NCBI RefSeq assembly: GCF_008122505.1
Contig: NZ_VSSB01000001.1
Coordinates: 1,286,891-1,350,890, forward strand
Origin: Agromyces mariniharenae
GTDB lineage: Bacteria > Actinomycetota > Actinomycetes > Actinomycetales > Microbacteriaceae
Reading direction: 5' to 3'
Length of the DNA stretch: 64,000 nt
Positions 1 to 64,000 of this stretch are shown in pieces. The stretch's first letter is position 1. Each line of letters begins with the position of its first letter. A program made the position numbers and the translations under genes. The notes beneath the pieces were generated by a model, which was given only the letters and a program-made list of their open reading frames with translations, did not search any database and was not told where the DNA came from.

Positions 1-3000
1 GCGCCGGGAACTTCGCCAGCTGCTCGTCGGTGAGGCCCGCCGGGTCCCGCTGGAGCTCGATCGGCTCGCCGCCGCCGGTCACGGCGCCCTCGGCTGCCGC
101 GAGTCCGGCGTCCGCCGCGTGCTCGAGCGCCCAGGTCGCCGAGTCGGCGGATGCCCCGCCGAGCAGGTCGGCCGGCCAGGCGAGCGTGTCCTCGCTCACC
201 CAGTGCGCGCGCGACTGACCCGTGCCCGCGAGCGGCGGATCCGTCACGACGATCTCGAGCACGTGCGTCGCGACCGTGTAGCGGAACTCGACGAGCTTGC
301 CGTCGGTCGCGGTGAACGAGTAGTTCCCACCGTCGCGAGCGCCGCCGACGCCGTAGTTCTCGGCCCAGCTGCGGTCGTGGGCGACCTTCACCTCGTAGTT
401 GCCGCCCGGGATCGCCGAGCTGGACCACGTGTACACGCCGTCCTTGTCGCCGTCCTGCATGAGCGTCGCGAGGCACTCGGGCTGCCAGTCGCCGGGGCAT
501 CCGACCTCGGACTGGAAGCTGCCCGGCAGCGTCACGACGGGACCCTCGGCCGTGGACGAGACGACCTTGGTCACGGGGTTCCAGAAGAACGTCACCGGCT
601 TCGTTCCGTCGGTCGTGTAGGTGATGTTCGGCCCGTTCGGCTCGCCGTTCGCGCCGTAGTTGACGTCCCAGCTGCCGTTGATCGCCACCTTGTACTCGTA
701 GGTGCCGGCGGGCAGGGTGAACGTGCCCTCCCAGATGCCGTCGGCGCGCTTCGTGAGCTTCGCCGCCTCGCAGCCGGGGGTCCAGTCGCCCGCGCAGTTC
801 ATCTCGGAGTTGTGGTTGCCGGGCACCGTGACGAGGTCGATCGGCTGCTCGGGCTCCTCCTCCTCGACGAGGTTCACGGCGTTGCCCACCGACGCGTAGG
901 TCGAGGCGGCCGAGCGGTGGCCTGCGGCATCCGTCGACACGGCGCGGTACTCGACGAGCGTGCCGTCCGCGAGGCCCGCCGTGTCGTGGAAGACGCGCGG
1001 CGTGGTGTCCTCTGCGGTGCCGAGCGCGTGCCACGCGTCGCTGCCCGCGACGCGCCACGAGAAGCTCGTCTCGGCCCAGGTGGCGTCGTCGACGTCGGCG
1101 ACGACCGGCGTGATGCCGGTGACGCCGGCGCCCGCTGCGGGGGTCGCGACCGAGATGGCGGATGCCGCGTCGGGCGCGCTCACCGTGCGGTCGGCCTTCA
1201 GCACCACGGTGCCGAGCGCCGGCACGGTCACGGATGCCACGCCGTCGGCGTTCGCCGTCACGCCCGGGCCGTCGGTGCCGTGGAGCGGCGCGAAGACGCC
1301 GCCCTTCGTGAGCGTCGGGACGTCGACGGTCTTCGCGGCGTTCGAGTTGTTGGCCGCGACGAGGTACTCGACCTTCTCGGTGCGGTCGATGCGCGAGAAC
1401 GCGTAGACGCCCGCGCCGTTGTCGACGTAGCGCTCGACCTGCGCGCCGGTCGCGAGGGCCGGGTGCGCCTGGCGCAGCGCAGACAGCTCGCTGATGTGGC
1501 CGTAGAGCGGCACGTCGGTGCCGGTGTGCGCACCCGTGCCGAAGGTCTCGCCGGTCACGAGCGACTGGCCCTGGTACTCAACGACCTGGGTCGGGAAGAG
1601 GGTCTGGCGCGCGCTCTGGTCGCCGCCGATGCCCGCGAAGCCCTGCTCGTCGCCGTAGTAGACCACGGGCTGCCCGCGCGTGAGGAAGAGCAGCTCGTGG
1701 GCGAGCTCGTCCCGCTGCAGCGGGGCATCCGTCGACTGCAGGAAGTAGCCGACGCGACCCATGTCGTGGTTGCCGAGGAAGGTCGGCAGCGCCGTCGCCG
1801 ACGAGTCGGGCGTGGTGTAGTAGTCGTCGCCCGCGAACAGGGACTGCAGGTTCTTCGCCGAGTTGCCCGCCGCGAAGCTCACGGCCTGCGACTGGAACGT
1901 GAAGTCCAGCACCGAGTTCATGTCGGTCTTGCGCACGTAGGGCGAGAGCTTCTGCGGGTCGGCGTCGTAGACCTCGCCGAACATGAAGAAGTCCTGCTTG
2001 CCCTGCGCGTGCGCGTAGTCGAGCACGTCGGTGGCCCACTGCTCCCAGAACTCGAAGTTCACGTGCTTGGCCGTGTCGATGCGGAAGCCGTCGATGCCGA
2101 GGTCGATCCAGTCCTCGTACACGTCGACGAAGCCGTTCACGACGGTGGGGTGCTCGGTCATGAGGTCGTCGAGGCCGACGAAGTCGCCGTACGTGACCGA
2201 CTCGCCCTCCCACGTCGAGTCGCCGCGGTTGTGGTACAGCGTCGGGTCGTTGAGCCACGCCGGCACCTTGAGGTCGGCGTCCTCGGGCGCGACCGTCGGC
2301 GTGTACGGGAAGCTCGTCGCCGCGTCGAGCGCCGGGAACGGCTTCGAGCCGTCGGCGTACTCGGCGACGTCGATGACGTTGCCGCTCGCATCCGTGTAGG
2401 GCGCGGTCTTCGTGTCGATGTACGAGTACTGCTGCTCCTGGTAGTCGATGACGTCGGCCGTGTGGTTCGTGATGATGTCGAAGTAGACGTCGATGCCGCG
2501 GGCGTGGGCGTCGTCGATGAGCGTCTTCAGCTCGTCGTTCGTGCCGAGGTGCGGGTCGATCTGCGTGAAGTCGGTGACCCAGTAGCCGTGGTACCCGGCG
2601 CTCGCGTTCGCGCCCTCGCCCTGCACCGGGCGGTTCTCGAAGCTCGGGGTGAGCCAGATCGCCGTGGTGCCGAGGCCGTCGATGTAGTCGAGCTGCGAGC
2701 GCAGGCCGGCGAGGTCGCCGCCCTGGTAGAAGCCCTTGTGCGTCGGGTCGAAGCCGGTCGTGAGGGCGTCGCCGGTGAGGCCGCCCTGGTCGTTCGTCGC
2801 GTCGCCGTTCGCGAAGCGGTCGGTCATGACGAAGTAGAACACCTCGTCGCTGCCGGGCTGGCGCACCGGGTCGGCCACGAGTGCGGCGTCGGATGCCTCG
2901 TCGTACGCGCCGCGCAGGCCCGTCGCCTCGAGGCCGACGCGCTTCAAGGTGTCGTCGAACACGACGCGCACGGGCGTGTCGCCCTCGACGGTCAGCGGGA

Positions 3001-3319
3001 TGTTGCCGTCGCCGCCGTTCAGTCCGTAGGACTCGGCCCAGCTGTCGTTCACGGCGACCTTGTACTCCCAGGTGCCGGCCGGGATGGTGAAGTCCGCGGC
3101 GTAGACGCCGGGGGTGGCCGTCGGCGCGAGGTCGGTGGCGGCGCAGTCGGGCTGCCAGTCGGCCGAGCAGCCGAGCTCGGACTGCAGGCTCCCGACCAGC
3201 GCGAACGACCGGTCCTCCGCCTGCGCGGGAAGCACGGGCAGCACCACCGCAGCGGATGCCGCGAGCGCTCCCGTCACGATCGCCGCCAACCACCTGCGCT
3301 GCTTCGCGCTCCGCGTCAT
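1..3319 (-). CDS. pulA: Secreted amylopullulanase (GH13), C-terminus beyond window
   Basis: Extracellular starch/pullulan hydrolase; 1,106 residues are visible and the frame is still open at the left edge. The start has a Sec signal peptide (about residues 1-33, ending LPAQA). An X25-type starch-binding module follows (about 35-100), then a GH13 alpha-amylase domain: region I NHTAD near 285, DGFRIDTAKH with the nucleophile Asp near 408, GEVYD with the acid Glu near 448, GNHD near 517. A beta-sandwich and two more X25-like modules (WTPGCEA and WQPECLA) follow, then the start of a pullulanase-type domain (RAHWVSEDTLAW). This matches the fused amylase plus alpha-1,6-glucosidase architecture of about 1,900 aa in actinobacteria. 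An ATG at 3319 gives the best signal peptide. A LacI-type operator upstream suggests maltose control. Confidence 0.9.
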   Translation of the reverse strand, partial: MTRSAKQRRWLAAIVTGALAASAAVVLPVLPAQAEDRSFALVGSLQSELGCSADWQPDCAATDLAPTATPGVYAADFTIPAGTWEYKVAVNDSWAESYGLNGGDGNIPLTVEGDTPVRVVFDDTLKRVGLEATGLRGAYDEASDAALVADPVRQPGSDEVFYFVMTDRFANGDATNDQGGLTGDALTTGFDPTHKGFYQGGDLAGLRSQLDYIDGLGTTAIWLTPSFENRPVQGEGANASAGYHGYWVTDFTQIDPHLGTNDELKTLIDDAHARGIDVYFDIITNHTADVIDYQEQQYSYIDTKTAPYTDASGNVIDVAEYADGSKPFPALDAATSFPYTPTVAPEDADLKVPAWLNDPTLYHNRGDSTWEGESVTYGDFVGLDDLMTEHPTVVNGFVDVYEDWIDLGIDGFRIDTAKHVNFEFWEQWATDVLDYAHAQGKQDFFMFGEVYDADPQKLSPYVRKTDMNSVLDFTFQSQAVSFAAGNSAKNLQSLFAGDDYYTTPDSSATALPTFLGNHDMGRVGYFLQSTDAPLQRDELAHELLFLTRGQPVVYYGDEQGFAGIGGDQSARQTLFPTQVVEYQGQSLVTGETFGTGAHTGTDVPLYGHISELSALRQAHPALATGAQVERYVDNGAGVYAFSRIDRTEKVEYLVAANNSNAAKTVDVPTLTKGGVFAPLHGTDGPGVTANADGVASVTVPALGTVVLKADRTVSAPDAASAISVATPAAGAGVTGITPVVADVDDATWAETSFSWRVAGSDAWHALGTAEDTTPRVFHDTAGLADGTLVEYRAVSTDAAGHRSAASTYASVGNAVNLVEEEEPEQPIDLVTVPGNHNSEMNCAGDWTPGCEAAKLTKRADGIWEGTFTLPAGTYEYKVAINGSWDVNYGANGEPNGPNITYTTDGTKPVTFFWNPVTKVVSSTAEGPVVTLPGSFQSEVGCPGDWQPECLATLMQDGDKDGVYTWSSSAIPGGNYEVKVAHDRSWAENYGVGGARDGGNYSFTATDGKLVEFRYTVATHVLEIVVTDPPLAGTGQSRAHWVSEDTLAWPADLLGGASADSATWALEHAADAGLAAAEGAVTGGGEPIELQRDPAGLTDEQLAKFPA

Positions 3320-3394
3320 CCTCGACTCCAGTTCTCAGGGCACGTCGACGTGCCACCCGGCTGGGGGTGACGCTAGCAGCGGAGCTCGCGTTAA

Positions 3395-3408
3395 TGCAAG
3401 CGCTTGCA
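3395..3408. promoter_or_regulatory. LacI/MalR-type operator palindrome
   Basis: TGCAAGCGCTTGCA is a perfect 14-bp palindrome, 76 bp before the amylopullulanase start. It resembles the TTGCAA-TTGCAA operators of LacI-family sugar regulators in actinobacteria. No LacI gene is adjacent; the maltose regulator would be elsewhere in the genome. Confidence 0.6.
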
Positions 3409-3424
3409 ATAGATGTGACGCACA

Positions 3425-3462
3425 GCACTGCGGATGCCGCGTCGTGGCGGCATCCGCAGTGC
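3425..3462. repeat. Perfect 16-bp-arm inverted repeat
   Basis: Arms GCACTGCGGATGCCGC and its exact complement are separated by GTCGTG. The arms contain the GGATGCC word common throughout the window. It could be a terminator for the gene ending at 3679 or a regulatory hairpin for the amylopullulanase; there is no T tract. Confidence 0.6.
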
Positions 3463-3596
3463 AAGCGTTCTCACGCACTGTTTGCTCGCCATCGGGGCCA
3501 TCCCGCCGTCCGCCCGCCCGCCGTCCGCCCGCCCGCCGAGCGCCGACCGCCGAGCCGCCCCCGCCCCCGCCCCGCCGTTCATCCCGAACGGCGGCG

Positions 3597-3656
3597 ACGA
3601 GAGGACGCAACACGCCGTGGGCGCGTTCGCGCGCCGGGCATGTTGCGTCCTCTCGT
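3597..3656. repeat. Perfect 16-bp-arm inverted repeat, 28-nt loop
   Basis: ACGAGAGGACGCAACA at 3597-3612 pairs exactly with 3641-3656. It lies just downstream of the small gene ending at 3679, so a terminator role is possible. The long loop and perfect arms also fit a small dispersed element. Confidence 0.55.
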
Positions 3657-3678
3657 GGTCGGCGTCCGAGCGTGAACG

Positions 3679-3909
3679 TCAGAACGTGTGGCCCAGGTAG
3701 ACGGAGCGGCGCATCTCGTCGCGCAGGCGCTCCCCCTCGCGGCGGCGCTCATGGAGCTCTGCGAGCTCCTCACGGCTGAGCGGCTGACGCGACGCGGCGA
3801 ACATGGCGAGCACACCAGCGCGGATCGCCCGCGCCATCCGGGCGAGGCCGTGGACCGCGCCGACCTCGGTCGCCGGGGCGGAGGAGCTGATGGTGAGTGC
3901 GGTGTTCAT
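3679..3909 (-). CDS. Small uncharacterised protein, 76 aa
   Basis: I do not recognise this family. It has an N-terminal stretch (MNTALTISSSAPATE), a central part with small and hydrophobic residues (ARAIRAGVLAMFAAS) and a charged, helical C-terminal half (SREELAELHERRREGERLRDE), ending in LGHTF. The ATG at 3909 is chosen because GAGGA lies 5-9 nt upstream. It is downstream of, and on the same strand as, the large LuxR-type regulator, with a 127-bp gap that contains a 13-bp direct repeat. A link to that regulator is only inferred from position. Confidence 0.55.
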   Translation of the reverse strand: MNTALTISSSAPATEVGAVHGLARMARAIRAGVLAMFAASRQPLSREELAELHERRREGERLRDEMRRSVYLGHTF

Positions 3910-3993
3910 GACGATCCTCGATGGTTCGGAGCCCGCCGGTTGCGAGCCGTGCACCCAGTACAGCGCCGACCGGGGTGTCGCCTCATCGGCGAC

Positions 3994-4028
3994 GGCTACC
4001 GAGATCGCCGATGCGGGCTACCGAGATC
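3994..4028. repeat. 13-bp direct repeat upstream of the small gene
   Basis: GGCTACCGAGATC occurs at 3994-4006 and 4016-4028, 22 bp apart (two helical turns). It is a candidate activator site for the gene starting at 3909. Confidence 0.4.
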
Positions 4029-4036
4029 CCGGGAGC

Positions 4037-6622
4037 TCACGCCGTGAGCAGGCCGAGCTCGCGCGCGGCGCGCACCGCGTCCTGGCGTGACTGCACCCCG
4101 AGCTTCGCGAGCACCGCGGCGACGTGGCTGTCGACCGTGCGCACCGACACGACGAGTCGCTCGGCGATCTCCGCATTGGTGAGGCCCTCGGCGAGCAGCC
4201 GCAGCACCCCCACCTGGCGGTCGGTGAGCCCCTCGGGGTTCTGCCGGGTGAGGTTCGACGGACCGCGCGGGATGCTGCGCACGCCCCGCTCGCGGAGGTC
4301 GGCGCGCACGCGGCGGGCGAGCGGCACGGCCCCGATGCGGTCGAGGATGGCGAGCGCGTCGAGCAGGTCCGCCTCGTCGGGGCTCTCGGCGAGCGCCGCC
4401 GCCTCGTGGTAGGGCGCACCCGCCTCCCGCCAGAGCTCGGCGGCGCGGCGCCAGTCGCCGCGCGCCTGCACGGCGGCCGGGAACCCCTCGTGCTCGGGCA
4501 CCTCGATGTCGGCGTCGCCGGCCCGGCGCAGGACGTCCCCGAGCTCGGCCCGCAGCGACGCCGCGTCCCGGCTCGCGGCCTCCTCGTACTCGGGGCGCGC
4601 GATGGCCCGCGCAGCGGCCGCGTCGCCGCGGAGCAGGGCCGCCTCAGCACGGGCCACGGCGACCGGGCCGCGTCGCTGCAGCTCGCCGAGGTGCTCCGCG
4701 AGTCGCCGCGCCTCGTCGAGCACCTCGTCGGCGCCCTCGTCTCCGCGGCGCAGCCGCACGGTGCCCTGCACGGTCAGCGCCACGCAGCGGGCGTGCGGCG
4801 GCCCGGGCAGCGGGTCGATGACGGCGAGGGCGTCGTCCCATCGCGCGCGCGCCAGGTGCAGCCGCGCCTGCTCCATCTGCTGGTAGCTCACGAAGCCGAT
4901 GAATTCCGCCCGCTCGGTGATCTCGATGGCCCGCTCGAGGTGCACCTCGGCGAGGTCGAGCCGGTACTGGTCGAGCAGCCCCCAGACGAGGTTGACCGAG
5001 GCGCGCGCGGCATCCTCGATGTCGTCGACGGCGAGCGCGACGTCGGCGGCCTCGAGGAGCTCGGCCATGCCGGCGTCGTCGGCGAGGAACATGAGCGCCG
5101 TGCCGTGGTTGTTCAGGGCGTGCGAGAGCACCCCGGCGTCGCCCGTCTCGCGGGCGATCGCGATCGCGCGGCTGGCGAGCTCGATCGCGCGCCGCGTGTC
5201 GTGGGCGAGCAGGGCGAGCTGCGACTCGTTGCTCAGCGCCATCGCGTAGAGGCCCTCGTCGCCGGCGTCGACGAGCACGGCGGATGCCTCCTGCGCCGAC
5301 GCCTCGGCCGGTGCACGGAGCCCGTCGAACCACTGGAATCGCGACAGCCAGCGCAGGCTCGCCCCGAGCCGCCGCGCGTCGCCGAGCGCACGACGCTGCG
5401 CGACCGCATCCGTCTGGGCGAGCATCGCCGAGTGCGCGGCACCCACGGTATACGCCTCGATCGCGTACTGCTCGGTCAGATCCGCGAGCGTGGCCGCGTC
5501 GTAGCGTCCGGCGTGTTCGAGCGCCACGCGGTAGTGCGCGGCCGCCTGCCGGTGCGCTCCTGATGCAGCGGCATCGCGTGCGGCGCGCGGCGCCCATTCC
5601 ACGATGGCGCCGACGTCGCCGGCGGCGAGCGCGTGGTGCACGAGCCGGGCGGGGTCGGCCACGCCCGAGGCGACGAGCGCCTCGAGCGCGCGCTGTTCGA
5701 GCTCGATCCGCCGCGACGCGGGCAGCGAGTCGACGACCGCCCGCCGCGTGAGCTCGTGTCGGAACCGCACCCCGTCGGGGCTGACCGCCAGCAGCCCGCC
5801 CTCCTCGGCCGCGCGCAGGGCGCCCGCCGAGCCGGGCACCAGTCGCGCGAGCAGGTCGGCGTCGACCGCGGACGGCACGACCGCCAGCTGCTCGACATGC
5901 TCCTGCGTGGCAGCGTCGAGCCGCCGGAGGCGTCCCGTGACGGCATCGACCACGGTGGGCGGCACGCTCACCTCGTCGGCCGACGCGACGAGCTCGCTCA
6001 CGAAGTACGGGTTGCCCTCGGTCATCGCGAACACGCGTCGGGCGTCGAGGCCGCTGCCGGCGGTGAGGGCGCCGACCGCCGCGGGCGACAGTCGCTGCAG
6101 CGCGAGGCGCTCCACGCGCTCGCGGGGACCGAGGTCGCCGAGCAGGCGGTTCAGGGGGTGGTTGCGGTCGAGCTCGTTCCGGTAGGTGAGCACGAGGGCC
6201 GCGGGCAGGGCGTCGATCCGGCGCGCGAGGAAGCGGAGCACGTCGAGCGTCGCCTCGTCGGCCCAGTGCACGTCCTCGACGACGAGGATCGTCCCCGGGG
6301 CATCCGCCAGCTCGTCCTGCAGCGCCGCGTAGACGTCCTCGCGGTCGCCGCCGCGCAGGGCGTCGCGGAGCCGCGGTCCGACGTCGAGGGCGAGGTCGCG
6401 CAGCGGACCGAGGGTGCGCGGCGTCGACATCGCATCGCACGAGCCGACGAGCACGCGCGTGCCCGCGGGGGGATCCGCACGCAGCGCCTCGACGAGGCTC
6501 GTCTTGCCGATGCCGGCCTCGCCGTGCAGCAGCACGACGCGACCGCGACCGCTCACCGCCTCACCGGCGGCATCACGGAGCTCGGCGAGCTCGGGCTCGC
6601 GCTCGAGCAGGTCCCTGCGCAT
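4037..6622 (-). CDS. Large ATPase LuxR-family (LAL) transcriptional regulator
   Basis: 861-aa regulator. Near the N-terminus is a Walker A motif (GEAGIGKTS), then a Walker B-like stretch (TILVVEDVHWADE). A long alpha-helical TPR-like middle follows, and the last 65 residues are a GerE/LuxR helix-turn-helix (LTDRQVGVLRLLAEGLTNAEIA, then VRTVDSHVAAVLAKLGV). Proteins of this type bind ATP and usually sense a small ligand. The ATG at 6622 puts MRRDLLERE at the N-terminus as in relatives; an in-frame GTG at 6646 is the alternative, and neither has a clear ribosome-binding site. It is downstream of the ccs operon on the same strand, but separated by 110 bp, so it is probably independent. Ligand and targets are unknown. 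Confidence 0.85.
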   Translation of the reverse strand: MRRDLLEREPELAELRDAAGEAVSGRGRVVLLHGEAGIGKTSLVEALRADPPAGTRVLVGSCDAMSTPRTLGPLRDLALDVGPRLRDALRGGDREDVYAALQDELADAPGTILVVEDVHWADEATLDVLRFLARRIDALPAALVLTYRNELDRNHPLNRLLGDLGPRERVERLALQRLSPAAVGALTAGSGLDARRVFAMTEGNPYFVSELVASADEVSVPPTVVDAVTGRLRRLDAATQEHVEQLAVVPSAVDADLLARLVPGSAGALRAAEEGGLLAVSPDGVRFRHELTRRAVVDSLPASRRIELEQRALEALVASGVADPARLVHHALAAGDVGAIVEWAPRAARDAAASGAHRQAAAHYRVALEHAGRYDAATLADLTEQYAIEAYTVGAAHSAMLAQTDAVAQRRALGDARRLGASLRWLSRFQWFDGLRAPAEASAQEASAVLVDAGDEGLYAMALSNESQLALLAHDTRRAIELASRAIAIARETGDAGVLSHALNNHGTALMFLADDAGMAELLEAADVALAVDDIEDAARASVNLVWGLLDQYRLDLAEVHLERAIEITERAEFIGFVSYQQMEQARLHLARARWDDALAVIDPLPGPPHARCVALTVQGTVRLRRGDEGADEVLDEARRLAEHLGELQRRGPVAVARAEAALLRGDAAAARAIARPEYEEAASRDAASLRAELGDVLRRAGDADIEVPEHEGFPAAVQARGDWRRAAELWREAGAPYHEAAALAESPDEADLLDALAILDRIGAVPLARRVRADLRERGVRSIPRGPSNLTRQNPEGLTDRQVGVLRLLAEGLTNAEIAERLVVSVRTVDSHVAAVLAKLGVQSRQDAVRAARELGLLTA

Positions 6623-6732
6623 AGTGCGAGCATGCCCGCGCGCCACCCGCCACGCAACCGAGCGCGCCCGGAACCCGGGAAGCGGCGCGGCGACCTCGCG
6701 GTGCGGCGGTCACTGCGCGGCGGCCGCGGGGA

Positions 6733-7767
6733 TCAGAGCCCCGAGTACGCGTGCAGGCCCTTGAAGAACAGGTTGACGATGGTGAAGTTGAACAGCACCG
6801 TCGAGAATCCGATGATCGCGAGCCACGCCGACCGCGAGCCGCGCCAGCCGCGCGTCGCCCGGGCGTGGATGTACCCGGCGTAGACCACCCAGATGATGAA
6901 GGTCCACACCTCCTTGGTGTCCCAGCCCCAGTACCGGCCCCAGGCCGCCTCGGCCCAGATCGCGCCGGCCATGAGCGTGAACGTCCAGAGGATGAACCCG
7001 ATGATGATGACCCGGTAGGCGAGGTTCTCGAGCGTCGCCGAATCGGGCAGCGTCGCGAGGAACGACTGCTTCGCAGCCGTGCCGGATGCCGCGATCGACT
7101 CGCGCCGCGCCTGCATGAGCTGCACGACCGAGAGCGCGAATCCGAGCGCGAGGAAGCCCACCGACGAGGTCGCGACGAACACGTGGATCACGAGCCACGC
7201 GGACTGCAGCGCGGGCGGCAGCGGCACGACGCTGACGTAGAAGTTCACGGTCGCGATGCCGAGGAGCACGAGCACGAGGCCCGTCACGAACGTGCCGAGG
7301 AAGCGCAGGTCGTGCTTCGAGACGACGAGCACGAGCAGGTAGACGCTCGTGATGATGAGCGTGCCCGTGAGCGCGAACTCGTACATGTTGGCCCACGGCA
7401 CGCGCCCGGCGGCGAGGCCGCGCGTGATGTCGGCCGCGAGGTGCAGCGCCCACGCGACGACCGTGAGGGCGACGCCGACCCGCAGCGACGGCGAGCGGCC
7501 GTAGGCGACGGCGCCGTCCTGAGCCCATCGGGATGCCGCGCGCTTCGGCGGTGCGGCCACGATCGTGCCGCCGCCGGCCGCGTCGGCAGCCGTGGTTCCG
7601 GATGCCTCGACCGACGCGGCCTCGACGGAGGTCGCCTTGGCATCGTCGGCCGCCTTGGCGGCCACGGCCGAGCGACGCGCGAGGTCGATCGCGTACGCGA
7701 TGAACGCGAGCGCGTACACGGCCATCGCCGAGTACACGAGGATGATGGAGATCTCGTCGAGCGTCAC
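6733..7767 (-). CDS. ccsB: Cytochrome c biogenesis protein CcsB (haem handling/lyase subunit)
   Basis: 344-aa membrane protein of System II cytochrome c maturation, partner of ResB. It has about eight transmembrane helices and the haem-binding tryptophan-rich motif WGRYWGWDTKEVW near residue 275, followed by the conserved IHAR. A Pro/Ala-rich linker near residues 35-80 separates the first helix from the rest. The GTG at 7767 is favoured; a TAAGGT box 6 nt before it could also give a leaderless internal transcript. It is the last gene of the five-gene minus-strand unit. Confidence 0.92.
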   Translation of the reverse strand: MTLDEISIILVYSAMAVYALAFIAYAIDLARRSAVAAKAADDAKATSVEAASVEASGTTAADAAGGGTIVAAPPKRAASRWAQDGAVAYGRSPSLRVGVALTVVAWALHLAADITRGLAAGRVPWANMYEFALTGTLIITSVYLLVLVVSKHDLRFLGTFVTGLVLVLLGIATVNFYVSVVPLPPALQSAWLVIHVFVATSSVGFLALGFALSVVQLMQARRESIAASGTAAKQSFLATLPDSATLENLAYRVIIIGFILWTFTLMAGAIWAEAAWGRYWGWDTKEVWTFIIWVVYAGYIHARATRGWRGSRSAWLAIIGFSTVLFNFTIVNLFFKGLHAYSGL

Positions 7768-7773
7768 GTGACT

Positions 7774-7779
7774 ACCTTA
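7774..7779 (-). promoter_or_regulatory. Possible -10 box (TAAGGT) for leaderless ccsB
   Basis: TAAGGT lies 6 nt before the GTG of ccsB and overlaps the resB stop region. It supports the start, but it is inside an operon, so it may be chance. Confidence 0.3.
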
Positions 7780-9540
7780 CGTCGGGGGATTCGCGGGGTC
7801 ATCGGGCGATTCGTCGGCCTTCCCCGCGTGCTTGTCGGCGAACGCCGCCACGGCGTCCTCGAGGCCGGGGTCCTCGCCGCGGGCCAGGCCTGCGTACTCG
7901 AGCACGAACGTGCCGTCGGGCCGGCGGGCGGCCTTCACCCACATGCGCCGGCGCGGCACGAACAGCGAGAGCAGCAGTCCGCCGACGATGAGCACGGCGA
8001 AGACGAGCACCCAGCCCTGCGAGGGGTCGTTGTGGATGTCGAAGCTGGCGAAGCGCGAGACGCTGTGCGAGAAGTCGTCGTCCGCGGCATCCGGATCTGC
8101 GTTCTCGAACGTGATGGAGCCGAGCCCGTTCGGCAGGTCGACGGTGTCGCCGGGCATCAGCTCGAGCGAGTCGACGCCGGTGCTGCCGCCGGTGAGCTGC
8201 TCCATGGTCGACGGGTCGAGCGTGTAGACCGACGTGGGGGTCCCGCCGTCGATGCCGAGGTCGCCCTGGTACACGTTGAGCGTCAGCACGGGGTAGACGA
8301 GGTCGGGGTAGCTCGACGTGTAGGCGCCCGACGGGAGCGTCGTCTGCGTCGGGTAGAGGAACCCGACCATGCCGAGCTGGTCCGCGAGGCCGTCGGGCAC
8401 CTTCACGACGCCGATCGAGGTGAGGTTCGCGTCCTGCGGCAGGAACGGCACCGAGTCGGTGAACACCACGTTCCCGTCGGGGTCGCGCACCGTGATCGTG
8501 GGCGCGTAGCCGTTGCCGAGCAGGTACACGTCGGTGCCGTGCACGCGCAGCGGCTCGTTGACCTTGACGACGCCCTCCGCCGGCTCGCCGCCCTGCGCCT
8601 GCACGGTCACGCGCGCGGTGAAGTCGATCGGCTGCCCGATCGCCTCCTGGTTCTGCGTCTCGTAGACGGCGTCGAGCTCCTCGAGCGACAGGCGGTACGG
8701 GTCGAGGCGCGTGTCGTCGAAGAACCGCCCCGGGTTGAACGAGTCGTAGGCGGCGAGCGTGTTCACGAACGACTGGCCCTCGACCACGACGCGCTGGCCC
8801 GAGAACCCGAACCCGCCGCCGATGCCCACGGCCACGAGCACGCCGAGCAGCGCCGTGTGGAACACGAGGTTGCCGGTCTCGCGCAGGTAGCCGCGTTCGG
8901 CCGAGACGGATGCCTCGCCGCGCAGCTCGTAACGCTCGACCCGGTAGCCCGCCTGCTTGAGCTGCGTCGCCGCGGCGGCGATCGCGGCATCCGCTGCATC
9001 GGTGGTCGAGGAGGCGCCCTGCGCCGTCTCGAAACCGGTCAGAGATCTCTCGGTGTACCCCGCGAGCCGCTGCAGTCGCACGGGCGTGCGCGGCGGCCGC
9101 GCCCGGAGCGCGTCGAAATGGTGCTTCGTGCGCGGGATGACGCAGCCGATGAGCGACACGAACAGCAGCAGGTAGACCGCCGAGAACCACGCCGACGTGT
9201 AGACGTCGAACAGCTGGAACCCGTCGAGCACCGGCGCGAGGCCGGGGTTGTCGGCGAAGTACTGGGTGACGCCGTTGGGGTCGCTCGAGCGCTGCGGCAC
9301 GAGCGATCCGGGCACCGCGGCGATCGCGAGCAGGAGCAGCAGGAGCAGCGCCGTGCGCATGCTCGTGAGCTGCCGCCAGGCGAAGCGCAGCCAGCCGACG
9401 AGCCCCAGCTTCGGCTGCGCGACCGCGTCGCCCGGAGCCGGTCGAGGAGTCGCGGCATCCGTCGACCCGTCATCGCGCACGGGGGCGTCGATGTGGTCGT
9501 CGGGACGCGACAGCGCGTCGGGATCAGATCGCGGGGACAA
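7777..9540 (-). CDS. resB: Cytochrome c biogenesis protein ResB (Ccs1)
   Basis: 587-aa membrane protein that with CcsB transports haem and attaches it to apocytochrome c outside the membrane. After an acidic, variable N-terminus there are helices near residues 65-85 ([21 protein letters not shown]), 120-140 and 205-225. A large extracytoplasmic domain follows, then a final helix ([20 protein letters not shown]) and a short cytosolic tail. The family's PGSLVPQR motif is present. The longest start is a TTG at 9540 overlapping ccdA by 17 nt; a GTG slightly downstream is possible, so the exact N-terminus is uncertain. Confidence 0.9.
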
Positions 9541-10279
9541 AGCCGGTGATCACCGCCTGCAGTTCGTACATCCAGATGCTCCAGAGGCCCGACACCATGA
9601 GCAGGCCGATCGCGATGAGCAGCGAGCCGCCGATGATGTTGATCGTGCGGATGTGCCGGCGCAGGAACGCGAGCGAGCCGGTGACCCAGCCGAAGCCCAG
9701 CGCGACGAGCAGGAACGGGATGCCGAGGCCCAGGCAGTAGGCGAGGCCCAGCAGCACCGCGCGGCCGGCCGACGCCGAGTCGGCGCTGAGCGTGAGCACG
9801 ACGGCGAGGGTCGGGCCGATGCAGGGCGTCCAGCCGAGGCCGAACACGACTCCGAGGAGCGGGGCGCCCGCGAGCCCGGTCGCCGGGCGCCAGGACGGCT
9901 TGAACGTGCGCTGCAGGAACGTGAACTGGCCGATGAACACGAGTCCCATGAGGATGAGCACGACGCCGAGCACGCGCGTGATGGTCTCGCCGTACGCGTT
10001 GAACCACGCGCCGGCGACGCCCGCGAGCAGGTTGAAGGTGACGAACACGAGCGTGAACCCGGCGATGAACAGCAGCACGCCGAGCACGAGTCGCCGACGG
10101 TGGCGCCGTTCCTCCGAGGGCTCGGCCGAGGCATCCGTGAACCCGCCGAGGTAGCCGAGGTAGCCCGGCACGAGCGGCAGCACGCACGGCGACAGGAACG
10201 AGACGACGCCGGCGGCGAGCGCGATCGGCATGGCCGCGAGCAGCTGCCCGTTCAGCACGATGTCGCCGACGCCTCCCAC
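9524..10279 (-). CDS. ccdA: Cytochrome c biogenesis thiol-disulfide transporter CcdA
   Basis: 251-aa, six-helix membrane protein that passes electrons from cytosolic thioredoxin to extracytoplasmic thiol proteins. Both redox cysteines are visible: [17 protein letters not shown] in helix 1 and [11 protein letters not shown] in helix 4. It sits between the TlpA-like lipoprotein, its likely electron acceptor, and resB, the usual order for System II in actinobacteria. Its 3' end overlaps the resB start, which suggests translational coupling. Confidence 0.93.
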
Positions 10280-10294
10280 GCTCCCGTCGCCCTC

Positions 10295-10921
10295 CTAGGC
10301 CTGCTCGGCGAGGAGGTCGTCGATGATCGACTCGAGGATCGACGCGTCCGTGAGCTGGCCGAGCACGCGAGCCGCGACGCGGCCCTGGCGGTCGAGCACG
10401 ATCGTCGTCGGCACCGCCGCCGGCGGCACGTCACCCGCGAAGGCGAGCTGCGCGGTGCCCTCGTTCACGTCGAGGATCGACGGGTAGCTGACGCCGTAGG
10501 TCTGCTCGAAGGATGCCGCGGTGCCGGCCTGGTCGCGCACGTTGACGCCCACGAACGCGACGCCCGGGTTCTCGACGGCCGCCTCACCCTGGGCCTGCTC
10601 GCCGACGCCGAACGACTGCGAGACCTCCTCGAGGATCGGCGCCTCGACCCGGCACGGGGCGCAGCCCGCGTACCAGAAGTTCACGACCGTGACGCCGCCG
10701 AGCGTGTCGGCGGAGTCGAACGTGCCGCCCTCGACGGTCTCGCCCGAGAACTCGATGGGCTCGCCGCGCTGCGACGCGTCGAACTCCGAGATCGTGCCGT
10801 CGCCCGCGATGTAGTTCTTGCCGCTGCCCTCGCGGTACTGGTCGGCGAGCGGGTCGCTCGCGCAGCCCGCGAGCAGCAGGGCGGATGCCGCGACGAGCGC
10901 GACGATCGCGGAGCGCTTCAT
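10295..10921 (-). CDS. TlpA/ResA-like thioredoxin lipoprotein
   Basis: Membrane-anchored thiol-disulfide reductant of 208 aa. A signal peptide ends in the lipobox LLLAGC (Cys20), so it should be lipidated and face outward. A thioredoxin fold with active site C-A-P-C follows (VVNFWYAGCAPCRVEAP). The cis-Pro region is PPAAVPTTIVLD. Its role is inferred to be keeping apocytochrome haem-binding cysteines reduced, with electrons from CcdA next door. The ATG at 10921 overlaps the stop of the upstream phosphatase gene (TGATG), which decides the start; a GTG lies one codon earlier. Confidence 0.88.
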   Translation of the reverse strand: MKRSAIVALVAASALLLAGCASDPLADQYREGSGKNYIAGDGTISEFDASQRGEPIEFSGETVEGGTFDSADTLGGVTVVNFWYAGCAPCRVEAPILEEVSQSFGVGEQAQGEAAVENPGVAFVGVNVRDQAGTAASFEQTYGVSYPSILDVNEGTAQLAFAGDVPPAAVPTTIVLDRQGRVAARVLGQLTDASILESIIDDLLAEQA

Positions 10922-11565
10922 CACACCGCCCCCACATCGGTCGCGGTGGCCGACAGCCCGGCGGCCGGATCGCGGTACCCCACCTCGACGAACCGCTCGC
11001 CGCGGCGCTCGTACGTCGTGATGCTCGACAGCGCACAGCGCCGGCGGCGCGGGTCGTGCGCGAGCGGCTTGCCCGCGACGCTGCGGTGCACCATCCAGAT
11101 CGGCAGTTGGTGACTGACGATCACCGCGTCACCGCCATCGGTCGCGCTCCAGGCGTCGTCCATGGCGTGCAGCATGCGACGGGCGATCGAGCCGAACGGC
11201 TCTCCCCAGCTCGGCTCCCACGGATTGACGAGGAACACCCAGTTGCGCACATCGCGCAACGCGCCGTCCCGCCCGCTCATGCGCTTGCCCTCGAATCGGT
11301 TCTCGGGCTCGATGACCCGGTCGTCGAGCTCGGTCTCGAGTCCGAACACCCGTGCGATGGGCTCCGCGGACTGCTGCGTGCGCTGGAGCGGCGACGAGAC
11401 GAGGGTCGTCACCGGGCGGGATCGGGAGAGCAGGTCGTCGGCGGCGAACTGCGCCATCTCGTGGCCGAGGCTGGAGAGGCCGTAGCCCGGGAGTCGGCCG
11501 TAGAGCACGCCCTGGGGGTTGAACACCTCGCCATGGCGCACGAGATGGATCTGCTCGGCCGGCAC
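10921..11565 (-). CDS. Histidine phosphatase family (phosphoglycerate-mutase-like) protein
   Basis: 214-aa protein. The catalytic RHG motif is near the start (HLVRHGEVFNPQGVLYGRLPGYGLS) and the second catalytic His is in VIVSHQLPIW. SSPLQRTQQSAEP is the usual substrate-pocket segment. The substrate cannot be told from the sequence. In many actinobacteria a phosphatase of this kind is the first gene of the ccd/res/ccs operon, as here, but no cytochrome role is established. The GTG at 11565 is chosen because homologues begin just before the RHG strand and a TAGACT box lies 7 nt upstream. Confidence 0.88.
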   Translation of the reverse strand: MPAEQIHLVRHGEVFNPQGVLYGRLPGYGLSSLGHEMAQFAADDLLSRSRPVTTLVSSPLQRTQQSAEPIARVFGLETELDDRVIEPENRFEGKRMSGRDGALRDVRNWVFLVNPWEPSWGEPFGSIARRMLHAMDDAWSATDGGDAVIVSHQLPIWMVHRSVAGKPLAHDPRRRRCALSSITTYERRGERFVEVGYRDPAAGLSATATDVGAV

Positions 11566-11572
11566 GGTCTCC

Positions 11573-11578
11573 AGTCTA
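11573..11578 (-). promoter_or_regulatory. -10 box TAGACT, leaderless start of the ccs operon
   Basis: TAGACT ends 7 nt before the GTG of the phosphatase gene. There is no Shine-Dalgarno sequence, so the operon message probably starts at or next to the start codon. Confidence 0.5.
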
Positions 11579-11671
11579 GAGAGCGGTTCCCTTTGAATCC
11601 GCCGAGGGTCGGACCCGCTGGTGGAGGTGCCGCGGAGCGGCTGCTCCTCAACCCGTGGATGCGCTCGACGG

Positions 11672-11677
11672 TAGGAT
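11672..11677 (+). promoter_or_regulatory. -10 box TAGGAT before aspS
   Basis: TAGGAT lies 8 nt before the GTG of aspS. It suggests a leaderless or nearly leaderless message, although AGGA could instead serve as a weak ribosome-binding site. Confidence 0.4.
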
Positions 11678-11685
11678 GGGTGCCC

Positions 11686-13029
11686 GTGACTTCCCGCACC
11701 CTCATCAAGAACCTCGCCGCGCTTCCCGACGGCCCCGTCTCCGTCGCCGGATGGGTCGACACCGTGCGCGACCAGAAGAAGGTGCAGTTCGTCATCCTGC
11801 GCGACGAGACCGGCGCGGTGCAGCTCGTGAACCCGGCGGTGCGCGAGCTCGACCCCGAGGGCGTCAGCGTCGGCGCGGCCGAGGCGCTCGCCCTCACCGA
11901 GTCCATCTCCGGCCTCTCCCACGGCACGTTCGTGCGCGTCATGGGCGAGCTCAAGCACGACGAGCGCGTGAAGCTCGGCGGGCTCGAGGTGAAGATCGGC
12001 GACCTCGAGGTCGTCACGGCGGCCCTCGAGATCCCCATCGCGGCGGACTCGGGCCTCGACAAGCGCATGGACTGGCGCTTCCTCGACCTGCGCCACCCGA
12101 AGCAGAACCTCATCTTCCGCATCCAGACCACGTTCCTACACGCGCTGCGCACGTACTGGGTCGAGCACGAGTTCGTCGAGGTCCAGACGCCGAAGCTCAT
12201 GGCCTCGCCGTCCGAGTCTCGCGCCGAGCTCTTCCAGCTCGAGTACTTCGACACGACCGCCTACCTCGCGCAGAGCCCGCAGCACTTCAAGCAGATGGCG
12301 CAGTCCGCGGGCTTCGGCAAGATCTTCGAGGTCGGCCCCGCGTTCCGCGCCGACCCGTCGTTCACGTCGCGCCACGCGACCGAGTTCACGTCGATCGACA
12401 CCGAGGTCAGCTGGATCGACACCCACGAGGACGTCATGCGCCTCCACGAGGAGCTCATGGTCGCGGGCTTCACCGCGGTCGTCGAGAAGCACGGCGCCGA
12501 GGTCGCCGAGCTGTTCGGCATCGAGCTCACGGTGCCGACGACGCCGTTCCCGCGCATCCCGCTCGCCGAGGCGAAGCAGATCGTGGCCGACCACGGCTAC
12601 GTGGTTCCGCGTGCGGACGCCGACATGGACCCCGAGGGAGAGCGTCGCATCTCCCAGTACGTCAAGGAGACGTACGGGCACGACTTCGTGTTCCTCACCG
12701 ACTACGCGTCGACGATCCGGCCGTTCTACCACATGCGCCACGAGGACGACCCGTCGCTGACCAAGTCGTACGACCTCATCTACAACGGCACCGAGATCTC
12801 CACGGGCGCTCAGCGCGAGCACCGCGTCGAGGTGCTGGTCGCGCAGGCCGAGTCGATGGGCCTCGACCCCGAGGAGCTCGGCACCTACCTCGAGTTCTTC
12901 AAGTACGGCGTGCCCCCGCACGGCGGCTTCGGCATGGGCCTCGCCCGCGTGCTGATGCTCATGCTCGGCGAGGGCTCGATCCGCGAGACCACCTACCTCT
13001 TCCGCGGCCCGACCCGCCTGCTCCCCTAG
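11686..13029 (+). CDS. aspS: Aspartate-tRNA ligase, archaeal/eukaryotic-type (AspS2)
   Basis: 447-aa class II synthetase. It has an N-terminal OB-fold anticodon domain (VSVAGWVDTVRDQKKVQFVIL) and a catalytic core with motif 2 (VGPAFRADPSFTSRHATEFT) and motif 3 (GGFGMGLARVLMLMLG). At 447 aa, without the about 100-residue GAD insertion, it is the short archaeal type, not the roughly 590-aa bacterial form. Such enzymes are often non-discriminating, also charging tRNA-Asn when GatCAB is present; that is family knowledge, not seen here. The GTG at 11686 fits the conserved N-terminus and the -10 box upstream. The gene stands alone, and a tandem repeat follows its stop. Confidence 0.93.
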   Translation: MTSRTLIKNLAALPDGPVSVAGWVDTVRDQKKVQFVILRDETGAVQLVNPAVRELDPEGVSVGAAEALALTESISGLSHGTFVRVMGELKHDERVKLGGLEVKIGDLEVVTAALEIPIAADSGLDKRMDWRFLDLRHPKQNLIFRIQTTFLHALRTYWVEHEFVEVQTPKLMASPSESRAELFQLEYFDTTAYLAQSPQHFKQMAQSAGFGKIFEVGPAFRADPSFTSRHATEFTSIDTEVSWIDTHEDVMRLHEELMVAGFTAVVEKHGAEVAELFGIELTVPTTPFPRIPLAEAKQIVADHGYVVPRADADMDPEGERRISQYVKETYGHDFVFLTDYASTIRPFYHMRHEDDPSLTKSYDLIYNGTEISTGAQREHRVEVLVAQAESMGLDPEELGTYLEFFKYGVPPHGGFGMGLARVLMLMLGEGSIRETTYLFRGPTRLLP

Positions 13030-13038
13030 TCCTCCACC

Positions 13039-13161
13039 GGTCGTCGAGTAGCGCCCGGCGCAGCCGGACCCACCCCCGGTCGTCGAGTAGCGCCCGGCGC
13101 AGCCGGACCCACCCCCGGTCGTCGAGTAGCGCCCGGCGGAGCCGGACGCGTATCGAGACGC
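13039..13161 (+). repeat. 39-bp tandem repeat of the REP-like palindrome (two partial units plus one full)
   Basis: Units begin at 13039, 13078 and 13117, exactly 39 bp apart. The first two hold only the 5' half plus inner hairpin (CCGGC-GCA-GCCGG) and the spacer ACCCACCCCC. The third (13117-13161) is a full 45-bp copy with inner hairpin CCGGC-GGA-GCCGG and the 3' half GCGTATCGAGACGC. Confidence 0.9.
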
Positions 13162-13168
13162 GGCGAGG

Positions 13169-13212
13169 GATCTCGATACGGGTCGCGCTGTGCGCTGCCC
13201 TACTCGATCACC
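13169..13212 (-). repeat. REP-like palindrome, variant B, reverse orientation
   Basis: Read on the minus strand: GGTGATCGAGTAGGGC, inner hairpin GCGC-ACA-GCGC, then CCCGTATCGAGATC. The outer stem uses GGG/CCC where variant A uses CGC/GCG. It forms a head-to-head pair with the full copy at 13117-13161. A degenerate half copy (CCTCGATCACCGG) follows near 13236-13248. Confidence 0.85.
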
Positions 13213-13270
13213 GGCGGGTTCCAGCGCGCCGCCCTCCTCGATCACCGGACCCGCGGCCACCCGCACGTCG

Positions 13271-13276
13271 TAGGCT
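13271..13276 (+). promoter_or_regulatory. -10 box TAGGCT, leaderless formylglycine-generating enzyme gene
   Basis: TAGGCT ends 6 nt before the ATG at 13283, the spacing expected when the A of ATG is the first transcribed base. Confidence 0.5.
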
Positions 13277-13282
13277 CGAGGG

Positions 13283-14209
13283 ATGGTCGACCTCACCCCG
13301 ACGGTCCGCATCGAGGGCGGCACGTTCCGCATGGGCTCCGCGGAGTTCTACCCCGACGAGACGCCCGTGCACGAGCGCACCGTCGACCCGTTCGAGCTCG
13401 ACCTGCACCCCGTGACGAACGAGCAGTTCGCCGCGTTCGTCGAGGCGACCGGCTACGTGACCGTGGCCGAGCGCCCGCTCGATCCGGCGGACTTCCCCGG
13501 ATACGACCCGGCCGGGCTCGTGCCCGGCGCGCTCGTGTTCACGCCGACGCCGGGCCCGGTCGACTTGCGCGACTGGCGGCAGTGGTGGCGCTGGGGCGAA
13601 GGCGCGAGCTGGCGGCATCCGCTCGGGCCCGACGGCGTCGACGCCCTCGAGGAGCGACCCGCCCACCCGGTGGTGCAGGTCAGCTTCGAGGATGCCTCGG
13701 CCTACGCCGCCTGGGCCGGCCGGCGCCTGCCCACCGAGGCCGAGTTCGAGTACGCGGCCCGCGGAGGCCTCGACGGAGCCCGGTTCGCGTGGGGGGACGA
13801 GGAGTTCCCCGACGGGAAGCTCATGGTGAACCGCTGGCAAGGCTCCTTCCCCTACCGCAACACGGGCGCCGCAGGCTGGGCCGGCACGTCGCCCGTCATG
13901 ACGTTCCCGGCGAACGGCTACGGCCTCTTCGACGTGACCGGCAACGTGTGGGAGTGGACGACCGACTACTACACGACGCGGCACGAGGTGCCCGGCCAGG
14001 AGCCGGTCGACGCCGGCGCGCGCGAGAACCTGCTCGCCGCGACCTCCGCCGAGCCGGGGTCGCGCATCCCCCGCCGGGTGCTCAAGGGCGGCTCGCACCT
14101 GTGCTCGCCCGAGTACTGCCTGCGCTACCGTCCCGCGGCCCGATCGCCGCAGGCCGACGACACCGCGACGACGCACATCGGCTTCCGCTGCGCGCGCAGC
14201 GTCGCCTGA
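13283..14209 (+). CDS. Formylglycine-generating enzyme (SUMF1 family)
   Basis: 308-aa enzyme that oxidises the Cys of a C-x-P-x-R motif in sulfatases to formylglycine. Near the N-terminus is GGTFRMGSAEFYPDETPVHE, in the middle RRLPTEAEFEYAARGG and DVTGNVWEWTTDYY. The catalytic Cys pair lies near the C-terminus, Cys274 and Cys279 in SHLCSPEYCLRYRP, as in true FGEs; EgtB-type relatives lack the pair. Its substrate is probably the arylsulfatase at 16894-19239, whose motif is intact. It is convergent with the SulP gene, with an inverted pair of REP-like palindromes between. The C-terminus GFRCARS is typical. Confidence 0.92.
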   Translation: MVDLTPTVRIEGGTFRMGSAEFYPDETPVHERTVDPFELDLHPVTNEQFAAFVEATGYVTVAERPLDPADFPGYDPAGLVPGALVFTPTPGPVDLRDWRQWWRWGEGASWRHPLGPDGVDALEERPAHPVVQVSFEDASAYAAWAGRRLPTEAEFEYAARGGLDGARFAWGDEEFPDGKLMVNRWQGSFPYRNTGAAGWAGTSPVMTFPANGYGLFDVTGNVWEWTTDYYTTRHEVPGQEPVDAGARENLLAATSAEPGSRIPRRVLKGGSHLCSPEYCLRYRPAARSPQADDTATTHIGFRCARSVA

Positions 14210-14216
14210 CGCGTCC

Positions 14217-14260
14217 GGTGATCGAGTAGGGCCGCGCGCAGCGCGACCCGTATCGAGATC
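14217..14260 (+). repeat. REP-like palindrome, variant B, forward
   Basis: GGTGATCGAGTAGGGC, inner hairpin CGCGC-GCA-GCGCG, then CCCGTATCGAGATC. It starts 7 bp after the stop of the formylglycine-generating enzyme gene and forms a head-to-head pair with the next copy, as in BIME-type repeats. Confidence 0.88.
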
Positions 14261-14267
14261 TCTCGCC

Positions 14268-14312
14268 GCGTCTCGATACGCGTCCGGCTCCGCCGGGCGC
14301 TACTCGACGACC
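14268..14312 (-). repeat. REP-like palindrome, variant A, reverse, overlapping the SulP stop
   Basis: Minus-strand reading: GGTCGTCGAGTAGCGC, inner hairpin CCGGC-GGA-GCCGG, then GCGTATCGAGACGC. Its GTCGTCGAGTAG end is read in frame as Val-Val-Glu-stop, so the repeat provides the last residues and TAG stop of the SulP gene. Confidence 0.9.
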
Positions 14313-15952
14313 GGTGTACCCGCGACCGCGTCGGCGAGGGTCGGGTACACCCGCCCGGCCGTCTCCAGCCCGTGGAACCAGCTCCCCCGGCGTGCCACCG
14401 CCGCGCCCGACTCGGGGACCGCCGCGAGCCGCAGCTCGACCCCGTGCCCGGCGAGCTCGCGATCGAGGTCTGCGAGCGTGTCGAGCACCGTGATCGACGT
14501 GACGCCCATGTGCGTGAGCTCGAGCGCGACCGCGTGCCCGCCGCCGTCGCCGCGCGACCGCACCGCGTCGAGCACCGCGTTCTCGTAGGCGAGTGCATTC
14601 GCGGTGTAGAGCGGACCGAGCAGCCGGATCGGCAGCACGCCGTCGACGGGTTCGTCCACCTCGATGCGGAGTCGGTTCAGCTCGCGCAGCACGACGCCGA
14701 GCGTCGCGACGATGCCGACGGCGACGGCGAGCAGCAGCCCGGCCGTGAGGCCCACCGCTGCCGTGACGACCGCGATCCAGAAGTCGTTGCGGCTGATGCG
14801 CCAGAATCGCACGAGTGACCCGACGTCGATGAGCGCGATCACGGCGACGAACACGAGGGCCGCGAGCGTCGCCTGCGGCAGCAGGCTCAGCACCGGCGCG
14901 AGGAACAGCGCGACGAGCACCGCCAGCACGACCGTGACGATCGAGGCGAGCTGCGTGCGCGCGCCGGCGCCCTGGTTCACGGCGCTCTGCGAGAAGCCGC
15001 CCGCCGCGGGCAGCACCTGGAAGAACGACCCGAGCGTGTTCGCGGCACCGGTCGCGAGCAGCTCCTGGTTGCTGTCGACCTGCGGTTCGCCGGGCTTGCG
15101 GATGCCGCGCGCCACCGCCGCGGACTCGAGGAACGCCATGATCGCGATCGCGATCGCCCCGGGCAGCAGCGCGCCGAGGTTCGCGAACGACGGCAGCTCG
15201 GGAGCGGGGAACCCCTGCGGCACGGGGTCGATGAGCGCAACGTCGGCGTCGCCGAGCCCCGCGAACGCCACGAGCAGGATGCCGCCCGCGACGACCACGA
15301 GCGGGCCCGGCACCCTCGGTAGGAATCGCTTCAGCAGGAGCAGCACCGCGATCGACCCGGCCGACAGCGCGATCGTAGCGGGGTTCGCGCCGGGGATCGC
15401 CTCGAACACGGCGACGACCGAGCGGATGAACCCATGCGTGCTGAGGTCGTCGGTCTCGCCGAGCAGCTTCGGCAGCTGCCCGACGGCGACGGTGGCGCCG
15501 ACCCCCACCTGGATGCCGACGAGCGTAGCCTTCGAGATGTTCTCGACGAGCGACCCGAGCCGCGCGACGCGCGCCACGAGCAGGATCAGGCCCACGAGCA
15601 GGGTGAGCGCCATGAGGTCGGGCACCGGGTCGTCGGACCCGGCGGCGACCCCGGCCGACACGAGCGTCGTGCCGCTGAGGGTGGCGATCGTCGACGTGGT
15701 CGAGACGCTCATCGCGCGCGAGCCGCCGAGCATCGCGTACACGAGCATCGGCACCATGCACGTGTAGAGGCCGAGCTGCACGGGCAGGTTCGCGATGGTC
15801 GCGTACGCCATCGCCTGCGGGATGACCACCGCGCCCGCCGAGAGCCCTGCGAGCACGTCGGGGCCGAGCCAGCCCAGGCGGTAGCCCGCGAGCGTCGGGA
15901 ACAGGCGGAAGCCGCGCGGCGCAGCGACCGCCGGGACCTCGGCGCGCGGCAT
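14300..15952 (-). CDS. SulP family sulfate/anion transporter
   Basis: 550-aa inner-membrane transporter with 10-14 predicted helices. The family signature (GAVVIPQAMAYATIANLPVQLGLYT) is near residue 45, and a C-terminal cytosolic STAS domain starts around residue 430 (PLYTANALAYENAVLDAV, then THMGVTSITVLDTLADL). It is the last gene of a minus-strand unit sulfatase-HAD-SulP, 3 bp after the HAD gene, so a role in moving sulfate released by the sulfatase is a fair inference; bicarbonate or another anion cannot be excluded. The final VVE-stop is encoded within a REP-like repeat. Confidence 0.88.
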   Translation of the reverse strand: MPRAEVPAVAAPRGFRLFPTLAGYRLGWLGPDVLAGLSAGAVVIPQAMAYATIANLPVQLGLYTCMVPMLVYAMLGGSRAMSVSTTSTIATLSGTTLVSAGVAAGSDDPVPDLMALTLLVGLILLVARVARLGSLVENISKATLVGIQVGVGATVAVGQLPKLLGETDDLSTHGFIRSVVAVFEAIPGANPATIALSAGSIAVLLLLKRFLPRVPGPLVVVAGGILLVAFAGLGDADVALIDPVPQGFPAPELPSFANLGALLPGAIAIAIMAFLESAAVARGIRKPGEPQVDSNQELLATGAANTLGSFFQVLPAAGGFSQSAVNQGAGARTQLASIVTVVLAVLVALFLAPVLSLLPQATLAALVFVAVIALIDVGSLVRFWRISRNDFWIAVVTAAVGLTAGLLLAVAVGIVATLGVVLRELNRLRIEVDEPVDGVLPIRLLGPLYTANALAYENAVLDAVRSRGDGGGHAVALELTHMGVTSITVLDTLADLDRELAGHGVELRLAAVPESGAAVARRGSWFHGLETAGRVYPTLADAVAGTPVVE

Positions 15953-15955
15953 CCG

Positions 15956-16882
15956 CTACGCCTCGGGGAAGACGGTCGACCAGTCGCGCTTGACGCTCAC
16001 GACGGTGAAGCCGTGGTCGGATGCCGCGGCGAGCGCCTGCTCGGCCCCCTTGTCGTAGGGCGCGTCGCCGCGTCCGCCGTCGTCGTCGTGGTGGATGAGC
16101 AGCGACAGCGAGCGCGGATGCCCCTGTACGTAGCGCAGCATCGGCACGTCGCCGTTCGAGTTGCCCGCGGCGAGGAGCGGGCGGCGCCCGATGCGGCTCC
16201 AGATGCGGATGGGCTTCTCGGGGCCGTCGTCCATGAAGTCGAACGTCGAGCCGTAGCGCACCGCCCTCGCGTCGTCGTCGTAGGTGAGCCCGACGGCCGA
16301 CCCGACGACCCGCTCGGGCGGGATGCCGTAGTACTCGACCGTCATGGGGCGCATGAAGTCGCGGTCGCCGCCCGACACGATGTAGCACGTGAACCCGTGC
16401 GACTCGAGGAAGCGCAGGAGCTCGATCATCGGCTGGTAGATCGCGAACCGGTAGGGCCGGTGCAGCGTGAGGTGCTGGGCGTCGCGGTAGAACATCGCGA
16501 CCTGCGCCTCGTAGTCGTCGACGCTCTCCCCCGCCGTCGACGCGAGGATCGCACCGACCATCGCGTGCAGGTCGGAGTCGTCGCCCGCGTAGTGCTTGTC
16601 GATCGCGCCGCCGAGCCACGCGAGGTCGCCCGTCGCGGCGGCCCGGTAGGGCTGCCGGTCGGCGAGGGACGGGTCGGCGTCGACGGCCGCCTTCCACTGC
16701 TGCACGATGAAGTGCAACTGCGTCGGCATGGGCTTCTCGGTCCAGAGGGTGCCGTCGTTGTCGAAGACGGCGACGCGCTCCGCCTCGGGCACGGCGTCGG
16801 GGCCCGACGAGACCGATGCGGCGAACGCGATGATCGCGTCGCGCGTCGGCCCGTCGGACCACGACGGGAGCGTGCGGGTCAT
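15956..16882 (-). CDS. HAD superfamily hydrolase (phosphoserine phosphatase-like)
   Basis: 308-aa cytosolic protein. HAD motif I with nucleophile Asp is FDNDGTLW; motif II is in CYIVSGGDRDFM; motif III/IV is in GRRPLLAAGNSNGDVPML. A large helical cap lies between residues about 60 and 150. This subfamily often sits next to sulfatases and SulP transporters, but its substrate is not known. The ATG at 16882 lies 11 bp after the sulfatase stop, giving a tight operon. Confidence 0.85.
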   Translation of the reverse strand: MTRTLPSWSDGPTRDAIIAFAASVSSGPDAVPEAERVAVFDNDGTLWTEKPMPTQLHFIVQQWKAAVDADPSLADRQPYRAAATGDLAWLGGAIDKHYAGDDSDLHAMVGAILASTAGESVDDYEAQVAMFYRDAQHLTLHRPYRFAIYQPMIELLRFLESHGFTCYIVSGGDRDFMRPMTVEYYGIPPERVVGSAVGLTYDDDARAVRYGSTFDFMDDGPEKPIRIWSRIGRRPLLAAGNSNGDVPMLRYVQGHPRSLSLLIHHDDDGGRGDAPYDKGAEQALAAASDHGFTVVSVKRDWSTVFPEA

Positions 16883-16893
16883 CCGGTGCCTCG

Positions 16894-19239
16894 TCAGTCC
16901 CTGGCCATCGCCGCGGCCAGGTGCGCCTCGAGGTCGACGTAGGCGTCGTCGGCGATGTCGAAGACGACCTTGCGGATCTCGCCGTTCGCGAACGGGAAGT
17001 TCGAGCCGGCGTAGTCGGCCGCGACCGCGTCGGCCGAGTCGTAGCCGATGCAGAGCCCCTCGCCGCACAGCGAGAAGTGCCCGAGCACCGTGCGGATCTC
17101 GGTCTCGGCGACCTGCTGGTCGTCGATGTGCAGCCGCAGCGGCCCGACGCCCTCGCGGTACTCCCCCGTCTTCTCCTTCGTGAAGTCGACGCCGATGACG
17201 TGCGCCCCCGACGTCGGCGCCGGTGCGGCGATTCGGTAGATCGGCGGGATGCCGAGGAAGTTGTACACGTAGACGACCTGCCCGTCCTTGATGAACAGCC
17301 CGTGGCCCCCGAACCGCGATCCGTGGGCGAAGATCACGCCCTCGGTCTGCGGCGTGAGGTCGACCTCGGCGAGCACCTTGTACGAGACGCCGTGCGTGTT
17401 CGCCGCCGACCGCTCGGGCACCTCGGAGGTGCCGGGGTAGTAGGTGTACTGGCCCGACGGCGGCACGGGCACGTGGAACTCCATCTTCAGGAAGGTCTCG
17501 AAGTCCTCCGGGTTGCCGATGATCTGGAGGTCGTTGAGCGGCAGCACGAGGTTGCGCTTCGCCTCGTCCAGCCACAGCGCCTTCAGCTCCTCGACCTTGT
17601 CGGGGTGCTCCGCCGCGAGGTCGTGCGCCTCGGCGCGGTCGACGTCGGTGTGGAACAGCTGCCACGTGTCGTCGTCGAAGCGTCCGCGGCCGCTCACCGG
17701 CCCGTGCTCGGTGACCGCCTTCCAGCCCTGGTGCCAGATGCCGCGGTTGCCGAACATCTCGTAGTACTGGGTCTCCTTCTGCGTCGCGCCGTCGGACTCG
17801 GCGTCGAAGGAGTACCGCATCGAGACGCCGTCGAGCGGACGCTGGGTCACGCCGTTGTAGCTCTCGGGCAGCGAGAGGCCGCACGCGTCGAGGATCGTCG
17901 CGACGATGTCGGTCGAGTGGTGGTACTGGTTGCGGATCTCGCCGCGCGCCTTCATGCCGGCCGGCCACGAGATGACGAGCGGGTCGCAGACGCCGCCCTG
18001 GTACACGTACCGCTTGAACATGCGGTACGGGGTCGAGAACGCGGCCGCCCACCCCGTCGGGTAGTGGTTGTACGTGTCGGGGCTGCCGAGCTTGTCCACC
18101 TGTCGCAGGTTCTCCTCGAGCGAGTCGGGGTAGCCGCCGAAGATCTTGCCCTCGTTGACCGAGCCGTTCGGGCTTCCTTCACCGGATGCCCCGTTGTCGG
18201 CCGCGTAGATCACGAGCGTGTTCTCCAGCTGGCCCGACTCCTCGAGGTAGTCGATGATGCGGCCCACCTGCGCGTCGGTGTACTCGGAGAAGCCGGCGTA
18301 GACCTCCGCCATGCGGCTGAACATGGCCTTCTCCTCGTCGCCGAGCTCGTCCCACGGGCGGACGCGGTCGGACTCCGAGAACGTGCCATCGGGCATCGGG
18401 TTGAGCGGCGTGAGCTCGGTTCCCTCGGGCAGGATGCCCTTCTCGATCATGCGAGCGAGCACCCACTCCCGGTAGGCCTCGTAGCCGTCGTCGAAGGCGC
18501 CCCTGTACTTGTCGATGTACTCCTGCGGGGCGTGGTGCGGCGCGTGGTTGGCGCCAGGGCAGAACCAGAGGTACCAGGGCTTGTCGGGCTCCGTCTGCTT
18601 CACGTCGCGGATCATCTTCAGCGCCTGGTCGGCGAGGTCCTTCGAGAGGTGGTAGCCCTCCTCGGGCGTGTACGGCTGCTCGATGTAGTGGTTGTCCTCG
18701 GCGAGCGACGGGTACCAGTTGTTCGTCTCGCCGCCGACGAAGCCGTAGAAGCGGTCGTACCCCTGCGCGAGCGGCCAGTTCTTCTTCGAGGCGCCCGCGG
18801 TCCACTCGTCGATGGGCACGTTGTGGTTCTTGCCGACCCAGAACGTGGCCCAGCCCGCGTCGCGCAGCAGGTGCGCCATGGGCACGTTCTCGGGCGGGAT
18901 GTGCGAGTTGTAGCCCGGGAAGCCGGTCGACGACTCGGAGATGGTCGCGAAGCCGTTGGCGTGGTGGTTGCGTCCGGTGAGGAACGTCGACCGCGTCGGC
19001 GAGCACAGCGCCGTGGTGTGCCACTGCGTGTAGGTGAGCCCGTCCTTCGCGAGCCGCTCCATCGTCGGCATCTGGATGCGCCCGCCGTACGGCGACCACG
19101 CGGCCTGCCCGGTGTCGTCGTAGAGCACCACCAGCACGTTCGGCGCGCCCTTCGGCGCGGCGTCGGGCAGGAACGCGTCCCAGTCCCCGACCGAGTCCCG
19201 GACGTCGAGCTTGATGGTCCCCGTGAATTCCTTCGCCAC
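16894..19239 (-). CDS. atsA: Arylsulfatase (type I, formylglycine-dependent)
   Basis: 781-aa sulfatase hydrolysing sulfate esters. Metal-binding Asp pair YDD is near residue 41, and the modification motif CSPTR is at Cys79, followed by STFLTGR, the full sulfatase signature; Cys79 becomes formylglycine. ADNGASGEGS near 330 supplies further metal ligands. The 780-residue length and sequence resemble mycobacterial AtsA-like arylsulfatases. No signal peptide is seen, so it is probably cytosolic or exported by another route. The GTG at 19239 is chosen over an upstream ATG (19293) because GGAAGGGG lies 8 nt before it. It is the first gene of the sulfatase-HAD-SulP unit. Confidence 0.92.
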   Translation of the reverse strand: MAKEFTGTIKLDVRDSVGDWDAFLPDAAPKGAPNVLVVLYDDTGQAAWSPYGGRIQMPTMERLAKDGLTYTQWHTTALCSPTRSTFLTGRNHHANGFATISESSTGFPGYNSHIPPENVPMAHLLRDAGWATFWVGKNHNVPIDEWTAGASKKNWPLAQGYDRFYGFVGGETNNWYPSLAEDNHYIEQPYTPEEGYHLSKDLADQALKMIRDVKQTEPDKPWYLWFCPGANHAPHHAPQEYIDKYRGAFDDGYEAYREWVLARMIEKGILPEGTELTPLNPMPDGTFSESDRVRPWDELGDEEKAMFSRMAEVYAGFSEYTDAQVGRIIDYLEESGQLENTLVIYAADNGASGEGSPNGSVNEGKIFGGYPDSLEENLRQVDKLGSPDTYNHYPTGWAAAFSTPYRMFKRYVYQGGVCDPLVISWPAGMKARGEIRNQYHHSTDIVATILDACGLSLPESYNGVTQRPLDGVSMRYSFDAESDGATQKETQYYEMFGNRGIWHQGWKAVTEHGPVSGRGRFDDDTWQLFHTDVDRAEAHDLAAEHPDKVEELKALWLDEAKRNLVLPLNDLQIIGNPEDFETFLKMEFHVPVPPSGQYTYYPGTSEVPERSAANTHGVSYKVLAEVDLTPQTEGVIFAHGSRFGGHGLFIKDGQVVYVYNFLGIPPIYRIAAPAPTSGAHVIGVDFTKEKTGEYREGVGPLRLHIDDQQVAETEIRTVLGHFSLCGEGLCIGYDSADAVAADYAGSNFPFANGEIRKVVFDIADDAYVDLEAHLAAAMARD

Positions 19240-19354
19240 GATGCGTACCCCTTCCCCCAGACCGACCGCCGAGGGGTTCGGCGGCCGTGCCATTCACGTT
19301 GCCATGCGGCATCCGTGGAGGCAAGGAACGAGCCCCGAGCGAAGCTCAGCTCCC

Positions 19355-19389
19355 GGTCGTCGAGGAGCGCCGCGCGAAGCGCGAAGCGC
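19355..19389 (+). repeat. Degenerate REP-like palindrome, partial
   Basis: GGTCGTCGAGGAGCGC with inner hairpin CGCGC-GAA-GCGCG, then GAAGCG; the 3' half is missing and GTAG is GGAG. It lies between the sulfatase promoter and the end of the oxidoreductase gene. Confidence 0.75.
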
Positions 19390-19401
19390 CGCCGCAGGAA
19401 C

Positions 19402-20982
19402 TCACGCGTCGGGCAGGCTCCGACCCTTGACCCCCGCGCTCCGCGGCATCCGCGGCTCCTCGGGCAGGTCATGCACCGCGGGCCCTTCGATGCGCACTCC
19501 GGATGCCTCGAACCGCGAGCCGTGCAACGGGCAGTCCCAGGTGCACTCCGCGTCGTTCCACTGCAGCACCCCGCCGAGGTGCGTGCACACCGCGCGCACC
19601 GCGACCGTGCGACCGTCGACCGTGGAGATCCCGTGCGGCACGCCGCCACGCGTGACGACGACGCCCTGCCCCTCGCCCGGACGCTCGGCCGGCGCCCGCC
19701 GACCCTCGGCCTCCGCCCAGCCCACGGCGATCCACTTCCCGACACGCGATCCCTCCGCGACGCCGCGCCCGAGGTCCGACGGCATCGTCGTGCGCGAGCC
19801 GATCACGCGGATCCACGGGCGGCGCTCGCGCCACGGCACGCCGAGGATCTCCTCGCTGATGCGGATCCCGGCCGCGGCGCCGTTCGTCAGTCCCCACTTC
19901 GCGTAGCCGGTCGCGACCCAGACCCGGCCGGAGCCGCGCGGCATCCGACCGACGAACGGGATGAGGTTCGCCGAGTGGTAGTCCTGCGCGGCCCAGCGGT
20001 GGGTGAGCTCCGCGCGGGGGAAGTGCCGGCCGGTCCAGTCGACGAGGTCCTGCACCTTCGCCTCGGTCGACGGCACGCGCCCGGGCGCGTGGTGGTTGCC
20101 GCCGACCATGAGCAGGGGCGGCGCGTCGGCGTCGAGGTCGGGCGCGGTGCGCAGCGACCGGGTCTCGCCGTCGACCGAGATGAACAGGCCCTCGGGCAGC
20201 GGTCCATCGACGCGGTAGGTCGTGAGGTACGAGCGCGACGGGCGCACCTTCGCGAAGTACAGCCCGCGATTGAGCACCGGATGCCCCGTGGCGATCACCG
20301 CGGCATCCGCTCGCACCACACCGTTCGGCGTGTGCAGCTCGACCGGCCTCCCGGCGTGCACGCCCTGCACGCGCATGTCCTCGAGCAGCACGCCGCCCGC
20401 GGCGACGAACGCGCGCGCCATCGCCACGAGCAGCCGGTAGGGGTCGAGTCCGAGCTGCCCGGGCAGCGCGACACCGCCCGCGAACGGGAACGGCAGCGGC
20501 ATCCGCTCGACGCGCTCGACCGGCAGGCCGGCCTCGGTCGCGGCCGCGAACTCGCGGTCGACCGTGCGGAGCCCGTCGTCGGAGGTGGCGAAGCTGTACG
20601 CGGTCTCCTCGGTGTACGGCACGCCGTGATGCTGTGCGAAGTCGGCGATGAGGGCCTGCCCGTCGAGGTTGGCCTCGACGTACGCGCGCGCCAGCCGGGC
20701 CGGATGCGCCGCGCGGAGCCGCTGCAGCATCGCGCCCTGCAGCACGCTCGCCTTGCCCGTGTTGAGGCCCGACGCGAGCGCGCCGACGTCCCGCGCCTCG
20801 AGCACCACGACGCGCATGCCGGCGTCGACGAGCGTGAGCGCGGTCGACAATCCGGTGATGCCGGCGCCGACGACGGCGACGTCGAACCGCTCCCCCGGCG
20901 ACACGGCGCCCTCGTAGCGGGCGGTCGGTGCGGCGTCGCCGTTCGCGGCGGCCGCTGCGAGGTCCCTCCAGAGCGAGCCCAT
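19402..20982 (-). CDS. FAD-dependent oxidoreductase with C-terminal Rieske [2Fe-2S] domain
   Basis: 526-aa protein. The dinucleotide-binding motif VAVVGAGITGLSTALTL is near residue 37, followed by a DAO (glycine oxidase-like) domain. A Rieske domain occupies roughly the last 100 residues, with ligands in CTHLGG and CPLHGSRF. This is the known family of DAO-Rieske fusions; the substrate is unknown. The ATG at 20982 is preferred to a TTG four codons upstream. It has no obvious operon partner. Confidence 0.88.
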   Translation of the reverse strand: MGSLWRDLAAAAANGDAAPTARYEGAVSPGERFDVAVVGAGITGLSTALTLVDAGMRVVVLEARDVGALASGLNTGKASVLQGAMLQRLRAAHPARLARAYVEANLDGQALIADFAQHHGVPYTEETAYSFATSDDGLRTVDREFAAATEAGLPVERVERMPLPFPFAGGVALPGQLGLDPYRLLVAMARAFVAAGGVLLEDMRVQGVHAGRPVELHTPNGVVRADAAVIATGHPVLNRGLYFAKVRPSRSYLTTYRVDGPLPEGLFISVDGETRSLRTAPDLDADAPPLLMVGGNHHAPGRVPSTEAKVQDLVDWTGRHFPRAELTHRWAAQDYHSANLIPFVGRMPRGSGRVWVATGYAKWGLTNGAAAGIRISEEILGVPWRERRPWIRVIGSRTTMPSDLGRGVAEGSRVGKWIAVGWAEAEGRRAPAERPGEGQGVVVTRGGVPHGISTVDGRTVAVRAVCTHLGGVLQWNDAECTWDCPLHGSRFEASGVRIEGPAVHDLPEEPRMPRSAGVKGRSLPDA

Positions 20983-21066
20983 GCGCCCAGTCAACGCCCG
21001 GTGCCGTGCACCGGCAAGGGTTTGACGGGCGCGGATGCCGCGGCTACGCGCGAGCGCGCCGCCGCC

Positions 21067-21975
21067 TCAGTCGGCTCGGCGGATCCAGTCGAGCGCGAGC
21101 TCCGCGACGGTGTCGGGCGCGTCGTCGGGGACGAGCTTCCCCGCGCCGTCGACGAAGGCGAGCTCCATGCGGTCGGCGAAGCGCTCGGGGTGGGAGCAGA
21201 CACGGCGGATGAGCGACTCCTCGAACCGCGTGTCGAGTCGACCGAAGGCCACGAGCGTGGGGACGGTCAGGCGCATCCGCCGGTAGACGCCCCGGCTGAG
21301 CCGCATCGACTCCGGGAGCACCATGCCGCGGTAGAGGCGGCGCACCGCCTGGTCGACCTCGGGTCGTCGCATTGGCGCGAGGTGCGCGGCGATGGTCGCA
21401 TCCGGCAGGACCTCCGCGTTGTACGGCCCCGTGAACACGCGGCGAAGCGAGCTTCCCGGGCGATGCCAGACCAACGACGGCAGGTGCCGGAACGCGGGGA
21501 CGAGCCTCGGGCTGAACGACATGAAGACGGGCGGCATCGAGAACTGCACCGCCCGCCCCACGCGTCGCGGATGGGCATAGGCGAGCTGCGCCGCCGTGAC
21601 CGCCCCCATGTCGTGGCTGACGACGTGTGCGCGTTCGACGCCGAGTGCCTCGAAGACCGCGAGCAGGTCGTGCAGTCGCGTCTCCCGCTCGATGCCCGGC
21701 TCGTCGGCTTCGGTCCATCCCGACCCGCGGAGATCGGGACAGATCACCCGGTAGCCCTGCTCGGCGATCCGCGGGGCGACGCGATGCCACTGCCACCAGT
21801 GCTGGGGGAAGCCGTGCAGCATGACGACGGGTTCACCGGCGCCGATGGTCGCGACGTGGGTTCGCAGGCCCGGCGTCTCGACGACCAGGTGGTCGAAGCC
21901 GGGCGCATCGGGCAGCGGCGGCACCCACGCGGCGGTCTCGGCGGTCGAGACGAGGCGGGATTCGCGTGCACGCAT
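21067..21975 (-). CDS. Alpha/beta hydrolase, epoxide-hydrolase-like, catalytic His replaced
   Basis: 302-aa alpha/beta-hydrolase fold protein. It has HGFPQHWWQW (oxyanion hole) at 54-63 and VVSHDMGA with Asp122 as nucleophile, the arrangement of epoxide hydrolases and haloalkane dehalogenases. Where the catalytic His is expected (GAGHxxPxxAPD), the sequence reads DGAGKLVPDDAPD, with Lys280. So activity is uncertain. The ATG at 21975 has GAAGGAG upstream. It is divergent from a TetR regulator, with two operators in the shared 83-bp gap, so it is probably repressed by that protein. Confidence 0.85.
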   Translation of the reverse strand: MRARESRLVSTAETAAWVPPLPDAPGFDHLVVETPGLRTHVATIGAGEPVVMLHGFPQHWWQWHRVAPRIAEQGYRVICPDLRGSGWTEADEPGIERETRLHDLLAVFEALGVERAHVVSHDMGAVTAAQLAYAHPRRVGRAVQFSMPPVFMSFSPRLVPAFRHLPSLVWHRPGSSLRRVFTGPYNAEVLPDATIAAHLAPMRRPEVDQAVRRLYRGMVLPESMRLSRGVYRRMRLTVPTLVAFGRLDTRFEESLIRRVCSHPERFADRMELAFVDGAGKLVPDDAPDTVAELALDWIRRAD

Positions 21976-22000
21976 GATGACTCCTTCGTCGTGCCCTCCC

Positions 22001-22036
22001 TACTATGGTCATAGTAGGTCTACTATGTTCATAGTA
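22001..22036. promoter_or_regulatory. Two tandem TetR operators, TACTATG-N2-CATAGTA
   Basis: Perfect 7-bp arms with a 2-bp centre occur at 22001-22016 (centre GT) and 22021-22036 (centre TT), 20 bp apart (two turns). They lie between the hydrolase and TetR starts, and CATAGTA may overlap the -10 of either promoter. Confidence 0.85.
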
Positions 22037-22058
22037 AACGGGTTCGAGGAAGGTGTCC

Positions 22059-22613
22059 ATGGCTGCGACGAGGGATCGAGCACTCCAGGCGGCGGTCGAA
22101 CTCCTCGGGTCCGACGGGATGCGAGCCCTGACCCACGCGCGAGTCGACGCCCGCGCGGGGCTTCCGCCGGGGACGACGTCGAACTGGTTCCGCACGCGGC
22201 GGGCGCTCCTCATCGGCGTCGTCGACTGGATGGCTGAGCTCGAACGCGCGGAGTTCGACGCCGGCGAAACGCCGATGCCACCCGGGCCCGAGGCGCTCAT
22301 CGAGGGCCTGTGCGCCGTGATCGACCTGCAGACCGGTCCCTACGCGGCCCGCACCCGGGCGCGTTACGCGCTGTTCCTCGAGCTCGCCCCCGATCCCGAG
22401 CTCGGCGAGCCGCTGCGCCGGCAACGCGGTGAGTTCGAACGATGGACCGAGCAGCTGGTGACCGCGGCCGGCATCCCCGACCCGGTGCCCGCCGCCCGCG
22501 CGCTCATGGCGCTCGGCGACGGCCTGATGATGCACCGGCTCACCGTCGACCCCGCCCTCGAGGTGCGACCCGTCGTCGAGCGCGCCGTGCGGAGCCTGGC
22601 GGCCGCGCCGTGA
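22059..22613 (+). CDS. TetR family transcriptional regulator
   Basis: 184-aa repressor. The N-terminal helix-turn-helix is at about 7-50 (RDRALQAAVELLGSDGMRALTHARVDARAGLPPGTTSNWF split over helices 1-4); the C-terminal ligand domain contains a duplicated alpha-helical pattern. It is divergent from the alpha/beta hydrolase, with two operators between them, so autoregulation and control of the hydrolase are likely. The ATG at 22059 has GAGGAAGG with a 5-nt spacer; the in-frame GTG at 22053 is too close to that site. Confidence 0.9.
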   Translation: MAATRDRALQAAVELLGSDGMRALTHARVDARAGLPPGTTSNWFRTRRALLIGVVDWMAELERAEFDAGETPMPPGPEALIEGLCAVIDLQTGPYAARTRARYALFLELAPDPELGEPLRRQRGEFERWTEQLVTAAGIPDPVPAARALMALGDGLMMHRLTVDPALEVRPVVERAVRSLAAAP

Positions 22614-22661
22614 TCGATGCGGCCGGGTCTCCCCATGCCCCGACAGGGCAGTCGCCGGCAA

Positions 22662-22928
22662 TCAGGCCAGCAGCGCCGTCTTCAGCCGCACCGGGTCGAT
22701 GCGCCAGTAGTTGTGCACCTCGCTGTCGATGAGCAGCACGGGAATCTCCTCGGCGTAGCGCTCGGCGAGTGCCGCGTCGTCGAGGATCGACTGCTCCTCG
22801 AGGGTGATGCGCGGCGGGTCATCCGACGCCTCGACCTCGGCGATCACGGCCTGCACGACCTCGCGAGCGTCGTCGCAGAGGTGGCAGCCGGGCTTGCCGA
22901 TGAGGGTGAGGTGGAGCTCTCGGGTCAC
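22662..22928 (-). CDS. Glutaredoxin-like thiol protein (DUF836 type)
   Basis: 88-aa thioredoxin-fold protein with redox motif C-H-L-C (GKPGCHLCDDA) at residues 15-18 and cis-Pro region EEIPVLLID. Small actinobacterial proteins of this type are annotated as glutaredoxin family; the electron donor is unknown. The GTG at 22928 fits the conserved N-terminus and lies 6 nt after a TACGCT box. It is convergent with the TetR gene. Confidence 0.88.
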   Translation of the reverse strand: MTRELHLTLIGKPGCHLCDDAREVVQAVIAEVEASDDPPRITLEEQSILDDAALAERYAEEIPVLLIDSEVHNYWRIDPVRLKTALLA

Positions 22929-22934
22929 GTGTCC

Positions 22935-22940
22935 AGCGTA
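22935..22940 (-). promoter_or_regulatory. -10 box TACGCT, leaderless glutaredoxin gene
   Basis: TACGCT ends 6 nt before the GTG start, and no Shine-Dalgarno sequence is present. Confidence 0.5.
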
Positions 22941-22960
22941 CGTCGGCAGGAACAGCGAAG

Positions 22961-22986
22961 AGCGCCAGGCCCGTGGGCCCGACGCT
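22961..22986 (-). terminator. Hairpin downstream of the bS22 gene
   Basis: AGCG-CCA-GGCCC-GT-GGGCC-CGA-CGCT: two stem segments with a symmetric internal loop, 22 bp past the bS22 stop. No T tract, as is common in high-GC actinobacteria. Confidence 0.5.
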
Positions 22987-23007
22987 CAGCCGGTCGTGCG
23001 GAGACGA

Positions 23008-23106
23008 CTACTTCTTGTTGCGACGCTGGTGACGCGTCTTGCGAAGCAGCTTGCGGTGCTTCTTCTTCGCCATGCGCTTGCGGCGCTTCTTGATGACGGA
23101 ACCCAT
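23008..23106 (-). CDS. Small ribosomal subunit protein bS22 (AURKAIP1/COX24 type)
   Basis: 32-residue, extremely basic peptide: MGSVIKKRRKRMAKKKHRK, then LLRKTRHQRRNKK. It is a near match, from memory, to the bS22 peptide on the mycobacterial 30S subunit. ATG at 23106, TAG at 23008-23010. It stands alone, with a hairpin terminator downstream. Short genes like this are easily missed by automatic annotation. Confidence 0.92.
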   Translation of the reverse strand: MGSVIKKRRKRMAKKKHRKLLRKTRHQRRNKK

Positions 23107-23211
23107 CGAAACCTCACAGAAAAAGATCAGTCGGGCGCGCGTGCCGCAGCCCGGGGCGGAGAGCCTCGGGATAGTCTAGCGGATCCGCGCGGCGGCGCCG
23201 TTCGGATGCGT

Positions 23212-23217
23212 TACCGT
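23212..23217 (+). promoter_or_regulatory. -10 box TACCGT, leaderless acetyltransferase gene
   Basis: TACCGT ends 6 nt before the ATG at 23224. Confidence 0.5.
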
Positions 23218-23223
23218 CGAGGA

Positions 23224-23733
23224 ATGCGCGCCGACGACCTCGTGATCCGCACGACGACCGAGGACGACTGGCCGTCGGTGCGCACGCTGCGCCTCGAGAT
23301 GCTGCGCGACTACCCGCTCGCCTACGGCGAGACGCTCGAGCACGCCGAGCGGGTCGACGAGGCCGGCTGGCGCGTGCGCGCCGCGCGCGGCACCACGCCC
23401 GGGCAGACCTCGATCGTCGCGATCGACGGCGACCGCTGGGTCGGGCACATGGGCGGGTACATCCCCGACGCGAGGACGGGCCCGCTGCTCGTCGGCGTCT
23501 ACGTGTCGCCCGACTACCGAGGCGACGCCCTCGGGGTCACCCGCCGGCTCCTCGACGCCGTCGAGGACTGGGCGCGCGGGCACGGTGACACGCTGCGCCT
23601 CGAGGTGCACGAGGACAACCCCCGTGCCCGCCGCTTCTACGAGAAGCTCGGCTTCACGCTCACCGGCCGCAGCCGCGAGTACGAGCTCGCGCCGGGTGGA
23701 CTCGAGCTCGAGATGGTCAAGCCGCTGCGCTGA
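23224..23733 (+). CDS. GNAT family N-acetyltransferase
   Basis: 169-aa GNAT enzyme using acetyl-CoA. The acetyl-CoA-binding segment is VYVSPDYRGDALGVTRRLLD (residues about 95-115; a variant of Q/RxxGxG/A), and the last core motif is EVHEDNPRARRFYEKLGFTL. The substrate is unknown. The ATG at 23224 agrees with the leaderless -10 box and is 118 bp from the divergent bS22 start. Confidence 0.88.
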   Translation: MRADDLVIRTTTEDDWPSVRTLRLEMLRDYPLAYGETLEHAERVDEAGWRVRAARGTTPGQTSIVAIDGDRWVGHMGGYIPDARTGPLLVGVYVSPDYRGDALGVTRRLLDAVEDWARGHGDTLRLEVHEDNPRARRFYEKLGFTLTGRSREYELAPGGLELEMVKPLR

Positions 23734-23779
23734 CGGCGGGGCACGCCGCAGCGACGGGGGCGCGCGGCAGACTGGCGTG

Positions 23780-24268
23780 ATGACCGCGTTCATCCACGTG
23801 CTGCTCATCGCCGCGATCCTCGGCACCGGCATCGCCGCCGGGGTCTTCTACGCCTTCTCGGGCTTCGTGACCCAGGGGCTCGATCGGCTGCCGCCATCGG
23901 ATGCCGCGCGGGCCATGCAGGAGATCAATGTGGCGGCCGTGCGCGCACCGCTCATGCTCGAGCTCTTCGGCACGGCGCTCGTCGCGGCCGTCGTGTTCGT
24001 GCTCGCCCTGCTCGGGTCGCTCGGCGACGGCATGTGGTGGGCGATCGCGGCATCCGCCGCCTACCTCGTCGGCGCGATCGGCGTGACGGGCGCCGCGAAC
24101 GTGCCCCGCAACAACCGGCTCGTCGCCACCTCGGCGACGGATGCCGCGGCGCTGGCCGCCGCGTGGACGGCGTTCCGCCCGGGCTGGCAGTCGTGGAACC
24201 ACGTGCGCACCATCACCTCGGCGCTCGCCTGCCTCGGCTTCGCGCTCGCCCTGCTCGCGGCGGGCTGA
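23780..24268 (+). CDS. DUF1772 (anthrone oxygenase-like) membrane protein
   Basis: 162-aa protein with four predicted transmembrane helices: residues about 4-30, 55-80, 88-108 and the C-terminal end. The motif NVPRNNRL between helices 3 and 4 and W-x-x-W/NHVRT near the end are typical of DUF1772. The family is loosely related to anthrone oxygenases; no function is demonstrated. ATG at 23780, with a GTG one codon upstream also possible. It ends 12 bp before the first repeat of the GIY-YIG element. Confidence 0.82.
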   Translation: MTAFIHVLLIAAILGTGIAAGVFYAFSGFVTQGLDRLPPSDAARAMQEINVAAVRAPLMLELFGTALVAAVVFVLALLGSLGDGMWWAIAASAAYLVGAIGVTGAANVPRNNRLVATSATDAAALAAAWTAFRPGWQSWNHVRTITSALACLGFALALLAAG

Positions 24269-24279
24269 CCCGCCCTCCC

Positions 24280-24324
24280 GGTCGTCGAGTAGCGCCGCGC
24301 GCAGCGCGACGCGTATCGAGACGC
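24280..24324 (+). repeat. REP-like palindrome, variant A, forward
   Basis: GGTCGTCGAGTAGCGC, inner hairpin CGCGC-GCA-GCGCG, then ACGCGTATCGAGACGC; 45 bp, full length. Confidence 0.92.
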
Positions 24325-24338
24325 AGCACGAGCCATCC

Positions 24339-24370
24339 GGTCGTCGAGCAGCGCCGCGCGCAGCACGACC
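24339..24370 (+). repeat. REP-like palindrome, truncated
   Basis: GGTCGTCGAGCAGCGC with inner hairpin CGCGC-GCA-GCACG (one pair broken); runs straight into the next copy. Confidence 0.8.
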
Positions 24371-24415
24371 GGTCGTCGAGTAGCGCCCGGCGGAGCCGGA
24401 CGCGTATCGAGACGC
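24371..24415 (+). repeat. REP-like palindrome, variant A, forward
   Basis: Full 45-bp copy, inner hairpin CCGGC-GGA-GCCGG. It ends 14 bp from the GIY-YIG stop codon. Confidence 0.92.
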
Positions 24416-24429
24416 AGCACGTCACCTGC

Positions 24430-24720
24430 CTATTCGCCACGCGCCCACCGTTTCCGCGACAACCCGGGCAGCGCATCGAACCGACCCTCGATCAACGCGA
24501 TTCGCTTCGCGCGACTCCATCCCTGCACCTGCTTCTCGAGGGCGAATGCTTCGTCGATGCGGTCGAACTCCCTGCTGAAGATCAGCCGGACCGGGAGCCG
24601 GCGTCGGGTGTACGCGGATCCCTCCCCGCGTTGGTGCTGCGCGACCCGCCGATCGAGGTCGATCGTGCTGCCGACATACATCGTGCCGTCGATGCATTCG
24701 AGGATGTAGAAGTGCGGCAT
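24430..24720 (-). CDS. GIY-YIG domain nuclease (UPF0213-like), 96 aa
   Basis: Single-domain GIY-YIG protein. FYI at residues 4-6 and YVG at 15-17 form the signature; Arg24 or Arg25 (DLDRRVAQH) and Glu62 (FALEKQVQGW) are the expected catalytic Arg and metal-binding Glu, so all key residues appear present. The domain is known in small structure-specific DNA nucleases (for example SLX1 and the E. coli YhbQ group). The gene is enclosed by REP-like palindromes, inverted between the two sides, and the nearest copy is 14 bp past the stop. That suggests, but does not prove, that the nuclease acts on the palindromes. No strong Shine-Dalgarno or TANNNT box precedes the ATG. Confidence 0.9.
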   Translation of the reverse strand: MPHFYILECIDGTMYVGSTIDLDRRVAQHQRGEGSAYTRRRLPVRLIFSREFDRIDEAFALEKQVQGWSRAKRIALIEGRFDALPGLSRKRWARGE

Positions 24721-24826
24721 GTCGCCCAGACTGCGGGGTCGGGCGAAGGCGTTGCGGCATCCGGTTCGCTGGCGATGCGGATCTCATCGAGGCGACCATG
24801 TTGAGGAATGGACGCCGGGCGGCGTT

Positions 24827-24871
24827 GCGTCTCGATACGCGTCCGGCTCCGCCGGGCGCTACTCGACGACC
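24827..24871 (-). repeat. REP-like palindrome, variant A, reverse
   Basis: Full 45-bp copy, inner hairpin CCGGC-GGA-GCCGG when read on the minus strand, 107 bp upstream of the GIY-YIG start. Confidence 0.92.
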
Positions 24872-24887
24872 GGGCGACGGAAACGTC

Positions 24888-24932
24888 GCGTCTCGATACG
24901 CGTCCGGCTCCGCCGGGCGCTACTCGACGACC
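24888..24932 (-). repeat. REP-like palindrome, variant A, reverse
   Basis: Full 45-bp copy, same sequence as the copy at 24827-24871; the two are 61 bp apart. Confidence 0.92.
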
Positions 24933-24937
24933 GGACA

Positions 24938-24960
24938 GCGGCCGCTATTCGACGGCCGGG
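24938..24960 (-). repeat. REP-like palindrome, degenerate fragment
   Basis: GGCCGTCGAATAGCGGCCGC on the minus strand: only the 5' box remains, with substitutions. Confidence 0.55.
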
Positions 24961-24972
24961 ATGGAACCCCTC

Positions 24973-25017
24973 GCGTCTCGATACGCGTCGCGCTTCGCGC
25001 GGCGCTACTCGACGACC
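24973..25017 (-). repeat. REP-like palindrome, variant A, reverse
   Basis: Full 45-bp copy, inner hairpin CGCGC-GAA-GCGCG: different stem bases from its neighbours but fully paired. Confidence 0.92.
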
Positions 25018-25023
25018 GGGACG

Positions 25024-25046
25024 GCCCGGGCGCTACTCGACGACCG
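25024..25046 (-). repeat. REP-like palindrome, truncated to the 5' box
   Basis: GGTCGTCGAGTAGCGCCCGG on the minus strand, ending 10 bp before the ArsR stop codon. Confidence 0.8.
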
Positions 25047-25055
25047 GAGGACGGG

Positions 25056-25484
25056 TCAGCGACGCTTCTTCTGGCCGACGACCGCGTGGGCGGCCTCGGC
25101 GAAGCGCTGGCCGATCGCGGAGGCCCAGGCGAGCTGGTCGTCGTTGAGCGCCACGCCCTGCGCCTCGGCCTCGGCGAGGGTCGCGGCATCCGCTGCGGCA
25201 TCGGATGACACGAACGGAATGAGCCAGTCTTCGAGGGTCTCGAGCGGGCGGCGGTCGAGGTGGTAGTAGCGGTGCTGGCCCTCTTCGCGCACGCCGACGA
25301 GGCCCGCCTCGCGCAGCACCTTGAGGTGCTTCGAGACGGTCGGCTGGCTGAGGCCGAGCGTCGAGACGATCTCGGAGACGCTGATCTCGCCGCCGGATTC
25401 GGGTGCGGACGTCTCGCGGTCGAGGAGCACCCCGAGGATGTCGCGCCGGGTCGTGTCCGCCACCACGTCGAAGATGTCCGCCAT
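25056..25484 (-). CDS. ArsR-type winged-helix regulator
   Basis: 142-aa DNA-binding protein. The winged helix is VSEIVSTLGLSQPTVSKHLKVLREAGLV, with wing EEGQHRYYHLD (residues about 34-77). No metal-binding Cys pair is visible, so it is probably not a metal sensor. A C-terminal helical extension ends in GQKKRR. It is divergent from ktrB, with 73 bp between the starts, so control of K+ uptake is possible but unproven. The ATG at 25484 is 6 nt after a TACCCT box. Confidence 0.85.
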   Translation of the reverse strand: MADIFDVVADTTRRDILGVLLDRETSAPESGGEISVSEIVSTLGLSQPTVSKHLKVLREAGLVGVREEGQHRYYHLDRRPLETLEDWLIPFVSSDAAADAATLAEAEAQGVALNDDQLAWASAIGQRFAEAAHAVVGQKKRR

Positions 25485-25490
25485 GCGTCA

Positions 25491-25496
25491 AGGGTA
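25491..25496 (-). promoter_or_regulatory. -10 box TACCCT, leaderless ArsR gene
   Basis: TACCCT ends 6 nt before the ATG at 25484. Confidence 0.5.
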
Positions 25497-25557
25497 GTCA
25501 TTCCCGCCGAGGAGTACCATGACTCACGCATTCGGTGACGGCGGCTGAGGGGGCTCG

Positions 25558-27003
25558 ATGCACGCACGGGCGATGGACCGCCTCGGTCGGACGGATCGGC
25601 GGTCATGGCTCGGCAGGTTGCGCGACGCCGTCGATGCCCTCGTCAAGAGCTCGCCGTCGCGGTTCGCGATCCTCGTGTTCGCGGCGCTGATCCTGCTCTT
25701 CACGCTGCTGTTCTCGCTGCCGATCGCGCGGGCCGGCTCGGGCTCGGGCGCACCGCTGCACGACGCCTTCTTCACGGCCGTCTCGGTCATCTGCGTCACG
25801 GGCCTCGCGACGGTCGACATGGCGACCTACTGGTCGCCGTTCGGCAACGCCCTCGTCTTCATCGGCGTGAACATCGGCGGCGTCGGCGTGCTCACGCTGG
25901 CCTCCATCCTGGGCTTCGTGATCTCGCGCCGACTCGGCCTGCGGGCGAAGCTCATCGCGGCGAGCGACACCAACCCGTCGCGCATCCACGTCGGCCCGGT
26001 CGCCGAACGTCAGGCGGTGCGGCTCGGCGAGGTCGGCGGCCTGCTCGCCACCGTCGCGATCACCGCCCTCGTCATCGAGCTCGCGATCGCCGTGGCGATG
26101 ATCCCGAGCATGCTCCGCGCGGGATACGACTGGTTCCACTCGATCTGGTACAGCTTCTACTACTCGGCGATGGCGTTCACGAACACGGGCTTCAGTCCGA
26201 ACCCCGGCGGCATGGCCCCCTTCGAGCACGACTACTGGATGCAGACGCTGCTCATGATCGGCGTCTTCGTGGGAAGCCTCGGCTTCCCGGTGATCTTCGC
26301 GCTCGCCCGTTCGTGGCGCACCCCGCGACGCTGGAGCCTCCACGTCAAGCTCACGATCACGACGACCGTGATCCTCTTCGTGCTCGGCGCCGGCATGTTC
26401 CTGCTGCTCGAGTACAACAACCCGCGGACGTACGGCCAGCTGGATGCCGGACCGACCGTCTTCCAGTCGCTCTTCATGTCGGCCATGACGCGGTCGGGCG
26501 GCTTCGCGACCATCGACATGCACGACCTCAACGGATCGAGCCTGCTCGTCTCCGACATGCTGATGTTCATCGGCGGCGGCTCGGCGTCGACGGCCGGTGG
26601 CATCAAGGTCACGACGCTCGCCGTGCTGTTCCTCGCCGCCTTCGCCGAGGCGCGCGGCGCGCCCGCGATGGAGGCGTTCGGACGGCGCATCCCGCGCGAC
26701 ATGCTCCGCCTCTCGGTGAGCGTCGTGCTCTGGGGCGCGACCATCGTCGCGGTGTCGTCGATCGCCATCCTCCAGATCACCAAGGAGCCCTTCGACTACG
26801 TGCTCTTCGATGTCATCTCGGCGTTCGCCACGTGCGGGCTCTCGACCGGGCTGACCGCCGAACTCCCACCCGCCGGGGTGTACGTCATGGGCGCCACCAT
26901 GTTCTTGGGGCGGGTTGGTACAGTGACTTTCGCCGCGGCCCTGGCCGCCAGCCAGCGCCGGCAGTTGTACCGCCGTCCGGAAGAGAGGCCCATCGTTGGT
27001 TGA
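25558..27003 (+). CDS. ktrB: Potassium uptake channel subunit KtrB/TrkH
   Basis: 481-aa K+-translocating membrane protein built of four M1-P-M2 repeats. The four selectivity-filter segments are recognisable: VSVICVTGLATVD, AMAFTNTGFSPNP, AMTRSGGFATID and ISAFATCGLSTGL, each with the conserved Gly. The loop GGGSASTAGGIKVTT is the usual KtrB gating-loop region. It overlaps ktrA by 8 nt, forming a two-gene operon. The ATG at 25558 has GAGGGGG upstream; a second Met at residue 6 is possible. Confidence 0.93.
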   Translation: MHARAMDRLGRTDRRSWLGRLRDAVDALVKSSPSRFAILVFAALILLFTLLFSLPIARAGSGSGAPLHDAFFTAVSVICVTGLATVDMATYWSPFGNALVFIGVNIGGVGVLTLASILGFVISRRLGLRAKLIAASDTNPSRIHVGPVAERQAVRLGEVGGLLATVAITALVIELAIAVAMIPSMLRAGYDWFHSIWYSFYYSAMAFTNTGFSPNPGGMAPFEHDYWMQTLLMIGVFVGSLGFPVIFALARSWRTPRRWSLHVKLTITTTVILFVLGAGMFLLLEYNNPRTYGQLDAGPTVFQSLFMSAMTRSGGFATIDMHDLNGSSLLVSDMLMFIGGGSASTAGGIKVTTLAVLFLAAFAEARGAPAMEAFGRRIPRDMLRLSVSVVLWGATIVAVSSIAILQITKEPFDYVLFDVISAFATCGLSTGLTAELPPAGVYVMGATMFLGRVGTVTFAAALAASQRRQLYRRPEERPIVG

Positions 27004-27664
27004 TCGGATCAAGCACGACGCGCCGGTCCTCGTGATCGGCCTCGGCCGCTTCGGCGCGGCGACCGCCGGACAGCTCGACCGGCTCGGTCGCGAGGTGCTC
27101 GCGGTCGACGACGACGAGACGCTCGTGCAGAAGTGGGCCGAGCGCGTCACGCACGCGGTGGTCGCCGACGCGCGCTCGATCGACGCGCTCCGGCAGATCG
27201 GCGCCCAGGACTTCTCCATCGCCGTGTGCGCCGTGGGATCGTCGATCGAGGCATCCGTGCTCATCACCGCGAACCTCGTCGACCTGAAGGTCCCGCAGAT
27301 CTGGGCGAAGGCCATCTCGGCCTCGCACGGCAAGATCCTCGAGCGCATCGGCGCGAACCACGTGATCTACCCCGAGCGCGAGGCGGGCGAGCGCACGGCG
27401 CACCTCGTCAGCGGCCGCATGCTCGACTTCATCGAGTTCGACGACGACTTCGCGCTCGTGAAGATGTACCCGCCGAAGCCCATCCGCGGCAAGAACCTCA
27501 CCGAGTCGGGCGTGCGCTCGCGCCACAACGTCACCGTGGTCGGCGTGAAGAGCCCGGGCAAGCCGTTCACGTACGCGACCGAGAAGACCGTCGTGTCGAA
27601 CCACGACCTCATCATCGTGTCGGGCACCGAGGGCGACATCGAGAAGTTCGCAGCGCTCGAATAA
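26996..27664 (+). CDS. ktrA: KtrA/TrkA-type potassium uptake regulatory subunit (RCK)
   Basis: 222-aa cytosolic gating subunit. The N-terminal RCK domain binds nucleotide (VLVIGLGRFGAATAGQL, GxGxxG motif at residues about 13-18), and Asp in AVDDD fits NAD/ATP-type binding. The C-terminal RCK_C domain (residues about 140-220) has the GKNLTESGVRSRHNVTVVG signature, which in relatives binds c-di-AMP. The TTG start at 26996 is chosen because AGAGAGG precedes it and the N-terminus matches the family; it overlaps the ktrB stop. Confidence 0.9.
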   Translation: MVDRIKHDAPVLVIGLGRFGAATAGQLDRLGREVLAVDDDETLVQKWAERVTHAVVADARSIDALRQIGAQDFSIAVCAVGSSIEASVLITANLVDLKVPQIWAKAISASHGKILERIGANHVIYPEREAGERTAHLVSGRMLDFIEFDDDFALVKMYPPKPIRGKNLTESGVRSRHNVTVVGVKSPGKPFTYATEKTVVSNHDLIIVSGTEGDIEKFAALE

Positions 27665-27728
27665 CGGCGATCGGATGCCACGACGGCGGCCTGCGATCCT
27701 GCGTCGGATGCCGCGACGCACCGAGCCC

Positions 27729-27745
27729 GTTAGGGATCCGTTAAG
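27729..27745 (+). promoter_or_regulatory. OmpR-type direct repeat GTTAGG-N5-GTTAAG
   Basis: Two half-sites 11 bp apart, ending 4 bp before the -35 of the ABC exporter operon; PhoB/OmpR-type activators bind in this position. Similar repeats occur upstream of kdp and of the secreted protein gene at 46381. Confidence 0.4.
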
Positions 27746-27747
27746 AA

Positions 27748-27778
27748 GATTCACAAATTTGTGAATCGCGCGTAGCAT
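27748..27778 (+). promoter_or_regulatory. Promoter and 20-bp palindromic operator of the ABC exporter operon
   Basis: GATTCACAAATTTGTGAATC (27748-27767) is a perfect 20-bp palindrome. A -35 (TTCACA, 27750-27755) and a -10 (TAGCAT, 27773-27778) are 17 bp apart, and the -10 lies 7 nt before the ATG at 27786, so the message is probably leaderless. The palindrome covers the -35 and much of the spacer, ideal for a repressor; the GbsR/MarR protein encoded in the same operon is the candidate. Confidence 0.75.
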
Positions 27779-27785
27779 CGCGCGC

Positions 27786-28718
27786 ATGACCACCGTGATC
27801 AGCACCCGAGGCCTCGAGAAGCGCTTCGGGCGCACCATCGCCCTCGACGGCCTCGACTTCTCCGTCGACGCCGGCGAGATCCACGGCTTCCTCGGCCCGA
27901 ACGGCGCCGGGAAGTCCACCACCATCCGGATCCTGCTCGGGCTCGCCCGGGCGTCGGCCGGCGAGGCGACCCTCTTCGGGCGCGACCCCTGGACGGATGC
28001 CGCAGACCTGCACGAGCGCGTGGCCTACGTGCCCGGCGACGTCGCGCTCTGGCCGAACCTCACCGGCGGCGAGGCGATCGACCTCCTCACGCGACTGCGC
28101 GGCGGCATGACCGACAAGGCCGCCTACCGCGAGCGCAAGCAGCGGCTGCTCGACGTGTTCCAGCTCGACCCGCGCAAGAAGGGCCGCGCCTACTCGAAGG
28201 GCAACCGCCAGAAGGTCGCCCTCGTCGCCGCGTTCGCCACGCCCGCCGACCTCTACCTGCTCGATGAGCCGACGAGCGGCCTCGACCCGCTCATGGAGCA
28301 GGTGTTCAACCGCGAGATCGACCGCGTCGCCCGCGAGGGCGCCACCGTGCTGCTGTCGAGCCACATCCTCTCCGAGGTCGAGGCGCTGTGCGACCGGGTC
28401 ACGATCATCCGCGCCGGCAGGGTCGTCGAGAGCGGCACGCTCGCCGAGCTGCGTCACCTGACCCGCACCGAGATCTCGTTCGTCCACGATCCCGCCGAGG
28501 AGGCGGGCGTCTCGGCGATTCCGGGCACGCACGACCTCGTCATCGACGAGGGACGTGTGCGCTTCACGGTCGACAGCGACCGGGTCGCCGAGATCCTCCC
28601 CGACCTCGGACGACTGGGCGTGCAGGGCCTCACGGTCGCGCCGCCTTCGCTCGAGGACCTCTTCCTGCGCCACTACGGCGACGAGCTCGCCCCGGTCGAG
28701 GAGGAGGCCCGAGCGTGA
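27786..28718 (+). CDS. ABC exporter ATP-binding protein
   Basis: 310-aa ATPase of an ABC-2 type exporter. Walker A is GPNGAGKS near residue 40, the ABC signature is replaced by [12 protein letters not shown] (S-K-G-N-R-Q), Walker B is [11 protein letters not shown] and the H-loop is SSHIL. The C-terminal about 90 residues form the extension typical of drug and antibiotic exporter ATPases. It overlaps the permease gene (GTGA). The ATG is preceded by a leaderless promoter with a palindromic operator. Confidence 0.92.
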
Positions 28719-30337
28719 CCACGCTCATGGTGCTGCTGCGGCAGCGCATCCGTCGCGACCGCCTGCAGCTCACCCTCTGGATCGTCGGCATCGCGGTGCT
28801 CACGTACGCGTCCATGAGCGCCGTGTTCTCGACCTACGGCGAGGAGCAGGACCGCCGGGAGATCCTCGGCGTCGCGATCGCGACCCGCACCATCCTGGTG
28901 TTCCGCGGTACGCCGAATGGCGTGGACGACGGCGCGTTCGCCTTCTTCCTCCTCTTCGCCTGGCTCGCCCTGATGGGCGGCCTGATGAGCACCTTCCTCG
29001 CCGTCCGCCACACCCGGAAGGAAGAGGAGGAGGGTCGCGCCGAAGCCGTCGCGGCGACCGCTGCCGGGCGGATCCTGCCGACGACCGCGACGGTCGTCCA
29101 CGGCGTGCTCGCCAACGTCGCGCTCGGACTGCTCACGGCGCTCGCCCTCATGGCGACGGGCCTCGAGCCCGGCGGGTCGTTCGTCTGGGGCGCCGCGATG
29201 ACGGTCTCCGGCTTCGCCTTCCTCGCCTTCGGACTGTTCGCCGCCCAGCTGTTCCGCACTTCGCGGGGGGCCAACAGCCTGTCCGTCACGTTCGTGCTCG
29301 CCGCGTACCTGCTGCGCGGCATCGGCGACGCGGCCGGGACCCCGTCGGAGGACCTGCTGCACGTCACGCCCGCATGGCCGAGCTGGTTGTCGCCGATCGG
29401 CTACGGGCAGTTCACCGGCGCCTACGTCGAGAACGACCTCACGCCGCTGCTCATCCCCCTGGCGTTCGCCGCGGCCCTCATCGGGCTCGTGTTCGCGCTC
29501 CAGTCGGTGCGCGACCAGGGCGCGAGCCTGCTGGCCGGCCGGGCCGGTCGCGCGACCGCCGGGCCGGTGCTGTCGAGCTCGTTCGGGCTCGCGTGGCGCC
29601 TGAACACGTCGATCCTGCTGGCGTGGACGGCGGGCGGCATCGCCACCGGCCTGCTCGCGACGTCCCTCTCGTCCGTGGTGAACCAGGCGGCGACCGACGC
29701 ACCGCAGATCCTCGAGACCCTGCGGAACGCGATCGGCAGCGAGGCCTCGATCGAGGAGGCGTTCGTCGCCGTCTTCTACTCGATCGTCGGCATCCTCGCG
29801 GCCTGCTGCGCGGTGCAGGTCGGCATCCGCGCACGCCAGGAGGAGGCGCACGGCACCGCCGAGCTCGTGCTCGGCACGCCGGTGCCGCGCCTGCGCTGGC
29901 TCCTCGAGTACTGGGTGGTCGGCGTGATCGTGATCGTGATCGTGCTCGCCGCCTCCGCCCTCGCGGGCATCGTGGGTGCGGGCAACGCGGCGGATCCCGA
30001 GTCGCTCATCCCGAACGTCCTCGAGGCCGCGCTGGCCCAGCTGCCCGCGTGCCTCGTCTTCCTCGGGCTGACGCTGCTCGTCTTCGCCTTCCTGCCGCGC
30101 GCGACCATCCCGGCCGGTTGGACGGTCGTCGGCGTCGCCGCGATCCTCGGTGTCTGGGGCCCGATCCTGCAGGCCCCCGACTGGCTCGTGAACCTCTCGC
30201 CGTTCCACCACTCGCCGGTCCCGTCGGGCGGGGGGACCGACTGGACGGGCGGATTCTGGATGCTCGCCATCGGCCTCGGGCTGGGTGCGGTCGCGGTGTG
30301 GTCGATGCGGCGACGCGAACTGGCGCCGGGCGGGTGA
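28715..30337 (+). CDS. ABC exporter permease, two ABC-2 halves fused
   Basis: 540-aa membrane protein with about twelve predicted helices in two repeated halves; the second begins near residue 285 ([26 protein letters not shown]). The acidic segment [14 protein letters not shown] between the first helices recurs as [12 protein letters not shown] in the second half, which supports an internal duplication. This matches the annotated "polyketide antibiotic exporter" permeases of actinobacteria; the substrate is unknown. The GTG start at 28715 overlaps the ATPase stop. Confidence 0.88.
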
Positions 30338-30364
30338 GGCTCGGCCGGATGGGAGACTGAGCGG

Positions 30365-30832
30365 ATGCCACGCGACGAGCAGGGCCTGAGGGCTGCAGTC
30401 GAGCAGTCGGCCGCGGTCCTCACCGCGGCCGGCTTCCCCCGGATGCCGGCACGCGTGCTCATGGCCCTGCTCGTCGCCGAGGCGAGCGGCCTCACCGCGT
30501 CGGAGCTCGGCGAGCGGCTCGGCGTCAGCGCCGCCGCGATCTCGGGCGCGGTGCGGTACCTCTCGCAGATCGGCATCCTCCACCGCGTGCCGCAGGCGGG
30601 CAGCCGCCGCGACCGGTGGGAGTTCCTCGACGACGCCTGGTACACGGCCCTCATGGCGAAGAGCCCGGTCTACGGCGTGATCGCCGACCTCGGCGACCGT
30701 GCGGCCGACGCGATCGGCGACGAGACGGATGCCGGCGCGGCGCGCGCCCGTGAGATGGCCAGGTTCTACCGCTTCATCGACGCGCGGATGCCCGACCTCA
30801 TGCGGGAGTGGGAGGAACTGCGCGAGCGCTGA
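30365..30832 (+). CDS. GbsR/MarR family transcriptional regulator
   Basis: 155-aa winged-helix protein; the helix-turn-helix is LTASELGERLGVSAAAISGAVR followed by YLSQIGILHRVPQAGSRRDRWEF (residues about 47-95), the GbsR-like arrangement, and a C-terminal helical dimerisation segment follows. It lies 27 bp after the exporter permease in the same direction, so it probably autoregulates the operon at the palindrome 27748-27767. Such regulators commonly respond to the exported drug. Confidence 0.88.
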   Translation: MPRDEQGLRAAVEQSAAVLTAAGFPRMPARVLMALLVAEASGLTASELGERLGVSAAAISGAVRYLSQIGILHRVPQAGSRRDRWEFLDDAWYTALMAKSPVYGVIADLGDRAADAIGDETDAGAARAREMARFYRFIDARMPDLMREWEELRER

Positions 30833-31228
30833 TCAGGCGGCGAACATCAGCAGCACGCCGACGATGCCCGCGACCACGGCGATCCCGATCAGGATGAGCC
30901 CGACGTTCCGGATGATGCGGCGACCGGGCGGCGCCTCGTGCAGGCGCAGGCGGTCGGGCTCGCGCTCCTTGAAGTAGGCGGGCTCCTCCTCGGGATGCCG
31001 CACGTGCGCCCGCTCCTCGTCGCTCAGGCGTCGCTGGTGGAACGCCCCCTCGGCGAACCAGCGGATCGTCGCTCCGTGCTCCTGGTCGATGACGACCGCC
31101 TCGGTGGGGAGCCACCGACCGTCGGCGAGGCGAATCAGCAAAGCGAGCAGGAGGCAGACGAGACCGCCGCCGAGGGCGATCCACCCGATCACCTCGGCGA
31201 CGACCGAGACGACCTCCGACGCATCCAT
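30833..31228 (-). CDS. Uncharacterised membrane protein with two helices
   Basis: 131-aa protein. Helix 1 (VIGWIALGGGLVCLLLALLI) is at about 13-33, a soluble middle (IDQEHGATIRWFAEGAFHQRRLSDEE) is predicted to be mostly strands and helix, and helix 2 (IIRNVGLILIGIAVVAGIVGVLL) is near the C-terminus. I recognise similar proteins only as conserved hypotheticals. The ATG at 31228 is chosen for the TACCGT box 7 nt upstream. It is convergent and adjacent to the GbsR-like gene, and divergent from kdp. Confidence 0.7.
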   Translation of the reverse strand: MDASEVVSVVAEVIGWIALGGGLVCLLLALLIRLADGRWLPTEAVVIDQEHGATIRWFAEGAFHQRRLSDEERAHVRHPEEEPAYFKEREPDRLRLHEAPPGRRIIRNVGLILIGIAVVAGIVGVLLMFAA

Positions 31229-31235
31229 GGAGCAC

Positions 31236-31241
31236 ACGGTA
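31236..31241 (-). promoter_or_regulatory. -10 box TACCGT, leaderless membrane-protein gene
   Basis: TACCGT ends 7 nt before the ATG at 31228. Confidence 0.45.
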
Positions 31242-31274
31242 GCGGACGCCGCCGTCCCGGAGCGCGTGAGCACC

Positions 31275-31314
31275 GCGTTGGGATCCGTCGCGCCGGCGTT
31301 AGGGCTCCGTGAGG
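31275..31314 (+). promoter_or_regulatory. Candidate KdpE operator region
   Basis: GCGTTGGGATCCGT (31275-31288) and GCGTTAGGGCTCCGT (31296-31310) are near-identical, 21 bp apart. The second continues as GTTAGG-N5-GTGAGG (31298-31314), an 11-bp-spaced OmpR-type direct repeat. It lies about 100 bp before the first kdp ORF. KdpE binding is inferred from position. Confidence 0.45.
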
Positions 31315-31418
31315 ATCGGCGACCCCGCGACATCCGCGGTGTTGCATCAGGGGTGCAGCCGAAGCCGCTGCCCGCTGCCGCGCTCGCGGCCCGCGGCATC
31401 CCCGATCCTGGAGTCCCC

Positions 31419-31502
31419 GTGCTGGACCTCGTCTACGTCGTCGTCGTCATCGCGACGTTCGCGCTCATCGGCCTCATCGCGAAGGGGGTCGAGAAGCTGT
31501 GA
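31419..31502 (+). CDS. Small single-helix membrane peptide upstream of kdpF
   Basis: 27-residue peptide: start [19 protein letters not shown], end AKGVEKL. One predicted transmembrane helix and a short basic tail. Its stop overlaps the kdpF GTG (GTGA), so translation is probably coupled. Peptides with the same shape (hydrophobic helix, ending near E-L or R-L) are found upstream of kdpF in several phyla and are usually left unannotated. GTG start; GGAG lies 7 nt upstream (31411-31414... CCC spacer), a plausible ribosome-binding site. Confidence 0.65.
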
Positions 31503-31588
31503 TCGTCTTCGAGCTCCTCGCCGTCGCGCTGGGCGTCGCCGTCGTCGCGTACCTCGTGTACGCCCTCGTCAAGCCCGAGCGGTTCTGA
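31499..31588 (+). CDS. kdpF: K+-transporting ATPase small subunit KdpF
   Basis: 29-residue single-helix peptide ([19 protein letters not shown], then [10 protein letters not shown]). The C-terminal L-x-x-P-E-x-F is the KdpF hallmark. It stabilises the KdpABC complex. Start GTG overlaps the preceding peptide's stop, and its own TGA overlaps the kdpA ATG (TGATG), so three cistrons are translationally linked. Confidence 0.9.
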
Positions 31589-33261
31589 TGGGCGCGCTGT
31601 TCGCCGTCCTCCAGGCGGCCACCCTCGCCCTGATCCTCGCCCTGCTGTACCGGCCCCTCGGCGACTACATGGCGCGCATCTACACGTCCGAACGCGATTG
31701 GCGGATCGAGCGCGGGCTGTACCGCCTCGTGGGCGTCGACCCGCGATCCGAGCAGTCGTGGCCGGCCTACCTGCGCGGCGTCCTCGCGTTCAGCGTCATC
31801 GGCGTGCTGTTCGTCTACGTGCTGCAGCGCACCCAGCAGTGGCTCCCGTACTCGCTCGGCCTGCCGGCCGTGCCCGAGGGACTCTCGTTCAACACGGCGG
31901 CCTCGTTCGTGACGAACACGAACTGGCAGTCGTACTCGCCCGAGCTCACGATGGGCTACACCGTGCAGCTCGCAGGGCTCGCGGTGCAGAACTTCGTGTC
32001 GGCCGCGGTCGGCATCGCCGTCGCCGTCGCGCTCGTGCGCGGCTTCGCCCGGCGCCGCTCGGACACGCTCGGCAACTTCTGGGTCGACCTGTTCCGCGGG
32101 TCGTTCCGCCTGCTGCTCCCGCTCGCGCTCGTGGGCGCGATCGTGCTGCTCGTCGGCGGCGTGATCCAGAACTTCAACGGGTTCACCGAGGTGACGACGC
32201 TCGCCGGCGACACGCAGCACCTGCCGGGCGGCCCGGTCGCCACGCAGGAGGTGATCAAGCTGCTCGGCACGAACGGCGGCGGCTTCTTCAACGTGAACTC
32301 CGCGCACCCGTTCGAGAACCCGACCGCATGGACGAGCCTGTTCCAGAACGTGCTCATGCTCGCGATCCCGTTCGCGTTGCCGCGCACGTTCGGCCGGATG
32401 GTCGGCTCGAGCAAGCAGGGGTACGCGATCCTCGCGGTCATGGCCTCGCTGTTCGTGATCTCCCTCGTCGTGGTGAGCGCGCTCGAGGCCGCCGGTGACG
32501 GCACCGCCCCGCAGCTCGCGGGCGGCGCGATGGAGGGCAAGGAGCAGCGGTTCGGCATCTTCGGCACCGCGCTGTTCGGGTCGACCTCGACGCTGACCTC
32601 CACGGGTGCGGTGAACGGCATGTTCGACTCGTACACGGCGCTCGGCGGCATGATGCCGATGCTCAACATGATGCTCGGCGAGGTCGCCCCGGGCGGCGTC
32701 GGCTCCGGCCTCTACGGCCTGCTCGTGCTCGCCGTCATCGCCGTGTTCATCGCCGGCCTGCTCGTCGGGCGCACCCCCGAGTACCTCGGCAAGAGGATCG
32801 GCCCGCGCGAGATCAAGCTCGCGAGCCTCTCCATCCTCGTCACGCCGTTCCTCGTGCTCGTGGGCACCGCGCTCTCGTTCGCGATCCCGGGCGTGCGCGA
32901 GGACGTCGAGTCGACGTCGATCTGGAACCCCGGCGTGCACGGCATGTCCGAGGTGCTCTACGCCTTCACGTCCGCGTCGAACAACAACGGCTCCGCGTTC
33001 GCGGGCCTGACCGCCAACACGCCGTGGTTCAACACCGCGCTCGGCGTCGCCATGCTGCTCGGCCGGTTCGTGCCGATCGTGCTCGTCCTCGCGCTCGCCG
33101 GCAGCCTCGCCGCCCAGGACAAGGTGCCCACGACCACGGGCACCCTCCCCACCTACCGGCCGCAGTTCGTCGGCCTGCTCGTCGGCGTGACGGTCCTCGT
33201 CACCGCCCTCACCTATTTCCCCGTTCTCACGCTGGGTCCCCTGGCGGAAGGGCTGAACTGA
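31588..33261 (+). CDS. kdpA: K+-transporting ATPase channel subunit KdpA
   Basis: 557-aa K+-conducting subunit with ten predicted helices, related to KtrB. Characteristic segments: [20 protein letters not shown] near residue 110, [21 protein letters not shown] near 225, and [18 protein letters not shown] near 460; the filter Gly residues are in TNTN, NGGG and the two later loops. It forms the high-affinity K+ pump with KdpB, C and F, expressed when K+ is scarce. Full length. Confidence 0.95.
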
Positions 33262-33264
33262 TCC

Positions 33265-35430
33265 ATGTCCTCGCAGACCATTTCCGAGATGACCGGCCAC
33301 ACCCCGCGGCCGATGGGCTCGCCGTCGAAGCGCCCGATGGGCGGCTTCGGGCCCGGCCAACTCGTCCGGGCCGTTCCCGGCGCACTCCGCAAGCTCGATC
33401 CGCGTGAGATGTGGCACAACCCCGTCATGTTCATCGTCGAGATCGGCGCCGCGCTCACCACGCTGCTCGCGATCGCCGAGCCGTTCCTCGGCGGACCCGA
33501 GGCCTCGGGCGGCACCGAGGTGCCGGGCTCGTTCACCTGGGCGATCGCCGTCTGGCTCTGGATCACGGTGGTCTTCGCGAACCTCGCGGAGGCGGTGGCG
33601 GAGGGCCGCGGCAGGGCGCAGGCCGACACGCTCCGCCAGACGCGCACGTCGACGGTGGCCCACGTCGTGACCCGCTACGACGAGGTGTCGGATGCCGCGG
33701 CCGAGCGCACGCCCACCACCGACGTCTCCTCGGCCGACCTCCGGCTCGGTGACATCGTCATCGTCTCGGCCGGCGAACCGATCCCGGGCGACGGCGACAT
33801 CGTCCACGGCATCGCCTCGGTCGACGAGTCGGCGATCACGGGCGAGTCCGCCCCGGTCGTCCGCGAGTCCGGTGGCGACCGCTCCGCGGTCACGGGCGGC
33901 ACCCGGGTCCTCTCCGACCGGATCGTCGTGCGCATCACCTCGAAGCCCGGCGAGACGTTCGTCGACCGCATGATCGCCCTCGTCGAGGGCGCGTCGCGCC
34001 AGAAGACGCCGAACGAGATCGCGCTGGACATCCTGCTCGCGAGCCTCTCGATCGTCTTCGTGGTCGTGGTGCTCACGCTGAACCCGATCGCGTCCTACGC
34101 GGCGGCCCCGGCGAGCATCCCGGTGCTCATCGCCCTGCTCGTCTGCCTCATCCCGACGACGATCGGCGCGCTCCTCTCGGCGATCGGCATCGCCGGCATG
34201 GACCGGCTCGTGCAGCGCAACGTGCTCGCCATGTCGGGCCGAGCGGTCGAGGCCGCCGGCGACGTCACGACCCTGCTCCTCGACAAGACCGGCACCATCA
34301 CGCACGGCAACCGCCGCGCGAGCGACTTCGTGCCGATGCCGGGCGTCGCCGACCACGAGCTGGTGCGGGCGGCGGCACTCGCGTCGCTCGCCGACCCGAC
34401 CCCCGAGGGCAGCTCGATCGTCGACCTGGCGGCGGCACGCGGCATCCGCTTCGCCGGGGCGCCCGCGGGCGACGTCGTGCCGTTCACCGCGCAGACCCGC
34501 ATGTCGGGCGTCGACCTGGCCGACGGCACGGTCGTCCGCAAGGGCGCCGGGTCGGCGGTCACGGCGTGGGTCGAGGAGCGCGGTCGGATCCCGTCCAGCG
34601 AGCACGAGGAGCTCGACCGTCGAGTCGACGCGATCTCGGTCGACGGCGGCACGCCGCTCGTCGTCGCGCAGCGGTCGGCGGACGGCACGACCCGCATCCT
34701 CGGCGTCGTCCACCTGAAGGACATCGTCAAGGACGGGCTCGTCGACCGCTTCCGCGAGCTCCGGCAGATGGGCATCCGCACCGTGATGATCACGGGCGAC
34801 AACCCGCTCACGGCCAAGGCCATCGCGGCGGAGGCCGGCGTCGACGACTACCTCGCCGAGGCGACCCCCGAGGACAAGATCGCGCTCATCCGGAAGGAGC
34901 AGGCGGGCGGGAACCTCGTCGCCATGACCGGCGACGGCACGAACGACGCGCCGGCGCTCGCGCAGGCCGACGTCGGCGTGGCGATGAACTCGGGCACGTC
35001 GGCCGCGAAGGAGGCCGGCAACATGGTCGACCTCGACTCCGACCCGACGAAGCTCATCGAGATCGTCGCCATCGGCAAGCAGCTGCTCATCACGCGCGGC
35101 GCGCTCACCACGTTCTCGATCGCCAACGACGTCGCGAAGTACTTCGCGATCATCCCGGCGATGTTCGCGGGCGTGTTCCCCGGCCTGCAGGCGCTGAACA
35201 TCATGCAGCTGCACTCCCCGGCCTCGGCGGTGCTGTCGGCGATCATCTTCAACGCGATCATCATCGTGCTCCTGATCCCGCTCGCGCTCCGCGGCGTGAA
35301 GTACCGGCCGCTCGGGGCATCCGCGGTGCTGAACCGCAACCTGCTCGTCTACGGCCTCGGCGGCATCATCGCCCCGTTCATCGGTATCTGGCTCATCGAC
35401 CTCGTCGTCCGCCTGATCCCCGGCTTCTGA
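33265..35430 (+). CDS. kdpB: K+-transporting P-type ATPase catalytic subunit KdpB
   Basis: 721-aa P1A-type ATPase. Phosphorylation motif [12 protein letters not shown] carries the catalytic Asp; the actuator TGES is in [12 protein letters not shown], and the hinge is [21 protein letters not shown]. An N-terminal extension of about 40 residues ([14 protein letters not shown]) precedes the first helix. It starts 3 bp after kdpA. The 97-bp gap before kdpC holds an unusual inverted repeat. Confidence 0.95.
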
Positions 35431-35440
35431 TTCCCATGCT

Positions 35441-35503
35441 CTGCGCCACTTCGACACGCATCGCGCCACTTCAACTGGCGCAGCGGCCGCCGAAGTGGCG
35501 CAG
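35441..35503. repeat. Nested inverted repeat between kdpB and kdpC
   Basis: CTGCGCCACTTCG (35441-35453) pairs exactly with 35491-35503. Inside, GCGCCACTTC recurs at 35463-35472, and GCGCCA/TGGCGC forms an inner hairpin (35463-35481). It could be a processing or attenuating hairpin, or a small inserted element; kdpC keeps its own GAAAGGA ribosome-binding site. Confidence 0.65.
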
Positions 35504-35527
35504 CGCCCACCTCGAAAGGACCACACC

Positions 35528-36139
35528 ATGAGCACCACGCGCACCACGGCGCGCACCCACTGGGTCGCGATCCGCGCCATGCTCCTCTTCACGCTCGTGC
35601 TGGGCGTCGCGTACACGCTCGTCGTGACCGCGATCGGCCAGCTCGCGCTCCCCGCCCAGGCCGACGGCTCCGTCCTGCGGAACGCCGACGGCGAGGTCGT
35701 CGGCTCCGCGCTCATCGGCCAGTCGTTCACGGATGCCGCGGGCGACCCGCTCCCCGAATGGTTCCAGCCCCGCCCGTCGGCTGCGGGCGACGGGTACGAC
35801 GCCGGCGCGTCGAGCGGCAGCAACCTCGGTCCCGAGAACCCCGACCTCATCGCCGCCATCGAGGAGCGCACGGCCCAGGTCGCGACGTTCGACGGCGTCC
35901 CCGAGTCGGAAGTACCCGTCGACGCGGTGACCGCGTCGGGATCCGGCCTCGACCCGCACATCAGCCCCGAGTACGCGCTGCAGCAGGTCGCCCGGGTCGC
36001 CGATGCCCGCGGCCTCGACGAGGCCGACGTGCGGGCGCTCGTCGAGTCGCACACGCGGTCGCGCGACCTCGGCTACCTCGGCGAACCGACCGTGAACGTG
36101 CTCGAGCTCAACCTCGCGCTCGCGCAGGTGGGAGACTGA
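35528..36139 (+). CDS. kdpC: K+-transporting ATPase subunit KdpC
   Basis: 203-aa membrane-anchored accessory subunit: one N-terminal helix (AMLLFTLVLGVAYTLVVTAIGQ) and an extracytoplasmic domain with the family motifs IGQSFTD, FQPRPSAAGDGYD, ASSGSNLGPENP and VTASGSGLDPHISPEYALQQ. It helps ATP binding by KdpB. ATG at 35528, with AAAGGA 8-13 nt upstream. Confidence 0.95.
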   Translation: MSTTRTTARTHWVAIRAMLLFTLVLGVAYTLVVTAIGQLALPAQADGSVLRNADGEVVGSALIGQSFTDAAGDPLPEWFQPRPSAAGDGYDAGASSGSNLGPENPDLIAAIEERTAQVATFDGVPESEVPVDAVTASGSGLDPHISPEYALQQVARVADARGLDEADVRALVESHTRSRDLGYLGEPTVNVLELNLALAQVGD

Positions 36140-36144
36140 CGCAC

Positions 36145-38628
36145 ATGAAGAGGGGGCGGCTGCGAGTGCTCCTCGGCGCCGCTCCCGGCGTCGGCAAGAC
36201 CTACACGATGCTCGAGGAGGGCCGGCGCCTCCGCGACGAGGGCCGCGACGTCGTCGTGGCCTTCGTCGAGACGCACGGGCGCGCGGCGACCGCGGCGATG
36301 ATCGAGGGGCTCGAGGTCGTCCCGCGCCGGCACGAGGAGCATCGCGGCCTCGCGCTCGAGGAGATGGACGTCGACGCGGTGCTGGCGCGCACGCCCGAGA
36401 TCGCCCTGGTCGACGAGCTCGCCCATACCAACGCGCCCGGCTCGCGGCATCCGAAGCGCTGGCAGGACGTCGAGGACCTGCTCGCGGCGGGCATCGACGT
36501 GATCTCGACCGTGAACACCCAGCACATCGAGTCCCTCGGCGACGTCGTGCTCGAGATCACCGGCGCGCAGCAGCGCGAGACGATCCCCGACTCGGTGCTG
36601 CGCGCCGCCGACCAGATCGAGGTCGTCGACCTCGCCCCGCAGGCCCTGCGCGACCGGCTCGCCGGCGGGCTCGTCTACCCCGCCGAGCGCATCGATGCCG
36701 CGCTGTCGAACTACTTCCGGCTCGGCAACCTCACCGCGCTGCGCGAGCTCGCCCTGCTCTGGCTCGCCGACGAGGTCGACCAGGCGCTCAAGGCGTACCG
36801 CGCCGAGCACGGCATCACCGGCAAGTGGGAGGCGCGCGAGCGCGTGGTCGTCGCCCTCACCGGCGGTCCAGAGGGCGAGACCCTGCTGCGCCGCGGCGCT
36901 CGCATCGCCGCGCGCAGCTCGGGCGGGCAGCTCCTCGCGGTGCACGTCACCACTCCCGACGGGCTCCGTGCGCGGCACCCCGAGGCACTCGACCGGCAGC
37001 GCTCGCTCGTCGAGCAGCTCGGCGGCACGTTCCACCAGGTGGTCGGAGAGGACGTCCCCCGCGCGCTCGTCGAGTTCGCCAGGGCATCGGATGCCACGCA
37101 GCTCGTCCTCGGCGTGAGCCGCCGGTCGCGCCTGGCCGCCGCCTTCACCGGGCCGGGCATCGGCGCGACGGTGATCCGCGAGTCGGGCGACATCGACGTG
37201 CACATCGTGACGCACGCAGCGGCCGGATCGGGGTTCTCGCTGCCACGTCTGGGCGGCGCCCTCAGCCGCACCCGTCTCTTCGTCGGCTTCGCGATCGCGC
37301 TCGTGTTCGGCCCGCTGGTCAGCTGGGTGCTCACGATCTTCCACACGGAGTCGTCGATCACGAGCGACGTGCTCGCCTACCAGCTGCTCGTCATCGTGGT
37401 CGCCCTCGTGGGCGGCCTCTGGCCGGCCCTGTTCGCGGCCGTGCTCTCGGGCCTCACGCTGAACTACCTCTTCATCCAGCCCCTCCACACACTGACCATC
37501 GCCGAGCCGCGACAGCTGCTCGCGCTGGTCTTCTACGTCGCGAACGCGCTGCTCGTGAGCCTCGTCGTCGACCAGGCCGCGCGGCGCACCCGCGAGGCCA
37601 GAAGGGCCGCGGCCGAGTCGCAGCTGCTCGCCACCATCTCGGGCAGCGTGCTGCGCGGCGAGGACGCGCTGCAGGCCATGGTCACGCAGACCCGCGAGGC
37701 CTTCGGGCTGAGCGGGGTCCGCCTCCTCGTCGACGGCGAGCCGCGGGTGACCGACGGCGAGCCCGCCGACGACGACCGGGTGAGCACGGTCCCGATCGGC
37801 ACGCGCGGCGTGCTCGAGCTGCACGGCGGCGACCTCGAGGCATCCGAGCGCCGCCTGCTGCAGGTCATCGCGACCCAGCTCGACGCGGCCATCGAGCACG
37901 GCGCCCTCGCGTCGGCCGCCGAGGCCGCCGGCGAGCTCGCCGAGACCGACAAGGTGCGCTCGGCGCTGCTCGCCGCGGTCGGGCACGACCTGCGGCGCCC
38001 GCTCACGTCCGCGTCGGCCGCCGTGAGCGCACTGCGGTCGCCCGACGTGACGCTGCCGCCCGAGCAGCGCGCCGAGCTGCTCGACACCGCGGCCGAGAGC
38101 CTCGACGCGCTGGCCGACCTCGTGACGAACCTGCTCGACGTGAGCCGCCTGCAGGCGGGCGCGCTCGCCGTCACGCTCGCTCCGACGGATGTCGCGGACG
38201 TCGTGTTCCCCGCCCTCGACGAGCTCGAGCTCGGGCCCGCCGAAGTGGAGCTCGACCTCGCCGACGACCTGCGGCCGATGCTCGCCGACGCCGGACTGCT
38301 GCAGCGCGTCGTCGTGAACCTCCTCGCGAACGCGGTGCGCCACTCCCCCGACGGCGAGCGCGTGCGGGTCGCCGCGAGCACCTTCCGCGGCCGCACCGAG
38401 CTGCGCGTCGTCGACCGCGGCCCGGGCATCCCGCCCGAGCGGCGCAACGAGGTGTTCACCCCGTTCCAGCGCCTCGGCGACATCGACAACGAGACCGGCC
38501 TCGGGCTCGGCCTCGCCCTCTCGAAGGGCTTCGTCGAGGGCATGGACGGCACGCTCGAGGTCGAGGACACCCCGGGCGGCGGCCTCACCATGGTCGTCAC
38601 GCTGCCCACCGCCGAGGAGGCCGAATGA
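36145..38628 (+). CDS. kdpD: Sensor histidine kinase KdpD
   Basis: 827-aa membrane sensor of K+ limitation. N-terminal KdpD domain with Walker A (LLGAAPGVGKTYTML), a universal-stress-protein domain (residues about 235-360, VVALTGGPEGETLLRRGA), the DUF4118 membrane region with four helices (about 380-480), a GAF-like stretch, then HisKA with the phospho-acceptor His in AAVGHDLRRPLTSA (about 615) and an ATPase domain (NLLANAVRHSPDGE, GLGLGLALSKGFVEGM). It phosphorylates KdpE encoded next. ATG at 36145 with GGTGGGAG upstream. Confidence 0.95.
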   Translation: MKRGRLRVLLGAAPGVGKTYTMLEEGRRLRDEGRDVVVAFVETHGRAATAAMIEGLEVVPRRHEEHRGLALEEMDVDAVLARTPEIALVDELAHTNAPGSRHPKRWQDVEDLLAAGIDVISTVNTQHIESLGDVVLEITGAQQRETIPDSVLRAADQIEVVDLAPQALRDRLAGGLVYPAERIDAALSNYFRLGNLTALRELALLWLADEVDQALKAYRAEHGITGKWEARERVVVALTGGPEGETLLRRGARIAARSSGGQLLAVHVTTPDGLRARHPEALDRQRSLVEQLGGTFHQVVGEDVPRALVEFARASDATQLVLGVSRRSRLAAAFTGPGIGATVIRESGDIDVHIVTHAAAGSGFSLPRLGGALSRTRLFVGFAIALVFGPLVSWVLTIFHTESSITSDVLAYQLLVIVVALVGGLWPALFAAVLSGLTLNYLFIQPLHTLTIAEPRQLLALVFYVANALLVSLVVDQAARRTREARRAAAESQLLATISGSVLRGEDALQAMVTQTREAFGLSGVRLLVDGEPRVTDGEPADDDRVSTVPIGTRGVLELHGGDLEASERRLLQVIATQLDAAIEHGALASAAEAAGELAETDKVRSALLAAVGHDLRRPLTSASAAVSALRSPDVTLPPEQRAELLDTAAESLDALADLVTNLLDVSRLQAGALAVTLAPTDVADVVFPALDELELGPAEVELDLADDLRPMLADAGLLQRVVVNLLANAVRHSPDGERVRVAASTFRGRTELRVVDRGPGIPPERRNEVFTPFQRLGDIDNETGLGLGLALSKGFVEGMDGTLEVEDTPGGGLTMVVTLPTAEEAE

Positions 38629-39356
38629 AGATCCTCGTCGCCGACGACGACGCCCAGCTGCAGCGCGCCCTGCGCATCACGCTCGCCTCGCGCGGCTACG
38701 ACGTGGTGGCGGCGCGCGACGGGGCCGAGGCCATCGAGCTCGCGGCGAGCGCGCACCCCGACCTCGTGCTGCTCGACCTCGGCATGCCCAACGTCGACGG
38801 CATGGACGTGATCCGGGCGGTGCGCGCGTGGTCGAGCGTGCCGATCCTCGTGCTCTCGGGCCGCACCGACTCCGCCGAGAAGGTCGAGGCGCTCGACGCG
38901 GGGGCCGACGACTACGTCACGAAGCCGTTCGCGATGGACGAGCTGCTCGCCCGCATCCGGGCGCGGGCCCGCGCGACGGGCGGTGCCGAGGCGGATGCCG
39001 CGACGGTCGCGATCGGCGACCTCGTCGTCGACCTGGCGGCGAAGACGATCCGGCGGGCGGGCGGGCCCGACGGACCCGGCGCCGCCGACGCGGGGAGCGG
39101 CGCGGCCGAGGGCTCCGCGGCATCCGTGCGCCTGACGCCCACCGAGTGGCGGCTGCTCGAGCTCTTCCTGCGCAACCCCGGCAAGCTGCTCACGCGCGAG
39201 ATGCTGCTCTCCGACGTGTGGGGTCCGTACCACCGCAACGACGCGGGCTACCTGCGGCTCTACGTGGCGCAGCTGCGGCGGAAGCTCGAGCCCGTGCCAT
39301 CGGAGCCGCGGCACTTCCTCAACGAGCCGGGCCTGGGCTACCGCTTCGAGCCGTAG
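38625..39356 (+). CDS. kdpE: Response regulator KdpE
   Basis: 243-aa OmpR-family regulator. The receiver has Asp pair VADDD near the start, the phospho-acceptor Asp in LVLLDLGMP and Lys in YVTKPF. The winged helix is RLTPTEWRLLELFLRNPGK to GLGYRFEP. A Gly/Ala-rich insertion (GGPDGPGAADAGSGAAEG) in the DNA-binding domain is longer than usual. The ATG overlaps the kdpD stop (ATGA). It is expected to activate kdp when phosphorylated by KdpD. Confidence 0.95.
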   Translation: MKILVADDDAQLQRALRITLASRGYDVVAARDGAEAIELAASAHPDLVLLDLGMPNVDGMDVIRAVRAWSSVPILVLSGRTDSAEKVEALDAGADDYVTKPFAMDELLARIRARARATGGAEADAATVAIGDLVVDLAAKTIRRAGGPDGPGAADAGSGAAEGSAASVRLTPTEWRLLELFLRNPGKLLTREMLLSDVWGPYHRNDAGYLRLYVAQLRRKLEPVPSEPRHFLNEPGLGYRFEP

Positions 39357-39372
39357 CCCGCCCTCCCCCGCG

Positions 39373-39378
39373 TACCCT
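39373..39378 (+). promoter_or_regulatory. -10 box TACCCT, leaderless rlmC
   Basis: TACCCT ends 6 nt before the GTG at 39385. Confidence 0.5.
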
Positions 39379-39384
39379 TGACGC

Positions 39385-40533
39385 GTGCAGTGCCCCTACT
39401 TCGACGCCTGGCAGTGCCGGTCGTGCTCCCTCATGGGGCGGCCCTACTCAGACCAGCTCGCCGAGAAGCAGTCGCACGCCGAGGAGCTCCTCGCGCCGTT
39501 CGACGTGCCCGCGTGGCTGCCGCCCGTCGCGAGCGTCGAGCGCGACTACCGCAACAAGGCGAAGATGGTGGTCGGCGGCACGACGGATGCCCCGACGATC
39601 GGCATCCTCGACGCCGACGGCCACGGCGTCGACCTGCAGGCGTGCGGCATCTGCTCGCCCGGGCACCGCGCCGCGTTCCCGGTGCTCGCGCGCTTCATCA
39701 CGCTCGCCCGCATCGCGCCGTACGACGTCGGCACCCGCACGGGCGAGCTCAAGCACCTGATCGTGACCGAGTCGCCCGACGGCGAGCTCATGGTGCGCTT
39801 CGTGCTGCGGTCGACCGAGCCCGTCGGGCGCATCCGCAAGCACCTGCCGTCGCTGCTCGCCGAGCTGCCGCAGGCGCGGGTCGTGACGGCGAACCTGCTG
39901 CCCGAGCACAAGGCCGTGCTGGAGGGCGCCGAGGAGGTCGTGCTCACCGAGCACCAGACCCTGCCGATGCGGCTCAACGACGTGACCATGCACCTGCGCC
40001 CGCAGAGCTTCTTCCAGACGAACACCGCGATCGCCGCCGCGCTCTACGCCGAGGCGCGCGCCTGGATCCGCGACCTCGCACCCGAGGACGCCTGGGACCT
40101 CTACTCCGGCGTCGGCGGCTTCGCCCTGCACCTCGCGGGCGGCCCCGGCGATGCGGCCGCGACCGACGTCACCGGCATCGAGACGAGCGTCGAGGCCGTC
40201 GCGAGCGCCGAGCTCAGCCGCACGGATGCCGCGCTGAGCCGCCTGCGGTTCGCGGCCGGCGACGCCACCGCGTTCGCCGTCGGCGCGGAACGCGCCCCCG
40301 ACCTCGTGGTGGTGAACCCGCCCCGCCGCGGCATCGGTCGCGAGCTCGCCGACTGGCTCGAGCGATCGGATGCCGCGCACGTGCTCTACTCGAGCTGCAA
40401 CGTCGCCTCGCTCGCCCGCGACCTCGCGGCGATGCCGTCGCTCCGGCCGGTGAAGGCGCGCGTGTTCGACATGTTCCCGCAGACGACGCACTTCGAGGTC
40501 ATGGTGCTGCTGGAGCGTCGAGGTCGGCCGTGA
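39385..40533 (+). CDS. rlmC: 23S rRNA (uracil-C5)-methyltransferase RlmC
   Basis: 382-aa SAM-dependent RNA methyltransferase. Iron-sulfur cluster Cys residues are MQC (3), WQCRSC (11, 14) and ACGIC. The SAM motif is DLYSGVGGFALHLAG, the catalytic Cys is in LYSSCNVASLARDL, and the motif FPQTTHFEVMVLLER ends the fold. No TRAM domain precedes the cluster, as in RlmC (U747) rather than RlmD. The GTG at 39385 sits 6 nt after a -10 box. Its 3' end overlaps the convergent hexosaminidase gene by 35 bp. Confidence 0.9.
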   Translation: MQCPYFDAWQCRSCSLMGRPYSDQLAEKQSHAEELLAPFDVPAWLPPVASVERDYRNKAKMVVGGTTDAPTIGILDADGHGVDLQACGICSPGHRAAFPVLARFITLARIAPYDVGTRTGELKHLIVTESPDGELMVRFVLRSTEPVGRIRKHLPSLLAELPQARVVTANLLPEHKAVLEGAEEVVLTEHQTLPMRLNDVTMHLRPQSFFQTNTAIAAALYAEARAWIRDLAPEDAWDLYSGVGGFALHLAGGPGDAAATDVTGIETSVEAVASAELSRTDAALSRLRFAAGDATAFAVGAERAPDLVVVNPPRRGIGRELADWLERSDAAHVLYSSCNVASLARDLAAMPSLRPVKARVFDMFPQTTHFEVMVLLERRGRP

Positions 40534-41857
40534 GCCGCTCGAGCTCGGCGATGCGCGCGGCGCGATCGCGCGGCATTCCCGGAACCCCCGGCCGCTGCTG
40601 CTCGGGTCGTGGACCGTCGAGCGGCCGGAAGTCCACGCCCTGCTCCTCGAGCCACGCCAGGTAGCCGGGCAGCCGGAACGCGAAGTCGTCCCAGTCGAGC
40701 GGTCCGCCGTTCCACGCGACCTCCGCGAACGCGCCGAGACGCGGGAACACCGCGTAGTCGAGTCGCTCGCGGGTGTCGAGGTGCTCGGTCCACACGTTCG
40801 CCTGCACGCCGATGACGTGCTGCCGCAGCGCCGCCGACGACGCGGACGACAGCGGCTCGAACGACGCGACGTCCTCGAGCGAGAGCACCGTGCCGACGGG
40901 GATCGGCTCGCGCGGGTCGTCCGACTGCCGGTAGTCGAGGTAGGTCCACAGGTCGGGGCAGAGCACGACGTCATGGCCGAGCCGCGCCCCGAGCTCGGCG
41001 CCGACCGGTCCGCGCCACGACGCGACGACCGCGTCGGGCGCCGGCGCCCCGCCGCCCTCGAGCATCTCGTCCCACCCGATCACGCGGCGCCCTCGACGTG
41101 CGAGGTGCGCCGCGACGCGGCCGAGGAACCACGCCTGCAGCGCCGGCTCGTCGGCGAGCCCGCGCTCGGCCATGAGCTCCTGCGTGCGCGGGTCCTCGCG
41201 CCACCGCGTCTTCTGCGCCTCGTCGCCGCCGATGCCGATCACGTCGGACTCGAACACGTCGCACACCTCGTCGAGCACGTCGCACACGAAGGCGACCGTC
41301 GCGTCCTCGGCATTCAGCACCTCGTCGGAGATGCCGAACCGCGTCCACGGCTCGGTCACCCGTTCGCGCACGGCCCCCGCCCCGCCGACGCCGTGCTCGG
41401 GATACGCCGCGAGGATCGCCCGCGCATGCCCGGGCACGTCGACCTCGGGCACGATCCGGATGCCGCGCTCGGACGCGTACCGCACGAGCCCGCGAAGCTC
41501 GTCCTTCGTGTACCACCCGGCGTGCGGCACCCCGTCGCCGCGTGCGTCGGGCCCGTGCCCGAGCTGGGACTCCGACCGCCGACCGCCCACCTCGGTGAGC
41601 AGCGGATGCCGCCGCACCTCGAACCGCCAGCCCTGGTCGTCGGTGAGGTGCAGCTGCAGCATGTTGAGCCCGTGGGCCGCGACGAGGTCGACGAACCGGT
41701 GCAGCTCGGGCAGCGGCCGGAACCGGCGCGCGACGTCGAGCATGACGCCGCGCCACGCGAAGCGGGGCTCGCCGGTGAGGCGGAGCGGGGCCAGCGTCTC
41801 GATACGCGTCGGCCTGCGGCCGGCGCTACTCGACGACCGGGATGGCGGCGAGGTCAC
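40499..41857 (-). CDS. Beta-N-acetylhexosaminidase (GH20), catalytic domain only, repeat-encoded N-terminus
   Basis: Removes terminal GlcNAc from chitin or peptidoglycan fragments. The GH20 core begins PRFAWRGVMLDVARRF at residue 31, and the catalytic Asp-Glu pair is GIGGDEAQKTRW; VIGWDEML, VVASWRG and VIGVQANVWTE follow. The usual N-terminal GH20b domain (about 120-150 aa) is missing. The GTG at 41857 overlaps the proC stop (GTGA); a start there makes a REP-like repeat (41794-41838) coding for residues about 7-22 (RSSSSAGRRPTRIET). The alternative ATG at 41743 would cut into the first barrel strand. No signal peptide, so probably cytosolic. Downstream neighbour rlmC is convergent. Confidence 0.8.
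   Translation of the reverse strand: MTSPPSRSSSSAGRRPTRIETLAPLRLTGEPRFAWRGVMLDVARRFRPLPELHRFVDLVAAHGLNMLQLHLTDDQGWRFEVRRHPLLTEVGGRRSESQLGHGPDARGDGVPHAGWYTKDELRGLVRYASERGIRIVPEVDVPGHARAILAAYPEHGVGGAGAVRERVTEPWTRFGISDEVLNAEDATVAFVCDVLDEVCDVFESDVIGIGGDEAQKTRWREDPRTQELMAERGLADEPALQAWFLGRVAAHLARRGRRVIGWDEMLEGGGAPAPDAVVASWRGPVGAELGARLGHDVVLCPDLWTYLDYRQSDDPREPIPVGTVLSLEDVASFEPLSSASSAALRQHVIGVQANVWTEHLDTRERLDYAVFPRLGAFAEVAWNGGPLDWDDFAFRLPGYLAWLEEQGVDFRPLDGPRPEQQRPGVPGMPRDRAARIAELERLTADLDAPAAP
41794..41838 (-). repeat. REP-like palindrome, variant A, inside the hexosaminidase 5' end
   Basis: Full 45-bp copy on the minus strand; inner hairpin CGGCC-GCA-GGCCG, a stem found in no other copy here but fully paired. 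It lies 15 bp downstream of the proC stop. Confidence 0.9.
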
Positions 41858-42705
41858 GCCCCGGCCGCCAGCTCGCGGGCGCGAGCCAGCGCGGCATCCG
41901 TCGCCCGGTCGAAGACCTCCTTGAGTCGCGCCTCCTCGAGCACCGCGATCGCACGCTCGGTGGTGCCCTTCGGGCTCGTCACGCGGCGGCGCAGCTCGGC
42001 CGGGTCGTACTCGGATGCCGCGAGCAGCTCGCTCGCGCCCCGGAACGTGCCCTCCACCATGAGCGCCGCCTGCTCGGGTGTGAATCCCTTGTCGATCGCG
42101 GTCGCCGTGAGCTGCTCGATGAGGAAGAAGACGTACGCGGGCCCCGACCCCGAGATCGTCGAGAGCGCGTCGATCTGCTCCTCGGGCACGACGATCACGT
42201 CGCCCACCGTCTCGAAGAGGGCCACCGCGAGCGCGAGGTCGTCGTCGGTCGAACGGGTGCCCGCCGCGACGCCCGTCACGGCTCGGCCGACGACGGCCGG
42301 CGTGTTCGGCATCGAGCGGATGACCGCGACCGACTCGGGCAGCAGCGACTCGTACGTCGCGACCGTCACGCCCGCCGCGACCGAGACCACCACGGTGCCG
42401 GGGTCGAGCGCGTCGGCGATCTCGCGCAGCAGGTCGGGCACCATCGCGGGCTTGACGGCGACCACCACGACCTTCGCGCCGGCGACCGCCGAGCGGTTCG
42501 CCGTGGCATCCGTCTCGGTCGCGTAGGAGGTGACGCCGGGCAGGCCGTCGAGCTCGTCGGCGCGCTCGCGCGAGCGGTTGGTGGCACGGATGCCGCCCTC
42601 GATCTCGATGCCGGGCTGGAGCAGCCCGGCGAGGATCGCGCGGGCCATCGACCCGGCTCCGAGGAAGGCGATGGAGGGCAGCTTCACGGGGGCGTCGGCG
42701 CTCAT
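41854..42705 (-). CDS. proC: Pyrroline-5-carboxylate reductase
   Basis: 283-aa enzyme reducing pyrroline-5-carboxylate to proline with NADPH. The N-terminal Rossmann motif is FLGAGSMARAILAGLL; NRSRERADEL fits NADP preference; VKPAMVPDLL follows. The C-terminal dimerisation domain has STISGSGPAYVFFLIEQLTATAI, the P5CR signature. Cytosolic. ATG at 42705, divergent from the CDF transporter gene with 23 bp between starts. Confidence 0.94.
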   Translation of the reverse strand: MSADAPVKLPSIAFLGAGSMARAILAGLLQPGIEIEGGIRATNRSRERADELDGLPGVTSYATETDATANRSAVAGAKVVVVAVKPAMVPDLLREIADALDPGTVVVSVAAGVTVATYESLLPESVAVIRSMPNTPAVVGRAVTGVAAGTRSTDDDLALAVALFETVGDVIVVPEEQIDALSTISGSGPAYVFFLIEQLTATAIDKGFTPEQAALMVEGTFRGASELLAASEYDPAELRRRVTSPKGTTERAIAVLEEARLKEVFDRATDAALARARELAAGA

Positions 42706-42715
42706 GCGACCATCC

Positions 42716-42721
42716 TAGGAT
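42716..42721 (+). promoter_or_regulatory. -10 box TAGGAT, leaderless CDF transporter gene
   Basis: TAGGAT ends 7 nt before the ATG at 42729. Confidence 0.5.
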
Positions 42722-42728
42722 TGACGCC

Positions 42729-43691
42729 ATGAGCGCATCCGGCGGCACCCGAGCCATCATCGCGGCCTTCCTCGCCAACGCGGGCATCGCCCTCACGAAG
42801 TTCATCGCGTGGTTCTTCTCGGGGTCCGCGTCGATGCTCGCCGAGGGCGTGCACTCGGTGGCCGACGCCGGCAACCAGCTGCTGCTCATCCTGGGCGGGC
42901 GCCAGGCGAAGAAGGCCGCCGACAAGGAGCATCCGTTCGGCTACGGCCGCGAGCGCTACGTCTACGCGTTCGTCGTCTCGATCATCCTGTTCTCCGTCGG
43001 CGGCGTCTTCTCGATCTACGAGGGCATCGACAAGCTCCAGCATCCGCACGAGCTCGAGGTGCCCTGGCTGCCGATCCTCGTGCTCTCGATCGCCATCGTG
43101 CTCGAGTCGTTCTCGCTGCGCACCGCGATCAAGGAGTCCAACCACGTTCGCGGCCGCCAGAGCTGGGTGCAGTTCGTGCGGCGCGCGAAGGCGCCCGAGC
43201 TCCCCGTCGTGCTGCTCGAGGACATCGCGGCGCTCCTCGGCCTCGTGTTCGCGCTCTTCGGCGTCGGCCTGACGATCATCACCGGCAACTCGCTGTTCGA
43301 CGCGATCGGCACCCTCATGATCGGCACCCTGCTGATCATCGTCGCGATCGTCCTCGGCATCGAGACGAAGAGCCTGCTCGTCGGCGAGGGCGCGAACGAC
43401 GAGGACCTGCAGAAGATCGAGCGGGCGATCCTCGCCGGCCCCGAGGCCGAGCGCATCATCCACATGAAGACCCTCTACCTCGGCCCCGACGAGCTGCTCG
43501 TCGCAGCGAAGATCGGCTTCCACGCCGACCAGCGGCTGCTCGAGGTGGCGACGGCGACGAACGTCATCGAGGAGCGCATCCGCCACGCCGTGCCCACCGC
43601 GCGGGTGATCTACCTCGAACCCGACGTCTACGTCGACCCGAAGGCGGCCGCCCCGGCCACCGACGCGATCGTCATCAAGGGCCTCGAATGA
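42729..43691 (+). CDS. Cation diffusion facilitator family transporter
   Basis: 320-aa divalent-cation/H+ antiporter. Six predicted helices; the metal site in helix 2 is SASMLAEGVHSVADAGNQ (H-x-x-x-D), and helix 5 has LFDAIGTLMIG with Asp. HPFGYGRERYVYAF is the conserved loop after helix 2, and a C-terminal cytosolic metal-binding domain follows (residues about 215-310). The helix-2 pattern H-D and helix-5 D fit Zn/Fe/Mn transporters, but the metal is not certain. The next gene's ATG overlaps the stop. Confidence 0.9.
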   Translation: MSASGGTRAIIAAFLANAGIALTKFIAWFFSGSASMLAEGVHSVADAGNQLLLILGGRQAKKAADKEHPFGYGRERYVYAFVVSIILFSVGGVFSIYEGIDKLQHPHELEVPWLPILVLSIAIVLESFSLRTAIKESNHVRGRQSWVQFVRRAKAPELPVVLLEDIAALLGLVFALFGVGLTIITGNSLFDAIGTLMIGTLLIIVAIVLGIETKSLLVGEGANDEDLQKIERAILAGPEAERIIHMKTLYLGPDELLVAAKIGFHADQRLLEVATATNVIEERIRHAVPTARVIYLEPDVYVDPKAAAPATDAIVIKGLE

Positions 43692-44467
43692 CCGGCCGAC
43701 CGACGGATGCCGCGCGCCCCGCGGCATCCGTGCCCGCAACCGGCACCCGCACGGCCCTCGTGCTCCGGCACGACTCCGCGATCGGGCTCGGCAACCTCGG
43801 GCCGACGCTCGAGGCGCACGGCTACCGGATCGTGACCGTCGACGCTCCCCGCGAGGACGTCACCGCGCTCGACGCGCTGGCCCCCGACCTCGTCGTGGTG
43901 CTCGGCGGCGACGAGGGCGCCTACGAGACCGACCGCTACCCCTACCTCGCCGACGAGATCGACCTGCTGCGCCGCCGCATCGACGCCGAGGCGCCGATCT
44001 TCGGCGTGTGCCTCGGGGCCCAGATGCTCGCGAAGACGCTCGGCGCCGACGTGCGCAAGGGCCCGCGCAAGGAGGTCGGCTGGCTGACGGTCGAGCCGAC
44101 CGAGGCGGGCGCCGCGTCGCCGGTGCGGCACTTCGACGGCGTGCCGACCGTGCAGTGGCACGGCGACACGTTCGACCTGCCCGAGGGCGTCGAGCGGCTC
44201 GCCACGTCGGGCCAGTACGAGAACCAGGCGTTCGCCAAGGGCGATTGGCTGCTGGCGGTGCAGTTCCATCCCGAGGTCACCGACGAGATCCACGAGGACT
44301 GGCTCGCCGCGTGGGGAGACGAGCTGCCCGAGTACGGGCTCAGCCGCGAGCAGCTGCGCGCGGAGCGCGCCGTCAACGGGCCGCGTGCCGAGGCGGCATC
44401 CGCTGCCCTCCTCTCGGAGTACCTCGACGGCCTCGAGGCCCGCCGCGTGGTTCCGCGCGCGAGCTGA
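43688..44467 (+). CDS. Class I glutamine amidotransferase-like protein
   Basis: 259-aa protein of the GuaA-like GATase1 family. Catalytic Cys is in FGVCLGAQMLA, and the His-Glu pair is in AVQFHPEVTDE. It has no synthetase domain, so a partner is unknown. Its closest annotated family is "glutamine amidotransferase" next to transporters or metal genes. ATGA overlap with the CDF gene suggests co-translation. The N-terminal 20 residues (GRPTDAARPAASVPATG) look unstructured; a later start is possible. Confidence 0.85.
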   Translation: MTGRPTDAARPAASVPATGTRTALVLRHDSAIGLGNLGPTLEAHGYRIVTVDAPREDVTALDALAPDLVVVLGGDEGAYETDRYPYLADEIDLLRRRIDAEAPIFGVCLGAQMLAKTLGADVRKGPRKEVGWLTVEPTEAGAASPVRHFDGVPTVQWHGDTFDLPEGVERLATSGQYENQAFAKGDWLLAVQFHPEVTDEIHEDWLAAWGDELPEYGLSREQLRAERAVNGPRAEAASAALLSEYLDGLEARRVVPRAS

Positions 44468-44495
44468 CCCTCAGGGCGGCCTCCGAGGGATCGAG

Positions 44496-45515
44496 TCATC
44501 GGCTCGACGCGCCGGGCAGCCGCAGCGTGAAGCGGCATCCGCCGTTCACGTTCTCGACCCAGCAAGCGCCGCCGTGCAGCTCCGCCACCCGTTGCACGAT
44601 CGACAGGCCCGTTCCCGTGCCGCCGCCTGCCCCCGGCGTGCGTGACGGCGTGCCGCGCCAGCCGGGCTCGAACACTCGCGGCAGGTCGGCCTCGGGAATC
44701 CCTCCGCAGCCGTCGACGACCGAGACGACGATGCCCCCGTCGGCGCCCGACGCGACGTCGGTCCGCACGGTGCCACCGGCAGCCGTGTGCCGGATCCCGT
44801 TCAGGACCAGGTTCTCCACGGCGCGGGAGACCTCCCGAGGGTCGACGATCGCCACGGCGTCGCCCTGGACCTTCCCCTCCAGCCGCACCTCGGCGGCGCG
44901 CGCGATCGGCGCTGCGCTCGCGAGCACGTCGGACACCACGTCGCCGACATCGACGACCTCGGATTCGAGGCGGACGCCGGGCGCATGCAAGCGGGAGTAG
45001 TCGAGCAGGTCGGCCACCATGGCACTCATCCGTCCGACCTCCGACCGGATGCCGCGGATCGCGTCCTCCGGCGCTGCGACCCCGTCCTCGGCGGCCTCGG
45101 CGAGCGCGCGCATCGACGCCAGCGGCGTACGCAGGTCGTGGGAGATCCAGGCGACGACCTCGCGGCGTCGCGATTCGGCGGCGGCGTCGCGTTCGCGTGC
45201 GGCGACCGCTGCCGCCCGGTCCGCGCCGAGGCGCTGCGTTCGCAGGGCGAGGACGAGCCCGACGACGAGTGCCGACGGGACCGCGGCGGCCAGCAGCCAG
45301 AGCACCGCCGACACCGCGGCATCCGGGAGCACCATCGCCTGGATGCTCACCGCCAGCCCGCCGCCGAGGGCCGCGATCACGACGAGCGGACCGAGCGCGG
45401 CCGCGACGGCCGGGCGACGGCGGGCGACGGCGAGCACGATGAGGGCGCCGACGAGCCCCACGGCCCCGGCGACGAGCGCCGCGATGACGAGCGCGGGCAC
45501 CACGTCGGGGTTCAT
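44496..45515 (-). CDS. Sensor histidine kinase, four-helix membrane type
   Basis: 339-aa kinase with four N-terminal helices (residues about 5-105) and little extracytoplasmic sequence, so it probably senses within the membrane. The HisKA His is in VVAWISHDLRTPLASM (about 125); the ATPase domain has ENLVLNGIRHT, VVDGCGGIPE and GTGLSIVQRVAELHGG. No HAMP is visible. The ATG at 45515 overlaps the response regulator stop (ATGA). The stimulus is unknown; the divergent secreted protein gene is a possible target. Confidence 0.9.
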   Translation of the reverse strand: MNPDVVPALVIAALVAGAVGLVGALIVLAVARRRPAVAAALGPLVVIAALGGGLAVSIQAMVLPDAAVSAVLWLLAAAVPSALVVGLVLALRTQRLGADRAAAVAARERDAAAESRRREVVAWISHDLRTPLASMRALAEAAEDGVAAPEDAIRGIRSEVGRMSAMVADLLDYSRLHAPGVRLESEVVDVGDVVSDVLASAAPIARAAEVRLEGKVQGDAVAIVDPREVSRAVENLVLNGIRHTAAGGTVRTDVASGADGGIVVSVVDGCGGIPEADLPRVFEPGWRGTPSRTPGAGGGTGTGLSIVQRVAELHGGACWVENVNGGCRFTLRLPGASSR

Positions 45516-46189
45516 CCGCCACCGTCCCAGCGATAGCCGACGCCGAACACCGTCACGAGGAGGCATGGCCGAGCCGGATCGGGCTCGATCTTCTCGCGGA
45601 GCCGGCGCACGTGGACCGTGACCGTCGAGAGGTCGCCGACCTCCCAGCCCCACACCTCCCGCAGGATGGTCTCCCGATCGTGCACGGCGCCCGGGTGCGA
45701 GAGGAACCATCGCAGCAGCTCGAACTCCCGCATCGTGAGCTGCAGCTCGCGACCGTCCCGCCAGGCGCGGTGCGACACGGGGTCGAGCGAGAGCCCGCCG
45801 TGCTGCAGCATCACGGGCTGCCCCGCCCCCGTGCGACGCAGCACCGCCTGCACGCGCAGCACCAGCTCGCGCGGACTGAACGGCTTGACGATGTAGTCGT
45901 CGGCGCCGGCCTCGAGTCCGACGAGGCGGTCGTCCTCCTCGCCGCGGGCCGTCAGCATGATCACGGGCACCGTCGGCCTGGCCGTGCGCAGCCGATGCAG
46001 GACCTCGATGCCGTCGAGACCGGGAAGCATCAGATCGAGCACGACCGCGTCGAGAGCGGATGCCTCCGCGGCAGCAAGCGCCGCGACCCCGTCCGTCGCA
46101 CGCTCCGTCGCGATGCCCGCGCGCTCCAAGTACGCGATCACCACGTCAGCGACGGTGGCGTCGTCGTCCACGACGAGCACGCGTGCCAC
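45512..46189 (-). CDS. OmpR-family response regulator
   Basis: 225-aa regulator: receiver with VVDDDATVAD, phospho-acceptor Asp in VVLDLMLPGLDG and YIVKPF; winged helix LTMREFELLRWFLSHPGAVH to GVGYRWDGGG. GTG at 46189 is chosen because the receiver strand begins at once (ARVLVVDDD) and a TACGCT box lies 6 nt upstream. It forms a pair with the kinase downstream. Confidence 0.92.
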   Translation of the reverse strand: MARVLVVDDDATVADVVIAYLERAGIATERATDGVAALAAAEASALDAVVLDLMLPGLDGIEVLHRLRTARPTVPVIMLTARGEEDDRLVGLEAGADDYIVKPFSPRELVLRVQAVLRRTGAGQPVMLQHGGLSLDPVSHRAWRDGRELQLTMREFELLRWFLSHPGAVHDRETILREVWGWEVGDLSTVTVHVRRLREKIEPDPARPCLLVTVFGVGYRWDGGG

Positions 46190-46195
46190 GAGCCC

Positions 46196-46201
46196 AGCGT
46201 A
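46196..46201 (-). promoter_or_regulatory. -10 box TACGCT, leaderless response regulator operon
   Basis: TACGCT ends 6 nt before the GTG at 46189. Confidence 0.5.
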
Positions 46202-46260
46202 GAGCCGTCGGGACGGCCTGCGGCCGGAATCCGCCCGCCAGGGGCATCCGTCACGACTCC

Positions 46261-46277
46261 GTAAGGAGGCGGTAAGG
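46261..46277 (+). promoter_or_regulatory. OmpR-type direct repeat GTAAGG-N5-GTAAGG
   Basis: Two identical hexamers exactly 11 bp apart, between the response regulator and the secreted protein gene. It is the most regular of the three similar sites in the window, so the neighbouring regulator is a natural candidate to bind it. Confidence 0.5.
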
Positions 46278-46380
46278 GCCCCGTCATGGAGTTCGCGCCA
46301 CCCCGGGGATGGACTGGCGTCGTGGGCGGAACACGCCCGCCGGCGGCCAGCCGGTCTCCGGCCGATGGAAGGGACATCCC

Positions 46381-46836
46381 ATGCATGCTCGCATCTCGCG
46401 CACCGCGCTCGCAGCCGTCGCCGCGGCGGCGCTGATCCTCGCTCCGACCACGGCCCACGCCGCCGGGGCGGGCGGTGTCGGCGGCCCGGCGTTCTGGGTC
46501 GATGGCACCCAGTACCGCACGGTCGCCACGCCGAACGACCTCTCCCGGACCGGCGCACCGGCGCACTCCTTCGACGTCATCTACGACTTCGGCGGCGCGC
46601 AGCTCAACGTCGCCACCGCCGCGCCCGGCGACACCGACTACAACGGCGGACGCTGGATGGTGCACGCCCTCGCCTTCCCGTCCGGCCATGCCGCCGCGGT
46701 GGCCGCCGGCGATGCCGACGGCGACGGCGTGCTCGACTCCGACGCCGAGCTCATGGCGGCGATGCAGGCCGGCACCGCCGTGGACGTCGGCGTCGTCGCG
46801 TCGTTCACCTGCCCGGTGATCCCGCTCCACGGGTGA
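46381..46836 (+). CDS. Secreted protein with a calcium-loop-like motif
   Basis: 151-aa exported protein that I do not recognise. Signal peptide of about 28 residues (MHARISRTALAAVAAAALIL, cleavage after AHA). The mature part has FDVIYDFGGAQLNVATAAPGD and an EF-hand-like loop (DADGDGVLDSDAELM, residues about 115-130) that could bind Ca2+. C-terminus FTCPVIPLHG. ATG at 46381 with AAGGGAC upstream. It is divergent from the two-component system, with an OmpR-type repeat in between, so regulation by it is likely. Confidence 0.75.
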   Translation: MHARISRTALAAVAAAALILAPTTAHAAGAGGVGGPAFWVDGTQYRTVATPNDLSRTGAPAHSFDVIYDFGGAQLNVATAAPGDTDYNGGRWMVHALAFPSGHAAAVAAGDADGDGVLDSDAELMAAMQAGTAVDVGVVASFTCPVIPLHG

Positions 46837-46873
46837 AGAGGAGCGAGCGGAATGCTCGGTCGCGCGATCCGAC

Positions 46874-47338
46874 TCACGGCCGGCGCAGCGGGTCCTCGAA
46901 GAACTCGAGCAGCAGCCGAGCGGATGCCTCGACCTCGACGCCCGGGTAGACCTCGACGCGGTGGTTGAGCCGCCGGTCGCGCACGATGTCGTAGAGCGAG
47001 CCGGCCGCGCCGGCTTTCTCGTCCCATGCGCCGAACACGAGGGTGCCGACGCGCGCGCTCACGATCGCGCCGGCGCACATCACGCACGGCTCGAGGGTGA
47101 CGACGAGCGTGCAGTCGGTGAGCCGCCAGTCGCCGATCGCCGCGGCCGCGTCGCGCAGGGCGAGGATCTCGGCGTGCGCGGTCGGGTCGTTCGTCAGCTC
47201 CCGCTCGTTGCGTCGCGCCGCGATCACGACACCGTCGCGCACCACGATCGCGCCGACCGGGACGTCGCGGGTCGCGGGCGCCTGCTCGGCCTCGGCGAGG
47301 GCCAGGCGCATCCACTCGCGGTGGATCGGCACGTCCAC
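46874..47338 (-). CDS. tadA: tRNA-specific adenosine deaminase
   Basis: 154-aa zinc deaminase converting A34 to inosine in tRNA-Arg. Zinc/catalytic motif TAHAEILAL and the PCxxC pair [12 protein letters not shown] are intact, and [16 protein letters not shown] follow as in TadA. The GTG at 47338 is selected for the GGAGGGAGGGG site just upstream; a second GTG two codons later is possible. Divergent from upp. Convergent with the secreted protein gene. Confidence 0.92.
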
Positions 47339-47369
47339 GAGCCCCTCCCTCCGCGAGAACCCCCGCAAC

Positions 47370-47375
47370 TAGACT
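47370..47375 (+). promoter_or_regulatory. -10 box TAGACT, leaderless upp
   Basis: TAGACT ends 7 nt before the ATG at 47383. Confidence 0.5.
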
Positions 47376-47382
47376 CGAGCCT

Positions 47383-48018
47383 ATGCGAGTCCACGTTGCC
47401 GACCACCCGCTCATCACCCACAAGCTGACGGTGCTCCGCGACGTGAACACGCCGTCGCCGGTCTTCCGCTCCCTCGTCGAGGAGCTCATGACGCTGCTCG
47501 CCTACGAGGGCACCCGCGGGGTACGCGTCGAACCCGTCGACATCGTGACGCCCGTGGCACCCACCACGGGCGTTCGCATCGCCGAGCCCAAGCCGCTCAT
47601 CGTGCCGATCCTCCGCGCGGGCCTCGGCATGCTCGAGGGCATGGTGAAGCTCCTGCCGAGCGCCGAGGTCGGCTTCCTCGGCATGGCCCGCAACGAGGAG
47701 ACCCTCGAGCCCACCACCTACGCCGAGCGCCTGCCCGACGACCTCTCCGACCGCCAGTGCTTCGTGCTCGACCCGATGCTCGCCACCGGCGGCTCGCTCA
47801 CCGCGGCGATCGAGTTCCTCCTGAAGCGCGGCGCGACGGATGTCACGGCGATCTGCATCCTCGCGGCGCCCGAGGGCCTGAAGGCCGTCGAGGACGCGCT
47901 GCACGGCCGCGAGGTCACCGTCGTGCTCGGCGCCGTCGACGAGCGACTCAACGAGCACGGCTACATCGTGCCCGGCCTCGGCGACGCCGGCGACCGCCTG
48001 TACGGCACGGTCGAGTAG
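47383..48018 (+). CDS. upp: Uracil phosphoribosyltransferase
   Basis: 211-aa salvage enzyme making UMP from uracil and PRPP. The PRPP site is [33 protein letters not shown] and the C-terminal uracil loop [17 protein letters not shown] are fully conserved. Full length; divergent from tadA with 44 bp between starts. Confidence 0.95.
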
Positions 48019-48254
48019 TCCGCGGCGCGGCATCCGCTCGCGCTGCCCGTACACTCCTCGACCCTTCACTGGCTTCGCCGCAGGATCTTCGCGCCTCCAC
48101 GCGCTGGCGCGGATGCGACTGCGGAAGATTTTTCTGAACGCCATCTTTTCGCAGATTCTTGCTGGCGCGTCATCCGCTCACCCGATCCTCCCGGATGCCG
48201 CTCCGCTGCGTGCACCGTCTGCGCCGTCACACCCCGTCATACCGACGTCATGAA

Positions 48255-48283
48255 TTGACACACGCTCGCGTATCCGTTTCACT
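48255..48283 (+). promoter_or_regulatory. Promoter TTGACA-N17-TTCACT of the leader peptide ORF
   Basis: A perfect -35 (48255-48260) and a -10-like TTCACT (48278-48283) have 17-bp spacing. The predicted first base coincides with the ATG at 48291, so the ORF should be translated from a leaderless message. Confidence 0.65.
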
Positions 48284-48290
48284 GGCACCC

Positions 48291-48392
48291 ATGACTGACA
48301 CCGCACGCAACCTGACCGCCCGCGAGGTGACCAGGACTGCCGACATGATGATGTCGGCGCGTGCGCCCATGTGTTGTCGAATGTGCCGCTGA
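48291..48392 (+). CDS. Cysteine-rich leader peptide (putative attenuator)
   Basis: 33 codons: MTDTARNLTAREVTRTADMM, then MSARAPMCCRMCR. Three Cys codons (28, 29, 32) stand at the very end, followed by a stop. Leaderless Cys-rich ORFs are known in mycobacteria as cysteine-responsive attenuators; similar "putative leader peptides" are annotated in other actinobacteria. Here the 162-bp region after it leads to a winged-helix regulator gene. Cysteine starvation would stall ribosomes at the Cys cluster. That control is inferred; no classical attenuator pair is certain. Confidence 0.65.
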   Translation: MTDTARNLTAREVTRTADMMMSARAPMCCRMCR

Positions 48393-48554
48393 CCGCGACC
48401 CGACCGCCGAGTTCCCGTCTCCGATCGACATCCTGATCGGCTCGGACTCCACCGAACCCGCTCTTCAGGGTTCCCCGGCCGAACGGCCTTTCGCATCGAC
48501 CCCGCCACCGTCTTGGGGTCCATTCGCTGCACCGACTCCACAAGGACCAACGTC

Positions 48555-49331
48555 ATGTCTCTCGCACTCGCTCCCGTCCGCTCCACCGCCGTCCGCACCG
48601 CCCCGTCGCTGCCGGCCTTGCCGGCTCGTCCCGTCTCGATCGCGCCGCGCCCGGCCGAGGTCGCGGCGCCGGCCGCACCCGCGGCACCGGCCGCTGGCGC
48701 TGCACCGCGCGTCCGCGCCGTGCCCGAGGGCACCGAGGCCCGAGGCTTCGTGCTCTACGTGGGCATCGACGAGGCCAAGGCCCTCGCCGACGGCACCACC
48801 CTCCACCGCATCGTCGAGGCGCTCCGCGCCCTCACCGCCGACGTCGCGCCGTCGGCCGAGACCTACGCCGCCGTCGCGCTCGCTCCCGAGGGCGCCGGCG
48901 GTCGCGACGTCGAGGTCGTGCGCCTCGCGTTGCAGGACCCGGCCGCGCTCGCCAAGCAGCGCGAGAGCCAGGGCATCCGCGACGACGCCGACCGCCACCC
49001 CAACGGCGTGATCATCGACATCTCGCGCAAGCGGGTCCTCCTCGACGGCGAGCCCGCCGGGCTCACGTACAAGGAGTTCGAGCTCCTGCAGTACCTCGTG
49101 CTCCGCGAGGGCCGCACCATCGACCGCCACGAGCTCATCGACAGCCTGTGGGACGCCGACGACGAGGCCCCGAGCGAACGCACGATCGACGTGCACGTTC
49201 GTCGCCTGCGCTCGAAGCTCGCCCACTACCAGGACATCGTGCGCACGGTGCGCGGCGTCGGCTACCGGTTCGACCGCCACGCCGACGTCTCGATCCGTCA
49301 GGCCTCGACGCCGTCGCCCGACCTGTACTGA
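48555..49331 (+). CDS. Winged-helix (OmpR-type DNA-binding domain) regulator with unusual N-terminus
   Basis: 258-aa protein. The N-terminal 55 residues are Ala/Pro-rich (LPALPARPVSIAPRPAEVAA), then a 110-residue domain without a recognisable receiver Asp pair (GFVLYVGIDEAKALADGTTL...), then a complete OmpR/PhoB winged helix: GVIIDISRKRVLLDGEPAG, LTYKEFELLQYLVLREG, TIDVHVRRLRSK and VRGVGYRFD. It cannot be regulated by aspartate phosphorylation in the usual way. The position behind a Cys-rich leader suggests a role in sulfur or redox metabolism. ATG at 48555 with AAGGA 8-12 nt upstream; GGTCC at 48529 could pair with that site. Confidence 0.8.
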   Translation: MSLALAPVRSTAVRTAPSLPALPARPVSIAPRPAEVAAPAAPAAPAAGAAPRVRAVPEGTEARGFVLYVGIDEAKALADGTTLHRIVEALRALTADVAPSAETYAAVALAPEGAGGRDVEVVRLALQDPAALAKQRESQGIRDDADRHPNGVIIDISRKRVLLDGEPAGLTYKEFELLQYLVLREGRTIDRHELIDSLWDADDEAPSERTIDVHVRRLRSKLAHYQDIVRTVRGVGYRFDRHADVSIRQASTPSPDLY

Positions 49332-49459
49332 TCGGGCGACGGGCCCGGGCTCGACGCTCGCGCCGGAACCCCGGCCGGAGTAGCCTCCAACCCGGGGGAC
49401 CGCTCGTGTGCGGGTCCGTGGGGTGCGGGTCGTCGGATCCCCCGAGGGGGTGCGTCGGG

Positions 49460-50824
49460 ATGCGCTTCAGGTCACCGGCGGCGGGCGGCATCCGCGTCTT
49501 CGCCGTCGCGGGCACGAACACGATCTCGTTCGGCATCGAGGCGGATGCCGCGGCGCGGACCGGGCTGCTCGGGTTCGCGGTCGAGCGCATCGACCCGACC
49601 GAGAACCAGCGCTACTTCATGAGCGGCTTCAAGGTGTTCCCGAGCGTCATCCCGGCACCAGACGCGACGATCACGGTCTCGACGTTCGAGCATCCGATCC
49701 AGAGCCTCGTCTGGGACGACTTCACCGCGAAGCCCGGCCGGCCCTACACGTATCGCTTCCATCCGCTCGCCGGCGCCCCGAAGAACCTCGATCGCACGCG
49801 CCCGGTCGTCGAGCTCGACGTCGAGACGGAGCCGCTCCACGGCGGCACGCACGACGTCTTCTTCAACAGGGGTGTCGCCTCGAGCCAGCGGTACGCCCTG
49901 AAGTTCGGCAACCTCCCGCCCGACCGTCAGCCGACCGAGCGCAGGCGCAGGGAGGCGCTCGCGTGGCTGAGCCGTGATCTCGACGAGGCGATGCTGCGGT
50001 TCATTCGAGCTGCACGGCCGGGCCAGGCGATCCGCGGATGCGTCTACGAGTTCACCTACGCCCCGGTACTCGCCGAGCTGAAGCACGCGATCGACCAGGG
50101 CGTCGACGTGAAGCTCGTCGTCGACCTGAAGGTCAACGAGCACACCACGAACGAGAAGCAGCGCGACGGCAGCACGAAGGCCGTGTTCCACGCGAGCGAC
50201 CCGCGCCTGCGGAACCTCCAGGCGATCACCGATGCGGGCCTCCCCGACTCGGCGATCGTCCGCCGCGAGGCACGGCGCTCCTCGATCGCCCACAACAAGT
50301 TCATGGTGCTGCTCAACGCGGCCGGGAAGCCCACGCAGGTGTGGACCGGTTCGACCAACCTCACCGACGGCGGCGTGCACGGCCAGGCGAACGTCGGCCA
50401 CTGGATCCGCGACCGGGCGGTGGCCGGGGCGTACCTGGACTACCGCAGGCTCGGACTCAACTCGCACGTCGCGTTCATGCACTGCAAGTTCCTGCTGCGC
50501 GACCCGCTCGGGCCCGACCCGATCGTGGTCACCGGGTCGGCGAACTTCAGCGAGGCGTCGACGACCGGCAACGACGAGAACATGGTGATCATCCGCGGCG
50601 ACCGGCGCGTCGCCGACATCTACTTCACCGAGTTCAACCGGCTCTTCAACCACTACTACTTCCGCGCAGTCGTCGACCGCACGAGCCGTGGCACGACCGC
50701 CGCGGCATCCCCCGCGACGGCCGGATCGCTCGCCCTCGCGGAGAACGATGGCTGGCTGGAGAAGTACGCGCCCGGCACGCTGCGCACGAAGCGAGTCGAC
50801 CAGTACGTGCGAATGGCCCTCTGA
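49460..50824 (+). CDS. Phospholipase D-like (two HKD motif) protein
   Basis: 454-aa protein with two PLD motifs: IAHNKFMVLLNAAGKPTQVW ending GSTNL (about residues 275-300) and MHCKFLLRDPLG ending GSANFSEAS (about 340-365), each H-x-K followed by the G-S-x-N strand. The about 150-residue N-terminal part (AVAGTNTISFGIEADAAART) is beta-rich and I do not recognise it. No signal peptide is seen. Phospholipase and nuclease are both possible activities. ATG at 49460 with GAGGGGG upstream. Confidence 0.82.
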   Translation: MRFRSPAAGGIRVFAVAGTNTISFGIEADAAARTGLLGFAVERIDPTENQRYFMSGFKVFPSVIPAPDATITVSTFEHPIQSLVWDDFTAKPGRPYTYRFHPLAGAPKNLDRTRPVVELDVETEPLHGGTHDVFFNRGVASSQRYALKFGNLPPDRQPTERRRREALAWLSRDLDEAMLRFIRAARPGQAIRGCVYEFTYAPVLAELKHAIDQGVDVKLVVDLKVNEHTTNEKQRDGSTKAVFHASDPRLRNLQAITDAGLPDSAIVRREARRSSIAHNKFMVLLNAAGKPTQVWTGSTNLTDGGVHGQANVGHWIRDRAVAGAYLDYRRLGLNSHVAFMHCKFLLRDPLGPDPIVVTGSANFSEASTTGNDENMVIIRGDRRVADIYFTEFNRLFNHYYFRAVVDRTSRGTTAAASPATAGSLALAENDGWLEKYAPGTLRTKRVDQYVRMAL

Positions 50825-51151
50825 CCGGGCCCTCGTTCCGGGCCTCTCGAGCAGCGCGTCGACGCAGCCGGGGCGCGCGCGGATCCCTCCCCCGCCCGGG
50901 GGACGAAATCCCGAAAAATCACGGAACGATAACTAGCGCCCGTTATCGATCCGTTATATATTTCTAGAGCACCGACTGTTTGCTGTGGCGGTCGGTGCGG
51001 AATGTGATTGCAGGACACTCTTGGTGCAAGGGAGAGGGTCGGTCGTCAGCCTCTACGACCGGCCCTCACCCGTTTCCGGGCACCGGTTCCCTATCCTTGG
51101 ATCAGTCGGGTCGACAGGCACGACGATCGAAGACGTCGAGGGGAGCCGAGG
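50825..51151. other. 327-bp region without a gene, AT-rich promoter and inverted repeats
   Basis: It includes an AT-rich patch at about 50927-50967. CGATAAC (50927-50933) pairs with GTTATCG (50942-50948), CCGTTAT is repeated at 50940 and 50951 (11 bp apart), and GCACCGAC (50969-50976) pairs with GTCGGTGC (50991-50998). These may be the promoter and operator of the MarR gene, whose start is 200 bp downstream, which leaves an unusually long 5' leader. Confidence 0.5.
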
Positions 51152-51631
51152 GTGGCGGAACGCGCGATCACGGTCGCCGCATGGGAGTCGCTCTTCCGAG
51201 CCCAGGTCACGATCATGCGGGCCCTGGCGGCGGAGTTCCCGAGCGAGGTCATCTCGCTCAACGAGTACGACGTGCTCTTCAACATCACCCGGGCGCCCGG
51301 GCGCCGGCTCCGGCTGAAGGACCTCAACCGCTCGGTCCTCATCACGCAGCCGAGCGTGAGCCGCCTCGTCGACCGCCTCACGGCCCGCGGGCTCGTCACG
51401 AAGGAGCACGACCCCGAGGATGGGCGCGGCACCATCGTCGCGATCACCGAGGAGGGCTTCGCCCTGTTCCGTCGCGTCGCCTTCACGCACGTGGACGCGA
51501 TCACGAAGCACGTCGGCAACTCGCTCGACGAGGAGGAGCTGCGCACGCTCACCGAGCTGTGCGATCGCCTTCGGCTCGGCGTGAGCGAGGAGCAGCGGGC
51601 GCAGCGGTCCGACGAGTCGCCCGGGGCGTGA
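51152..51631 (+). CDS. MarR family transcriptional regulator
   Basis: 159-aa winged-helix repressor. The helix-turn-helix is LRLKDLNRSVLITQPSVSRLV, then DRLTARGLVTKEHDPEDGRGTI (wing), residues about 50-95, flanked by dimerisation helices. GTG at 51152 with GAGGGGAG upstream. It ends 3 bp before the convergent transglycosylase gene. The ligand is unknown; targets are not obvious from neighbours. Confidence 0.88.
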   Translation: MAERAITVAAWESLFRAQVTIMRALAAEFPSEVISLNEYDVLFNITRAPGRRLRLKDLNRSVLITQPSVSRLVDRLTARGLVTKEHDPEDGRGTIVAITEEGFALFRRVAFTHVDAITKHVGNSLDEEELRTLTELCDRLRLGVSEEQRAQRSDESPGA

Positions 51632-51634
51632 GCC

Positions 51635-52549
51635 TCAGCCCCCGATGTCGGATGCCGCCGCGTACTCGTTCGCGACGGACGCGACCTTGTCGACGTACGA
51701 GTCGAGGTGGTTGTACGAGAACACGGCCGCGCGCCAGCCCTCGACGCTCGTCATCGGACCCGAGGCGCACAGGTAGCGAGCCGTCGCCTGCGCCGCATCG
51801 TCGATCTGGTTCGGATCGGCGAGACCGTCGGCATTGCCGTCGTTCGCCCAGCGCGCCCACGTCGACGGGATGAACTGCATGGGTCCGACGGCGCGGTCCC
51901 ACACGGTGTCGCCGTCGAACTCGCCGCCGTCGGTGTCGGCGATGGCGGCCACGCCGTTGCCGTCGAGCGGCACGCCGACGATGCGCTTCGTGGGATAGCC
52001 GTCGTCGCCGAGCGTCGCGCCGCCGTAGCGGCCGTGGTTCGACTCGATCGAGCCGATGGCCGCGACCGTGGTCCAGTCGAGACCGCAGTCGGGCAGCTCG
52101 GCGGCCACCGCGAGGTGCGCGGCGATGTACGCGTTCATCGCTCGCTCGGGGATGCCGGTCGCCGCGGCGACCTGCGCGATCCACTCAGGATCGACCCAGG
52201 GCATCGGGAACCCGCCGGAGCTCGAGAGCGCCGCCGGGGCCTCTGCTTCCTCGAGGGGCGTGACGGGCGGGGTGGTCGTCGTCGCTGAGTCGATCGGGCC
52301 GGTCAGGAGCGGCCGGGCGATCTTCTGCCCGCTGTCGAGCTGCGAGTCGAACCCGCCGGGCTTGGCTCCGAGCCCCGCGACGTTCACGGCGTAGACGGCA
52401 CCGACGGCCAGGGCGGCGATGCCCGCGACCACGCCCGACCAGCCGAGGACGCTCCGCGTGCCCCGCCACATCCGCGCACCCCGGGCCTCCCCCGTCGCTC
52501 GAGGGCGTCGATCCTCGTCGTCCTCGTCGGAGAACGGGTCCCAGCTCAT
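51635..52549 (-). CDS. Lytic murein transglycosylase
   Basis: 304-aa membrane-anchored cell wall enzyme. A cytosolic tail (SWDPFSDEDDEDRRP) is followed by a helix at about 37-58, a Thr/Pro linker and a lysozyme-like SLT domain. The catalytic Glu169 is in IGSIESNHGRYGG; DRAVGPMQFIPSTWARW and TARYLCASGPM are typical of the MltB-like type. It cuts peptidoglycan glycan strands outside the membrane. The ATG at 52549 has GGAGCACCACG upstream. Confidence 0.9.
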   Translation of the reverse strand: MSWDPFSDEDDEDRRPRATGEARGARMWRGTRSVLGWSGVVAGIAALAVGAVYAVNVAGLGAKPGGFDSQLDSGQKIARPLLTGPIDSATTTTPPVTPLEEAEAPAALSSSGGFPMPWVDPEWIAQVAAATGIPERAMNAYIAAHLAVAAELPDCGLDWTTVAAIGSIESNHGRYGGATLGDDGYPTKRIVGVPLDGNGVAAIADTDGGEFDGDTVWDRAVGPMQFIPSTWARWANDGNADGLADPNQIDDAAQATARYLCASGPMTSVEGWRAAVFSYNHLDSYVDKVASVANEYAAASDIGG

Positions 52550-52672
52550 CGTGGTGCTCCATTCGGGCCGCTCGTCAGGCGCTCGCCCGCCGGTCCCCCG
52601 CGTCCCTGCCGTCACGGCGTGAAGCCGCTCAATCCAGAGTACCCAGCGCGGTGGGAACCGTCACTACCGCGA

Positions 52673-53749
52673 TCAGAACCGATCGAATCCGTGCACCGCG
52701 ACCTCGTCGGGCGTGCCCGGGTGCACCTCGAGCCCGAAGCCGGGCAGGTCGAGCGCGATCGTGAGCAGCGTGCCCCACTGCTCGTGCACCGGCCTCGCGG
52801 CATCCGGTCGCACGCAGATCGGCGCCGAGCCGCCGTGGGGGCCGCAGAACGCCGCCGCGCGCCCGGCGGCCGGGAGTCCCGACATCGCGCCGCCGACCGC
52901 CGAGGCGTGCGCGTAGCGGGCGCGGGTGGTCGAGTCGTCGGCGCTGGTGTCGCCCTCGGCGAGCGCGGGGTCGAGGAAGTGGTTGGTGTGCACGAGCCGG
53001 CCCTCGGCCGCTGGCCGCACCACCGCCATGCCCGCCGGCGAGAGCTCCAGGCTGGCCGCTTCGGCGATTCCGTCGTGGTACGCGGCCACGGTGAGCACGG
53101 TCGACGCGCTGACCCGAGCGGAAGCCGCGATGCGGCGCGCCTCGTCGAGCGTCGTCGCCTCCTCGAGGATGCGTCGCGCGATCGCGTGCACTGGGACCCC
53201 GCCCGCGTCACTGTCGGAGCGGTGCGACAGGATGTTGAAGTGCACGCCGAGTCCGGCGTCGTTGACGCCGATCTTCGCCGCGGTGCCGAACTCGGTGAAC
53301 AGCTTCACGCCGAGACCCGTCGCGGCCGTCAGGCGGAGCAGCAGGCCGTCGGTCGCGAGGTGGTCGTGCCAGTCCCAGGTCTGGATGGTCTCGGGCGCGC
53401 CCCCGTCAGCGGGCACCCGTACCGAGGTCGAGCACTCGCCCTCGCCGGCCGATGGCGCGACGGCGAGCACCTCGGTGCGGGCGGCCACCGCGAAGGCGCG
53501 CCACGGTTGGATGCCCGCGGCGGCGGCCGCGGCATCCGATTCGACGACGAGCGCCGGATACCACGCGTCAAGGGAGACGCGGCTGCGCTCGACGATGTCA
53601 CGGACCCGGTCGGCGGGGATGCCGAGCGCGTCGAAGTGCGCGAGGTAGCGATCGGCGCCCCGGCGGACGAACCCGCCGTAGGCCCGGCCGATCGCATCGC
53701 CGCGCTCGGCCGGGTCGGTCGTCTCGGTGGTCAGGTGGTGCAGCCGCAT
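52673..53749 (-). CDS. C45 family autoproteolytic acyltransferase/hydrolase
   Basis: 358-aa Ntn-fold enzyme resembling isopenicillin acyltransferase. The probable autoproteolysis site is before Cys106 (AGEGE-CSTSV), which would become the N-terminal nucleophile; TWDWHDH, GVNDAGLGVHFN and VHTNHFL are the following family motifs. It likely cleaves or transfers acyl groups on small amides; substrate unknown. It is divergent from a LacI regulator, with a palindromic operator in the gap, so the LacI protein probably controls it. Confidence 0.85.
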   Translation of the reverse strand: MRLHHLTTETTDPAERGDAIGRAYGGFVRRGADRYLAHFDALGIPADRVRDIVERSRVSLDAWYPALVVESDAAAAAAGIQPWRAFAVAARTEVLAVAPSAGEGECSTSVRVPADGGAPETIQTWDWHDHLATDGLLLRLTAATGLGVKLFTEFGTAAKIGVNDAGLGVHFNILSHRSDSDAGGVPVHAIARRILEEATTLDEARRIAASARVSASTVLTVAAYHDGIAEAASLELSPAGMAVVRPAAEGRLVHTNHFLDPALAEGDTSADDSTTRARYAHASAVGGAMSGLPAAGRAAAFCGPHGGSAPICVRPDAARPVHEQWGTLLTIALDLPGFGLEVHPGTPDEVAVHGFDRF

Positions 53750-53819
53750 CGCGTGTTCCGGTCTTCCTCGCTCGCGCCCTCGTGGTGGTCCATCGTCGGG
53801 CGCCTACAGGCTAGGAGCG

Positions 53820-53831
53820 TAAAACGTTTTA
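53820..53831. promoter_or_regulatory. LacI-type operator TAAAACGTTTTA
   Basis: Perfect 12-bp palindrome with the central CG typical of LacI-family sites, between the C45 gene and the LacI gene. TATACAAT (53830-53837), a likely -10 for lacI, adjoins it, fitting autorepression. Confidence 0.8.
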
Positions 53832-53868
53832 TACAATCGGCCTCGGCGGAACGAGGTCGGGAGGCCTG

Positions 53869-54888
53869 ATGGCACGAGCGGGCGGCGTGACCATCCGCGA
53901 CGTCGCGAAGCGTGCGGGCGTCTCGATCGCGGCGGTCTCGATGGCACTGAACGGCACCGGAACCCTGAGCGCGGCGACGCGCACGCGCGTGCGCGAGGTC
54001 GCCGACGAGATGGAGTACCAGGCCGACGCGCTCGCCCGCGGACTGCGGCGCTCCTCGGTCGGTGCGATCGGGCTCGTGATCCGCTCCCTCGACCTACTGG
54101 GCGACTACGCGCCCGCGGGAGTCGACGTGTTCGCCCGGTTCATCGGCGACCTCTCGTCGCAGGCGATGGCGCGCGGCCTCAGCGTCATGCTGGTGCCCGA
54201 CCTCACCCGGCGGCCCGCTCCCCCGCTGGCCCTCGGGCTCGACGGCTACGTCGTCGACCTGCCGACCGTCGACGACCCCGTCGTGCGCCTGCTCGAGCGG
54301 CGCGGCATCCCGTACGTGACACTCGGACGCGATCCCGACCGTCCCGGCTTCACCGACTGGGCGTCGGAGGACGGCCCGGCGATCACCCGCCGGGTGCTCG
54401 ACCACCTCGCCGCCCGCGGTGCGCGGTGCATCGCACTGGTGCGCGGCACGGTGCCGAACGCGTGGAACCTCGACGCCGAGGCCGCGTACCGCAGCTGGAG
54501 CGCTTCACGGGGAGCGGCACCGATCGTGCGCGAGGTCGCCGAGGGCGACGGCGAGGCCGGCGGCCGGTCGATGGCCCACCGGCTGGCCGACGAGGGAGCG
54601 CCCGACGCGGTGCTCTGCCTCACGGGCCGCCACGCGGCCGGGATGCTCGCGGGGCTCGCCGAGCGCGGCATCCGCGTGCCCCACGACGCCATGATCGCGA
54701 CCGCGTCCGACTCGGAGCACGCGCGCCACAGCCGGCCCGCGATCTCAGCGGTGGAACTCGACACCGCCGCCACGTCGGCGGCGCTGCTCGACCTGCTGCA
54801 GGCGCGCATCGACGGCCGACCGAGCGTCGCCCCGGTGCTCACCGGAGCACGGTTCCATCCGCGCGGCTCGACCCGACGACGCGACTGA
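53869..54888 (+). CDS. LacI family transcriptional regulator
   Basis: 339-aa regulator. N-terminal helix-turn-helix VTIRDVAKRAGVSIAAVSMALNG with hinge ALARGLRRSSVGAIGLV, then a periplasmic-binding-protein-like ligand domain. The palindrome at 53820-53831 is its likely operator, and the divergent C45 acyltransferase the likely target; the ligand cannot be told. ATG at 53869 with GGGAGG upstream. Confidence 0.9.
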   Translation: MARAGGVTIRDVAKRAGVSIAAVSMALNGTGTLSAATRTRVREVADEMEYQADALARGLRRSSVGAIGLVIRSLDLLGDYAPAGVDVFARFIGDLSSQAMARGLSVMLVPDLTRRPAPPLALGLDGYVVDLPTVDDPVVRLLERRGIPYVTLGRDPDRPGFTDWASEDGPAITRRVLDHLAARGARCIALVRGTVPNAWNLDAEAAYRSWSASRGAAPIVREVAEGDGEAGGRSMAHRLADEGAPDAVLCLTGRHAAGMLAGLAERGIRVPHDAMIATASDSEHARHSRPAISAVELDTAATSAALLDLLQARIDGRPSVAPVLTGARFHPRGSTRRRD

Positions 54889-54893
54889 GCCGG

Positions 54894-55268
54894 TCAGCGG
54901 AGGCGCCGACGCGCCGACGAGAGGCGGGCCACCGCGGCTGCCGCCCAGCCCACCGCCGAGACGAGCGGGACCGCGAGCGCGATCATCGCGACCGGGTTCG
55001 GGTGGAACTTCAGTCCGTTCGGACCGCCGATGTACGCGCCCACCGGGATCGCGTAGCCGCCGCCCCCGCCGCCGCTGCCCTCGCCACGGCCCGGGGGGAA
55101 CTCGCCCTGGCCCTCGGACTCCCCCGAGCCCTCGCCGCCGCCGAACCCGAAGACCACGAGCGCGGCGGGCACGAAGTCCTGCCCGTTCAGTGTGGTCTTC
55201 TCGCCGTACGCCATCTTCGCGCCCCACGTCGGCAGCGATTCCGCCAGTCCCTCGAGTACCTTCGCCAT
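54894..55268 (-). CDS. GerW/YtfJ family protein
   Basis: 124-aa protein of the sporulation GerW (YtfJ) family: MAKVLEGLAESLPTWGAKMA, YGEKTTLNGQDFVPAALVVF, a Gly/Glu-rich loop, then GGGGGGYAIPVGAYIGGPNG and a C-terminal hydrophobic segment (MIALAVPLVSAVGWAAAAVA). Homologues in non-sporulating actinobacteria have no known role. The ATG at 55268 lies 6 nt after a TAGCGT box. Divergent from the transaldolase gene; convergent with lacI. Confidence 0.8.
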   Translation of the reverse strand: MAKVLEGLAESLPTWGAKMAYGEKTTLNGQDFVPAALVVFGFGGGEGSGESEGQGEFPPGRGEGSGGGGGGYAIPVGAYIGGPNGLKFHPNPVAMIALAVPLVSAVGWAAAAVARLSSARRRLR

Positions 55269-55274
55269 GGCTCG

Positions 55275-55280
55275 ACGCTA
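55275..55280 (-). promoter_or_regulatory. -10 box TAGCGT, leaderless GerW homologue
   Basis: TAGCGT ends 6 nt before the ATG at 55268. Confidence 0.5.
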
Positions 55281-55405
55281 CGCGGGTCTGCTCCGCACGG
55301 CTACCGGCGATCGGGCACCCGCGCGCCCGGTGATCGAAGGCGATCCCTCGACGGATGCCGCGGCATCCGCTCGACGCCCGCCGGAAACGGGCGGAGACTA
55401 CTGGC

Positions 55406-56518
55406 ATGAGCACCGACACCCCGACCGCCGCCCTGTCGCAGGCCGGCGTCAGCATCTGGCTCGACGACCTCTCCCGCAAGCGCATCACCACGGGCGAGCT
55501 CGAGCGTCTCATCGCCGAGCGCGACGTGGTGGGCGTCACCACGAACCCGACGATCTTCGCGAACGCGTTCGCCGACGGCGAGTCGTACACCGCGGCCCTG
55601 CACGACCTCGCCGCCGAGGGCGCCGACGTCGAGCATGCGATCTTCGAGATCACCACGCACGACGTGCGGGATGCCGCCGACCACCTCCGCGAGGTCTACG
55701 ACCGCACCGACGGCTACGACGGACGCGTGTCGATCGAGGTCCAGCCCGGTCTCGCGCACGACACCGAGGGCACCGTGGCCGAGGCGCACGCACTCTGGGA
55801 CAAGGTCGCCCGCCCCAACGCCATGGTCAAGATCCCGGCGACCGTCGAAGGGCTGGACGCGATCACCGCGGCGATCGGCGCCGGGATCAGCATCAACGTG
55901 ACGCTGATCTTCAGCCTCGACCGGTACCGGCAGGTCATCGACGCCTACCTCGCCGGGCTCGAGCAGGCGAAGGCCGCGGGCATCGACCTGTCCACGATCC
56001 ACTCGGTCGCATCGTTCTTCGTGTCCCGGGTGGACACCGAGATCGACAAGCGGCTCACCGCGATCGGCACCGACGAAGCGCTCGCGCTCAAGAGCAAGGC
56101 CGGCGTCGCGAACGCCCAGCTCGCCTACCAGCTCTACCAGGAGGCGTTCGCGACCGAACGGGCCGCCGCGCTCCTGGCCGCAGGAGGGAAGCGGCAGCGT
56201 CCGCTGTGGGCGTCGACCGGGGTGAAGGACCCGGCGCTCCCCGACACGCTGTACGTGACCGAGCTGGTCGCGCCGGGCGTGGTGAACACGATGCCCGAGA
56301 AGACCCTCGAGGCCACCTTCGACCACGGCGAGATCCGCGGCGACACCGTGACCGGGTCCTACGCCGAGGCCGGTGCGGTGCTCGACGCGCTCGCGGCGGT
56401 GGGCGTCGACTACGACGACGTCACCGCCGTGCTCGAGCGCGAGGGCGTGGAGAAGTTCAGCGTGTCCTGGAACGAGCTGCTCGAGACCGTCCGCACCGCA
56501 CTGGAGGCGGCCCGATGA
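55406..56518 (+). CDS. tal: Transaldolase
   Basis: 370-aa class I aldolase of the pentose phosphate pathway. The signature [14 protein letters not shown] is at residues about 46-60. The Schiff-base Lys is in [10 protein letters not shown], followed by [32 protein letters not shown] and [12 protein letters not shown]. Length and N-terminal sequence match actinobacterial transaldolase B-like enzymes. The usual partners tkt, zwf and opcA are not adjacent. ATG at 55406 with GGAG upstream. Confidence 0.95.
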
Positions 56519-56557
56519 GCCTCCGACGTCCGGGCTGACGCGACGCGGCCGCCGCCC

Positions 56558-58216
56558 TCACGTCGCGGCGGCCGCCCGGCGGGTGTGGCTCCGCGCGTGC
56601 TCGACCGCCGCCGGGAGGTCGTCGAAGAGGTGGTTGCGGTGTCGCAGCGAGTCGATGACGCCCACACGTCGTGCGAGCTCGAGGTGACGCGGTTGCACGC
56701 CCTTCACGAGCACGGTGACGCCCCGGCGCTCGAGCGCGCGGATCAGCTCGGTGATCACCTGCGCACCGGTGGCGTCGAGCAGCTGGAGCTGCGACATCCG
56801 GATGATGACGACGTCGACGTCGCGCAGCGTCGCGACCCGTTCGAGCATGCGCTCGGCCGCGCCGAAGAAGAGTGCGCCGTCGAGCCGGAACAGGGCGATG
56901 CGCTCGTCGGCCGGCTCGGCCGGACCCGGGAGCTCCTCGCGGTGCACGCCGCTCGAGCGCGCGACCGCGCGCAGGGCGAGGAACGCGGCGACCACGATGC
57001 CGACGAGCACCGCGGTGATGAGGTCGACGCTGACCGTGATGATGGCGGTCGCGACGAACACGGCGGCATCCGCCCGCGACGACCTGACGACGGTTCGGAC
57101 CGTCGCGAACGAGATCATGCGCGTCGCGGTGACCATGAGGACGCCGGCGAGCGCCGCGAGCGGGATGGAGGCGACGACGACCGCGCCGACCGCGACGATC
57201 CCGGCGAGCAGCAGGGCGTGCACGATCGCCGCGACGCGCGTGCGCCCGCCGGTGCGGACGTTGACCGCCGTCCGTGCGATCGCGCCCGTCGCCGGCATGC
57301 CGCCGAAGAGCGCCGAGGCGATCGACGCGAGCCCCTGGCCCACGAGTTCGCGATCCGCGTCGTACGGCCCGGTGTCGGCCATGGTCGCCGCGACCCGCGC
57401 CGACAGCAGCGACTCGATCGCCGCGAGGGCGGCGACGGTGGCTGCGGGCAGGAGCAGCCCGGTGAGCGTCGCCGGGTCGATGACGGGAAGCGCCGGCGCG
57501 GGCAGCCCGCTCGGCAGCGCGCCGATCGTCGCGACGGGCACGCCCGCGAGCACCGTGACCGCGGACACGACGACGATCGCGAGGATCGAGCCCGGGACGA
57601 GCGGGTGGATGCGGGGCGCGACGAGCATGATCGCGGCGACCACCGCGACGACGGCGAGCGACCACGCGGCATCCGGCCACGAGGCCTGCAGCACCGCCTG
57701 GATCGCCCCGACCACGGCGTTCGCACCCTCGGTCGCGGGCACGCCGAGCGCCGACGGCACCTGCTGCAGGAAGATGATGACGGCGATGCCGAGCGTGAAG
57801 CCCTCGATGACCGGCCACGGGATGAACGTGACCGCCCGGCCGAGGCGCAGCGCGCCGGCGACGAGCACCATGGCGCCGGCGAGCAGTCCGACGACCGCGA
57901 GCGCGCCCGGCCCGTGCGTCGCGATGATGGGGGCGAGCACGACGACCATCGCGCCCGTCGGCCCCGACACCTGCACGTTCGACCCGCCGAACACCGCCGC
58001 GACGATGCCGGCCACGATCGCGGTGACGAGTCCGCTCTCGGCGCCCGCGCCCGAGCTGACGCCGAACGCGAGGGCGAGCGGCAGTGCGACGATGCCCACG
58101 GTGACGCCCGCGATGAGGTCGCCCTTCCAGGTTCGCCGCAGGTCGCGATAGTCCGCGGCCGCGGGCAGCAGCGAGCGGATGCCGCTCGCGACGCGCCGCA
58201 CGGTCGTGCCGGTCAT
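56558..58216 (-). CDS. SulP family anion transporter with STAS domain (second copy)
   Basis: 552-aa transporter with about 12 helices: signature GVTVGIVALPLALAFGVSSGAGAESG near residue 35, FTLGIAVIIFLQQVP near 155, and FGGMPATGAIARTAVNVRTGG near 300. The C-terminal STAS domain is LFRLDGALFFGAAERMLERV, then IIRMSQLQLLDATGAQVI. It differs clearly from the sulfatase-linked copy and resembles BicA-type bicarbonate/sulfate transporters; substrate unknown. The ATG overlaps the ArsR stop by 4 nt, so both are one operon. Confidence 0.88.
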   Translation of the reverse strand: MTGTTVRRVASGIRSLLPAAADYRDLRRTWKGDLIAGVTVGIVALPLALAFGVSSGAGAESGLVTAIVAGIVAAVFGGSNVQVSGPTGAMVVVLAPIIATHGPGALAVVGLLAGAMVLVAGALRLGRAVTFIPWPVIEGFTLGIAVIIFLQQVPSALGVPATEGANAVVGAIQAVLQASWPDAAWSLAVVAVVAAIMLVAPRIHPLVPGSILAIVVVSAVTVLAGVPVATIGALPSGLPAPALPVIDPATLTGLLLPAATVAALAAIESLLSARVAATMADTGPYDADRELVGQGLASIASALFGGMPATGAIARTAVNVRTGGRTRVAAIVHALLLAGIVAVGAVVVASIPLAALAGVLMVTATRMISFATVRTVVRSSRADAAVFVATAIITVSVDLITAVLVGIVVAAFLALRAVARSSGVHREELPGPAEPADERIALFRLDGALFFGAAERMLERVATLRDVDVVIIRMSQLQLLDATGAQVITELIRALERRGVTVLVKGVQPRHLELARRVGVIDSLRHRNHLFDDLPAAVEHARSHTRRAAAAT

Positions 58217-58599
58217 GCGCGGGCAGCCGCCTGCGACCGCTCCGGCAGCTCAGGAAGCTCCGCCTGCGCGACGAGCTGCTGCTCGGTCGTCTGGAGGATC
58301 TCGCCGAGCAGGACGCGCGCGACGCGGAGCAGGTCGGCGACCTGCGGATAGGCCAGCCGGTAGAGCACCTGGTTGCCCCGTCGCTCGGCGGTGACGAGCC
58401 GGTGCGTGCGCAGCACCGCGAGGTGCTGCGACAGGTGCGACGCCTCGAGGCCGGTCGCCTCGAGGAGCTCGCCGACCGGCGTCTCCTCGCCGTTCGCCGC
58501 GACGAGCACCTCGAGCACGCGAACGCGCAGCGGGTGCGCGAGGCCCTTGAACAGGTTGGCCTTGACCTCGTACAGCGGGCGGCTGGCATCCGTGAACAC
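58213..58599 (-). CDS. ArsR family regulator of the SulP operon
   Basis: 128-aa winged-helix protein: LFKGLAHPLRVRVLEVL, PVGELLEATGLEASHLSQHL, RTHRLVTAERRGNQVLYRLA. No Cys is present, so it is not a thiol or metal sensor of the usual type. First gene of the ArsR-SulP operon, and the promoter carries an inverted repeat (58611-58628). GTG at 58599. A role in sensing anion supply is inferred. Confidence 0.87.
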   Translation of the reverse strand: MFTDASRPLYEVKANLFKGLAHPLRVRVLEVLVAANGEETPVGELLEATGLEASHLSQHLAVLRTHRLVTAERRGNQVLYRLAYPQVADLLRVARVLLGEILQTTEQQLVAQAELPELPERSQAAARA

Positions 58600-58610
58600 G
58601 GCGACTCCTC

Positions 58611-58628
58611 ATGGATTGATGAATCCAT
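58611..58628. promoter_or_regulatory. Inverted repeat ATGGATT-N4-AATCCAT, probable ArsR operator
   Basis: Perfect 7-bp arms starting 11 bp before the ArsR GTG, in the region where the promoter should be. It fits negative autoregulation. Confidence 0.65.
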
Positions 58629-58837
58629 CAAACCATGAATCAGCGGACTGGCCGAATCGAGGCTGCGCTGAACGACCCGGAACGAACACGAGTCACTGGC
58701 GCCGCCTCGGGTCCGCGCGACCCCCGGGGGTCGTACCCCCGGGTCTCCGACCAGTAGCGACGACGGGCGCGACGAGCGGGGTGCGACGGGCAGTCTCGTT
58801 GCAGTCACTGACCGAACCCGGTCACCGAGAGGAAATC

Positions 58838-60034
58838 ATGAGCACCATCATCGACACCCCCACCAGCATCCGGCCCTTCACGGTCGAGTTCCCGCAGGAA
58901 CAGCTCGACGACGCGCGCCGGCGGATCGCGGCGACCCGATTCCCGAGCCGGGAGCTCGTCCAGGACCGCTCCCAAGGGGTGCAGCTCGCGACGCTGCAGG
59001 CGCTCGCGCGGTACTGGTCGGACGACTACGACTGGCGCAGGGTCGAACGACGGCTGAATGCGCTGCCCCAGTTCACGACCGAGATCGACGGCGTCGAGAT
59101 CCACTTCATCCACGTGAGGTCGCCGCATGACAATGCGATGCCCCTGATCATGACGCACGGCTGGCCGGGCTCGGTCATCGAGCTGCTGGACACCATCGGC
59201 CCGCTGACCGACCCCACCGCGCACGGCGGCTCGGCCGAGGATGCGTTCCACGTCGTCCTCCCGTCCCTGCCCGGCTACGGCTTCTCCAGCGCCCCCACCG
59301 AGCTCGGCTGGGAGAACGGCCCCATCGCCGGCGCCTGGGCGAAGCTGATGGCCGGCCTCGGCTACACGCGCTACGTCGCCCAGGGTGGCGACGTCGGCGC
59401 CGCGGTCACCGACGCGATGGGCCGCCAGGGCCCCGACGGACTCGTCGGCATCCACATGAACCTGCTCGCCCTCGCGATCGGCGTCAAGGACATCCTTCCG
59501 GCCGAATCCGAGCAGGAGCGTGCCGCGCACGCCGCGCTCGAGACGTTCACCACCGACGGCTTCGGCTACTTCCTCGAGCAGTCCACGCGGCCGCAGACCA
59601 TCGGCTACTCGCTGCTCGACTCGCCGATCGGGCTCGCCGCATGGATGCTCGACCACGACACCGACAGCTACCTCAAGATCAGCCGCGCGTTCGTCGACGG
59701 CGACCCCGTCGGCAACCTCACCCGGGACCAGATCCTGGACAACATCACGCTGTACTGGTTGACGGGCACCGGTGCGTCGGCCGCCCGCTGGTACTGGGAG
59801 TTCGGCCGGTTCCTGGCCGCGACCCACGGCCACACGCCGCCGCCGGTGCAGGTTCCGGTCGCGTTCACGACGTTCCCGGGCGAGCTCTTCCCGTCCCCTC
59901 GCACCTGGGTCGAGGCCGTCTACCCGACGACCACGTACTTCAACGCGGTCGGCCGCGGTGGCCACTTCGCGGCCTGGGAGGAGCCCGAGCTCTTCACGGC
60001 CGAGGTGCGGGCCGCGTTCAGGTCGCTGCGCTGA
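58838..60034 (+). CDS. Epoxide hydrolase family protein (N-terminal EHN domain)
   Basis: 398-aa alpha/beta hydrolase of the juvenile-hormone/microsomal type. EHN domain: RPFTVEFPQEQLDDARRRIA near residue 12; oxyanion hole HGWPGS at 108-113; nucleophile Asp185 in AQGGDVGAAV; Tyr in LPGYGFS and others; His376 in GRGGHFAAWEEPE. The catalytic residues are all in place. ATG at 58838 with GAGAGGAAA upstream. Overlaps the oxidoreductase gene (TGATG), so they are co-translated. Confidence 0.9.
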   Translation: MSTIIDTPTSIRPFTVEFPQEQLDDARRRIAATRFPSRELVQDRSQGVQLATLQALARYWSDDYDWRRVERRLNALPQFTTEIDGVEIHFIHVRSPHDNAMPLIMTHGWPGSVIELLDTIGPLTDPTAHGGSAEDAFHVVLPSLPGYGFSSAPTELGWENGPIAGAWAKLMAGLGYTRYVAQGGDVGAAVTDAMGRQGPDGLVGIHMNLLALAIGVKDILPAESEQERAAHAALETFTTDGFGYFLEQSTRPQTIGYSLLDSPIGLAAWMLDHDTDSYLKISRAFVDGDPVGNLTRDQILDNITLYWLTGTGASAARWYWEFGRFLAATHGHTPPPVQVPVAFTTFPGELFPSPRTWVEAVYPTTTYFNAVGRGGHFAAWEEPELFTAEVRAAFRSLR

Positions 60035-60978
60035 TGTTCGCACTCCGCGCCTACGCCCGGAGCGACGCCGCCCGACTCGTCTACGAGGGGGCGCCGTCGC
60101 CCGGGCTCGGCCCCCACGACGTCCTGGTCCGGGTGCACGCCAGCGGCGTCAGCCCGGGCGAGCTGGACTGGCCCGGGGCGTGGCTCGACCATGACGGCAC
60201 GCCTCGCATGCCGCCGATCGTTCCGGGCCACGAAATCTCCGGTGTCGTCGAGGCGGTCGGTCCCGACGCGACGGGTTTCGCCGTCGCGGACGAGGTCTTC
60301 GGCTACACCGATGTCCGACGTGACGGCGGGGACGCGGAGTACGTCGCCGTCCGGGCCGACGCCGGCGAGCTCGCACCCAAGCCCGCCTCGCTGACCCATG
60401 TCGAGGCATCGGCGGTCCCGCTCTCCGCCCTGACGGCGTGGCAGGCGCTCTTCGATCACGGGGACCTGCAGCCCGGTCAGGCGGTGCTCGTCCACGGCGC
60501 GGCCGGGGGCGTCGGGACGTTCGCCGTCCAGTTCGCCCGCTGGCGCGGTGCTCGCGTCGTCGCGACGAGTTCCGAGCGCGATCGGTCGTTCGTGAGCGAG
60601 CTCGGAGCCGACGTGGTGATCGACTATCGCGGGACGCGCTTCGAGGACGCGGTGCCCGACGTGGATCTCGTCCTCGACACCGTCGGCGGTGAGACGTGGT
60701 CGCGTTCATGGGACGTGATCCGCCCCGGCGGGCGCCTCGTCTCGATCGCCGTCCCGCGCCCACCTGAGCGCGACGATGGCGACGGTCGACTGGCGATCTG
60801 GTTCGTCGTCCGGCCAGATGTCGGACAGCTGGTCGAGATCGGCCGACTGCTCGACGCCGGGCTCGTCCGGTCGATCGTCTCGGACGTCCTGCCGCTCGCC
60901 AGGGGTGCCGAGGCCTACGGGCCCCACGCTCGGCGGAGCGGGCCCGGCAAGGTGGTGCTCGCCGTGGCCGGCGGCTAG
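60034..60978 (+). CDS. Quinone oxidoreductase-like (zinc-independent MDR) protein
   Basis: 314-aa NADPH-dependent reductase. GroES-like domain HDVLVRVHASGVSPGELDW and PIVPGHEISGVVEAVG; the Rossmann motif AAGGVGTFAVQFARWRGARV is at residues about 150-170. The catalytic zinc Cys/His set of alcohol dehydrogenases is absent, so it is the quinone reductase branch. It is coupled to the epoxide hydrolase gene, and the two may act on the same xenobiotic. Confidence 0.88.
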   Translation: MFALRAYARSDAARLVYEGAPSPGLGPHDVLVRVHASGVSPGELDWPGAWLDHDGTPRMPPIVPGHEISGVVEAVGPDATGFAVADEVFGYTDVRRDGGDAEYVAVRADAGELAPKPASLTHVEASAVPLSALTAWQALFDHGDLQPGQAVLVHGAAGGVGTFAVQFARWRGARVVATSSERDRSFVSELGADVVIDYRGTRFEDAVPDVDLVLDTVGGETWSRSWDVIRPGGRLVSIAVPRPPERDDGDGRLAIWFVVRPDVGQLVEIGRLLDAGLVRSIVSDVLPLARGAEAYGPHARRSGPGKVVLAVAGG

Positions 60979-60993
60979 CAGGCCGCGCCCGCG

Positions 60994-61034
60994 GACGTGC
61001 CGGCGGGGAGCCACGAGCTCCCGGCCGGCACGTC
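60994..61034. terminator. Strong bidirectional hairpin between convergent genes
   Basis: 18-bp arms (60994-61011 and 61017-61034) with one mismatch and a CACGA loop. It lies between the convergent quinone reductase and LuxR genes; no T tract, but the stem is very stable. Confidence 0.75.
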
Positions 61035-61044
61035 TGCGATGACG

Positions 61045-63807
61045 CTAGCCGGCGACGGGCTCGTACTTCGGGAGCGAGCTTCGAAGCGCCCTGCGGGAGT
61101 TGATCTGGAGCTTGAGGAAGACCTTCTTGAGATGCCATTCGACCGTGCGGGGGCTCAGGTAGAGCGTGGCGCCGATCTCGGCGTTCGTCCTCCCGTCGGC
61201 GGCCAGTCGTGCCACATGCGCTTCCTGGGGCGTGAGCTCCTCGTGCTGCGACGGGGTGCGCTTGCGCACCGTCTCGCCGGTCGCGAGCAGCTCGGCCCGA
61301 GCGCGTTCCGCGAACCCTTCGGCGCCCAGGTCCGTGAACATCGAGTGCGCGATCCGCAATTGCTCGCGGGCGTCGACCCGTCGGCCCTCGCGTCGAAGCC
61401 ATTCGCCGAAGACGAGATGCGTCCGCGCCAGCTCCGGACGCAGCCGGGTGGTGCTGAGGGATCGGATGGCCGCGACGTAGTGCGGTTCGGCGTCGGCCGC
61501 CTCGCTGAGCAGGGCGGTGGAGCGCTCCGAGATGCCGACCGCCCATTCGGTTCCACCCACCCTCGCGCTCGCCGTGAGTCGCTCGAGCGATTCCGCTGCT
61601 CGGTTCGGTCGGCCGAGCCGCGCCGCCGCCTCGATGAGCTCCGACGACGCGAAGATCGAGACGAACCAGTCCGGCCACGCATCCCACGCTCGCTGCGCGG
61701 CATCCAGCGCCTCGTCATACCGTCGGAGGCCATTCAGCAGGATGGCGCCGGTCCAGTGCGCCCACTGGAGCCCGAAGCCCGATCCGCTCTCGTCGGCCTT
61801 CCGCGTGGCCTCCTCGAACAGGGTGAACGCCGGGGACTCACGACCGCGAAGGGCAGCCAGGAGCATCCCCCCGAATGGAGGAACCCGGCTGCCGATCGCC
61901 TGATTCACCGCACTCGCTTCGGCACAGAGTCGGAGGGCCGCTTCGAATCGGCCCGTCATGGCCATCGTGATCGCGGCACCGTTCAAGCCGAACGCGAGGG
62001 GGGTCAGGGCGCCGGCGTCTCGCGCCCGCTGCAACTGCCGCATCGTGATCGCGTTCCGGGTCTCGAAATCCCACGTCTCCAGGGCTGCGGCCGACGCGAT
62101 CACGCTCCACCGCATGCCCCGGTCCACCGGAAGGTCCTCGACGAGGAATTCGCTGAGCGCGCGGCGGATCCCGGGTGCCGCCGCCTGGCGACCGTCGGTC
62201 ATCAGCACGGACATCGCGTGCAGGAGGAGGTCGGTACCGTGCTGATCGTCTCGGAAGAGTCGCCGGCTGCGCACCACGCGCGAGACCTCGCGCATGTCCG
62301 CGCCGGCGCGGTCGCCCGCGAAGAGCGCCGCTCCCCATGCGTCGAGATAGGCCTCGCGCGACCGGACCGGATCGAGGGGCTCCAGCCGTCTTGCGGCGGC
62401 GAGCAGGAGGGCAGGCACCTCGTCGAGCGCTCCCGAGGCCGAGACGATCTGGGCATGCACGAGGTCGGCCCGAGCGCGGTGCAGCTCGTCGAACGCGAAT
62501 TCCTCGGCCGTCTGGAGCACATGCGACGCGGACTCGAACTCGCCGGCCTGCAGGCTGGCCTGTGCTGCCGCGAGGGCGCGGTCCGCTCGCGCGGTCGGGT
62601 CGCCCGTCAACTCGACGGAGCGCCTGAGGAACGCCGCCGCCGCAGAGAGTCCCCCTCGGGCGCGCGCTCGCCCTGCTGATCGCTCCAACTCCTGGGCGAC
62701 GGTCTCGTCCGGTCCGATCGTCGCCGCCGCGAGATGCCACGCGCGTCGGTCGGGCTCGGTCGTCGGATCGATGGACTCGGCGAGCGCGAGGTGGACGGCA
62801 CGCCGGTCCCGCGGCGACGCCGCGCGGTAGATGGCGGAGCGCACGAGCGGATGCCGGAACCGCACGCCGCTGTCGACGGTGAGCAGGCCCTCCGCCTCGG
62901 TCGCCTCCGCGGCCGAGGCATCGATGCCGAGCCGATCCGCTGCACGCCAGAGCAGGATCGGATCATCGGCCGGATCGGCAGCGGCGAGGAGGAGCAGGAG
63001 TTGCGCCTCTCGGGAGAGTGCATCGAGGCGAGCGAGGAAGGCGTCTTCGATCCGCTCGGGAAGCTCGCGTTCGTCGCCCACGACGAAGGCGCCCGGGAGT
63101 TGCGTCGAGCTCAGCCGCCGCGGCAGTTCCAGCAACGCGAGCGGATTGCCACGGGTCTCCGTCAGCAGGCGATCGCGCACCCGCGAATCGATCCGGCCGG
63201 GGATGACCGTATGGAGGAGTGCACGAGCGTCGTCGTCGGCGAGACCCTCCAACCACAGGTCCGGCAGGCCGTCGAGGTCGCGGTTGACGGCCGGCTCCCG
63301 GACCGCGAAGACCATGGCGATCGAGTCCGCGAGCAGCCGCCTCGCCACGAAGGCGAGCGCCTGCCCCGAGGCGCTGTCGACCCATTGCGCATCATCGATC
63401 ACGCAGAGCATCGGTTGCTGCGCAGCCGACTCGGAGAGGAGGCTCAGTGCGGCGAGCGACACGAGGAACGGATCGGGCGTCTCTCCCTCCTTGATCCCCA
63501 GCGCGACGCTCAGCGCTGCCGCCTGCGGCGGAGGAAGCGAGCCCACTCGATCGAGGATCGGCCGGCAGAGTTGATGAAGGGACGCGAACGGCAACTGCAT
63601 CTCCGACTGCACTCCGGCCGTCCGGCGAAGATGGAGGCCTGACGCGTGCTCGGCGCAGTGGCGCAGGAGGCTGGTCTTGCCCACCCCGGCCTCGCCGCGG
63701 ATCACCAGGACGCCGCCATGACCCCCTCGCGCGTGCGTCAGGAGCTCGTCCAGCACCTCACGCTCGCGCGCACGATCCAGGAGGATCCTGTCGTCGTGCA
63801 CGCCCAT
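61045..63807 (-). CDS. Large ATPase LuxR-family (LAL) regulator, second copy
   Basis: 920-aa regulator. Walker A IRGEAGVGKTSLLRH near residue 40, Walker B-like LCVIDDAQWVD near 135, a helical repeat region, and a C-terminal LuxR domain (EELTPQEAHVARLAADGRTNAE, then TVEWHLKKVFLKLQI). The sequence is distant from the copy at 4037-6622. ATG at 63807 with GAGGAGG upstream. It faces the epoxide hydrolase pair across a strong terminator, so a functional link is not implied. The ligand is unknown. Confidence 0.88.
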   Translation of the reverse strand: MGVHDDRILLDRAREREVLDELLTHARGGHGGVLVIRGEAGVGKTSLLRHCAEHASGLHLRRTAGVQSEMQLPFASLHQLCRPILDRVGSLPPPQAAALSVALGIKEGETPDPFLVSLAALSLLSESAAQQPMLCVIDDAQWVDSASGQALAFVARRLLADSIAMVFAVREPAVNRDLDGLPDLWLEGLADDDARALLHTVIPGRIDSRVRDRLLTETRGNPLALLELPRRLSSTQLPGAFVVGDERELPERIEDAFLARLDALSREAQLLLLLAAADPADDPILLWRAADRLGIDASAAEATEAEGLLTVDSGVRFRHPLVRSAIYRAASPRDRRAVHLALAESIDPTTEPDRRAWHLAAATIGPDETVAQELERSAGRARARGGLSAAAAFLRRSVELTGDPTARADRALAAAQASLQAGEFESASHVLQTAEEFAFDELHRARADLVHAQIVSASGALDEVPALLLAAARRLEPLDPVRSREAYLDAWGAALFAGDRAGADMREVSRVVRSRRLFRDDQHGTDLLLHAMSVLMTDGRQAAAPGIRRALSEFLVEDLPVDRGMRWSVIASAAALETWDFETRNAITMRQLQRARDAGALTPLAFGLNGAAITMAMTGRFEAALRLCAEASAVNQAIGSRVPPFGGMLLAALRGRESPAFTLFEEATRKADESGSGFGLQWAHWTGAILLNGLRRYDEALDAAQRAWDAWPDWFVSIFASSELIEAAARLGRPNRAAESLERLTASARVGGTEWAVGISERSTALLSEAADAEPHYVAAIRSLSTTRLRPELARTHLVFGEWLRREGRRVDAREQLRIAHSMFTDLGAEGFAERARAELLATGETVRKRTPSQHEELTPQEAHVARLAADGRTNAEIGATLYLSPRTVEWHLKKVFLKLQINSRRALRSSLPKYEPVAG

Positions 63808-64000
63808 GGTGAGGCCTCCTCGCAACCGATCCGCTCGATCCTGCCGGTGTCGAGGGAACGCGTGGGTCGGACATCGCGTCGCATCAGGCTGTCGGAGCGG
63901 AGCCGGTGGCGACACGGAGGCAGGGATGGCGGAGGCTCGGTTGGCTCGGAGTGTAATCCGGGGCATCTTCGGCCGCAATCGAGGTCCGCCCGTCACGCGC

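Follow-up and report, generated by a model that had tools for sequence, protein, structure and literature searches.

One of the closest described counterparts of the locus analysed here is Ssn of Neisseria, which Chenal and others are said to have described in Nature Communications in 2025. Ssn is reportedly a GIY-YIG site-specific single-stranded nuclease with cognate NTS repeats distributed genome-wide, and it is said to cut these repeats in single-stranded form, modulating uptake or recombination. Like Ssn, the system in the window (the whole stretch of 64,000 nucleotides of Agromyces mariniharenae DNA that was analysed) was composed of a single-domain GIY-YIG protein and a cognate repeat, which was located around the gene and in many genomic copies (68 full copies, five of them at the gene). 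However, the window repeat was longer and unrelated in sequence, and the window protein showed 32% identity to the GIY-YIG protein of N. gonorrhoeae, which we take to be Ssn.

The RAYT/REP/REPIN systems, which are IS200/IS605-like and of the HUH type, share another set of features with the locus. In both, inverted REPs enclose a small gene, copies devoid of the gene are numerous and occur singly or as inverted pairs, and repeats are also found where there is no enzyme gene. The window protein differed from RAYTs in that it contained no HUH/Y1 domain, and a GIY-YIG nuclease occupied that place. We know of no strand-transfer activity in GIY-YIG enzymes. This group of enzymes includes known homing nucleases, whose genes are located within an intron, an intein, or their own target site. 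The window gene was located in an intergenic gap, and REPs were found at some gene-less sites while most were devoid of them. The UPF0213/YazA/YhbQ-type GIY-YIG proteins matched the window protein in fold and size and gave the best matches among solved structures. To our knowledge, these proteins have neither a tie to repeats nor an assigned function.

A class of CGTC-tagged REPs apparently has no dedicated transposase, according to the survey by Di Nocera and others (2013; PMC3733652). The survey describes these REPs as palindromic and mostly arranged in head-to-head pairs, includes the Neisseria dRS3 repeats among them, and characterizes the families by a terminal CGTC, a stem starting with AT, and a CCA tail. 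When compared with this description (PMC3733652), the window repeat lacked the terminal CGTC, the AT-starting stem, and the CCA tail. A literature search of titles and the beginnings of abstracts found no link between GIY-YIG proteins and REPs among the matches listed, and a listed paper naming both RAYT and GIY-YIG referred, in the passages concerned, to separate genes. The system had been called a candidate undescribed mobile system when the DNA was read from its sequence alone. The word undescribed is doubtful and too strong because of Ssn, as outlined above, and of the same anatomy at a Neisseria locus; the Ssn study may already include actinobacterial homologues.

The locus, its repeat, and its nuclease

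The GIY-YIG gene was located in a gap of 787 bp between convergent neighbours, which was filled by three forward palindromes, the gene, and five inverted palindromes (Table 1). Five palindromes were full and three were partial, and they formed two mutually inverted clusters around the gene. The sequence-only reading had described this arrangement of three forward palindromes, a minus-strand gene of 96 aa, and five reverse full or partial palindromes, filling the whole gap between two unrelated genes. This description was confirmed, the neighbours being anthrone-oxygenase-like and ArsR-type. The 14 bp that it had given between stop codon and nearest repeat followed from the last repeat base at 24415 and the stop codon starting at 24430. 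The gene-less copies that it had noticed elsewhere in the window corresponded to a solitary copy at 41796 and to clusters that flank positions 13283-14209. The gene at 13283-14209, which encodes a sulfatase-modifying factor (FGE), likewise lay between inverted clusters of the window repeat, and thus some ordinary genes are REP-bracketed as well. An Rfam search of the locus gave nothing above the gathering score.

Table 1. Features of the GIY-YIG locus, its neighbours, and the gene-less repeats of the window
Feature	Positions	Strand	Basis
Full REP-like palindrome; TCGAGTAG end distal to gene, GTATCGAGAC end proximal	24278..24324	+	Pattern match
Partial palindrome, distal arm and stem only	24337..24369	+	
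Full palindrome nearest the nuclease stop codon, 14 bp off	24369..24415	+	
GIY-YIG nuclease gene, 96 aa, single domain	24430..24720	-	PF01541, AlphaFold2 model
Full palindrome, inverted	24827..24873	-	
Full palindrome, inverted	24888..24934	-	
Degenerate partial palindrome	about 24942..24962	-	Limits by eye
Full palindrome, inverted	24973..25019	-	
Half palindrome	25026..25047	-	
Left neighbour, anthrone-oxygenase-like; outside the element, marks insertion site	23780..24268	+	Pfam
Right neighbour, ArsR-type regulator; outside the element, marks insertion site	25056..25484	-	Pfam
Gene-less repeat cluster: two partial and one full forward, one inverted variant copy	13037..13214	.	Limits by eye
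Gene-less inverted repeat pair	14215..14314	.	Limits by eye
Gene-less single repeat copy	41796..41833	-	

In the 4.08-Mb genome, the pattern TCGAGTAGCG-N-GTATCGAGAC defined the 68 full copies, whereas the reversed control pattern gave 0. The five copies at the GIY-YIG locus were contained within 728 bp, which was the densest place among the copies of the genome. Among the 68 copies were 19 head-to-head pairs with a spacer of 9-25 bp, as in REPINs. All 19 were oriented as TCGAGTAG...GTATCGAGAC followed by the inverted copy, which is the orientation that brackets the gene. Three further pairs less than 100 bp apart were on the same strand, and all were located at the GIY-YIG gene.

A C-GNA-G centre was present on one strand in 67 of the 68 copies and on the opposite strand in 0 of 68, while letter shuffling gave an expectation of 10.9 and a maximum of 21. 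The stems beside this centre comprised 15 different complementary sequences, with at least four base pairs in 57 of the 67. Since C-GNA-G is an unusually stable DNA mini-hairpin and occurred on one strand, this strand is likely the hairpin strand. The fold energies of the palindromes showed no clear gain over shuffled sequences (z from -1.4 to 0.1), so that the hairpin argument is made by stem complementarity together with loop asymmetry. REPINs carry an unpaired GTAG tag at one end; in the window repeat, the GTAG inside GAGTAGCG was predicted to fold into an internal loop and formed no clear terminal tag.

The protein matched PF01541 with 62.9 bits over residues 2-72 of its 96 residues, as a single domain. 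The AlphaFold2 model (mean pLDDT 88.7) had a complete small GIY-YIG fold, and the nearest solved structures were the UPF0213 proteins (1zg2 and 1ywl) and Slx1. Residues Y5, Y15, G17, R24, R25, H29, and E62 were invariant or nearly so among 20 homologues. The nearest named homologues were Agromyces proteins with 89-90% identity, and the genome contained only two other PF01541 matches, a UvrC-size frame and a weak match in a 187-aa frame. The C-terminal residues ..VE were found in 18 of 120 homologues (P0001-P0120). At L122, a GGTCGAGTAG repeat ran 9 bp into the end of the gene, and by this overlap the repeat may contribute the terminal codons of the gene together with its stop; for the 18 ..VE proteins, the comparison concerned protein ends only.

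Association of the gene with repeats and their classes

Homologues were found in 48 of 199 genomes of the family Microbacteriaceae, at 66 places, two of which (G122 and G147) were weak matches in long frames. All 66 loci were taken with up to 5 kb per side, and other open reading frames of the same stretches were used as control. Repeats in any orientation, with a score of at least 20, were located within 300 bp at 52 of 66 GIY-YIG loci compared with 13 of 263 control frames. Long inverted repeats between the 400-bp flanks were present at 37 of 66 loci compared with 3 of 265 control frames. Among the 14 loci below the score, five (L077, L101, L103, L111, and L128) still had a recognisable repeat, and no clear repeats were seen at nine of the 66, mostly distant homologues (L068, L069, L090, and L094-L099). 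In Agromyces, where 20 loci were examined from 28 places found, three of the 20 belonging to the 66-locus set too, repeats were present at 20 of 20 and on both sides in 18. A comparison of homologue flanks had been proposed by the sequence-only reading, and its outcome was that repeats are far commoner beside homologues than beside control frames. The link between gene and repeat is not chance; the control frames ruled out random placement as well as a general effect of intergenic position. Four genes (L086, L088, L091, and L092) were dropped as repeat-free negative controls, as other repeats, missed by the first patterns, were present beside them.

The repeats were assigned to classes by nine patterns, which were written after inspection of the flanks. 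A class label was obtained at 58 of 64 loci, with a single class at 55 of these 58 and two classes at L081, L091, and L112. A further class, GGTCGTTGAGCGAG...CGAGACGAAACG, was observed at Microbacterium-type homologues (L225, L236, L252, L257, L258, and L107). On the protein tree, the class changed 24 times compared with 31.8 times after shuffling, and 0 of 300 shuffles were as low. Paralogue pairs within one genome had a common class in 0 of 18 cases, a result equalled in 33 of 5000 shuffles. If near-gene repeats merely mirrored genome-wide abundance, paralogues would have a common class, which was not observed in any of the 18 pairs. The three genes of genome G163, the clearest case, were flanked by CGTCTCGA (L117), CGTATCGA (L081), and CGTGTCGA (L083), respectively; L081 carried two classes, with 5 and 4 matches, the fourth type of this genome being GAGTGC...TGTATCGA. 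Its dispersed repeats, of which 100 were listed from 192 counted using a pattern blind to the GAGTGC...TGTATCGA type, comprised 33 of the CGTCTCGA, 39 of the CGTATCGA, and 20 of the CGTGTCGA type, and 8 others. As paralogues are tied to different repeat classes, several systems can coexist in one genome. Taken as sequence evidence, the agreement between class and protein strongly supports recognition of the cognate palindrome by the GIY-YIG protein.

The palindromes might instead be terminators or regulators that gather in convergent gaps, with an incidental association to the gene. The convergent gap of the window and the REPs flanking the unrelated gene at 13283-14209 are in line with this explanation, but such flanks were rare at control frames of the same stretches and the class tracked the protein, not the host genome, which leaves it hardly credible.

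Gene and repeat were also compared by their distribution over genomes. Of the 199 genomes, 26 contained both the gene and the window repeat, 22 the gene only, 14 the repeat only, and 137 neither, which corresponds to an odds ratio of 11.6 with kinship ignored; many of the 22 gene-only genomes had another repeat class. Among 60 Agromyces genomes, the median number of repeat-pattern matches was 189 in the 23 with the gene (including G202 and G214 with two pieces each and G208 with a partial match) and 71 in the 37 without it (p 5e-5, kinship ignored), the pattern also matching coding DNA. Ten repeat-rich genomes without the gene had only UvrC-size GIY-YIG frames, and three of them also had a weak match in another long frame. 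Repeats therefore persist without the gene, and they often outlive it. In the Agromyces genomes G202 and G214, the GIY-YIG match was in two pieces and the repeats were still there, which, from the sequence, resembles decay of the gene with the repeats left in place.

The sequence-only reading had named, as a result that would speak against the link, a genus rich in repeats and lacking the gene in every strain. No such case was seen in g1 (Agromyces) and g42, where the repeat-rich, gene-less genomes G073 and G041 had gene-bearing genus-mates. The outcome was less clear in g23 and g54, where the gene of the gene-bearing mate (L092 and L082, respectively) was not labelled with the window repeat class, and likewise in g64 and g37, which were represented by one sampled genome each.

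Relatives outside the family and the CGTC REPs

Among 562 confirmed named loci, the best 80, at least six of which overlap the 66-locus set, extended to other Actinomycetota, Bacteroidota, Chloroflexota, Rickettsiales, cyanobacteria, and others, with 54-69% identity. Such close homologues in distant phyla point to horizontal spread of the gene. Inverted repeats with a score of at least 16 were found at 43 of these 80 loci, one of the 43 being a masked-N artefact, compared with 1 of 91 control frames. By eye, flanking repeats were recognised at 10 of 21 non-actinobacterial named loci (L211, titled Planococcus, was excluded). In a plasmid collection, where 10 loci were taken from 25 listed of 35 records, flanking REPs were present at four (L290, L291, L295, and L298). 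Of the loci at which both nearest repeats were recognised, just 19 of 27 in the family and 11 of 23 in the named set had them in the bracketing orientation, which counts against the cassette explanation proposed below.

With two flanked proteins as queries, 14 loci were drawn from 33 and 34 records. CGTC- or CCTC-tagged hairpins or near variants were located within about 500 bp on both sides at 11 of them, on one side at two, and on neither side at one, in a set that had no control frames and was biased because the query proteins were themselves flanked; L312 and L298 were one and the same gene, and the second side of L312 was read from L298. The CGTC REPs surrounded GIY-YIG genes in Alphaproteobacteria, Neisseria, Aeromonas, and Photobacterium (on one side). 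Within 500 bp of the N. gonorrhoeae GIY-YIG gene, there were four hairpins to one side and five to the opposite side. The identity of 32% between the window protein and the N. gonorrhoeae protein extended over 68 aa, with an E value of 1e-12 in a single comparison. Two 2.17-Mb N. gonorrhoeae records filed as plasmids (NZ_CP119142.1 and NZ_CP119140.1) were chromosome-like in size. In a plasmid of Azospirillum lipoferum 4B (L304, 1369-1987), a GIY-YIG gene and CGTC REPs were located between sufB and sufC of an Fe-S cluster gene set. A GIY-YIG gene of a Planktothrix agardhii plasmid (L313), without hairpins in its flanks, had a DISARM helicase gene on one side and the gene of a type IIL restriction enzyme (MmeI) on the other.

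Gene positions, gene-less sites, and a proposed mechanism

The positions of the gene were dispersed. When 61 loci were grouped by common neighbours, 47 context groups were obtained; any neighbour was common in 15 of 1830 pairs, and both sides in 6. Relatives were also compared at the window site, as the sequence-only reading had suggested for finding empty sites, using 50 Agromyces loci of 60 matched. The window neighbours were convergent in 22 of the 50. They were 787 bp apart in the genome of the window, and in the 21 others, where they were adjacent without the gene, the distance was 3-131 bp. REP-like sequence was seen by eye at five of the 21 gene-less sites (L133, L137, L138, L166, and L168), while the strict pattern found none. 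No REP was seen by eye at the other 16, L153 being in doubt as a possible remnant. The site L131, whose ArsR gene was the best match to that of the window, was among these 16. At L132, L176, and L179, the gene came after the ArsR gene and the second neighbour was not found. With REPs at some gene-less sites and none at most, the data fit insertion into REP sites or into naive gaps alike, and the divergence among the compared sites was too high for target duplications to be read.

The five sites with REP-like sequence between the same neighbours would also suit an explanation by homing or hitch-hiking, in which the GIY-YIG gene invades pre-existing REP arrays and the REPs are spread by something else; homing nucleases of the GIY-YIG type are known in general. 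This explanation is nevertheless distinctly improbable, as 16 of 21 gene-less sites, L131 included, showed no REP by eye and gene-bearing Agromyces genomes had more repeats. Moreover, no other candidate REP enzyme was found. A profile search with PF01797 detected no RAYT-type gene in the window genome, consistent with the earlier suggestion that the GIY-YIG nuclease stands in the place of a RAYT. In the 199 family genomes, Y1_Tnp (PF01797) was detected in one, G010, itself without the window repeat pattern.

We consider a mobile cassette of the form REP/GIY-YIG/REP to be the best explanation and a somewhat probable one, in which the nuclease would recognise and cut its cognate palindrome and host repair would spread both the REPs and the cassette. 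As judged from sequence comparison, the GIY-YIG protein probably recognises its own flanking palindrome, probably in single-stranded form, and cuts it, acting as a sequence-specific nuclease. The substrate would most likely be a single-stranded hairpin, at a replication fork or on incoming DNA. After a cut at the REPs, host repair would copy REPs, inverted pairs (REPIN-like, with the 9-25 bp spacer), and occasionally the whole cassette. The copies would land in other intergenic gaps or at existing REP sites, and the inverted REP pairs would be non-autonomous cassettes that contain no gene. Where the gene is lost, its repeats would be left behind and decay. Such chemistry would be unlike that of the RAYTs, as it would consist of cutting and host repair instead of transposase-bound strand transfer. 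The comparisons establish the association, its specificity by class, the dispersed positions of the gene, the gene-less sites, and the strand asymmetry of the hairpin loop. Binding, single-strand cleavage, and copying are the steps that we infer, and mobilisation of REPs by the nuclease would most simply account for the dispersed cassettes, the gene-less sites, and the inverted pairs.

The nuclease may alternatively recognise the repeats without moving them: cutting would be Ssn-like, the repeats would be amplified by slippage or gene conversion, and the gene would spread by ordinary horizontal transfer. The same anatomy at the Neisseria locus, the persistence of repeats in genomes that have no gene, and the occurrence of close homologues in phyla far apart, which fits horizontal transfer, all agree with this alternative. 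It is nonetheless unlikely, since the 47 context groups among 61 loci, the single class at 55 of 58 loci, and the differing classes of paralogues are what would be expected from a self-spreading cassette, and the narrow spacer of the inverted pairs looks like that of a copied unit.

Returning to the cassette explanation, relatives elsewhere were often paired likewise with other palindromes, and on this sequence evidence a class of bacterial repeats probably has its missing partner in the GIY-YIG nuclease. A broader proposal, whose chances we regard as evenly balanced, is that REP enzymes comprise, besides the RAYTs, a second and independent class, the single-domain GIY-YIG nucleases. Each clade would be bound to a palindrome class of its own, with the cassette as the autonomous form and inverted pairs as the miniature form, and the class would include the partner of the CGTC REPs, dRS3 among them.

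These results would provide a named candidate partner for each repeat class. The CGTC REPs are apparently without a dedicated transposase according to the cited survey (PMC3733652), and the repeats of the family within the Actinomycetota likewise have no RAYT beside them. The pairs of GIY-YIG protein and repeat could supply sequence-specific single-strand cutters. Furthermore, paralogue pairs within one genome represent natural differences in specificity, with which the recognition code, as well as the question of what spreads REPs, becomes directly testable in harmless soil bacteria.
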